33,367 nucleotides of DNA from an uncultured SAR86 cluster bacterium. Lineage in GTDB: Bacteria; Pseudomonadota; Gammaproteobacteria; Magnimaribacterales; Magnimaribacteraceae. Shown here one piece after another: positions 1 through 33,367 of the stretch. The DNA lies in the NCBI GenBank assembly GCA_902537425.1, contig CACBBD010000011.1:1-33367 (forward strand), written 5' to 3'. Below the pieces are notes generated by a model. That model did not search any database. It saw nothing but the letters and a program-made list of their open reading frames with translations, and had not been told where the DNA came from. The translations under genes and the position numbers were made by a program. Position 1 is the first letter of the stretch. Each line of letters opens with the position of its first letter.

Positions 1-458
1 CCATGACGCTAGTTTCAAGAAAGGGCGAAGTGGCATATTTAGATTCTCTTGGAATGATGGACAGGGAAAATAAAAAACCTATGCAAGAGGACACAATTTT
101 TAGAATTTATTCAATGAGCAAGGCAATAACGAGTATCGCAATCATGCAATTACTTGAGAAGAGTAAATTTAGATTAGATGATCCGGTTTATTGGTATATT
201 CCTTCATGGAAGAGCCTTAGAGTTTATGAATCTGGAATCTATCCAAATTTTTTGACTTCAAAACCTAAAAGACACATGACTATAAGAGACCTTCTCAGTC
301 ATATGTCGGGGTTAACTTACGATTTTATGTATAGAACTAATGTAGATGCTGCTTATAGAAAAACAAAAGTACAGCAATCCGAAACTTTACAGGAATTTGT
401 TGATACACTCTCTACAATCCCTCTTGAGTTTTCGCCAGGCGATAAATGGGTGATATAG
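1..458 (+). pseudogene. Class C beta-lactamase-like serine hydrolase, fragment truncated at both ends
   Basis: Reading from the first ATG at position 3 gives 151 residues of the beta-lactamase/esterase (Pfam Beta-lactamase) fold. The SxxK nucleophile motif is visible as SMSK at residues 37-40, followed by the family-typical stretch around 'TIRDLLSHMSGL'. Homologues begin with a helix and an xGxVxLVxRxG strand before this point, so the true start is very probably upstream of the window and the ATG at 3 is internal. The frame ends at a TAG just after 'FSPGDKW'. That is where the family normally continues into the YxN catalytic motif (usually W-x-Y-S-N) and, about 200 residues later, the H/K-T-G box. 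Both motifs are absent, so this piece cannot form a working enzyme. The downstream DNA belongs to a different gene fused in at this exact point. The family assignment is secure; whether the break is biological or an assembly artefact is open. Confidence 0.8.
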
Positions 459-2101
459 CGATCAAAGGAGATCGCATAGTAAAGATTGGTCTTGTTGAAG
501 ATAAAGGAAATAAAGAAATAGACGCCGAAGGCAACCTTGTGACTCCTGGTTGGGTAGATATTCATACACATTATGATGGTCAAGTTTGCTGGGACGAATA
601 TTTGACACCCTCTTGCTGGCATGGGGTTACAACTGTGGTAATGGGAAATTGTGGAGTGGGATTCGCTCCAGTTAAATCTGGTACCGAAGAATTTCTAGTT
701 CAACTCATGGAAGGTGTAGAAGATATTCCAGGAGTTGCATTGAATGAAGGAGTCAGTTGGGATTGGGAAAGCTTTCCTGAATATCTTGATTCTATTGGTA
801 AAAAGAATTATACAATGGACATTGGAGCTATGATTGGACATGGCCCAATTAGATCGTATGTTATGGGAATGGACAGATGCCAAGGGAAAGAAGAAGCATC
901 CGATGAAGAAATAAATGAAATGGCAAAGATCACAAAAGAAGCAATTGAAGCTGGAGCCCTTGGATTTAGTACTTCTAGAACATATCTTCATAGGGATAAA
1001 TTTGGAGAGTATGTTCCTGGAACAGAGGCCACTGCAAAAGAAATGAGAAAAATTGCCAATACCATAGCTGATCTTGGTAAAGGCACCTTAGAGATCGTTT
1101 CAGACTGGATGGATCAAGACATAGAATTAGATTGGGTTAAAGAATTTGTAGAAAAGTCTGATAGAACACTTACTTACGCTCAAACAGGCGGTAACCCAGT
1201 AGAGACTTGGAAATATTGCGAAGAAAATTTTTCTAAGGGTGTAAAAATAAGACCCCAATTTCCAGGCAGACCCACTGGAATGCTCTTTAGTTTAGAGTCT
1301 ACCGTTCACCCTTTCATTGCACATCCAAGTTATGGTGAGATAGCAGATAAAACTTTAGAGGAAAAGGTTGCTATTATGAAAGGTGAATCTTTTAGACAAA
1401 AGATTCTTTCTGAAGAGCCCGCAGTTGATAAAAATCATATGATCTACACTCTAATGATGTCATTTGATAAACAATTTCCTATGAATGAGATACCTGATTA
1501 TGAACCTTCATATGAAGAAAGTATTGCTGGCATAGCAGAAAGTTCAGGTAAATCAGTAATGGAAGTAATGTACGATGAGTTGCTCAAGAATGAAGGAAAA
1601 ACTTTTGTTTGGGCACCCTTTTCTCCTTATCCCGACCATAATCTAGATACATACAAAATGATGATGGAGTTTGAAAGTTCTGTTGCTGGCCTTAGCGATG
1701 GAGGAGCTCACTGTGGCCTTATATGCGATGCAAGTATGCCAACATGGAATATAGCTCACTACACAAGAGATAGAGTAAAAGGAGATAAGATTCCTCTGGA
1801 ATTTCTCATAAGGAAACAAACTAAAGAGACAGCAGAGACCTTTGGTTTAATGGATAGAGGACAAATCAAAGAAGGTTATCTAGCTGATATTAATATCATT
1901 GATCATGAAAATTTATGTGTATACAAGCCTGAGATGGTTCATGACTTACCAACCGGCAGCAGAAGAATTATTCAAAAGGCGGGGGGATACATAGCAACTA
2001 TCAAGAGTGGAGTTGTAACTTTTAAGAATGATCAAGCTACTGGCGAGCTTCCTGGAACCGTTTTAAGAGGCGAAAGAACTGCTGAAGTAATTAGCGCATA
2101 A
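446..2101 (+). CDS. N-acyl-D-amino-acid deacylase / D-aminoacylase-like amidohydrolase, N-terminus missing
   Basis: 551 residues of the COG3653-type amidohydrolase family, whose members hydrolyse N-acyl-D-amino acids or related amides on a metal-dependent TIM barrel. Visible motifs are the HxH metal pair (His40, His42 in 'DIHTHYDGQ'), the bridging Cys69 in 'GNCGVGF', the 'RPTG..' segment near residue 275 and the late Asp418 in 'LSDGGAH'. The protein begins at 'GDIAIKGDRIVKIG', which in relatives is the second element of the small beta-sandwich domain. Roughly 20-25 residues (usually a '.DLVIKNG.V.DGTG' strand) are lacking. The ATG at 446 overlaps the end of the broken beta-lactamase frame by 13 nt and has only a weak AGG upstream, so this start is accidental or coupled. 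A short 12-nt gap separates it from rraA. The histidines expected for the second zinc site of D-aminoacylase are not evident ('VSDW' where 'VSHH' is typical). Family confident, exact substrate unknown, integrity doubtful. Confidence 0.8.
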   Translation: MGDIAIKGDRIVKIGLVEDKGNKEIDAEGNLVTPGWVDIHTHYDGQVCWDEYLTPSCWHGVTTVVMGNCGVGFAPVKSGTEEFLVQLMEGVEDIPGVALNEGVSWDWESFPEYLDSIGKKNYTMDIGAMIGHGPIRSYVMGMDRCQGKEEASDEEINEMAKITKEAIEAGALGFSTSRTYLHRDKFGEYVPGTEATAKEMRKIANTIADLGKGTLEIVSDWMDQDIELDWVKEFVEKSDRTLTYAQTGGNPVETWKYCEENFSKGVKIRPQFPGRPTGMLFSLESTVHPFIAHPSYGEIADKTLEEKVAIMKGESFRQKILSEEPAVDKNHMIYTLMMSFDKQFPMNEIPDYEPSYEESIAGIAESSGKSVMEVMYDELLKNEGKTFVWAPFSPYPDHNLDTYKMMMEFESSVAGLSDGGAHCGLICDASMPTWNIAHYTRDRVKGDKIPLEFLIRKQTKETAETFGLMDRGQIKEGYLADINIIDHENLCVYKPEMVHDLPTGSRRIIQKAGGYIATIKSGVVTFKNDQATGELPGTVLRGERTAEVISA

Positions 2102-2113
2102 ATTTGACTTTCC

Positions 2114-2596
2114 ATGTCATTTAGCACCCCCGACTTGTCTGATGCAAATCCAGAGGCTCAGGCCCTTTCCCCTATTCTTAAAAACTTAGGAGGTAAGGAA
2201 ATTTTCTGGGGGAAAATTGAAACGCTTCGATGTCCTGATGACAATTCCTTTGTTAAAGAGCTTTTAAATTCTGAGGGTGGAGGAAAAATTCTTGTTGTGG
2301 ATGCAGATGCTATAACTACAGTCGCATTAATAGGAGATATGATCGCAAAAGCTGGAGTGAAGAATAATTGGAGTGGAATTGTGATAAATGGCTACGTCAG
2401 AGATATAGATGTCCTGAGAAAGCTTAATTTCGGTGTTCAAGCTCTTGGTACAATGCCAGTCAGGAGTGAAAAGAAAAACCAAGGGAAAATAGGGGTAGAT
2501 ATTTCCTTTGGCGGGTTAACTTTTTCAAGCGGTGATTATGTCTATGCAGACAATAATGGACTTTTGCTTAGTAAAAAAGAGTTAAATCTTTCTTAG
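2114..2596 (+). CDS. rraA: RraA family protein (4-hydroxy-4-methyl-2-oxoglutarate aldolase-like / RNase E regulator homologue)
   Basis: 160 residues, the usual RraA length. The opening 'FSTPDLSDANP' and the core 'GIVINGYVRDIDVLRKL.FGVQALGTMPVRSEK' are diagnostic. Arg96-Asp97 match the Arg-Asp pair that binds substrate and divalent metal in HMG/CHA aldolases of this fold, and the C-terminal 'GGLTFSSGDYVYADNNGLLL' is also conserved. In E. coli RraA inhibits RNase E; many other members are class II pyruvate aldolases, and sequence alone does not choose between the two roles. The gene lies 12 nt behind the deacylase-like gene on the same strand, so the two may be co-transcribed. Its last 4 nt overlap tail-to-tail with the end of the ABC permease on the opposite strand. 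Confidence 0.88.
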   Translation: MSFSTPDLSDANPEAQALSPILKNLGGKEIFWGKIETLRCPDDNSFVKELLNSEGGGKILVVDADAITTVALIGDMIAKAGVKNNWSGIVINGYVRDIDVLRKLNFGVQALGTMPVRSEKKNQGKIGVDISFGGLTFSSGDYVYADNNGLLLSKKELNLS

Positions 2597-3777
2597 ATTG
2601 ATCTTAGCGCTTCAGTAATATCTCTTCTAGCAGCATTCCATGCAGGGAACACCCCACCTATAAAACCTACAAGTAATGCCAAGGTGAGTCCTTGTTGAAT
2701 GATCTCTCCTGTAACTGCAAAGGCAAATGCGGTCTGGGAGAAAGAAGCGCCAGCTAGCGTAGAAACAGTGTATCCGTTGAATAATATATAGGCTATAGCT
2801 CCACCTAATAAACCACCGATCGTAGCAAGTAATAAAGCCTCTATCAGTAGCGCAAGTAGAACGGTAGTGCCCTTAAATCCCAGAGCTCGGAGCGTTCCTA
2901 TCTCAACCAATCTTGTAGATACAGCACTATACATGGTATTTAAAGCTGCAAAAACTGCACCGATTGCCATTATATAACCTACTACTTGGCCAAAAACCTT
3001 AATCAAATCTGCTCCAGAGGACTGATTTTCATAAAAGTCACTTTCAGACTGAACTTTGAGCTCTAAGTTTGGGTAACTTTCCACAAATAATCCAACCTCA
3101 TTGAATGAATCTGGAGAATCTAATTTTAAGATCATGCTTGATGCAGAGGCTCCTCTTCTGAAAAGGCCTTGTGCGGTTGCTAAATCAGCCCAGATTTCTG
3201 ACTCGTGAACATCCCCATTACTTGAAAAAATTCCTACAACTGTGGCAAAACTATCTCTTACTTTAATCTGATCTCCAATCTCAAGTCCTTCGTATTGATT
3301 ATTAGCTCCTTTTCCAACTATTATTTCTGCTGTTCCAGTAGTAAAGTTTCTACCCTCGATGATATCAACTTCAGGACGAATTCTAAAACTTGCAGGTTGA
3401 ACCCCTCTGATTGGTAAGTTTGATGTCGATTCCGCACCTTTTTTCTTAAGGTCTATAATTGCAAATAACTCGGCCGCAATCATTGGCTCGCCATCTATAG
3501 ATTCAATACCTGGAGAACTAGAGACAGTATCAAGCTCTGTCATAGCAACTCCACTGCTCAACTCCGAACTTGATCCATCTCTTAGAATAATTACTCTATC
3601 CTTTTCTCCTGTACTAGAAATTGTAGAACTTAGGCCCTCAGCCATGGCTAACAAGGAAACCATGACAGCTACCGACCCAGCTATCCCCACAATGATCACT
3701 AGTGAAGAACCTGATCTCTCTAGAACAGAGCGTAAATTCATATTTGTAACCAATAATACTTGTCTAATAAAACTCAT
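2593..3777 (-). CDS. ABC transporter permease, FtsX/MacB fold (third permease of the operon)
   Basis: 394 residues with the MacB-type layout: an N-terminal membrane segment at about 26-47 ('SSLVIIVGIAGSVAVMVSLL'), a large periplasmic core domain of about 220 residues, and three C-terminal membrane segments forming the FtsX domain, which carries the typical 'RLVEIGTLRALGFKG' coupling motif. It ends 'FPAWNAARRDITEALRSI', the standard ending of the family. It differs clearly from the other two permeases: its N-terminus is of the 'SxxxxxGIxGxVAV' MacB kind and it lacks their shared 'YW..VK.G..RK..RTF.TI' opening. It is the last gene of the operon, starting 1 nt after the preceding permease stops, and no terminator hairpin was seen before it overlaps rraA by 4 nt. 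Substrate unknown. Confidence 0.87.
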   Translation of the reverse strand: MSFIRQVLLVTNMNLRSVLERSGSSLVIIVGIAGSVAVMVSLLAMAEGLSSTISSTGEKDRVIILRDGSSSELSSGVAMTELDTVSSSPGIESIDGEPMIAAELFAIIDLKKKGAESTSNLPIRGVQPASFRIRPEVDIIEGRNFTTGTAEIIVGKGANNQYEGLEIGDQIKVRDSFATVVGIFSSNGDVHESEIWADLATAQGLFRRGASASSMILKLDSPDSFNEVGLFVESYPNLELKVQSESDFYENQSSGADLIKVFGQVVGYIMAIGAVFAALNTMYSAVSTRLVEIGTLRALGFKGTTVLLALLIEALLLATIGGLLGGAIAYILFNGYTVSTLAGASFSQTAFAFAVTGEIIQQGLTLALLVGFIGGVFPAWNAARRDITEALRSI

Positions 3778-3778
3778 A

Positions 3779-4927
3779 TTAATTTTTCCTCAAAGCATCG
3801 ACCACGTTTAATCTCATAGCCGAAAGAGCCGGTAAAACTCCTGATATTAAAGCAGTGATAAAAGCAACTAAGATTGCACTTATTACAATAGATATAGAAA
3901 ACTCTATCTCTCCTGAAAAACCTATGGCCACTCCAGAAAACATAGGGAACAATAGATAAGCTATCAAAACTCCTATTATCGCTCCAGCTACACACAACAA
4001 GAAAGACTCTGCTAAGACAAAGAGCATTATTAATCGATCAGGAAAACCGACTGCCTTCAATGCACCTAGTTCGGGAGTTCTCTCTCTAACTGCCTGGCTC
4101 ATAGTATTTCCTGTTAATAAAAGGATTGTGAAAAAAGAAGCAGCCAAAACTGAATTAATAATTAAGCCTATATTTCCAATTTGTTCAGCAAACATACGAC
4201 TGAAAGCTTCCTCTGTAGACGTCTTTGTTTCATCTAAAGAGTTCTTAAATAGCTCATCTATCTCCTTTGCAATAGATTCAGCCTGCTCTGGATTTTTTAT
4301 TTTCACTATATAGTTACCAGGTCTACCCGTTTCATAAAGTCTAGCCTCATCAAAATATTTCCAATTAATAAATGCTTCATCTTGTTCGCCACTGGTGTTA
4401 TTTATATATGTGCCCACAAGATCAAACTCCCAAACACCTCCGCCCTTCTTAGGCCATATGTCAGCAATAATAGGAATCCTATCTCCTATTTTCCATCCAA
4501 ACTGATCAGCTAAATCTTTCCCGACGATCATCCCTGTAATGTTTCGTGAAAAGGCTTCTTGCGCTCCTTCACTCAACTCCCATTCAGGATAAACATCAAA
4601 ATAATTATCTGGAACAGGCCATTTTGGAAAAAAGTTTTGTCTTTCTTTGTAAGTACCTCCAAACCATTGACGCCAAACAACAGTATCTACACCTTCTACC
4701 ATTTCTATTCTATTTTTATGAGCCATTGGAAGAGATTCAGTAAAAGCAAGCCGAGACACAACTATGAGTCTATCTTGTCCGGCAAAATCTACCTCACTAT
4801 TAAAAGCTACGGCAACTGATCTTCCCAAAGAAAACAACAAGAATGCAGTGGCGATTGAAAAAATAGTCATAAAAGTTCTAATCTTTTTACGATTTATGCC
4901 TGATTTAACGATCATCCAATATTTCAT
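3779..4927 (-). CDS. ABC transporter permease, FtsX/MacB fold (second permease)
   Basis: 382 residues. An N-terminal membrane anchor (about 18-40) is followed by a periplasmic MacB-like core and three C-terminal membrane helices. The coupling motif 'RERTPELGALKAVGFPD' and the terminal 'ALSAMRLNVVDALRKN' are typical of FtsX-domain permeases that pump through an adaptor or extract lipids or lipoproteins instead of forming a channel. The N-terminus lines up almost residue by residue with that of the permease encoded just upstream ('RKKIRTFMTIFSIATAFLLF' against 'RKRLRTFLTIMSMFIAFVLY'), so the two look like tandem duplicates. The start codon shares one base with the preceding stop (overlap at 4927), which suggests translational coupling and fixed stoichiometry. 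Confidence 0.87.
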   Translation of the reverse strand: MKYWMIVKSGINRKKIRTFMTIFSIATAFLLFSLGRSVAVAFNSEVDFAGQDRLIVVSRLAFTESLPMAHKNRIEMVEGVDTVVWRQWFGGTYKERQNFFPKWPVPDNYFDVYPEWELSEGAQEAFSRNITGMIVGKDLADQFGWKIGDRIPIIADIWPKKGGGVWEFDLVGTYINNTSGEQDEAFINWKYFDEARLYETGRPGNYIVKIKNPEQAESIAKEIDELFKNSLDETKTSTEEAFSRMFAEQIGNIGLIINSVLAASFFTILLLTGNTMSQAVRERTPELGALKAVGFPDRLIMLFVLAESFLLCVAGAIIGVLIAYLLFPMFSGVAIGFSGEIEFSISIVISAILVAFITALISGVLPALSAMRLNVVDALRKN

Positions 4928-6078
4928 TATCCCTCCCTAAGTGCATCTACAACTCTTAAGCGCAAGGCTTGATAAGCTGGAACAACAGCAGACATGAGTG
5001 CAATTAATAATCCTATCAGGAAACCACCTAAAACTATTTCTAGCGATATAGAAACTGTATCTTCCAATATACCGCCCGACATTATTTCTATGGCCGGAAT
5101 AATTAAAGCTGTAACCAATAAGCCCATCAGTACAGCAGAGAAACAAATTGTGACAGCTTCTAAAATGACCGAGATAAAAATAATATTGTCTTTATAACCA
5201 AGGCACTTAAGCACTCCTATGTCGCTTGTTCTTTCTCTTATAGATTGAGCAAGCGTATTTGAGGAAACCAGCAATATGGTAAAAAATACAGATAACAGTA
5301 TTGAATTCACAATTAATTCAACATCTGCAATTTCTCCTGCCATTTCGACTGCAATCATTGATTCAGGACCTGATCTTGTAGCATAAGAAGAATTCATGAA
5401 CTGCTCATCAATTTGTTTGGAAATTTTTTCACCCACTTCAGGGGAAGTGGCTTTGACCATAATCGTGCCTAAAGTTCCCTTTTCACTCATTCTAGCTTCA
5501 TCAAAAGCAGGCCAATTTATTATCGCTCCTAACTCATCTCCTTTAATTTGTTTTGCTGTGTAAAATCCCACAACCTCAAAGGACCAATTGTAAGTTCCAT
5601 CTATATTTAGCGATGATGATTCTGTGTTTAATCTATCTCCTATTTTTAGACCCTTCTGATCTGCCATCAGCTGACCAACTATTGTGGCATTTGGATTACT
5701 TTTTAAAGCAAGTATGGCTTGTTCCGTTGCTTCAAATCTATCATATACATCGAAAAAATTTGGGCTAACGGCATAAGCGACTCCTTCCATCATACTTTCT
5801 ATGCTATCTGATATAAGAAAATCCATGTACATCACTTCCTCAACGCCTTCTAGCGTTTCTATGTAATTAACGTGAGAATAAGGCAGTTTTCCCAGCATAT
5901 TGTATCTGGGCATAACTATTATGTTATCCGCAGAAAGGCCCTCTATAGAACCTGTAAAAAGGCCAGAAAGGGTATTTAAGGATCCGTACAGTACGAATGC
6001 AATAAACATAGACATTATTGTCAAAAAAGTTCTTAGTCTTTTTCTTATTAATCCTATCTTTACTAAGGTCCAATACAT
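4927..6078 (-). CDS. ABC transporter permease, FtsX/MacB fold (first permease)
   Basis: 383 residues with one N-terminal membrane segment (about 17-38), a periplasmic core of about 200 residues, and three C-terminal membrane segments. The coupling helix is 'RERTSDIGVLKCLGYKD' and the tail 'YQALRLRVVDALREG' is the FtsX-family signature. The ATG overlaps the stop of the ATPase gene by one base, so the permease should be made together with its motor. It is a close paralogue of the permease that follows. In known MacB-like transporters two FtsX permeases pair with two ATPase copies; this gene and its neighbour could form a heterodimer, leaving the third permease for a second assembly, but this is inference. 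Substrate unknown. Confidence 0.87.
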   Translation of the reverse strand: MYWTLVKIGLIRKRLRTFLTIMSMFIAFVLYGSLNTLSGLFTGSIEGLSADNIIVMPRYNMLGKLPYSHVNYIETLEGVEEVMYMDFLISDSIESMMEGVAYAVSPNFFDVYDRFEATEQAILALKSNPNATIVGQLMADQKGLKIGDRLNTESSSLNIDGTYNWSFEVVGFYTAKQIKGDELGAIINWPAFDEARMSEKGTLGTIMVKATSPEVGEKISKQIDEQFMNSSYATRSGPESMIAVEMAGEIADVELIVNSILLSVFFTILLVSSNTLAQSIRERTSDIGVLKCLGYKDNIIFISVILEAVTICFSAVLMGLLVTALIIPAIEIMSGGILEDTVSISLEIVLGGFLIGLLIALMSAVVPAYQALRLRVVDALREG

Positions 6079-6752
6079 TAAGATGTAAGTTTTCCTTTGT
6101 CTAAATGTAAAGTCCTCTTGGCAGATTCAGCAGCTACTGGATCATGAGTTACCATTAAGATGGTTTTGCCATGGTCGCGGTTTAATATCTGCAAGAGTTC
6201 TAATATTTCAGTAGCAGTATCTCGGTCCAGGTCACCTGTTGGCTCGTCACAAACCAATATGCCAGGATCTGAAACAAGCGCTCTAGCAATTGCCACTCTT
6301 TGTTGTTGCCCGCCAGAAAGCTCATTAGGCTTATGACCTCCTCTATCAGAAAGACCGACAACATCAAGAGCTGTAGTCACATGTTCCTTTCTTTGAGAGC
6401 TAGAAAGATTGGTTAAGAGAAGAGGGATCTCTATATTTTTATTGGCAGTTAAAACTGGAAGAAGATTATAGAATTGAAAAATAAAACCTATATTAGTTGC
6501 TCTCCAGTCACTTAAGCCAGATGGGCTCATTTGTTCGAGGTGCTCTCCATTGACAACAACCTGTCCAGAAGTGGGTGAATCAAGTCCACCTATAAGGTTT
6601 AAAAGGGTTGATTTTCCCGAACCAGAAGGTCCCATAAGAGCAAGAAAATCCCCTTTGGGTACCTCTAAGCTAAGGTCGTCTAATACAACAAGCGTTTCTC
6701 TTCCTCTTTCGTATGTTTTATTTACGGACTGAACCTCAATTAAGTTAGACAT
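6078..6752 (-). CDS. ABC transporter ATP-binding protein (MacB/LolD type)
   Basis: 224 residues, the usual length of stand-alone LolD/FtsE/MacB-type ATPases. All motor motifs are intact: Walker A 'GPSGSGKST' near residue 41, Q-loop 'FIFQFYNLLP', the signature 'LSGGQQQRVAIARAL', Walker B 'ILVCDEPTGDLD' and the switch histidine in 'MVTHD'. The 'GDLDRDTATEILELL' stretch after Walker B is typical of the exporter branch that partners FtsX-fold permeases. It lies between the adaptor gene (13-nt gap) and the first permease (1-nt overlap), so it is the energy source for the whole set. Active ATPase is expected. Confidence 0.93.
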   Translation of the reverse strand: MSNLIEVQSVNKTYERGRETLVVLDDLSLEVPKGDFLALMGPSGSGKSTLLNLIGGLDSPTSGQVVVNGEHLEQMSPSGLSDWRATNIGFIFQFYNLLPVLTANKNIEIPLLLTNLSSSQRKEHVTTALDVVGLSDRGGHKPNELSGGQQQRVAIARALVSDPGILVCDEPTGDLDRDTATEILELLQILNRDHGKTILMVTHDPVAAESAKRTLHLDKGKLTS

Positions 6753-6765
6753 GATTACCTCTTTT

Positions 6766-7911
6766 TTATTTTATTATTACTTGTTGATTGTTTTCTAATT
6801 CATTATCAAATATCGCCACCACAGTCATTCCTGATTTCAGACCATCTATTACTCTTGCATAATTTGCAGTTTCTTCGGCAACCTCTACTTTTGTGAGCCG
6901 AATTTTTGATCCTTCGAGCGCTTGAACAACTGACTGATCATCTTTAATAGCCACAGCCGCTAAAGGAATCATTACACCCTCTTTAACAATTTCAGGGCTT
7001 TTATTTTCTACTTTCCTCAAGAAAGACACTCTACTGCCCATATCGGGTAGAACCCTTTCATCCTTTTCAAGAAGAGCAATTCTAACTTTTACGGTTGCTT
7101 TGTTTCTATCAGCCGTAGGAATAATTGCTATAACTTCAGATGGTATGTCCCATTTAGGATATGCATTTAAATTTGTTATGACAGGTTGGCCTGGCTTTAC
7201 TCGATTTATGAAGGCTTCATTTACATCTACTTCAACTTCAAGAGAATCCATGTCAACAATTGTACAGATACCTGTATTAGTAAATCCGCCTCCAGCTGAG
7301 ACTGGAGATATCATTTCGCCTGGCTGAGCTGCTTTGTATACAACCACTCCACTAAATGGAGCTAATATTTTCATATCTTGCACAACTTGCTTCCTAATAG
7401 CATTCAAGGCCTCTAAACCCTCTACAGAAGCCCTAGCTGCATCTAAAGCGGCCTGACTAGCTAGCTCATCTTTTGCCAATTCCTGAGTTCGATTAAATAT
7501 TCGCTTAGCTTCATTGAGTTGCGACTGTGAGTAATTCAAATCAGCTTGCATTGTACTATCGTCGAGTTGAGCTAATATTTGACCTTCCTCAACATACATA
7601 CCTTCCTCTATAAATACCTTCATAACCTTTCCAGTCATTTTAGAAGAAACTGTTGCCCTCCTTCTAGCGACTACATAGCCTGAGGCATCAAGAATACTTG
7701 TAGCTGAAGCATCTGACATTTCAAGAGACTTAACTGTGAAAGTAGTCACTTCTTTAAGTTCATCATCTGATAAAAATAACCACCAAAAAAGGCTTACGAT
7801 CAGAACAGATATGGCAAGTAAATATAGTTTACTAGACTGTTGTCCTCCAGCTGCAGGAGGAGCAGATCTATCTATCTTTAAGTTATTGAGTAAATTTTCT
7901 CTATCACTCAT
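6766..7911 (-). CDS. HlyD/MacA-type periplasmic adaptor (membrane fusion protein)
   Basis: 381 residues. A single membrane anchor at about 28-47 ('LYLLAISVLIVSLFWWLFL') follows a 27-residue cytoplasmic tail. Next come a barrel-sandwich (lipoyl-like) half 'TGKVMKVFIEEGMYVEEGQILAQLD', an alpha-hairpin coiled coil (about 120-165), the returning half 'ILAPFSGVVVYKAAQPGEMISP', and beta-barrel and membrane-proximal domains to about 375. This is the standard order for adaptors that bridge an inner-membrane ABC pump to outer partners. It starts immediately after the cytochrome gene ends, with no gap, which ties the exporter to the cytochrome/beta-helix pair. No TolC-like outer-membrane gene is in the window, so the exit duct is either encoded elsewhere or not used. 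Confidence 0.9.
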   Translation of the reverse strand: MSDRENLLNNLKIDRSAPPAAGGQQSSKLYLLAISVLIVSLFWWLFLSDDELKEVTTFTVKSLEMSDASATSILDASGYVVARRRATVSSKMTGKVMKVFIEEGMYVEEGQILAQLDDSTMQADLNYSQSQLNEAKRIFNRTQELAKDELASQAALDAARASVEGLEALNAIRKQVVQDMKILAPFSGVVVYKAAQPGEMISPVSAGGGFTNTGICTIVDMDSLEVEVDVNEAFINRVKPGQPVITNLNAYPKWDIPSEVIAIIPTADRNKATVKVRIALLEKDERVLPDMGSRVSFLRKVENKSPEIVKEGVMIPLAAVAIKDDQSVVQALEGSKIRLTKVEVAEETANYARVIDGLKSGMTVVAIFDNELENNQQVIIK

Positions 7912-8949
7912 CTAAGTATCCATATTATCAATCCACTTCTCTATGAGCTCAACAGCCTCATGATGCATTAAGGATCTACCAGACTCTGGCATCATGACTC
8001 CGGGATCCGTTGAAATCATTCTGTGCAAAAGTATAGATTCTCTAGAATTTCCAGGTGCAATGGAAAACTTATGTCCTCCACTTCCCCTTCCTGTAGCAAC
8101 TGGCTTTTTATTAATTCCTAAATGCTTAGGTCGACTTTCAGTTAAGTCTAAGTAGAGTCCAGTAGAGTTAGCCCCTCCCGTTGAAATATGACAATGGCCA
8201 CAATTAATATCTAAATAAGATCTAACTCTGTCGTCCAAAGAATAAGTTTCGTCACTCCAATCGACAGGTGTATTAAGATCAATTTCAATACCGTCTATGT
8301 AATCAAGTCTCATCCATTTAGTTAATTGATTAATTGATCCGTCTTGATAATCAAATACTTTATTGAGATTCCTTGCTTTTGGTCCAATTGGCATTACGGC
8401 ATCATTATAAGAATGACATTCTTTACACTGATTTTTATTAGGTACTCTGTATCTTACTGATCGATTCTCACCTTCAAAATCTATCCATTCATTAAGGATT
8501 GTTTTGCCGGCTTTTTTTATAAATGCCTCATTTTGTTCATCATTCCAAGCATAAGATACAGCTTCCCAGCCTGTTTGCTTTCTAAGTAACAATCTTGTCT
8601 CCATGAGTCTCTTTCCAAGGGATAAATTTCTTTCATCAACTGGATAATAAAAGGTTTTAATCAAAGCTGATCCTACAGGAAAGTTAAATACCTGATCTTT
8701 TCTAAAGGATGCCTTTTTACCCTCTGGTATATATACCCATCTTTGTTTATAGGAGTAGTCAGAAAAAAGTGAAGAAATTAACTCATATGGAACAACTCTT
8801 TCAGACGGGATTTGAGCTTGAGAATCTTTAAAGAATGAAAATTCTGATAGTTTTTTAGGAAATTTTTCCTGTAAAATTATTTCATTTTCAATAGCATACA
8901 GAAAATTTATAGTAAAAGTTATTAGAAAAAATAATGTCAATTTTTTCAT
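7912..8949 (-). CDS. Exported diheme c-type cytochrome, SO_2930 / HNE_0200-like family (function unknown)
   Basis: 345 residues with an N-terminal signal peptide (about 1-19, 'LFFLITFTINFLYA') and two CxxCH heme-attachment sites: CKECH at 175-179 and CGHCH at 250-254. A late 'PGVMMPESG' near 316-324 could supply an axial methionine. I recognise it from memory as the family that is regularly encoded beside a parallel beta-helix protein (the TIGR03806 partner of TIGR03805), whose function has not been established. It probably works in the periplasm or at the outer membrane and needs the cytochrome c maturation machinery. It begins 5 nt after the beta-helix gene and abuts the adaptor gene with no spacer. 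Heme content is secure; the redox partner and substrate are unknown. Confidence 0.85.
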   Translation of the reverse strand: MKKLTLFFLITFTINFLYAIENEIILQEKFPKKLSEFSFFKDSQAQIPSERVVPYELISSLFSDYSYKQRWVYIPEGKKASFRKDQVFNFPVGSALIKTFYYPVDERNLSLGKRLMETRLLLRKQTGWEAVSYAWNDEQNEAFIKKAGKTILNEWIDFEGENRSVRYRVPNKNQCKECHSYNDAVMPIGPKARNLNKVFDYQDGSINQLTKWMRLDYIDGIEIDLNTPVDWSDETYSLDDRVRSYLDINCGHCHISTGGANSTGLYLDLTESRPKHLGINKKPVATGRGSGGHKFSIAPGNSRESILLHRMISTDPGVMMPESGRSLMHHEAVELIEKWIDNMDT

Positions 8950-8954
8950 AGCTC

Positions 8955-10169
8955 TTAATTCAAAATCACCTCTGGTAAGGGCCTAACTTTCCCTTCATAG
9001 GCTTTTATATCTCTCTCCACTGGATCAAAAAAAGGGAGGATATATTTGATTGGATTAAGTGTTAAAAAAGTTGCATCTCCATTATTTGAAATAACAAGTC
9101 GTTCATCATCGGGTTGTCCGAATATGATTTGGTTCATTGGCAGGATCCCATCCCAAAATATATCGGGCATGTTTCCATCAGAGAGTTCAAATAGTATTGC
9201 TGCAAGTTCTCCCGTATTTATATCTGGATTAAAACCGCCGTCACCAAATCTATTTCCGTGAATCTGAATGGACTTAGGGTGAGGATTATAGTTTTCATCG
9301 TCAGTTGCATAACCATAAGTGACTATAGAGAGATTCACAGTGCCATTTCCGTATATGTCATTATCAAATACTTCAACATCAGAATTAGCTTGAATTATTA
9401 TTCCAGTGCCCCTTGGCACTTCTCCGACTATGTTGCCTTCTGGAGCAAAGTTATCTGTATCATTATTAATAGCTTTATTTCTAAAGACTCTTACATTATG
9501 ACCACCTTGTTGGGGTAAATCAGGAAGATCAAACACCAAGATCCCTCCTGTATTATGTGAAGCTAAATTATCAAATACATCCGCGTAATAAGAATTTTCT
9601 ATCTCAATTCCAGCCACATTATATTGAGCAATACTATTTTTAACGATTATGTTCCTAGACTGTCCAACGTAAATGCCCGCATCTGAGGCCCCTATGGCCA
9701 CACAACCGTCTATAAGGACATTTTGCGACTCGACAGGATAAAACCCATAGGCTCCATTGGTTTCCTTTGGTCCGCCAGTCCATTCCGTTCGTAGACGAAT
9801 CATATTTATTCCGTCAGCTCCAATTACCTTAATAGCATCTCCTGTAGCATCCAAAATGGCAAAGTCTCGAAGAGTAACTCCGTCAGAAGTAACTAAAAGA
9901 CCTTGAGCTCCAGATATTTGATTTCCAAAGTTTAATATTGTGTCGTTTATTCCAGATCCCTCAAAAATAACATCATCAATATCTAAAGAAATACCATCCT
10001 CAAAAAAATATTCTCCAGGCTCCAAGGTAAGCACATCACCAGGTTGCATTTCTATGAGCGCTTCCTGTATTTTCTCGGAAGAATTCTCGCTTGGACCAAG
10101 CAAAAGTTGTCTTGCTTCCAAAGCAAAAGAAGAGACACTTAGTAAGAAGAATAGAAAGAAATTTTGCAT
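8955..10169 (-). CDS. Exported parallel beta-helix repeat protein (partner of the diheme cytochrome)
   Basis: 404 residues with a short signal peptide (about 1-18, 'FFLFFLLSVSSFALEA') and a long run of right-handed beta-helix coils of the NosD/pectate-lyase kind from about 65 to 290. These show as repeated '.NV.I.G....GASDAGIYVGQSRNIIVKNS.A..N.AGIEIENS' type turns with aligned Asn, Gly and Ile. The 'LEPGEYFFEDGISLDIDDVIFEGSG' opening is typical of the TIGR03805-type family, known as half of a two-gene pair with a diheme cytochrome. It is the first gene of the seven-gene minus-strand operon, with a perfect TATAAT about 30 nt upstream and GGGG just before the ATG. No catalytic residues can be assigned; it may bind or cleave carbohydrate, or act as a scaffold. 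Confidence 0.82.
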   Translation of the reverse strand: MQNFFLFFLLSVSSFALEARQLLLGPSENSSEKIQEALIEMQPGDVLTLEPGEYFFEDGISLDIDDVIFEGSGINDTILNFGNQISGAQGLLVTSDGVTLRDFAILDATGDAIKVIGADGINMIRLRTEWTGGPKETNGAYGFYPVESQNVLIDGCVAIGASDAGIYVGQSRNIIVKNSIAQYNVAGIEIENSYYADVFDNLASHNTGGILVFDLPDLPQQGGHNVRVFRNKAINNDTDNFAPEGNIVGEVPRGTGIIIQANSDVEVFDNDIYGNGTVNLSIVTYGYATDDENYNPHPKSIQIHGNRFGDGGFNPDINTGELAAILFELSDGNMPDIFWDGILPMNQIIFGQPDDERLVISNNGDATFLTLNPIKYILPFFDPVERDIKAYEGKVRPLPEVILN

Positions 10170-10200
10170 TTTTCCCCATTTTTACAATATTTATATGCTA

Positions 10201-10206
10201 ATTATA
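10201..10206 (-). promoter_or_regulatory. Candidate -10 element for the beta-helix/cytochrome/exporter operon
   Basis: On the minus strand this hexamer reads TATAAT, a perfect sigma-70 -10 box, 31 nt before the beta-helix start codon. The predicted transcript would begin about 25 nt upstream of the ATG. Only weak matches to a -35 box occur at 16-18 nt spacing (for example CATAAC), so an activator may be needed. The whole divergent region 10170-10300 is very AT-rich, and by chance such hexamers are common, so this is a candidate only. Confidence 0.4.
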
Positions 10207-10300
10207 GTAGATTTATATAAAAGTTATGAGTTATAAAATTTACAGAACTTTTTTATTTCTATTTTCCTGATAAAGTTTGTAAAAGTAAGGATTAGATAAT

Positions 10301-10756
10301 ATGAACTTTGAGACAATAATAATAATTTTGCAAACTGTTGGACCATTTACAGTATTAGTTACTGTCTACTTTCTTGTAACAGAGTTAAAAGAGCAAAATA
10401 GAGTAGCTAGAGCAAATGCAAGGCAGAATATTGCAGATAGCCACCAAAAACTTACATTAGCGGGCCTGAATAAAAGACTAATTGAAATTAAAGTAAAACT
10501 GAGAAAAGGAGAAGAGCTCACTGAAGAAGAAGATGCAGCTTACTTAACCCACTTTTCAGCGATACTTAGAGCAAGACAAAGCCAACACTATCAATACACT
10601 ATTGGAATGCTCGATGAATCAGAATGGTCAGCAATGCTCTCCTCTTTTAGAACGCTTTTAAAAGATCAAAAAAACTTAGAGATATGGACATGGGTATCAC
10701 CGACCTTTCCAGAAGACTTTGTTGAGTTGGTAGAAAAAGAAAGAATGAAAATATAG
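10301..10756 (+). CDS. Small membrane-anchored protein of unknown function
   Basis: 151 residues that I do not recognise by family. One hydrophobic segment at about 5-26 ('TIIIILQTVGPFTVLVTVYF') would anchor it in the inner membrane. The rest is charged and helical: 'ELKEQNRVARANARQNIADSHQKL' looks amphipathic and may be a short coiled coil, followed by acidic and aromatic stretches. Proteins of this general plan (one membrane helix, about 150 residues, conserved ARQN..DSHQ region) are common hypotheticals in marine proteobacteria. AAGGA lies about 9 nt before the ATG. It is the first gene of the plus-strand signalling operon, 12 nt ahead of the EAL gene, so a role in sensing or localising c-di-GMP signalling is possible but is inference. 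Confidence 0.7.
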   Translation: MNFETIIIILQTVGPFTVLVTVYFLVTELKEQNRVARANARQNIADSHQKLTLAGLNKRLIEIKVKLRKGEELTEEEDAAYLTHFSAILRARQSQHYQYTIGMLDESEWSAMLSSFRTLLKDQKNLEIWTWVSPTFPEDFVELVEKERMKI

Positions 10757-10768
10757 GTAACGCAAATA

Positions 10769-11854
10769 ATGAAGAATGAACATCTGGATTACTTATTTAG
10801 ATCCTTAAAGCATCATCCAAGCCCTTATATAATTTACGATCTCGATGGCTCTATTAGATGGATAAATTTAGCTGCTGAGTATATTTTTAGAACAGAAGAT
10901 ATTTCTGAAATAGGAATAAAAAAGATTAACCTCGAAGAAAATGAGGTCAGTAAAGACCTTATTGCTCAATCTTATTCTACTCCTGTTGAAGTCAGACTGA
11001 GAGAGATTGAGTTTTTTATGAAGACAAGAGTTCACTTAATACCCTCTGAATCTTCTAAAGACTTTATGTTGGTTGAAGTTTTATGTAATTCAAGACTAGG
11101 TTTAGAAGCTCTTAGGCAAACAATTTCTTGTATAGAGTATGACAGAATCGATCTAGCTTATCAGAAGCAATATGACTTAAAAACTGGCCAAATTACTGGT
11201 GTGGAGGCCCTACTCCGATTAAGAGATGAAGAAGGTCAAATTATTCCAAATGATGTGATCATTCCTGAAATAGAAGGGGAAAGTTTATTTTCATTAGTTG
11301 TAAAGTCTTCGTTAGAAAAACTCAAAGAGATATTTGCTATCAAATCAGAGATAGGACTAGAAAACGCAACCATTTACCTCAATGTCTCTGCTCATACAAT
11401 AATGCATCCTGAATTTAGTTCTATTTTTTCTAATTTTGTAGACGAAATGGGATTTAAAAAGAATGAGTTTGGCCTTGAGGTTACAGAAACAGCTGAATTA
11501 AGTAGCACTGAACAAGCCGGGTTATACCTTCAAAGATTGAAGGATAGTGGAATCAAAATAGCACTAGATGACTTTGGTGCAGGCTATGCGTCTTTGCGGT
11601 ATGTAAAGGATTTACCTCTAGACGTTATAAAATTGGATAAACACTTCACAAATGGTTTAGATGACCAAGCAACAGCGAAATTAATTGGTTTTGTTGTAGA
11701 AGTTTGCAACTCCCTTTCTTTAGAAATGATAGGAGAAGGTATTGAAACCGAGGAGCAAAAAAAACAAATGCTTGAAATAGGATGTGCTATAGGACAAGGA
11801 TATCTGATGCACAAACCTGAATTTATTGAAACACTTAAAAATCAGAATGGATAA
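10769..11854 (+). CDS. PAS-EAL cyclic-di-GMP phosphodiesterase
   Basis: 361 residues. A PAS-like sensor domain covers about 10-105 ('YIIYDLDGSIRWINLAAEYIF'), then an EAL domain runs from about 115 to 355. Every residue normally needed for c-di-GMP hydrolysis can be read: Glu146 of 'VEALLRL', Asn205 in 'LNVSAH', Glu237 in 'LEVTET', Asp267-Asp268 in 'LDDFGAGYAS', Lys288 in 'IKLDK', Glu323 in 'GEGIET' and Gln343 in 'GQGYLMHKP'. It should therefore be an active enzyme making pGpG. AGGTAA precedes the ATG. Its stop overlaps the start region of the next gene, a GGDEF cyclase, by 8 nt, so the opposing enzymes are translationally coupled. No membrane segment is present, so it is cytosolic. Confidence 0.9.
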   Translation: MKNEHLDYLFRSLKHHPSPYIIYDLDGSIRWINLAAEYIFRTEDISEIGIKKINLEENEVSKDLIAQSYSTPVEVRLREIEFFMKTRVHLIPSESSKDFMLVEVLCNSRLGLEALRQTISCIEYDRIDLAYQKQYDLKTGQITGVEALLRLRDEEGQIIPNDVIIPEIEGESLFSLVVKSSLEKLKEIFAIKSEIGLENATIYLNVSAHTIMHPEFSSIFSNFVDEMGFKKNEFGLEVTETAELSSTEQAGLYLQRLKDSGIKIALDDFGAGYASLRYVKDLPLDVIKLDKHFTNGLDDQATAKLIGFVVEVCNSLSLEMIGEGIETEEQKKQMLEIGCAIGQGYLMHKPEFIETLKNQNG

Positions 11855-13301
11855 GATATCAAAAAATAAAACCTCTAAAGGTGCAGAAGAAATTTTACTA
11901 GCACAAATAAAACAGGAATTTACTACACCTGCAGACGCAATTTCTGATTATCTAGAACTTGTAGAAAAAACACTCCTTGAAGCTCAAATCTCAATGGAAG
12001 ACGAGATTGAGCAAATAAAATCAGGCTGCAAAAGATTAATTGATCAATACGAAGAAGCATTTACAGAAAATACTGGTCCAAATGCAACTACTGTGAAGAA
12101 GACCCCCGAAGAATATTCTGAATTGAGACATAATTTAAGAACTCCTTTAAATGCAATTATCGGTTATAGCGAAATACTCATAGAAGACTTAGAAGATGAC
12201 TTAAGCGAAGAATCTTTAAAAGATTTACAAAGTATTATCGAGTTATCAAGAGAAACAGAAACGGCAATTGAAAACTTTGTTGATTATATTCGCGGAGAAG
12301 CCATTAAGACTTCGGAAGGAGATTCTCAGCTTGAATCTGCTGAGTCACTATTTAAGTCTCTAGGAGATATTAACTATTCTCTTGAACTAGATGAAAGCCT
12401 CGAAGGGGCTGACATTTTAATCGTCGATGATAATAAAACAAATTGTGAGGTTCTTGAAAGACGTCTAACAATGCAAGGTTTACAATGCAGAACTGCCTAT
12501 GACGGAACAACAGCCATCAAGAAAGTGGAGGAAAAATTACCAGACTTAATTCTTCTTGATGTTATCCTTCCTGATATAAATGGACTTGAGCTTCTTAAGA
12601 AATTTAGAAGCGAGAATACCAGCGAGAATCTCCCCATCATAATGGTTTCGGCATTCAATGATGTAGATGGTATTGCAAAATGCATACAGCTAGGAGCACA
12701 AGACTATCTTCCAAAACCGCTCAATGGAACTATCTTACTCGCAAAGGTAATTTCGTCTTTAGAAAGAAAATTTTTTAGAGAAAGAGAGAAAGAGTTAGTA
12801 AATAAATTACACATACAGGCTACTACAGATCAATTGACAGGTATTTCAAATAGAAGAGTAGTCTTTGAAGAGCTCGAGAATTCATATGCTGAGTTACAAT
12901 CTGGGCATAAAAAGGATTTCTCCGTAATAATGATTGATATTGATTTCTTCAAATCGGTTAATGACACATACGGACACTCAGGAGGGGATGAAGTCCTCAA
13001 GGCCATGGCGAATGTTTTAAAAAATTATATAAGTGAACCTAATATAGTTGGAAGAATTGGTGGTGAAGAATTCCTTGCGGTAATATTTGATCAAGAAGAT
13101 ATAGAAACCTACTGTGATAATTTGCGTAGGGAGATTCATACCATAAAAGTTTTCTATGAAGATCATGAAATCTCCATAACTGCTAGTGGAGGTGTCGCAA
13201 TCACTTCAGAGTCTGGAAACGCGTCAGATGTTATAAACAAAGCTGATGAAAGGCTGTATGATGCTAAGAAATCAGGAAGAGATAAATTTGTTATTAGTTA
13301 A
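11847..13301 (+). CDS. HisKA-receiver-GGDEF diguanylate cyclase without an ATPase domain
   Basis: 484 residues from the ATG at 11847; an upstream TTG at 11826 would add 7 residues but is less likely. A helical segment at 15-65 resembles a degenerate histidine-kinase dimerisation domain (Gln23 where His is expected in 'KQEFTTPADAI'). A proper HisKA box follows with His95 in 'RHNLRTPLNAIIGYSEIL', a receiver domain (about 187-305, phospho-acceptor Asp238, Lys290-Pro), and a GGDEF domain with active-site GGEEF at 405-409. No HATPase_c domain follows the HisKA, so it cannot autophosphorylate as a classical kinase. The four residues at the inhibitory I-site position are SEPN and not RxxD, so product inhibition is not expected. 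The layout recalls PleD, with phosphorylation switching on c-di-GMP synthesis. It overlaps the EAL gene by 8 nt. Confidence 0.87.
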   Translation: MDKISKNKTSKGAEEILLAQIKQEFTTPADAISDYLELVEKTLLEAQISMEDEIEQIKSGCKRLIDQYEEAFTENTGPNATTVKKTPEEYSELRHNLRTPLNAIIGYSEILIEDLEDDLSEESLKDLQSIIELSRETETAIENFVDYIRGEAIKTSEGDSQLESAESLFKSLGDINYSLELDESLEGADILIVDDNKTNCEVLERRLTMQGLQCRTAYDGTTAIKKVEEKLPDLILLDVILPDINGLELLKKFRSENTSENLPIIMVSAFNDVDGIAKCIQLGAQDYLPKPLNGTILLAKVISSLERKFFREREKELVNKLHIQATTDQLTGISNRRVVFEELENSYAELQSGHKKDFSVIMIDIDFFKSVNDTYGHSGGDEVLKAMANVLKNYISEPNIVGRIGGEEFLAVIFDQEDIETYCDNLRREIHTIKVFYEDHEISITASGGVAITSESGNASDVINKADERLYDAKKSGRDKFVIS

Positions 13302-13315
13302 TAGTGGAGATGTAG

Positions 13316-13678
13316 ATGGCAAAAATTTTGTATGTTGAAGATAACGAAATGAATAGAGATATGTTGTCAAGAAGATTACAGAGAAGAGATCACGAGATAT
13401 TACTAGCATTTGATGGAAAAGAAGGGCTTGATATGATGAAATCTGAAAAACCTGATTTAGTCCTTATGGACATGGGTCTACCCGTGATGGATGGATGGGA
13501 AGCAACAACAACAGCTAAAGGGGATCCAGAAATAAAAGATATACCAATAATAGCTCTAACCGCTCATGCCTTAGAATCTGATAGAGTCAAAGCCTTAGAT
13601 TGCGGTGCTGATGATTTCGATACTAAACCGGTAGACTTCAAAAGGTTACTGGAAAAAATAGAAGGACTCTTAGGATAA
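13316..13678 (+). CDS. Single-domain response regulator (stand-alone receiver)
   Basis: 120 residues, one CheY-like receiver and nothing else. The acidic pair is Glu8-Asp9, the phospho-acceptor Asp52 is in 'LVLMDMGLPVMDGWE', the switch Thr82 in 'IIALTAHA' and the conserved Lys104-Pro in 'DTKPVD'. The 'LYVEDNEMNRDML' and 'MDMGLPVMDGWEAT' stretches place it near the DivK-like group that relays phosphate between kinases and cyclases. It lies 14 nt after the GGDEF gene with a GGAG ribosome site, and its stop is only a few bases from the end of the convergent hybrid kinase gene. A relay role between that kinase and the cyclase is a reasonable inference. Confidence 0.9.
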   Translation: MAKILYVEDNEMNRDMLSRRLQRRDHEILLAFDGKEGLDMMKSEKPDLVLMDMGLPVMDGWEATTTAKGDPEIKDIPIIALTAHALESDRVKALDCGADDFDTKPVDFKRLLEKIEGLLG

Positions 13679-13683
13679 GATTC

Positions 13684-16665
13684 TTATTGATTGTAGATAT
13701 TAGTAACTATAGCTGAGAGTTCGTCCATAGAAACCTCGTCTTTCTTAACCATTCCTGCGACATTCTTTTCAAGCATCTCTCTTTGTACTTCCGTTAAATC
13801 TTTGCCTGAATATACAAGCACAGGTGCTCTTTCCGTTTCATTAAATTCCTTCATATAATTCTCTAAGAATTCAAATCCATCCATTCGTGGCATCTCTAGA
13901 TCAAGAACAATCAAGTTGGGATTTTTATTTAATTTTTCTAAGCCCTCTTTACCATCTTTGGCAGTATCAAATTTAAAGCCAGCATCACTTAGCATTCGTG
14001 ACAGTAAATCACGAACATCGGCATCATCATCAATAATTAGAACGGTTCCATCGTGATCAGTTGAAGAGATATGTTTAGATACCGTTTCTAAGAATAAATC
14101 TCTATTGATTGGTTTTGTTAAATAATCGTCGGCTCCTAGTGATTGAGATAAAACATCTTGTGATAATTGGCTCACCATAACTACAGGCATATCCTTTAGT
14201 TCAGGATCACTTTTACATTCCTTCAATATTGACCACCCGTCTCTTCCGGGCATCAAAACATCTAAAAGAAGTAACTTTGGTTTCATCTCTCTTACAATCT
14301 GCATACCCTTTTCACTATCTACAGCGCCTACTAACTTTAAACCAATCTTTGATAAGGTTCTACGTATAAGATCATGCATAGCGACATCATCATCAATCAG
14401 AACTACTATCTTTTCTTCTTCTGTAAGTTTGTCGATTGTATTACCTTGCTCTAATTCATCATAATCTTGAGGACATTCTCTTGGAACATATAATGTAAAG
14501 ACTGATCCAACGCCGAGCTCACTGGTTACAATCACGTCACCCCCCATCATCTCAGCTAATTTTTTAGTGATAGGCAGTCCAAGTCCTGTTCCGCCATGCT
14601 TCGCTGATGTTGATCTTTCAGCTTGTTCATATTCTCTAAAGACTTTGCTTAAACCCTCTTCAGACATTCCTTCACCAGTATCCGATACAGAAAATCTGAT
14701 CATCTCTACATCTTGCTCAAAAAAGGTATCTACATCTAGGGTAACAGTACCATTAGAAGTAAATTTAAATCCATTGCTCAAAAAGTTAGTCAGACATTGT
14801 CGAATTTTTGTTTCATCTTGAGTCATGGACCCAAGAGCATCTTCTAAATTAACTTTGAAACCATTGTCATTTGTAGCAGCAAGAGGGCCTGTAACATCCT
14901 TTATCGTATCAACCATCCCCTCTATCTCGAAACTAGTCAAGTACAGCTCCATTCTTCCAGCTTCTATCTTAGAAATATCTAGAATATTGTTAATAAGAGA
15001 TAACAGGTGACTTCCGGCTGAAGTGATTTTTTTTAGATCAGGAAGTAAATCATCATAACCTAGGTCCTCACAATCCTCTGCTAACATTTCTCCATAACCG
15101 AGGATTGCATTTAAAGGTGTTCTTAGTTCATGGCTCATGTTGGCAAAAAATCTAGTTTTTTCTGCATTTGCATCCCTTGCTTCATCCCTAGAAGTCTCCA
15201 TTTCACTCGTACGGGCAGAAATCAAAGCATTCACCTCATCCGACATTCTTGAGAAAGCTAAAGACATTAATTCAACCGAAGCTTCTTCATTACCTGCTCC
15301 ATCACCTTCTTTTGCTAACTCGGTCATTTTTTTGATATCTTCGAGAATAAGTTTCTGAGCATCGCCTTCTAACTGGTCGGCTAGGAAAGACATTTTTTCA
15401 ATGATTACCCTATCTCTTTCTTTCCTTCTTTTTGCCTGTTGTTTTCTAATGTCTTCCATCTCCAATAGATGACCTCTGTAACTGTGAAGAGCCGTAGAAA
15501 GATGACCTACTTCATCATTTTTGGATGCTAAAAGTCCATGGCGTTCTGGCATCTTCTGAGTATGGTCTCCTTGTGTTAAACCTTCTAAGACTGCAATTGC
15601 TCGTGTGATTCCTCCAAAAGTTCTATATGTAATGTAAGCAGTTAATCCGACAATGAATAAAATCATAAGAGCTGAGAGAAAATAACTCCTTGCAAGAACT
15701 TCAGAGGCCCTTTCCATGGCTAACTTTTCATCTTTAAATATAAATAATTCTGCCTTATCTGACGATAAGTAAGTACTCAGTGGAATTAAAGTAATAGAAG
15801 TTCCAAGATCAGCATCCTTCGAGCTATGCCTGCTTCCATTTTCTTTCATCAACAAATTAGCTTTTTCTACATTTTGAGAGTAATTCTCAATACCGAATCT
15901 TGACTCAGAGCTGAAATCATCTGATGAATAGTCTTCTTCAAGTGAAATCAGTCCTTCAGGAGTCTTTATACCCGTCCTTACCTCAAATTCATCTTCAAAA
16001 ATCTCAATTGCCTTTCTCACATCCACTCCTAAAATTATGTTGGCAAAAGTTTCTTGATTAACTTTTATTGGAAATGAATAAGTTTGATTTAAAGTAGCCG
16101 TTTGGACATTATCAGCATCCAGTATCTTTAAGGTCGATTGTCTTGGTCTTTCTGAGATATCTTTAATGTGAGAATCTAAATAAGAAAAAAACTCAGGTCT
16201 GGCTTTAGGACTACAGGCATCTATGCCAAGTAAATCTAATGCGCTGCCACAATAAAATCTTTGACCATTTGGAAAGTAAGCCATTACAAAACTTAACTCA
16301 CCATCGTCCAATTCCTCTTCAAATATATATTCAATTAAGTACTGAAGATCTCCAAGAGATCGGTTTTCTATAGTGTTGAAAATTGGATTCAAATAATTGC
16401 CTGAAGAATCAACTTCGTCTATGAAAGTTTCATCATCTGGATCCCATATATCTCCTTTTTCCCCAAAACCTGGAAGCCAGCTTGCCATAGACTCATAAGT
16501 ACCATTGAACGTTTGATACCAAGCTGACTCATAAAGCACTACTAAGGATTCACCCGCGGCGTCTTCTTGAATTGAGTCTCTACTATCTGTAGAAAAATAG
16601 AAGACTACTGTTACTAGCAGATACCCCACCACTACGAACAGCAGAAGTTGCAGTCTAATTGACAT
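13684..16665 (-). CDS. Membrane hybrid sensor histidine kinase with two C-terminal receivers
   Basis: 993 residues. The order is membrane segment 1 (about 6-24), a periplasmic sensor of about 300 residues (family not recognised), membrane segment 2 (about 328-348), HAMP (about 349-401), a coiled region, HisKA with His512 in 'MSHELRTPLNAILGYGEML', and HATPase_c with N-box 'LTNFLSNGFKFT' (Asn631), G1 'SDTGEGM' (Asp662) and G2 'HGGTGLGL' (690-697). Two receivers follow, with phospho-acceptors Asp802 ('LLLDVLMPGRDG') and Asp922 ('IVLDLEMPRMDG'). The second receiver ends in 'GMVKKDE' instead of the usual Lys-Pro. There is no Hpt domain, so phosphate may go to a separate protein. It converges on the c-di-GMP/receiver operon with a 5-nt gap and follows a TonB-domain gene by 24 nt on the same strand. 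Confidence 0.92.
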   Translation of the reverse strand: MSIRLQLLLFVVVGYLLVTVVFYFSTDSRDSIQEDAAGESLVVLYESAWYQTFNGTYESMASWLPGFGEKGDIWDPDDETFIDEVDSSGNYLNPIFNTIENRSLGDLQYLIEYIFEEELDDGELSFVMAYFPNGQRFYCGSALDLLGIDACSPKARPEFFSYLDSHIKDISERPRQSTLKILDADNVQTATLNQTYSFPIKVNQETFANIILGVDVRKAIEIFEDEFEVRTGIKTPEGLISLEEDYSSDDFSSESRFGIENYSQNVEKANLLMKENGSRHSSKDADLGTSITLIPLSTYLSSDKAELFIFKDEKLAMERASEVLARSYFLSALMILFIVGLTAYITYRTFGGITRAIAVLEGLTQGDHTQKMPERHGLLASKNDEVGHLSTALHSYRGHLLEMEDIRKQQAKRRKERDRVIIEKMSFLADQLEGDAQKLILEDIKKMTELAKEGDGAGNEEASVELMSLAFSRMSDEVNALISARTSEMETSRDEARDANAEKTRFFANMSHELRTPLNAILGYGEMLAEDCEDLGYDDLLPDLKKITSAGSHLLSLINNILDISKIEAGRMELYLTSFEIEGMVDTIKDVTGPLAATNDNGFKVNLEDALGSMTQDETKIRQCLTNFLSNGFKFTSNGTVTLDVDTFFEQDVEMIRFSVSDTGEGMSEEGLSKVFREYEQAERSTSAKHGGTGLGLPITKKLAEMMGGDVIVTSELGVGSVFTLYVPRECPQDYDELEQGNTIDKLTEEEKIVVLIDDDVAMHDLIRRTLSKIGLKLVGAVDSEKGMQIVREMKPKLLLLDVLMPGRDGWSILKECKSDPELKDMPVVMVSQLSQDVLSQSLGADDYLTKPINRDLFLETVSKHISSTDHDGTVLIIDDDADVRDLLSRMLSDAGFKFDTAKDGKEGLEKLNKNPNLIVLDLEMPRMDGFEFLENYMKEFNETERAPVLVYSGKDLTEVQREMLEKNVAGMVKKDEVSMDELSAIVTNIYNQ

Positions 16666-16689
16666 ATTTGAGAGAAATACTAGAAAACC

Positions 16690-17082
16690 TTATTGCAGGT
16701 CAAAATTTAATCTTACTTGAACGTTGTTAGCTTTGACAGATTGACCATTAAATGAAGGAGGCATATATACCCATTTTCGTACTGCTTTAATTGCAGATCT
16801 TTCAAAAACACCTTGAGGTGCAGCTTCAACAACATAAGGATCTAAGACTGCTCCATCTGTATCAACATCAAATTCGACAACTACATAACCTTCTTTGCCT
16901 AGCCTTAAAGCTTTTCTAGGGAAAGAAGGTAACTTTGCATAATTTCTTTCAACAGTTATCTCTGTTTCGTCTTCTCCAACATATCCTATATCTGTAATCG
17001 CGGAGATGGTTGAAGCAAATATTACTGCCATAAAAATAGCAAAGCCTCTTGCTGTTAGTTTATAAACTTTATTTAAAGACAT
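16690..17082 (-). CDS. Short TonB C-terminal-domain protein
   Basis: 130 residues. A signal peptide or anchor covers about 12-29 ('GFAIFMAVIFASTISA'). A TonB C-terminal domain covers about 48-130, with the 'FPRKALRLGKEGYVVVEFDVDTDGAV..P.VVEAAP.GVFERSAIKAVRKWVYMPP' pattern typical of energy transducers. It has no proline-rich spacer, so it is too short to reach the outer membrane from the inner membrane as TonB does. It may be a processed periplasmic protein. AGGAG lies 8 nt before the ATG and a TATAAT hexamer lies about 30 nt upstream. It is the first gene of a two-gene minus-strand unit with the hybrid kinase, which suggests a sensing or accessory role; no ExbB/ExbD genes are nearby. Confidence 0.83.
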   Translation of the reverse strand: MSLNKVYKLTARGFAIFMAVIFASTISAITDIGYVGEDETEITVERNYAKLPSFPRKALRLGKEGYVVVEFDVDTDGAVLDPYVVEAAPQGVFERSAIKAVRKWVYMPPSFNGQSVKANNVQVRLNFDLQ

Positions 17083-17108
17083 TATGGTTTACTCCTGTAT
17101 ATATCTAT

Positions 17109-17114
17109 ATTATA
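17109..17114 (-). promoter_or_regulatory. Candidate -10 element for the TonB-domain/hybrid kinase unit
   Basis: On the minus strand this reads TATAAT inside TGTATAATAT, 27 nt before the TonB-domain start codon. The predicted start site is about 20 nt before the ATG, leaving room for the AGGAG ribosome site. No good -35 box is found at 16-18 nt. The 58-nt gap 17083-17140 must also hold the promoter of the divergent CBS gene. Confidence 0.4.
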
Positions 17115-17140
17115 CACTTTTTATAAATCTATAGATCACA

Positions 17141-17566
17141 ATGAGTAAATCAAAGAAAGTAAAGCACTACCTAGCTGGACAGCGCTACTGGGAAGTATTT
17201 GTAATTGATAAAGAGGAAACAGTAGGACATGCTTGTGAATTGATGGACAAAAATAGAATCGGAGCTTTGATCGTAGTTGATAAAAAAACTGATGTTGAGC
17301 ACAGTCATGTTATTGGAATAGTCACAGAAAGAGATATTGTCAAAACCATTTCGCATCATCTAGATAATATTGAAGATAGAACAGTTGATCAGATAATGAC
17401 AAATTCTGTTGTCAGTACAACACCTGATGCAACATCCGAAGAAGCTGTAAATTTAATGGTTGAAAATCAAATTAGACATTTAGCTGTGATGGAGGAGGAT
17501 ATATTGTTAGGCGTTATTTCAATGCGTGATCTTTTCTATTCATTGAATTACCTAAATAAGGAATGA
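17141..17566 (+). CDS. CBS-domain pair protein
   Basis: 141 residues forming two consecutive CBS motifs (a Bateman module) and no other domain. The first is about 20-75 ('VGHACELMDKNRIGALIVVD...GIVTERDIVKT'), the second about 85-138 ('MTNSVVSTTPDATSEEAVNLMVENQIRHLAVME...GVISMRDLFYSL'). Such stand-alone pairs usually bind adenine nucleotides and regulate a partner, but the ligand cannot be read from sequence. The stop overlaps the start of the phosphatase/ArsC gene in an ATGA arrangement, so the two proteins are coupled in translation and may act together. Confidence 0.9.
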   Translation: MSKSKKVKHYLAGQRYWEVFVIDKEETVGHACELMDKNRIGALIVVDKKTDVEHSHVIGIVTERDIVKTISHHLDNIEDRTVDQIMTNSVVSTTPDATSEEAVNLMVENQIRHLAVMEEDILLGVISMRDLFYSLNYLNKE

Positions 17567-17964
17567 GAGTTCTTTTTGCATGTATTGAAAACTCATGCAG
17601 AAGCCAAATAGCTGAAGCATTAGCAAAAAATTTTTCTCAAGGTAAGATTGAATTCTATAGTGCTGGCTCTAAACCTAGTGGTGTAGTAAATCCAATGGCG
17701 ATAAAATTACTTCGCTCACAAGGGGTTCATTTATCAGATCACAAATCAAAACACGTTTCTGATTTTGAAGGTATAAAAATAGATTATCTAATTTTAATGG
17801 GGTGCCAAGACGAATGCCCTAATCTAGTTGCTGATGAGAGAATTGAGTGGGACATTCCAGATCCTAAAGACATGGAAAAATCTGAATTTCTTAAAGTAAT
17901 AGAGAAAATAAGATCTGAAGTACAAAAATTAATTGGAACTATCTATATCGAACATTCTCTCTAG
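17563..17964 (+). CDS. Low-molecular-weight phosphatase-fold protein, ArsC-like arsenate reductase
   Basis: 133 residues. The CX5R phosphate loop is at Cys7-Arg13 ('CIENSCRS'), with Cys81 and Cys85 in 'MGCQDECP' and the acid loop 'WDIPDP' (Asp100). The Cys-x3-Cys pair together with the asparagine in the P-loop is typical of thiol-coupled arsenate reductases of the LMW-PTPase fold, more than of plain tyrosine phosphatases. There is no arsenite pump or ArsR gene nearby, so a role in arsenate detoxification depends on genes elsewhere, and a protein-phosphatase role remains possible. It overlaps the CBS gene by 4 nt at its start and the convergent oxidase gene by 26 nt at its end. Confidence 0.83.
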   Translation: MRVLFACIENSCRSQIAEALAKNFSQGKIEFYSAGSKPSGVVNPMAIKLLRSQGVHLSDHKSKHVSDFEGIKIDYLILMGCQDECPNLVADERIEWDIPDPKDMEKSEFLKVIEKIRSEVQKLIGTIYIEHSL

Positions 17965-19084
17965 AGAGTTCTTTTACAGATCTTACTCCCATCAATCTCA
18001 TATCACGTTCAATTTCTTGTTTCATCAGTTCTAAAGCTCTCTCTACTCCTTCTTGTCCAGCCGCTGCTAAGGCATATAAATAAAATCTACCGCCACCGAC
18101 GGCCTTAGCGCCAAGTGAGAGTGCTTTCAACACGTGAGTGCCTCTTTGTATCCCGCTATCCATAATGACATCTATATCATCCCCTACTGCATCTACTATT
18201 TCTGCTAATTGATCAAAAGGTGACCTACTTCCATCTAATTGTCTTCCGCCATGATTAGAAATAACAATACCAGTACACCCTATTTCAACTGCTTTTCTTG
18301 CATCTTCGACACTCATGACACCTTTTAAGCAAAATTGTCCATTCCAATATTCAACCATTCTTGCTACATCATCCCAACTTAAATTGGGGTCTAACATTTC
18401 AGTAAAGTATCTCCCGATTGAAATAGGCCCATCAGACATATCTACATGATCGTCTAATTGAGGGAGTGAAAACTTCTCATGAGTTAAGTAATTTAAAGCC
18501 CACATTGGCTTAACTGCAAATTGAAAAATACCATTTAAGCTAAGTTTAAATGGAATAGAAAAGCCTGTTTTTAAATCTCTTTCTCTGTTTCCCCCTGTTA
18601 TTGTATCGACAGTGAGCATCATGATATCGACATTCGCATTTTTGGCATTTTCCAACATCACTTTGTTAAGTTCTCTATCTTTATGAAAGTAAAACTGGTA
18701 ACACTGGGGTCCTGGGTATCTTTTCCTTACGTCTGCCAGGCTTACAGTCCCAAGAGAGGAAACGCCAAATAGGGTTCCATATTTATCTGCTGCAGCGGCT
18801 ACTGCATTTTCTCCTTGATGATGGAAAACTCTTTGCAATGCTGTTGGTGAGCAATAAATTGGCATGTCTAGTCTTTGACCCAAAATTTCAACTGACATAT
18901 CAATATCCCGAACACCCCTTAATACATTAGGAACTAGATCACAATCTTCAAAACTCTTTGTGTTTCTATCAAAGGTGTTCTCATCATCGGCAGCTCCGTC
19001 GATGTAATTGAAAATTGGACTAGGCAAACGCCTACGCGCTAACTCTCTGAAGTCAGTGAAACTATGGCAATCTTTCAAACGCAT
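17939..19084 (-). CDS. FMN-dependent alpha-hydroxy-acid oxidase/dehydrogenase (LldD family)
   Basis: 381 residues, the usual length for L-lactate dehydrogenase / glycolate oxidase / mandelate dehydrogenase relatives. Readable family marks are 'FNYIDGAADDE' near the start, 'SPTALQRVFHHQGE', 'FGVSSLGTVSLADV', 'QFYFHKDRE', 'MLTVDT', the active-site 'ISNHGGRQLDGS' (catalytic His plus Arg) and the phosphate-binding 'MDSGIQRGTHVLKALSLGAKAVGGGR'. It oxidises a 2-hydroxy acid to the 2-oxo acid; the exact substrate is not clear. The end lies 26 nt inside the convergent ArsC-like gene. It follows the SDR gene by 49 nt on the same strand. Confidence 0.9.
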   Translation of the reverse strand: MRLKDCHSFTDFRELARRRLPSPIFNYIDGAADDENTFDRNTKSFEDCDLVPNVLRGVRDIDMSVEILGQRLDMPIYCSPTALQRVFHHQGENAVAAAADKYGTLFGVSSLGTVSLADVRKRYPGPQCYQFYFHKDRELNKVMLENAKNANVDIMMLTVDTITGGNRERDLKTGFSIPFKLSLNGIFQFAVKPMWALNYLTHEKFSLPQLDDHVDMSDGPISIGRYFTEMLDPNLSWDDVARMVEYWNGQFCLKGVMSVEDARKAVEIGCTGIVISNHGGRQLDGSRSPFDQLAEIVDAVGDDIDVIMDSGIQRGTHVLKALSLGAKAVGGGRFYLYALAAAGQEGVERALELMKQEIERDMRLMGVRSVKELSRENVRYR

Positions 19085-19133
19085 AACAATTTGAATGTAA
19101 AACCCTACAAAAAGCTATTTTATTTCTAGAATA

Positions 19134-20048
19134 TTATTTCTTGCTTTCTTGTATGAGGGTAAAAGCTTTCATTGATTGGTCACCACCCTGATAACAAAGA
19201 GTTGCATCTTCCATATCAGAAATTTGATCCCAGCTTGATTCAATATTTTCAGCTGTCAATTCATCACCAGTACCTAGATAGACACCTTTAGTTTCATGAA
19301 TCATCACTCTTGTAAATACTCCTGCACCTGCAGCGATAATCACTCCAGTTGGGGCATCTTCGGAAACCATATAAGTTACAGCAGGAGTAACGTATTCCGG
19401 TTTAATTTGTTCGATAACGTCTTCCGGCATTAAACTCTCCGTCATTCTTGTTCCCGCTAATGGTGCCAAAGTGTTGCACTTAACATTGTACTTAGCTCCT
19501 TCAAGTTTAAGAGTATTCATTAGACCAACTACGCCCATCTTTGCAGACCCATAATTAGTTTGACCAAAGTTACCATAGAGTCCACTTGATGAAGATGTCA
19601 TTACTATTCTTCCGTAGTTCTGCTCTTTCATTATTTCCCAAACCGCTTTTGTACAATTTACACTTCCCATGAGATGTACTTCTACAACCATTCTAAAATC
19701 TTGGTCTTCAACCTTTGAAAAACTTTTATCTCTTAGAATACCTGCATTGTTAACCAAGATATCAATGCGACCGTAGGCATCCATGGCTTGCTCAACCATT
19801 GCTTTAACCTGTTCTGCATCAGTAACACTAGCTCCATTAGCTATTGCTTCACCACCGGCAGCCTTGATTTCCTCAACGACCATTTCTGCTGCAGTAGAAG
19901 AACCATCATCAGATCCATCTACATTTCCACCCAAATCATTAACAACGACCTTGGCGCCTCTTCGAGCCAGGTCCAACGCATGACATTTTCCTAGTCCTCC
20001 CCCTGCACCAGTTACAATTGCAACACGATCATTAAATGTAATTGACAT
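19134..20048 (-). CDS. SDR-family oxidoreductase, peroxisomal multifunctional-enzyme type (3R)-hydroxyacyl-CoA dehydrogenase-like
   Basis: 304 residues. The Rossmann start 'AIVTGAGGGLGKCHALDLA' has the TGxxxGxG motif, followed by 'VVVNDLGGN', 'NNAG' and the catalytic Ser-Tyr-Lys set in 'SSSSGLYGNFGQTNYGSAK'. The 'NDLGG..DG...S..A..VV.EI' insertion and the C-terminal extension 'SEDAPTGVIIAAGAGVFTRV' are typical of the HSD17B4 group, which works on 3-hydroxyacyl-CoA. AGGAGA lies 6 nt before the ATG. It sits between a C-S lyase-like aminotransferase gene and the hydroxy-acid oxidase gene, all on the minus strand, and is divergent from a thiolase gene, which fits a fatty-acid or side-chain degradation role. 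Confidence 0.88.
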   Translation of the reverse strand: MSITFNDRVAIVTGAGGGLGKCHALDLARRGAKVVVNDLGGNVDGSDDGSSTAAEMVVEEIKAAGGEAIANGASVTDAEQVKAMVEQAMDAYGRIDILVNNAGILRDKSFSKVEDQDFRMVVEVHLMGSVNCTKAVWEIMKEQNYGRIVMTSSSSGLYGNFGQTNYGSAKMGVVGLMNTLKLEGAKYNVKCNTLAPLAGTRMTESLMPEDVIEQIKPEYVTPAVTYMVSEDAPTGVIIAAGAGVFTRVMIHETKGVYLGTGDELTAENIESSWDQISDMEDATLCYQGGDQSMKAFTLIQESKK

Positions 20049-20092
20049 AATATCTCCTCTTTATAAATTTAAGGCGCACATATTAACTTAAC

Positions 20093-21241
20093 CTAGTTTC
20101 TTTGTGAAAAGGCTTTTTCTATTCTATTTATAGCCTCTTCTAATATAGACTTAGGACATCCAAAGTTTAAACGCACGTAGTTTTTATCTCCAAACCAAGC
20201 GCCATCATAAACACCAACTCTTGCTTCATCTATAAAAAAATTGGCAGCATTATCTAATCCGGATTCGCTACAGTCTATCCAAGCTAAGAATCCCGCCTCA
20301 GGTCCCTTCAAGGAGAGTCCATCTATATTATTTAATCTTTCCAGTAATAAATTTCTATTGGTTTTTAAATACTCTAGCAATTCTAAATACCACTCTTGAG
20401 CATCTCTATAAGCTGCTTCTGCAGCTACAATTGCAATATTATCTATATGGGCAACAATACCTTTCGTATTCCCCTTGAAATCTTCTCTCAGTTCTCTATT
20501 TGGTATTATTGCAGCTGCAATGGGAAATCCTGCAAGATTAAAAGTTTTGCAAGGTCCCATGATAGTAATAGAGTTATCTTCATTATATTTATTTAAACTT
20601 GCATATGGAATATGCTTTAAACCTTCCTCTAAAATTAAATCAGAATGTATTTCGTCACTACAAACAATAATATTTCTATCTTCACAAACTTTAGAAATTT
20701 CTTTTAATTCGCCTTCACTGAAGACAGTTCCACCTGGATTTTGAGGATTACATAGAAAAAATAACTTAGTATCATCTGTTAGAAGCGTTTCTATAGCATC
20801 CATATCAAATTCAAGCCTTCCTTGAGAATCAAATAAATGTGTTTTGATAAATCCCCTTTCCATATTTTCGGGTGCTTCAGTAAAAGGAGCATAAATTGGA
20901 GAAGGAACCATAGCGAGTTCTCCAGGTGCCAGAACTGTTTTACAAGTTACATTTAGACCCACTACTCCTCCTGGTATCCAGACAACCCAATCTTTTTGTA
21001 TTGACCATCCAGAATTGTTTTTTACATTATCAACAAATACATTAGTCAAATTACTTGGAATTTCAGAATAACCAAAAATTCCTTGAGCTATTCTTTCAGA
21101 CATGGCACTGGTTATCTCAGGAGGACAAATAAAATCCATATCTGCTATCCACATTGGTATCACATCATCGTCAGAGAACTTCAACCACTTAGTACTATAA
21201 GTTTCTTTTCTCGATATTATTTGGTCAAAATCATATTTCAT
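20093..21241 (-). CDS. MalY/PatB-type PLP aminotransferase (putative C-S beta-lyase)
   Basis: 382 residues of fold-type I PLP enzymes. The N-terminal 'YDFDQIISRKETYSTKWLKF....IPMWIADMDF' and 'GIFGYSEIP' are hallmarks of the MalY/PatB subgroup, which cleaves cystathionine or related C-S bonds to pyruvate, ammonia and thiol. The PLP aspartate is in 'VCSDEIHSDL', and the Schiff-base lysine is in 'GPCKTFNLAG'. The C-terminal 'NYVRLNFGCPKSILEEAINRI' carries the substrate-carboxylate arginine. It is the first gene of a three-gene minus-strand group and divergent from the thiolase-like gene across 91 nt. In marine bacteria such enzymes can take part in methionine and organic-sulfur turnover, but the substrate here is not known. 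Confidence 0.88.
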   Translation of the reverse strand: MKYDFDQIISRKETYSTKWLKFSDDDVIPMWIADMDFICPPEITSAMSERIAQGIFGYSEIPSNLTNVFVDNVKNNSGWSIQKDWVVWIPGGVVGLNVTCKTVLAPGELAMVPSPIYAPFTEAPENMERGFIKTHLFDSQGRLEFDMDAIETLLTDDTKLFFLCNPQNPGGTVFSEGELKEISKVCEDRNIIVCSDEIHSDLILEEGLKHIPYASLNKYNEDNSITIMGPCKTFNLAGFPIAAAIIPNRELREDFKGNTKGIVAHIDNIAIVAAEAAYRDAQEWYLELLEYLKTNRNLLLERLNNIDGLSLKGPEAGFLAWIDCSESGLDNAANFFIDEARVGVYDGAWFGDKNYVRLNFGCPKSILEEAINRIEKAFSQRN

Positions 21242-21332
21242 GAATAAAAATCATATTACTCTAAATTTTGTTTGATACCTATTGCTCAGTACTGTTTCAG
21301 TGGTTAGACTGCGGGTCCCAATAATCTAAATT

Positions 21333-22892
21333 ATGACAGATATTTCATACACAAACGTCAATGATAATACCCCAGTCTTAGTCGGGAACAGCCAACTCAC
21401 TGACAAAAGAGGTATTAATGGTTTTAACTACTTAGAAATTCTTAAAGAAGTTTCTAAAAAAGCTATTCTGGATTGTGATGCTTCAATAAATCTCAATGAA
21501 CATATCGATACTGTGGCGGTGATTAGATTTGTAGCAGATACTCCTCATAGAGACTCTGCAACTTCTAACTTGTGGGGTTATCCAAATATGCCAAGAAGTT
21601 TATCCAATGCATTGAACATTCCTAACCAAAATGAAATCTATACAACAACAGGTGGTAACTCTCCTCAATTAGCGCTGAATGAAGTAGCAAATAGAATTAA
21701 AGATAATCAAATTGAATGTGCTTTGTTAGCAGGAGGCGAAGCTCTTGATACTTTTGTAGGTAGATTGAAGGAAGGATTGGAAGTAAATTGGGCAGATGAT
21801 CCAGGAGGGAGACCTGAATCAATAGGAAAGTCTTTAGATGGAACAAATGATCATGAGAAACTGCATGGGTTATTTGATCCTTCGTCTGTCTATCCACTTT
21901 TTGCTAATTCACTAAGAGGTGCGAATCGCCAAACTGTCGATGAACATATGCAAGATACAGGAATGCTCTTTGAAGAATTTTCACGAGTAGCTTCTAAAAA
22001 CGAATTTGCATGGTTCCCAATTCATCGATCTGCTCAAGAAATTGCTGAAGTAAAACCTGAAAATAGAATGATTGGCCTTCCGTACACCAAGTACATGAAT
22101 TCTATAATGCGAGTAAATCAATCTTGTGCAATGGTCATGATGTCTGCTAAGAAAGCTAGAGAACTGGGTGTTCCAGAATCTAAATGGATATTCATGTATT
22201 CAGGAGCATGTTTAAATGATATCTGGAATGTTTCTGATAGAGTTGATTATTATTCCTCACCTGCTATTAAAGCTTGTACTGATAGCGTCTTTGATCTAGC
22301 AAATATTTCAATTAATCAAGTAGACTTTATAGACCTATATTCTTGCTTTCCCTCTGCAGTACAGATTGCTATGAAAGAATTATCCTTGGAGGCTAATGAT
22401 CCAAGAGGCTTGACGGTTACCGGCGGACTTCCTTACTTCGGAGGTCCAGGAAATGCATATGTGATGAACTCAATTGCAACTTTGATGGACAAGTTGAGAG
22501 CAGAACCTGGCAAGTTTGGTTTAGCCACAGCAAATGGTTGGTATATAACAAAGCATGGTGCAGGTATATTCTCCTCAAAACCCTTTGAAGGCGAATGGAA
22601 TCAAGTTGCTGAAACTTCTCATATACAAAATGCGATTGATACAGCAGATAAGCCAAATTTTACAGAGACTCCTCAAGGAGATTGTTCTATAGAGACTTAT
22701 ACAATTACTCACTCACGAAATGGTCCAGATAAAGGTATTGTCATAGGTCGTCTAAAAGACGGAAAAAGATTTATTGCAAATACTGAAAGGGATACCTCTA
22801 CTTTGGAATACATGTGTCACGAAGAGATGCTAAATGCTCTCGGTACAGTTTCAAATGACGGAAAAAGAAATATTTTTAAGCCTAATTTATAA
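21333..22892 (+). CDS. Thiolase-superfamily protein annotated as acetyl-CoA acetyltransferase (SCP2-like), no nucleophilic cysteine
   Basis: 519 residues, longer than classic thiolases (about 390) because of a C-terminal extension from about 430. Readable marks are 'TPVLVGNSQ' at the start, 'ALLAGGEALDTF', 'MRVNQSCAMVMMSAKKARELGVP', 'VDFIDLYSCFPSAVQIAMKEL', 'GGLPYFGGPGNAYVMNSIATLM' and the His in 'NGWYITKHGAGIFS'. The usual N-terminal nucleophilic Cys position is occupied by 'TTTGGNSPQLAL' (about residues 104-114), so ordinary Claisen/thiolytic chemistry on an acyl-cysteine is unlikely; the same substitution is usual in this subfamily. It is followed 10 nt later by a malate dehydrogenase gene with a strong AAGGAG site. 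A role on acyl-CoA is probable, the exact reaction unknown. Confidence 0.82.
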   Translation: MTDISYTNVNDNTPVLVGNSQLTDKRGINGFNYLEILKEVSKKAILDCDASINLNEHIDTVAVIRFVADTPHRDSATSNLWGYPNMPRSLSNALNIPNQNEIYTTTGGNSPQLALNEVANRIKDNQIECALLAGGEALDTFVGRLKEGLEVNWADDPGGRPESIGKSLDGTNDHEKLHGLFDPSSVYPLFANSLRGANRQTVDEHMQDTGMLFEEFSRVASKNEFAWFPIHRSAQEIAEVKPENRMIGLPYTKYMNSIMRVNQSCAMVMMSAKKARELGVPESKWIFMYSGACLNDIWNVSDRVDYYSSPAIKACTDSVFDLANISINQVDFIDLYSCFPSAVQIAMKELSLEANDPRGLTVTGGLPYFGGPGNAYVMNSIATLMDKLRAEPGKFGLATANGWYITKHGAGIFSSKPFEGEWNQVAETSHIQNAIDTADKPNFTETPQGDCSIETYTITHSRNGPDKGIVIGRLKDGKRFIANTERDTSTLEYMCHEEMLNALGTVSNDGKRNIFKPNL

Positions 22893-22902
22893 GGAGAAAT
22901 AA

Positions 22903-23901
22903 ATGAAAGAAATTAATGTTGCAGTTACAGGCGGAGCAGGACAGATAGCTTATTCTCTCTTGCCCAGATTGATAAGTGGAGAAACTTTTGGGTCTGATAC
23001 AAAAGTAAATTTAAGGCTCATCGAAATACCTCAAGTTGTTGATAAGTTACAAGGCATAATTATGGAATTGATAGACTGTGGTTTTGAGCAAACAGGTGAG
23101 CTTATTGCTACTTCTGACATCAAAGAAGGAGTAAAAGATGCTGATTGGATTCTTTTGGTCGGGAGTATTCCAAGAGGGATTGTTATTGATGGGAAAAAAA
23201 TTGAAGAGAGAAGTGATCTTCTAAAAATAAATGGTGGAATCTTTACAGATCAAGGATCAGCCATAGGAGAACTAGCTAAGTCAGAAGCAAAAATATTAGT
23301 AGTAGGTAATCCAGCTAATACAAATGCACTTATTGGAATGCACTCAGCGAATAATTCTTCCCAGCAGTGGTTTGCTATGACTGCTCTTGATGCAAATAGA
23401 GCCAAAGCACAGCTAGCAGAGAAAGCAGCAGTAGAAATTTCATCTATAAAAAATATGATTATATGGGGTAATCATAGTCCTACCATGTATCCCGATCCTT
23501 ACAATGCAACTATTAATGGTGTAAGTGCTGCTGAAGTTATTAATGACAACCTATGGCTCAAAGATAGTTATTTACCTTTGGTTCAACAAAGGGGTAAGGC
23601 TGTAATAGATGCCAGAGGAGCATCATCTGCTGCTTCCGCAGCTAATGCTGCGATAGATACGGTTAAAGCGGTAATCAACCCTACCAAAGAAGGTGACTGT
23701 TTTAGCGCGGCAGTTGTTAGTGATGGAAGTTATGGAATTCCAGAGGGATTAATATTTGGATTTCCTCTAAGAACCAATTCTACTGGAAAAGTCGAGATAA
23801 TTCAGGGGATAGAGCTGAATGAGTTTGCTCAAACCAAGATAAAAGTCACTACCGAAGAATTAGAGTCTGAAAGAGAATCTGTTTCAGATCTAATAGACTA
23901 A
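22903..23901 (+). CDS. mdh: Malate dehydrogenase (NAD-dependent LDH/MDH superfamily) with extended active-site loop
   Basis: 332 residues. The NAD-binding 'VAVTGGAGQIAYSLLPRL' is followed by 'NPANTNAL', the Asp163...Arg166 pair in 'ALDANRAKAQLA' and the catalytic His191 in 'IWGNHSPTMYPD'. These place it in the bacterial/cytosolic malate dehydrogenase group. The substrate loop reads 'GSIPRGIVIDGKKIEERSDLL': Arg91 and Arg103 are 12 residues apart, against about 6 in the usual 'PRGPGMERKDLL' form, so the mobile loop is longer and differently charged. The gene lies 10 nt behind a thiolase-like gene with AAGGAG 6 nt before its ATG, and overlaps convergent lysS by 4 nt. Malate is the most likely substrate, but another 2-hydroxy acid is possible. 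Confidence 0.83.
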   Translation: MKEINVAVTGGAGQIAYSLLPRLISGETFGSDTKVNLRLIEIPQVVDKLQGIIMELIDCGFEQTGELIATSDIKEGVKDADWILLVGSIPRGIVIDGKKIEERSDLLKINGGIFTDQGSAIGELAKSEAKILVVGNPANTNALIGMHSANNSSQQWFAMTALDANRAKAQLAEKAAVEISSIKNMIIWGNHSPTMYPDPYNATINGVSAAEVINDNLWLKDSYLPLVQQRGKAVIDARGASSAASAANAAIDTVKAVINPTKEGDCFSAAVVSDGSYGIPEGLIFGFPLRTNSTGKVEIIQGIELNEFAQTKIKVTTEELESERESVSDLID

Positions 23902-25385
23902 TTTTTTGGCTTCATTTGCGGGAATAGGAGGACATCTCTGATGGATTGCGCACCTGTAAGTAACATCACCAATCTATCGATACCGATACCTACCCCTGCA
24001 CAGGGCGGTAAACCATACTCCAAAGCCTCAATATAGTCAGAATCAAATTCCATAGCCTCTTCGTCACCTGCTGATTTTTGAGATACCTGATCTTGAAAAC
24101 GTTCTGCCTGATCATCAGGATCATTCAGTTCCGAGAATCCATTAGCTATTTCCTTACCTCCAATAAATAACTCAAATCTATCTACTTCATCAGGGTTTTC
24201 ATCTGAAGCTCTTGATAGAGGCGATACCTCTTTGGGATATCCAGTAATGAATGTTGGGTTAATTAATTCTGATTCAACAAGCTCTTCAAATAATCCAAAT
24301 AAAATTTTACCATTTGAAAGATTTTCTATATCTTCAAATTTATATTTTTTTCCTAAATCCAGAAGGAAACCTCTATCATCAAATGAAATAGGATCGATAG
24401 AAAGTTTCTTAGAAACTATTTCTTTCAAACTAATTCTTTGAAATGGTTTAGAAAAATCATAGCTTATATTTTCAGTTTCCAATTTTGATGAGCCCAATAC
24501 TTCTTCAGAAACAAATTTAAAAAGTCTCTCTAAAAAATCCATTTGATTATTAAAATCAGCGAAAGCGGTATAGTACTCCAGCATTGTAAATTCAGGATTA
24601 TGTTTTGTAGATAGACCTTCATTCCTAAAATTTCTATTTATTTCAAAAACTTTTTCCATTCCTCCTACCACAAGTCTCTTCAAATATAATTCAGGTGCTA
24701 TACGCAAATAAAGATCCATATCCAATGCATTGTGATGAGTTGTAAATGGTTTAGCTGCTGCGCCACCTAGAATAGAGTGCATCATTGGAGTTTCTACCTC
24801 CAAATACTCATGACTTATAAAAAACTCCCTTATAGAGCTTATTATTTGACTCCTTTTCTTAAAAATTTCTAAGCTTTCTGAGTTTGTAATCAGATCTAAG
24901 TATCTTTTTCTATATCTTTGCTCTGTGTCAACTAATCCCGAATGTTTTTCAGGCAAAGGTCTTAAAGATTTAGTCAACATTTGTATTGAATCTGCATGAA
25001 CAGTCAATTCTCCTGTTTTTGTGAGGAATAATTTGCCCTTTATTCCTACGATATCTCCTAGGTCCCATGTTTTAAATTCATCATATTGACCTTCAGGAAT
25101 GTCATTTGATCGGATATAGGCTTGGATTTGTCCTTTCATATCTTGCAAAGTTATGAAACTAGCCTTACCCATAATCCTCTGCAGCATAATCCTGCCGGCA
25201 ATAGCAACCTCGTGAGATTGTTCTTCTAACTCTTCTTTAGATGTTCCGTCAAATTGAATTTTTAAATCTTGAGATAAAGAGTCTCTTCTAAAGGAATTTG
25301 TATAGGCAACTCCCCTCTTCCTTAGTGCATCGAGTTTTAATCTTCTCTGTTCAAGAAGCTCATTTTCCGTTAGTTTTTCTGTCAT
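23898..25385 (-). CDS. lysS: Lysyl-tRNA synthetase (class II)
   Basis: 495 residues, the normal length. An N-terminal OB-fold anticodon-binding domain (about 55-150, 'VAIAGRIMLQRIMGKASFITLQD') is followed by the class II catalytic core with motif 1 near 'SLEIFKKRSQIISSIREFF', motif 2 'FRNEGLSTKHNPEFTMLEYY' and motif 3 'GVGIGIDRLVMLLTG'. The 'DTEQRYRKRYLDLI' stretch is diagnostic for bacterial LysS. It charges tRNA-Lys in the cytosol. It follows prfB by 14 nt, the conserved prfB-lysS pairing of gammaproteobacteria, and its end overlaps the convergent mdh gene by 4 nt. Confidence 0.96.
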   Translation of the reverse strand: MTEKLTENELLEQRRLKLDALRKRGVAYTNSFRRDSLSQDLKIQFDGTSKEELEEQSHEVAIAGRIMLQRIMGKASFITLQDMKGQIQAYIRSNDIPEGQYDEFKTWDLGDIVGIKGKLFLTKTGELTVHADSIQMLTKSLRPLPEKHSGLVDTEQRYRKRYLDLITNSESLEIFKKRSQIISSIREFFISHEYLEVETPMMHSILGGAAAKPFTTHHNALDMDLYLRIAPELYLKRLVVGGMEKVFEINRNFRNEGLSTKHNPEFTMLEYYTAFADFNNQMDFLERLFKFVSEEVLGSSKLETENISYDFSKPFQRISLKEIVSKKLSIDPISFDDRGFLLDLGKKYKFEDIENLSNGKILFGLFEELVESELINPTFITGYPKEVSPLSRASDENPDEVDRFELFIGGKEIANGFSELNDPDDQAERFQDQVSQKSAGDEEAMEFDSDYIEALEYGLPPCAGVGIGIDRLVMLLTGAQSIRDVLLFPQMKPKN

Positions 25386-25399
25386 AGTTGATACTTTAA

Positions 25400-26498
25400 C
25401 TAAATATTTTCTTTTAAGCTTGCTTCGATGAAATAATCTAGCCCGCCATCAAGTACCGCTGAACAATTTGTAGTTTCTACGCCAGTTCTTAAATCTTTAA
25501 TTCTTGAGGAATCAAGTACGTACGATCGTATTTGACTGCCCCAACCAATATCAGCTTTTGACTCTTCTAGAGATTGTTTTTCTTCATTAATCTTATTCAT
25601 TTCTATCTCATATAGTTTTGCTCTAAGTTGGGCCATGGCTTTATCCTTATTCTGATGTTGAGATCTTTGTGACTGACATTGTGATACCACACCGGAAGGT
25701 TCATGAGTAATTCTTATAGCTGAGTCGGTTTTATTAACATGTTGCCCCCCTGCTCCGCTGGCTCTATAGGTATCAATCCTTAAATCAGCGGGATTTATTT
25801 CTATCTCAACTGTTTCATCAACCTCTGGTGAAATAAAAATAGATGCAAATGATGTGTGTCTTTTGCTTCCTGAATCAAATGGAGATTTTCTGACTAATCT
25901 ATGAACTCCCGTCTCTGTTCTCAACCATCCATATGCATAATCGCCATTAAATTTTATTGCCGCACTCTTTATACCGGCCACTTCACCAGGAGAAACTTCT
26001 ATTACTTCTGTTTCAAAACCTTTAGATTCACCCCATTTCAAATACATTCTCATGAGCATCTCTGCCCAGTCCTGTGCTTCCGTTCCGCCTGAACCTGATT
26101 GAATATCTAAATATGCATTATTCGGATCCATTTTATTTGAAAACATTCTTATAAACTCTAAATCACTTAATGCCAATTCATTATTCTCTATCTCTTTAGA
26201 AATCTCTTCGAGTGCAGATGAATCATCTTCTTCAATAGCGATTTCCGCTAACTCTATAGAATCTTTAATAGCAACATCTAGATTGTTGAACTTCACAAGT
26301 TCCTTTTCTAAATAGACCTTCTCCTTATTGATTTCTTGAGCTTTTTGAGGATCGTCCCATATTTTTGTATCACTCAATTTAAGGATTAATTCTTCAAGTT
26401 TTAGAGTCTTATTTTCAACGTCAAAGATACCCCCTTAGATCTTCTATTCTTTGAGAGTGATCTTTTAGCTCTTCATTAAGTGATGTAATTTCTGTCAT
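25400..26498 (-). CDS. prfB: Peptide chain release factor 2, expressed by programmed +1 frameshift
   Basis: The gene starts at an ATG at 26498 with 25 codons ('[20 protein letters not shown]...') and reaches an in-frame UGA at 26423-26421. After a +1 shift at CTT-T it continues '[12 protein letters not shown]...' to the stop at 25400, giving 365 residues, the same length as E. coli RF2. The shorter frame from a TTG at 26377 is only the downstream portion. The stop-codon-recognition tripeptide SPF is in '[15 protein letters not shown]', and the catalytic GGQ is in '[18 protein letters not shown]'. RF2 reads UAA and UGA, so UGA is a stop in this organism. It begins 3 nt after thrC ends and precedes lysS by 14 nt. 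recJ, which often lies just upstream of prfB in relatives, is absent. Confidence 0.96.
26420..26435 (-). promoter_or_regulatory. prfB: prfB programmed +1 frameshift site
   Basis: On the minus strand the sequence is AGGGGG-TAT-CTT-TGA-C: an internal Shine-Dalgarno-like AGGGGG, the slippery CTT and an in-frame TGA followed by C. This is identical in arrangement to the classical autoregulatory site of E. coli prfB. When RF2 is scarce the ribosome pauses at UGA, the tRNA slips from CUU to UUU, and full-length RF2 is made. The downstream +1 frame is open to the normal end, and the total length fits, so the assignment is secure. Confidence 0.96.
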
Positions 26499-26501
26499 GT
26501 A

Positions 26502-27890
26502 TTAAAGTGCTTTAGAGAGAACAAAACTTTTAATCTCTTCGTAATTTTCTCCCAAAATATTGAATTGCTCTTCCTGTTGAAATGTTTTTTCAACTTTTTT
26601 AGGAAGAGATGAATGATAGTCTGGAATGGCTTGCTCAATAGCCTCTGAAAATTTAGCAGGATGAGCAGTTCCCATTGTTATGACGGGTTCATTTGAAGGT
26701 GATATTTCATTACTCGCCCTAACCCCAGTGGCTGTATGTGGATCAATTAAGTAACCGATCTTTTGATATGTATTGATAATTTGCATGATTATCTCTTGAT
26801 CATTGCTGCAATGACTTTTAAAAAAATTAGAAACTGCATCTATCTTACTATCAGGAATATCAATACTTTTTTCCGGAAAGGCGCGCATATTTTTTGCAAG
26901 TAATGACGAATCGTTATCATATAAATTATAGAGTAGTCTTTCAAAATTACTGGCAACAGAAATATCCATACTAGGAGCAAGGGTCTGAACAACATTTGTT
27001 TTGGCATAGAGGTTGTTAGAAAAAGTTTGATGTAAAACATCGTTTTTATTGGTTGCTATGATAAGCCTTTTTATTGGCAATCCCATTTCTTTTGCAGTCC
27101 ATCCAGCATATGCATGACCAAAATTACCCGAAGGTATTGAAAAGGTCAGGTCTCCTTTTCCTTTTAGTCTTAAGTAAGACCAAAAGAAATATACTGATTG
27201 AGTCATACACCTTGCCCAATTTATAGAATTTGCAGCAATAAACCTTACTTTAGTATGTTTGAAATCCTCATCAAGAAACATTTTTTTGACGATGTTTTGG
27301 CAGCCATCGAAATCAGTTTCTATCGCTAGTGGGTAAACATTTTTAGATTGAGTTGTTGTCATTTGTTTCCTTTGAAACTCAGTTACCTTTTCATGCGGAT
27401 AAAGAATATAAACTTCAACATTTTCATGTCGCGCACAAGCAGAAATTGCTGCTGCTCCGGTATCTCCAGATGTAGCTCCAAGAACAACTATTTTTTCACC
27501 CTTCTCTTTTGCAAAGTGATTAAGTAAAGCTCCCAATAGCTGCATGGCAACATCCTTGAAAGCTAGTGTGGGACCATGAAATAATTCTAAGACCCAGTGA
27601 TTCTCTTCAATCTCCTTTAACTTAACAACATCTTCTTCATCAAAAGACGAGTATGCCTCCTCCAATAGTTTTAAAAAAATACTCTCGTCTATTTCACTTT
27701 CTACATAGGTATAAAGAATTTTTGAAGCTAATTCGTGGAAAGGAAGATTTGACCAACTTTCAATTTCTTCAATGGAGAATTTAGGGAATGTTTGAGGCAT
27801 ATAGAGGCCTCCGTCTGGGGCCAGTCCTCCCAATAGTACCTCTGAAAAAGGAACTATAGGGCTTTCTCCTCTTGTGCTGTTATATAGCAT
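26502..27890 (-). CDS. thrC: Threonine synthase
   Basis: 462 residues of the longer threonine synthase type (E. coli/pseudomonad group). 'MLYNSTRGESPIVPFSEVLLGGLAPDGGLYMPQ' is the classic start. The PLP lysine is in 'ELFHGPTLAFKDVAMQLLG', and the cofactor phosphate loop is 'LGATSGDTGAAAI'. It converts O-phosphohomoserine to threonine with release of phosphate. Its start lies 11 nt inside the end of hom, so hom and thrC are translationally coupled, as in Pseudomonas. thrB (homoserine kinase), needed for the step between, is not in the window. Confidence 0.95.
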   Translation of the reverse strand: MLYNSTRGESPIVPFSEVLLGGLAPDGGLYMPQTFPKFSIEEIESWSNLPFHELASKILYTYVESEIDESIFLKLLEEAYSSFDEEDVVKLKEIEENHWVLELFHGPTLAFKDVAMQLLGALLNHFAKEKGEKIVVLGATSGDTGAAAISACARHENVEVYILYPHEKVTEFQRKQMTTTQSKNVYPLAIETDFDGCQNIVKKMFLDEDFKHTKVRFIAANSINWARCMTQSVYFFWSYLRLKGKGDLTFSIPSGNFGHAYAGWTAKEMGLPIKRLIIATNKNDVLHQTFSNNLYAKTNVVQTLAPSMDISVASNFERLLYNLYDNDSSLLAKNMRAFPEKSIDIPDSKIDAVSNFFKSHCSNDQEIIMQIINTYQKIGYLIDPHTATGVRASNEISPSNEPVITMGTAHPAKFSEAIEQAIPDYHSSLPKKVEKTFQQEEQFNILGENYEEIKSFVLSKAL

Positions 27891-29160
27891 TATAGATTCT
27901 GAATTGTTTGACTGAGTCTGATGTCTCCTCCATTAATTCCAATTTGTTCTTTAATTGTATAGCTTCGATCTCTGTTAAGGGACCCGAAATTATAACTACT
28001 GGAACATATGTATTTTCTTTATTATTGGTTTTGGTTTCTTTCTGGATAAGAGCCTCAATACTAATTTGGCTATCCGCAAAAACTGAGGAAAGCTTAGCTA
28101 TAGCCCCGGCTTGATTAATGACATTTAAATTAAAATATCTTCCAAAGTTTTGATTATCTTCCTTAGCAAAATTATTTTTATCTCGCTTTTTATCAGATAC
28201 AGGCCATCCGCCATTCGAAAGGTCAACTAAATCAGCTATGACTGCAGATGCGGTAGGCTTAGGACCAGCACCAGGACCATAGTAAACAGTGGAGCCGATT
28301 TCCTCACAAAAAATCTCCAATGCATTCATTTGTTGTCCTACTTGAGAAAGTAACTGACCTTTAGGAACAAAGGTTGGAAATGCACTTACATTTACTTCAC
28401 CATCTGCTATAGACCCATAAGCTATATGTTTAACTGAATATTCCAACTCTTCTGCGTAAACAATATCTTCAGGAGACACATTTTCTATTCCTTCATAAGA
28501 TACAGAATTAAAATCATACAGAGTATTGAAAGCTAATGCAGACAGTATAGAAGCCTTTTGAGCTGCATCAGTTCCATCTATATCCATTGTTGGATCGGCT
28601 TCAGCAAGACCTAAGTCTTGCGCTTCTTTCAAAACATCCTTATAAGAAGATTGATTTTCTGACATTTTTGAAAGTATAAAATTCGTAGTACCATTCAATA
28701 TACCTGCAAACCAGTTTACTTTGTTCGCAACCAAACCTTCTCTTAGGGCTTTTATCACTGGTGTACCACCAGCAACTGAAGCTTCAAACCCAATCTGTAC
28801 TTTTTTTTCTTTTGCAAGCTCAAATAGTTCATCTCCATGAGTTGCAATTAAAGCCTTGTTGGCTGTCACTATATGTTTTCCGTTTTTAATAGCCTCTTCA
28901 ATCAAGTCTTTCGCTAAATCACATCCCCCTATCAACTCTACCAAAACATCTATCTTAGGGTTTTTAGCTACCTCCATAAGGTCAGTCACAACATCTAGGT
29001 CATAAGGAACGACTGATTTACCTTTACGAGCACCAACCTGAATGATTTCTATCCTTACTCCACCATTTTCCTCAACTATATCTTGAGAATTGGCGAGGTT
29101 CTCCAGTAATGCTCCACCCACATTTCCGACGCCACAAACGCCAATCTTTAACGTTTTCAT
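27880..29160 (-). CDS. hom: Homoserine dehydrogenase (monofunctional, with ACT domain)
   Basis: 426 residues. The N-terminal NAD(P)-binding 'IGVCGVGNVGGALLENL' is followed by the catalytic domain with 'IVTANKALIATHGDELF', 'FEASVAGGTPVIKALREGL', 'ILNGTTNFILSKM' and 'GLAEADPTMDIDGTDAAQK'. A C-terminal ACT domain (about 345-426, 'YFNLNVINQAGAIAKLSSVFADSQISIEALIQKE') normally gives feedback control by threonine. It reduces aspartate semialdehyde to homoserine. There is no fused aspartokinase. It shares one base with the upstream aminotransferase stop (TAATG) and overlaps thrC by 11 nt, so aminotransferase-hom-thrC are tightly coupled. Confidence 0.96.
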   Translation of the reverse strand: MKTLKIGVCGVGNVGGALLENLANSQDIVEENGGVRIEIIQVGARKGKSVVPYDLDVVTDLMEVAKNPKIDVLVELIGGCDLAKDLIEEAIKNGKHIVTANKALIATHGDELFELAKEKKVQIGFEASVAGGTPVIKALREGLVANKVNWFAGILNGTTNFILSKMSENQSSYKDVLKEAQDLGLAEADPTMDIDGTDAAQKASILSALAFNTLYDFNSVSYEGIENVSPEDIVYAEELEYSVKHIAYGSIADGEVNVSAFPTFVPKGQLLSQVGQQMNALEIFCEEIGSTVYYGPGAGPKPTASAVIADLVDLSNGGWPVSDKKRDKNNFAKEDNQNFGRYFNLNVINQAGAIAKLSSVFADSQISIEALIQKETKTNNKENTYVPVVIISGPLTEIEAIQLKNKLELMEETSDSVKQFRIYNAI

Positions 29161-30359
29161 TAATTTATAGCTTGTACGTTAGATGAATTAGATAAAAATT
29201 TCTTTATATTTCTTAAAGCCTGTCTCGATCTATGCTCATTTTCTATGAGTGAGAAACGTACGTATCCCTCTCCGTAACTTCCGAAACCAACTCCTGGTGA
29301 AACAGCAACCTTAGCCTGAGCAAGTAACTGTTTACTGAACTCCAAAGAACCGAGATGTTTATGAGTAACTGGTATCTTTGCCCAAACAAACATGGTTGCC
29401 TTTGGGCTTTCCACATACCAACCTGCATTATTCAAACCTTTAATCAAAACATCTCTTCTTGATTGATACATAGTTTTTATTTTGTTTACATGCTCATCTC
29501 CTTGATCTAAAGCTTTTATTGCAGCGACTTGTATAGGAGTAAACAATCCATAATCAAAATAGGACTTTATTCTTGAAAGAGCAGCTAAGAGTACTTTGTT
29601 TCCACAACAAAAACCAACCCTCCAGCCTGGCATATTGTAACTTTTAGATAGAGTAAAAAACTCTACAGCAACGTCTTTTGCACCTTTTGCCTGTAGTATC
29701 GATGGCGCCTTATAATCATCAAAGCATATATCTGCATATGCAAGATCTTGAATTATCCAAATCTTATGTTCTTTGGCAAAATCTACTATTTTTTCAAAAA
29801 ACTCAATATCTACGCATTCTGTGGAAGGATTACTGGGAAAATTCAAAACTAACATCTTGGGTTTTGGGAAAGAATTGGTCATTGCTGACTCTAGTTCTGA
29901 AAAGAAATCTATATCCTCGCCAATCGGAACATGTCTTATGTCAGCCCCAGCAATCACAAATCCATAAGGATGAATAGGATATGAAGGATTTGGCACTAAA
30001 ACTGCGTCACCTTTATCTAAAGTTGCTAATGCAAGATGTCCAAGACCTTCTTTTGAACCCATAGTCACAACTGCTTCACTTTCTGGATCTAGATGAACTT
30101 GATATCTCCTTTCATACCAATCACAAATTGATTTTCTAAGTCTTGGTATTCCTTTGGATTGCGAATATCTGTGAGTGCTTCCATCTAAAGCAGACTCTCT
30201 TAACTTATCTACTATTTCTGTTGGTGTTGATTGATCAGGATTGCCCATGCCAAAGTCGATGATATCTTCACCTCTCTTTCTTGCAGCAGCTTTTAAGTTC
30301 TGAATTTCATCAAATACATAAGGTGGCAACTGATTAATTCTAGGAAAATTACTGTCCAT
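29160..30359 (-). CDS. alaC: Alanine-type aminotransferase (AlaC-like), class I/II PLP enzyme
   Basis: 399 residues of fold-type I. 'INQLPPYVFDEIQNLKAAARKRGEDIIDFGMGNPDQ' is the typical AlaC opening. The PLP contacts include 'YADICFDDY' and the Schiff-base lysine in 'FFTLSKSYNMPGWRVGFCCG', with the substrate arginine in 'EGYVRFSLIEN'. Members interconvert alanine and glutamate with pyruvate and 2-oxoglutarate. An alaC-like gene directly upstream of hom is a common arrangement in proteobacteria and may supply or balance amino groups for the aspartate-threonine path. It overlaps hom by one base and follows dsbC by 9 nt. Confidence 0.88.
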   Translation of the reverse strand: MDSNFPRINQLPPYVFDEIQNLKAAARKRGEDIIDFGMGNPDQSTPTEIVDKLRESALDGSTHRYSQSKGIPRLRKSICDWYERRYQVHLDPESEAVVTMGSKEGLGHLALATLDKGDAVLVPNPSYPIHPYGFVIAGADIRHVPIGEDIDFFSELESAMTNSFPKPKMLVLNFPSNPSTECVDIEFFEKIVDFAKEHKIWIIQDLAYADICFDDYKAPSILQAKGAKDVAVEFFTLSKSYNMPGWRVGFCCGNKVLLAALSRIKSYFDYGLFTPIQVAAIKALDQGDEHVNKIKTMYQSRRDVLIKGLNNAGWYVESPKATMFVWAKIPVTHKHLGSLEFSKQLLAQAKVAVSPGVGFGSYGEGYVRFSLIENEHRSRQALRNIKKFLSNSSNVQAIN

Positions 30360-30368
30360 TTAGTAATT

Positions 30369-31118
30369 CTAGCTGTTAGTAGCAAGAATATTAAGTAAAT
30401 CTTGAGGAGGCAGATAACCAGGAATCATTTTTCCTTCGTCAGTAATAATGGATGGAGTGCCTTGAACTCCTATTGTATTGCCAAGATTGAAGTGCTTTTC
30501 TACTGGATTATCTTCACATAACTTCGTTTCTATATCTTGACCCTGCTTTAGTAAAGTTAGTGAATAATTAGGATCTTCATTGCACCATGCTGAAGAGATT
30601 TTATTAAAAGAGTCTGACCCTATACCAGCTCTTGGATATGCGAGGTAATTAACTCTTATCCCTAATTCTAAATACTCATCAATTTGATTGTGAAATTGCC
30701 TGCAATATCCGCAATCAACATCTGTGAAAACGAAAATATTATGATTTATTTGTCTTGGCTCAAAAGTTATAAGCTCACTTTCATTCAAACGCTTGATTAA
30801 AGTTTTTCTTTGGTAGTCTCTTCTTGCTTCAGATTTATTTACTAAACCGTCTTTTGTAATAAGATAAATATCTCCAGATACTAGATAATTACCATCAGAT
30901 GAAACATAGAGAGGTTCTATTCCTTCAAAATTTACTTCAAAAAAACCATTCAAATCTGTTTCCTGAATTGAAATCAAATTAATTTCATTGGGAAGAGTCT
31001 CCGCTAGCTTTCTTTTTACTGCTTCAATTTCCTTTATGTTATCTGATGAGTTAGCCGAACAACCTGCAGAAAATATCAAAATTATAAGAAAACTAAAAAT
31101 TTTAAATTGTATTGGCAT
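30369..31118 (-). CDS. dsbC: Thiol:disulfide interchange protein DsbC, possible lipoprotein form
   Basis: 249 residues. A signal peptide of about 19 residues is followed by a DsbC/G dimerisation domain (about 30-95) and a thioredoxin-fold domain with active-site CGYC at 136-139 and the cis-Pro loop 'GTPS' at 220-223. Cys179 and Cys201 match the structural disulfide of E. coli DsbC. It isomerises wrong disulfides in the periplasm. The signal peptide ends 'IFSAGC' (Cys20), which satisfies the loose lipobox rule, so it may be lipid-anchored, unlike soluble E. coli DsbC. It starts 2 nt after xerD ends, as in the conserved xerD-dsbC pair. Confidence 0.9.
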   Translation of the reverse strand: MPIQFKIFSFLIILIFSAGCSANSSDNIKEIEAVKRKLAETLPNEINLISIQETDLNGFFEVNFEGIEPLYVSSDGNYLVSGDIYLITKDGLVNKSEARRDYQRKTLIKRLNESELITFEPRQINHNIFVFTDVDCGYCRQFHNQIDEYLELGIRVNYLAYPRAGIGSDSFNKISSAWCNEDPNYSLTLLKQGQDIETKLCEDNPVEKHFNLGNTIGVQGTPSIITDEGKMIPGYLPPQDLLNILATNS

Positions 31119-31120
31119 AC

Positions 31121-32023
31121 TTAACCTCTTGGGTGATGCTCATTATGTAATTCTTTCATTCTATGTCTAGCAACTTCTGTATAAATTTGGGTCGTTGAAA
31201 GGCTTGAGTGGCCCAAAAGAAGTTGAACTGTTCTAAGGTCAGCACCATGATTTATTAAATGTGTAGCAAAGGCGTGTCTAAGGGTATGTGGTGAAAGGTC
31301 TTTTTTTATAGAAGCTTTTAGAGCATAGTCTTTAATCCTGTACCAAAAAGTTTGACGAGTCATGGATTTTCCTCTTTTACTTAAAAAAAGTTCGGATATT
31401 TTGTTATTTTCTTTCAGCAGGCTGGGTCGACTTTCGTTAATATACTTCTCTACCCAATAAAGAGCCTCTTCACCCATAGGAACTAATCTTTCTTTCTCTC
31501 CCTTACCAATAACTCTTATAATTCCCTGTCTTATATTTATGTTTAAGATGTCTAAGTTAATTAACTCGGACACCCTCAAGCCACAGGCATAGATTAATTC
31601 CAGCATTGCTCTATCTCTTAAACCAATAACTTCTTCGACGTCGGGAGTATTTATAAGTTTTTCTACTTCATCTTCGGAAAGTGTCTTAGGAAGTGATTGA
31701 CCTAGCTTAGGGCTATCCACTTTAGAGGTAGGATTTTGAACTAAATTATGTTTGATAGTTAGGTGTGAATAGAAAGCTCTGAGACTTGAGAGAGATCTTG
31801 CAGTTGATCTGCCACTATAGCCCTCTTTTAGTCTTGTAGCTAAATAATCTAATAAATCCCCTCTACTGACATCTAACAACGATGAACCTTTGTACCAATT
31901 AGAAAAAGAAATAATGTCGTGCCTATAAGCCGATAAGGTATTCTTGCTTAAACCTTTCTCAAGCCATGAATCATCGATGAAAGAATCAATGAGATTTTCT
32001 GAATTTATATCTACAGTGCCCAT
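31121..32023 (-). CDS. xerD: Site-specific tyrosine recombinase XerD
   Basis: 300 residues from the ATG chosen here; a TTG five codons upstream (end at 32038) is an alternative start. A SAM-like N-terminal domain ('LSKNTLSAYRHDIISFSNW') is followed by the integrase catalytic domain with Arg150 ('ACGLRVSELINL'), Lys174, His246 and Arg249 ('SPHTLRHAFATHL'), His272 ('LLLGHSSLSTTQ') and nucleophile Tyr281 ('IYTEVA'). Spacing matches E. coli XerD to within two residues throughout. With XerC it resolves chromosome dimers at dif. XerD and not XerC is chosen because the next gene is dsbC. It lies about 20 nt after rplS. Confidence 0.93.
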   Translation of the reverse strand: MGTVDINSENLIDSFIDDSWLEKGLSKNTLSAYRHDIISFSNWYKGSSLLDVSRGDLLDYLATRLKEGYSGRSTARSLSSLRAFYSHLTIKHNLVQNPTSKVDSPKLGQSLPKTLSEDEVEKLINTPDVEEVIGLRDRAMLELIYACGLRVSELINLDILNINIRQGIIRVIGKGEKERLVPMGEEALYWVEKYINESRPSLLKENNKISELFLSKRGKSMTRQTFWYRIKDYALKASIKKDLSPHTLRHAFATHLINHGADLRTVQLLLGHSSLSTTQIYTEVARHRMKELHNEHHPRG

Positions 32024-32046
32024 AGCCGAAATGAGCAAGACAGTAA

Positions 32047-32400
32047 TTAACTTAGTTTCTCTTTAATCCTTGCAGATCTGCCCGTTCTTTCTCGCAGATA
32101 AAAAAGTTTAGCCTGTCTCACATCTCCACGTCTTTTAACCTTAATAGAGCTTATAATGGGGCTGTGAGTTTGAAAAGTTCTTTCTACACCTACTCCATTA
32201 GAGATCTTTCTCACAATAAATGATGACCCCAATCCTCTCTTTTTGATAGACAGGACAACGCCTTCAAATGGTTGAAGTCTCTCTCTTGTACCTTCAACGA
32301 CTCTCACATCCACTACAATGGTATCCCCAGGAGAAAAACTTGGAATATCATCTCTTAGTTGAGATGTCTCTACAGTTTGTATGTATTTATTCTTATTCAC
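32047..32400 (-). CDS. rplS: 50S ribosomal protein L19
   Basis: 117 residues with a GTG start. The family core '[32 protein letters not shown]', '[20 protein letters not shown]' and '[19 protein letters not shown]' is unmistakable. L19 sits at the interface of the two ribosomal subunits. It is the third gene of the rimM-trmD-rplS string, with 48 nt between it and trmD that hold a possible own promoter, a common way of giving ribosomal proteins more output than the tRNA methylase. Confidence 0.97.
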
Positions 32401-32426
32401 TATGAAATAACCTAATTAGGCAGCGC

Positions 32427-32432
32427 ATTCTA
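32427..32432 (-). promoter_or_regulatory. rplS: Candidate -10 element for rplS
   Basis: Minus strand TAGAAT, a 5-of-6 match to TATAAT, followed at once by GCGC, a GC-rich discriminator of the kind seen at stringently controlled ribosomal promoters. The start site would fall near 32420, next to the perfect palindrome CCTAATTAGG at 32411-32420 in the short leader. The -35 match is weak (TGAATA at 17 nt). Read-through from trmD is equally possible. Confidence 0.3.
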
Positions 32433-32448
32433 TCAGATAAATATTCGA

Positions 32449-33171
32449 TTATTCATCTTTAATTTCATTTAATAGTTCAATCTCCAAGTCAGAAAGATCT
32501 TTACTTTTTATAAGATCGGGTCTGTTTTTAAGTGTTATTCTTAATGACTCTTTGAGTTTCCATCTATTTATCTTTTCATGATTTCCACTAATTAATATTT
32601 CGGGCACATTCCCATAAGGTGTTTTTTCTGGTCTTGTATATTGAGGATGTTCTAAAAGTCCATCACTGAAGGAGTCATTTAAAGATTCCTTATTTCCAAT
32701 GAAATCCTTATGATGTCTTGCTATAGCTTCCATTAGAACTAAAGCTGCGAGTTCACCGCCATTTAATACGTAATCCCCTATTGAAATTACTTCATCAATA
32801 CAAGTTTCTTCAATTCTTTTGTCTATACCCTCATATCTACCACAAACTATTGTTATATTTTCATAAGCTTTTAAGTCAATGGCTTTTTTTTGGTTAAAGA
32901 TAGTACCGTGCGGTGCCACGAATATGACATGAGTTTTATTATGCTTTTTTATCTCATTAACAGTGTTGATAATTGGTTCTGCTTGAAAAAGCATGCCTTG
33001 TCCTCCCCCAAAAGGCTTATCATCTATTCTTCCATCCTTATTTCCACTGAATTCTCTAGGATCCCAAGCCTTTACTTCAATCAAACTATTGTTAATAGCC
33101 TTAGCGAATAATCCGTGTTCAATAAAATTATTAATTAAATCGGGAAAAATAGTAACTAAATTGAATTTCAT
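32449..33171 (-). CDS. trmD: tRNA (guanine37-N1)-methyltransferase
   Basis: 240 residues. The SPOUT-fold enzyme starts 'MKFNLVTIFPDLI', has 'AWDPREFSGNKDGRIDDKPFGGGQGML' and the deep trefoil knot that binds SAM ('VCGRYEGIDKRIEE' and 'EVISIGDYVLNGGELAALVL'). Next comes 'SDGLLEHPQYTRPEKTPYGNVPEILISGNH' with the catalytic aspartate segment. It methylates G37 of tRNAs for Leu, Pro and Arg to prevent frameshifting. It starts 4 nt after rimM stops. Confidence 0.97.
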   Translation of the reverse strand: MKFNLVTIFPDLINNFIEHGLFAKAINNSLIEVKAWDPREFSGNKDGRIDDKPFGGGQGMLFQAEPIINTVNEIKKHNKTHVIFVAPHGTIFNQKKAIDLKAYENITIVCGRYEGIDKRIEETCIDEVISIGDYVLNGGELAALVLMEAIARHHKDFIGNKESLNDSFSDGLLEHPQYTRPEKTPYGNVPEILISGNHEKINRWKLKESLRITLKNRPDLIKSKDLSDLEIELLNEIKDE

Positions 33172-33175
33172 CAGT

Positions 33176-33367
33176 TTAAAAGTTGTCAGGCCAGTCGACT
33201 AATAGTATGCCATCTTCTAAAGAAATTTCTTTTACTACTTGAGGTTTTATATAAGGCAAAAGTCTTTCTTTATCATCTATACTTTCTTGAGTACTTTGTA
33301 CAATTAGGACTTCATTAGATTTTGTACCAAACGATCCCTGAACTGTTCCGAGAATTTTATTTTCTAG
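33176..33367 (-). CDS. rimM: 16S rRNA processing protein RimM, C-terminal 63 residues
   Basis: Partial gene cut off by the window edge. The minus-strand frame from 33367 reads 'LENKILGTVQGSFGTKSN', then 'EVLIVQSTQESIDDKERLLPY', 'IKPQVVKEISLEDGILLVDW' and 'PDNF', and stops at 33178-33176. The 'LGTV...F....NEVLIV', 'LLPYI..VV' and final 'VDWPD.F' pattern is the PRC-barrel end of RimM, which binds S19 during 30S maturation. Placement directly before trmD (4 nt) confirms it. Confidence 0.92.
   Translation of the reverse strand, partial: LENKILGTVQGSFGTKSNEVLIVQSTQESIDDKERLLPYIKPQVVKEISLEDGILLVDWPDNF

Follow-up and report, generated by a model that had tools for sequence, protein, structure and literature searches.

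Two described systems are among the closest to the gene block considered here. One is the TIGR03805/TIGR03806 pair, a beta-helix protein and an SO2930-family diheme cytochrome, which was found in Proteobacteria and Bacteroidetes; the available parts of the literature on TIGR03805, TIGR03806, SO_2930 and SO_2931 give it no function, and titles and abstract openings never describe it together with an exporter. The other is the MacAB-TolC exporter, which has in common with the block the MacB periplasmic core and FtsX permeases and the RND-MFP adaptor. Both kinds of gene stand in a single row in a 33,367-nt stretch of DNA (hereafter the window) from an uncultured bacterium of SAR86, an abundant, mostly uncultured ocean lineage. 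Seven open reading frames (ORFs) lie on the minus strand at 2593-10169, in the order beta-helix, diheme cytochrome, HlyD-type adaptor, LolD-like ATPase and three MacB/FtsX permeases, with gaps or overlaps of 5 nt (beta-helix to cytochrome), 0 nt (cytochrome to adaptor), 13, -1, -1 and 1 nt (Table 1). ORFs and family scores thus bear out the first-pass annotation, which had described seven genes on one strand spaced -1 to 13 nt apart.

Table 1 Positions in the window of the block's genes, their notable sites and the upstream region
Feature	Position	Strand	Basis or remark
Secreted right-handed beta-helix protein, TIGR03805 family, 404 aa	8955..10169	-	Profile match; signal peptide by eye
Secreted diheme c-type cytochrome, TIGR03806/SO2930 family, 345 aa	7912..8949	-	Profile match; signal peptide by eye
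Cytochrome part like P460/c'-beta, residues 65-181, includes heme site 1	8407..8757	-	Each signal weak alone
Heme site 1, CKECH	8413..8427	-	Both Cys and His invariant, 50/50 rows of alignment A5
Heme site 2, CGHCH	8188..8202	-	Both Cys and final His invariant, 50/50 rows of A5
Periplasmic adaptor, HlyD/RND-MFP type, 381 aa	6766..7911	-	Profile match; conserved N-terminal LKI(D/N) stretch
R-x3-L-x6-S in adaptor hairpin	7456..7491	-	L145 and S152 invariant in 12/12 rows, R141 in 9/12
ABC ATPase, LolD/MacB-like, 224 aa	6078..6752	-	ABC_tran match
Permease FtsX1, MacB_PCD + FtsX	4927..6078	-	Extra paralogue of FtsX2 type
Permease FtsX2, MacB_PCD + FtsX	3779..4927	-	Counterpart in outside exporters
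Permease FtsX3, MacB_PCD + FtsX	2593..3777	-	Counterpart in outside exporters
Divergent intergenic region, 131 bp, upstream of block	10170..10300	.	Likely promoter region

Both proteins of the SAR86 pair scored above the curated cut-offs and stood in the usual order. The beta-helix protein, whose gene adjoins that of the TIGR03806 protein, reached 392.3 bits against TIGR03805 (cut-off 141.5), and the cytochrome, with its two CxxCH sites, reached 367.9 bits against TIGR03806 (cut-off 313.3), which places each in its family. That the two recur together, as the first-pass annotation had stated, was confirmed by 74 of 80 loci in which the beta-helix gene lies upstream of the cytochrome gene on the same strand, 2 more being cut by contig ends; eight loci of the L100+ series that apparently had no cytochrome proved to be gene-calling faults, the cytochrome being recovered by tblastn. 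Because three natural fusions, in three families, carry beta-helix and cytochrome on a single chain, the two proteins form one unit. No third partner was common to most loci, neighbourhoods varying by lineage, and no relatives were found in viral contigs. In G003 the reading frame of the cytochrome is broken. Across lineages the neighbours named by eye were sterol-desaturase-like, DUF2147-like, sulfatase-like, TonB-type and dapB-like genes.

The AF2 models of the beta-helix protein and the cytochrome had pLDDT values of 94.3 and 92.8. Many beta-helix residues are invariant, and the top PDB folds for the model include the polysaccharide lyase RbmB and the mannuronan epimerase AlgE4; where the AlgE4-type motif is YGFDPH, the SAR86 protein reads YGFYPV. 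For the cytochrome, a PDB sequence search gave no match, and the lead came from cytochrome P460, a protein with a lysine-heme cross-link and a 460-nm band. In Foldseek, P460/c'-beta proteins made up 7 of the first 12 matches, rank 1 included (E 0.02, TM 0.16/0.33). PF16694 was the first Pfam match (E 0.01), at 16.7 bits below its cut-off of 27 and hence outside formal membership; 21 of 50 relatives matched it, the best at 9e-4, and general cytochrome c models matched more of them (48/50). Using hhalign, the first half of the cytochrome gave 64-78% against P460 in local mode and only 19.5% in global mode; the control values were 0.3-1.0% with two unrelated alignments and 14% with the cytochrome's second half. 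In a low-stringency alignment the heme motifs of the cytochrome and P460 are in register, and the invariant K98 falls opposite a Lys in the P460-family profile. Taken as profile and fold similarity that is weak and concordant, three methods, all with signals below the usual thresholds, provide moderate evidence that the first half resembles P460/c'-beta, from which the SAR86 protein differs in scoring below the family cut-off, in the second heme domain that follows and in its beta-helix partner.

The exporter genes were assigned by family. The adaptor scored 165.8 bits against TIGR01730 (cut-off 94.9) and carries a hairpin pattern, R-x3-L-x6-S, that is presumably TolC-contacting, and all three permeases exceeded the Pfam cut-offs for both MacB_PCD and FtsX. 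In contrast to MacAB-TolC, the SAR86 block has a separate ATPase and three distinct permease genes, and no outer-membrane channel gene lies inside it; the genome encodes TolC-type proteins (OEP matches) at two other sites. Identity with MacB proper was rejected, ATPase and permease not being one chain and PRK10535 scoring 212.2 against a cut-off of 966, as was identity with LolCDE, for which the ATPase reached 238.6 against the LolD cut-off of 307.75 and FtsX3, FtsX2 and FtsX1 reached 43.4, 47.8 and 25 against the LolCE cut-off of 362.45.

The seven genes are perhaps co-transcribed. Between 2400 and 10400, neither promoter-like sites (27 vs 24.0 in shuffles, sd 5.3) nor terminator-like sites (4 vs 5.2, sd 2.6) rose above shuffled sequence.

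Of the 27 adaptor-bearing genomes in the SAR86 family to which the block belongs (f1), 25 have the pair beside the adaptor, across six genera and at adaptor identities as low as 56%; one of the remaining two is cut by a contig end and the other is without the pair by loss. Linkage at this level exceeds what indifference predicts, and a functional link of pair and exporter inside f1 is possible. The genome that lost the pair, G017, belongs to the same genus and retains in its place a 275-bp scar, in which the first part of the beta-helix gene and the last part of the cytochrome gene can still be aligned; most of the 131-bp upstream region was kept in the deletion. Its five exporter genes are kept at 94-98% identity, with dN/dS of 0.00-0.064 against the sibling G015. 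In this one draft genome, with a completeness of 89% and little divergence from G015, the exporter is intact and under purifying selection after natural loss of the pair.

Outside f1 the halves come apart. The pair occurs without the exporter in 8/8 pair-bearing genomes of the sister families f2 and f3, the best adaptor match among all 26 genomes outside f1 being 63 bits/29%, and it has no adjoining adaptor at 73 of the 76 loci of the wider set with at least 1.5 kb downstream; in the samples examined, an exporter follows the pair only in one SAR86 family. Conversely, adaptor, ATPase, FtsX2 and FtsX3 stand together in 10 of 13 outside loci, with the pair beside none of the 13. These exporters of other Gammaproteobacteria (e.g. 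L207, L208, L210) have the gene order of the SAR86 block, and their adaptors match profile A3 over almost the full length, at 339-376 bits in five genomes, and share the N-terminal feature L(K/R)IDR; they differ in having two permeases, not three, and no adjoining pair, FtsX1 having no counterpart in the 10 loci of four-gene order. The FtsX tree used 11 of the 13 f1 loci, leaving out L061, whose frame is fused, and L079, whose frame is split. In the 7 outside genomes found to have both pair and exporter, the two are either on separate contigs or, where they share one, 2.9 Mb from each other.

Three loci were considered as independent joins of pair and exporter and rejected, none having the adaptor: L114, where a LolD-like ATPase and two FtsX genes lie upstream beyond an opposite-strand gene; L083, with two FtsX genes and an ATPase about 3 kb off behind other genes; and L178, whose single FtsX-type gene is on the opposite strand. 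By eye, the L114 set is LolCDE and the L083 set LolA-linked.

Some f2 pairs branch inside f1 in trees, which suggests that some f2 genomes received the pair by transfer without the pump. A single f1 clade was not rejected with the beta-helix tree alone (p-AU 0.07) and gave 0.023 with the concatenated tree, the latter test being carried out with the first tree already in view. In both tests, assignment of named loci (L103 and L108 among them) to the f2 group followed tree place and gene order, not taxonomy.

Each half thus exists without the other in relatives, and we therefore conclude that the block is probably made of two separable modules, joined under one upstream region and joint control in one SAR86 family, neither needing the other, rather than one new machine. 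The search of genomes for co-occurrence and distance proposed in the first-pass annotation found the halves linked in 25/27 genomes inside f1 but apart outside it, the outcome which that annotation had named as refuting its reading.

Rather unlikely, though still conceivable, is that a chance rearrangement without functional meaning was retained in a region slow to change in small genomes. Convergent RraA and amidohydrolase genes, probably unrelated to the block, are likewise kept beside it in f1, and tight gaps are frequent in the window, where 10 of 17 same-strand neighbour pairs outside the block (ORFs of at least 90 aa, ATG starts) are spaced at -30 to 13 nt. Against such a frozen neighbourhood, the flank at the beta-helix end varies between genomes (c42/c43 or c34/LldD) while the block holds together.

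The first-pass annotation had read the tight coupling as one machine, in which the pump handles what the redox pair works on; the pair might, for example, oxidise or reduce a lipid, glycan or metabolite before the exporter expels it. The join itself is real across the six genera, and the linkage in f1, the 0-nt gap between cytochrome and adaptor and co-occurrence beyond f1 speak for a common task: pair and adaptor co-occur above chance both among genomes of the phylum (6/18 vs 30/379, p = 0.003) and in the class (3 of 4 pair genomes among the 5 adaptor genomes of 273, p = 1e-5), in overlapping samples and with kinship uncorrected. A single machine is nevertheless unlikely, given pairs and exporter cores that stand alone elsewhere, the exporter left intact in G017, f2 genomes that seem to hold a pair received alone, and G030, in which cytochrome and adaptor are separated by some 860 bp containing a 218-aa ORF. 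With the genome-level co-occurrence in view, one might also imagine redox-coupled secretion in f1, and with the halves encoded apart in some other bacteria, in which a P460-like two-heme enzyme on a glycan-binding beta-helix makes a product that the exporter with its third permease expels; we regard this as rather more doubtful still. Finally, an arrangement like NosDFY, where a beta-helix protein works with an ABC transporter, here with the beta-helix docking on the transporter and with the client to be matured being the cytochrome, its heme or else a metal, is highly improbable: the beta-helix protein exceeds the Pfam NosD cut-off (33.6 vs 23.6) and 45/45 relatives match it with E values of 1 or below (best 6e-15), but the NosD family model TIGR04247 gave 29.2 bits against a cut-off of 300, the permeases match FtsX/MacB models and not the NosY type, and the pair occurs elsewhere without an ABC system of the SAR86 kind.

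For the two separable modules, family assignments and models suggest the following division of labour. The first is a secreted two-protein redox unit of beta-helix and a cytochrome with two covalent heme sites, heme 1 sitting in the putative P460/c'-beta-like beta-sheet domain, where it may react with a small substrate, and heme 2 in a small c-type domain, from which it may exchange electrons with the respiratory chain; the beta-helix may hold the unit or bind a glycan-like ligand. The second, by family assignment, is a MacAB-like exporter of adaptor, one LolD-like ATPase and MacB/FtsX permeases, predicted to drive a substrate out of the periplasm by way of a TolC-like channel whose gene lies elsewhere.

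The pair's independence from the pump removes a misleading clue to its function, and the P460-like first half offers a definite hypothesis about its chemistry that spectroscopy can test. The block illustrates clearly how a gene row can be assembled from two separable parts, and G017 provides a natural experiment.

On the minus strand of the window, the seven ORFs run in the order beta-helix protein (TIGR03805), diheme cytochrome (TIGR03806, or SO2930, family), HlyD-type adaptor, LolD-like ATPase and the permeases FtsX1, FtsX2 and FtsX3, with spacings of 5, 0, 13, -1, -1 and 1 nt between successive ORFs. The identity of all seven is backed by library models, and the first-pass annotation was confirmed as to ORFs, order, gaps and assignments. 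The spacing alone is weak evidence here: gaps are equally tight in 10/17 other same-strand ORF pairs of the window. Downstream, the overlap of the FtsX3 stop with that of an RraA-like gene leaves no space for a terminator between them; upstream lies a signalling block that adjoins the pair in some relatives and is missing there in others. The source genome is a draft (1.34 Mb, 33 contigs, 74% complete), and the named near relatives of its cytochrome in the species-genome scan are SAR86 cluster bacteria.

Coordinates of the features discussed, in the window, fetched loci (L) and sampled genomes (G)
Feature	Location	Strand	Remark
Beta-helix to FtsX3 gene block	window 10169-2593	minus
FtsX3 stop and convergent RraA-like gene stop	window 2593-2596		4-nt overlap
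Signalling genes	window 10301-16665		EAL, GGDEF with receiver, receiver, large histidine kinase; named by eye
Beta-helix residues 138-146	window 9732-9758		NGAYGFYPV
Cytochrome end at contig start	G003, L183:3-277		split over two frames; decay or assembly error
Stretch between cytochrome and adaptor	G030, L061:8308-9168		~860 bp with 218-aa ORF
Small gene between beta-helix and cytochrome	G024, L064:14989-15755		methyltransferase-like by eye
Two neighbouring SO2930-type cytochromes	G534:C1:1503620-1507134; G647:C29:32242-34538		one within 886-aa frame
Sterol-desaturase-like neighbour of pair	L066, L074-L076, L084, L086, L103-L109, L111-L113, L118
SO2930 domain in long ORF	L084, L086-L088, L090, L091, L093-L097, L099

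Among 61 genomes sampled from the order, 35 in the source genome's own family (f1) and 26 in three sister families (f2-f4), the cytochrome scored over the cut-off in 33 (25/35 and 8/26, respectively). An adaptor orthologue (>440 bits) was found in 27 of the f1 genomes, spanning six genera, and in 0/26 sister-family genomes, where the best match reached 63 bits and FtsX1 had no match above 40 bits. The cytochrome adjoins the adaptor, with the beta-helix gene upstream, in 25 of these 27; the other two are G003, with a cytochrome end only, at a contig edge, and G017, which has lost the pair. Neither adaptor nor cytochrome was matched in the other eight f1 genomes, which are 50-86% complete. The stretches read also keep the permease, RraA and amidohydrolase genes; the opposite flank is variable. 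Contig ends truncate the permease block in G023 and G028; FtsX1 of G031 has an internal stop and FtsX2 of G033 lies over two frames (draft faults or decay), and in G030 FtsX1 and FtsX2 form one 769-aa frame, by fusion or assembly fault.

For this conserved block a single machine of pair and exporter had been suggested, a claim that the wider survey does not support. The scan returned at least 581 cytochrome relatives; the survey used the 80 nearest, so that the sample is biased to near relatives. The beta-helix gene lies upstream on the same strand in 74/80 loci (median gap of matches 32.5 bp), which bears out the earlier description of a recurrent pair; of the other six, two are cut by contig ends and four are Bacteroidetes loci without a beta-helix match. 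The adaptor stands beside the pair in only three loci, each a SAR86-type block, and is absent downstream in 73 of the 76 that have the 1.5 kb where it would appear; nor is there an exporter at L220, the pair locus of G105. In 17 loci a gene resembling, by eye, sterol desaturases or fatty-acid hydroxylases lies near the pair on either side, a possible lipid link. In many Gammaproteobacteria the SO2930 domain sits inside far longer ORFs (about 700 to 2,371 aa), some with adhesion-like repeats by eye.

Conversely, an adaptor profile search found relatives in other Gammaproteobacteria; 10/13 fetched outside loci have the order adaptor-ATPase-FtsX2-FtsX3, and 0/13 have the pair. In the permease tree FtsX3 clusters with its outside counterparts (100/100), and the other half holds FtsX1, FtsX2 and outside FtsX2; FtsX1 is a separate clade (100/100) for which the tree settles no sister. 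As to the proposed check of co-occurrence and distance, pair and adaptor are apart in all seven sampled non-f1 genomes carrying both (G072, G224, G226, G441, G473, G601 and G620), on separate contigs except in G620, where 2.9 Mb of a single contig lies between them. Pair and exporter are two separable modules.

G017 offers a natural loss of the pair. Its whole genome (89% complete) has no TIGR03806 match, and the distance from the adaptor to the next gene is 275 bp, compared with 2,389 in the window; this remnant aligns to the beta-helix gene start and the cytochrome gene end, with further changes besides. All five exporter genes are intact, with dN/dS values against the sibling G015 of 0.031 (FtsX3), 0.034 (FtsX2), 0.064 (FtsX1), 0.000 (ATPase) and 0.055 (adaptor), and 0.024-0.155 for five flanking genes, all resting on few events given the small divergence.

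A tie at genome level is a lead only. In a phylum sample (397 genomes, own excluded), the cytochrome (over cut-off) occurred in 36, the adaptor (≥250 bits) in 18 and both in 6 (p = 0.003, kinship not corrected); in a class sample of 273, three of four pair genomes were among five adaptor genomes (>310 bits; p = 1e-5, kinship not corrected). The samples overlap (G072 and G224 are in both), and three of the six phylum genomes belong to a single family, f16, in which three further genomes carry the adaptor but not the pair.

In cytochrome and concatenated trees, five pairs from elsewhere fall within f1: those of L071, L075 and L076, which are f2 genomes, and those of the named loci L103 and L108. 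Forcing f1 into one clade cost 23 log units (p-AU 0.023, for a group defined after a first look at the tree); the beta-helix alone gave p-AU 0.07, and the two proteins disagree on sister groups. These trees are suggestive of the pair having moved without the exporter, which is absent from f2 genomes.

As for the pair itself, three single ORFs of 1,025-1,046 aa, from three gammaproteobacterial families, match the beta-helix profile on the N-side and the cytochrome profile behind it; such fusions argue for the two proteins working as one unit. Both AF2 models are confident (pLDDT 94.3 for the beta-helix, 92.8 for the cytochrome). The beta-helix fold resembles polysaccharide lyases and epimerases, and its numerous invariant residues suggest a ligand or catalytic face. 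Its NGAYGFYPV segment is similar to YGFDPH, the motif of AlgE-type epimerases, but has other residues in place of Asp and His; of the segment, N138, G139, Y141, Y144, P145 and V146 are invariant in 45/45 rows. In Shewanella oneidensis, the excerpted text of PMC4837345 lists SO_2930 and SO_2931 as outer-membrane or extracellular c-type cytochromes, and that of PMC5829830 describes SO2931, a candidate relative only, as an outer-membrane multiheme cytochrome deleted along with others. The literature found, including the excerpts of these two papers, gives no function for the pair.

Nothing in the PDB is close in fold to the cytochrome, and no Foldseek match there has an E of 0.001 or better; seven of the first 12 matches, including rank 1, are P460/c'-beta proteins. 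PF16694 is its top Pfam match, at 16.7 bits under a cut-off of 27, and matches 21/50 cytochrome relatives at E ≤10 (lowest E 9e-4), as against 48/50 for the general Cytochrom_C model. Compared with a profile of 20 P460-family proteins (from 24 loci fetched), two overlapping cytochrome alignments gave 75.9 and 77.8%, the first half alone 64.1% (19.5% in global mode) and the second half 14.2%, against 1.0% for beta-helix and 0.3% for adaptor control profiles. In a low-stringency alignment, CKECH, heme site 1 of the cytochrome, falls on the P460 heme motif. Kinship of the cytochrome with P460 is fairly probable, and of the two modules, one gains a new structural lead.
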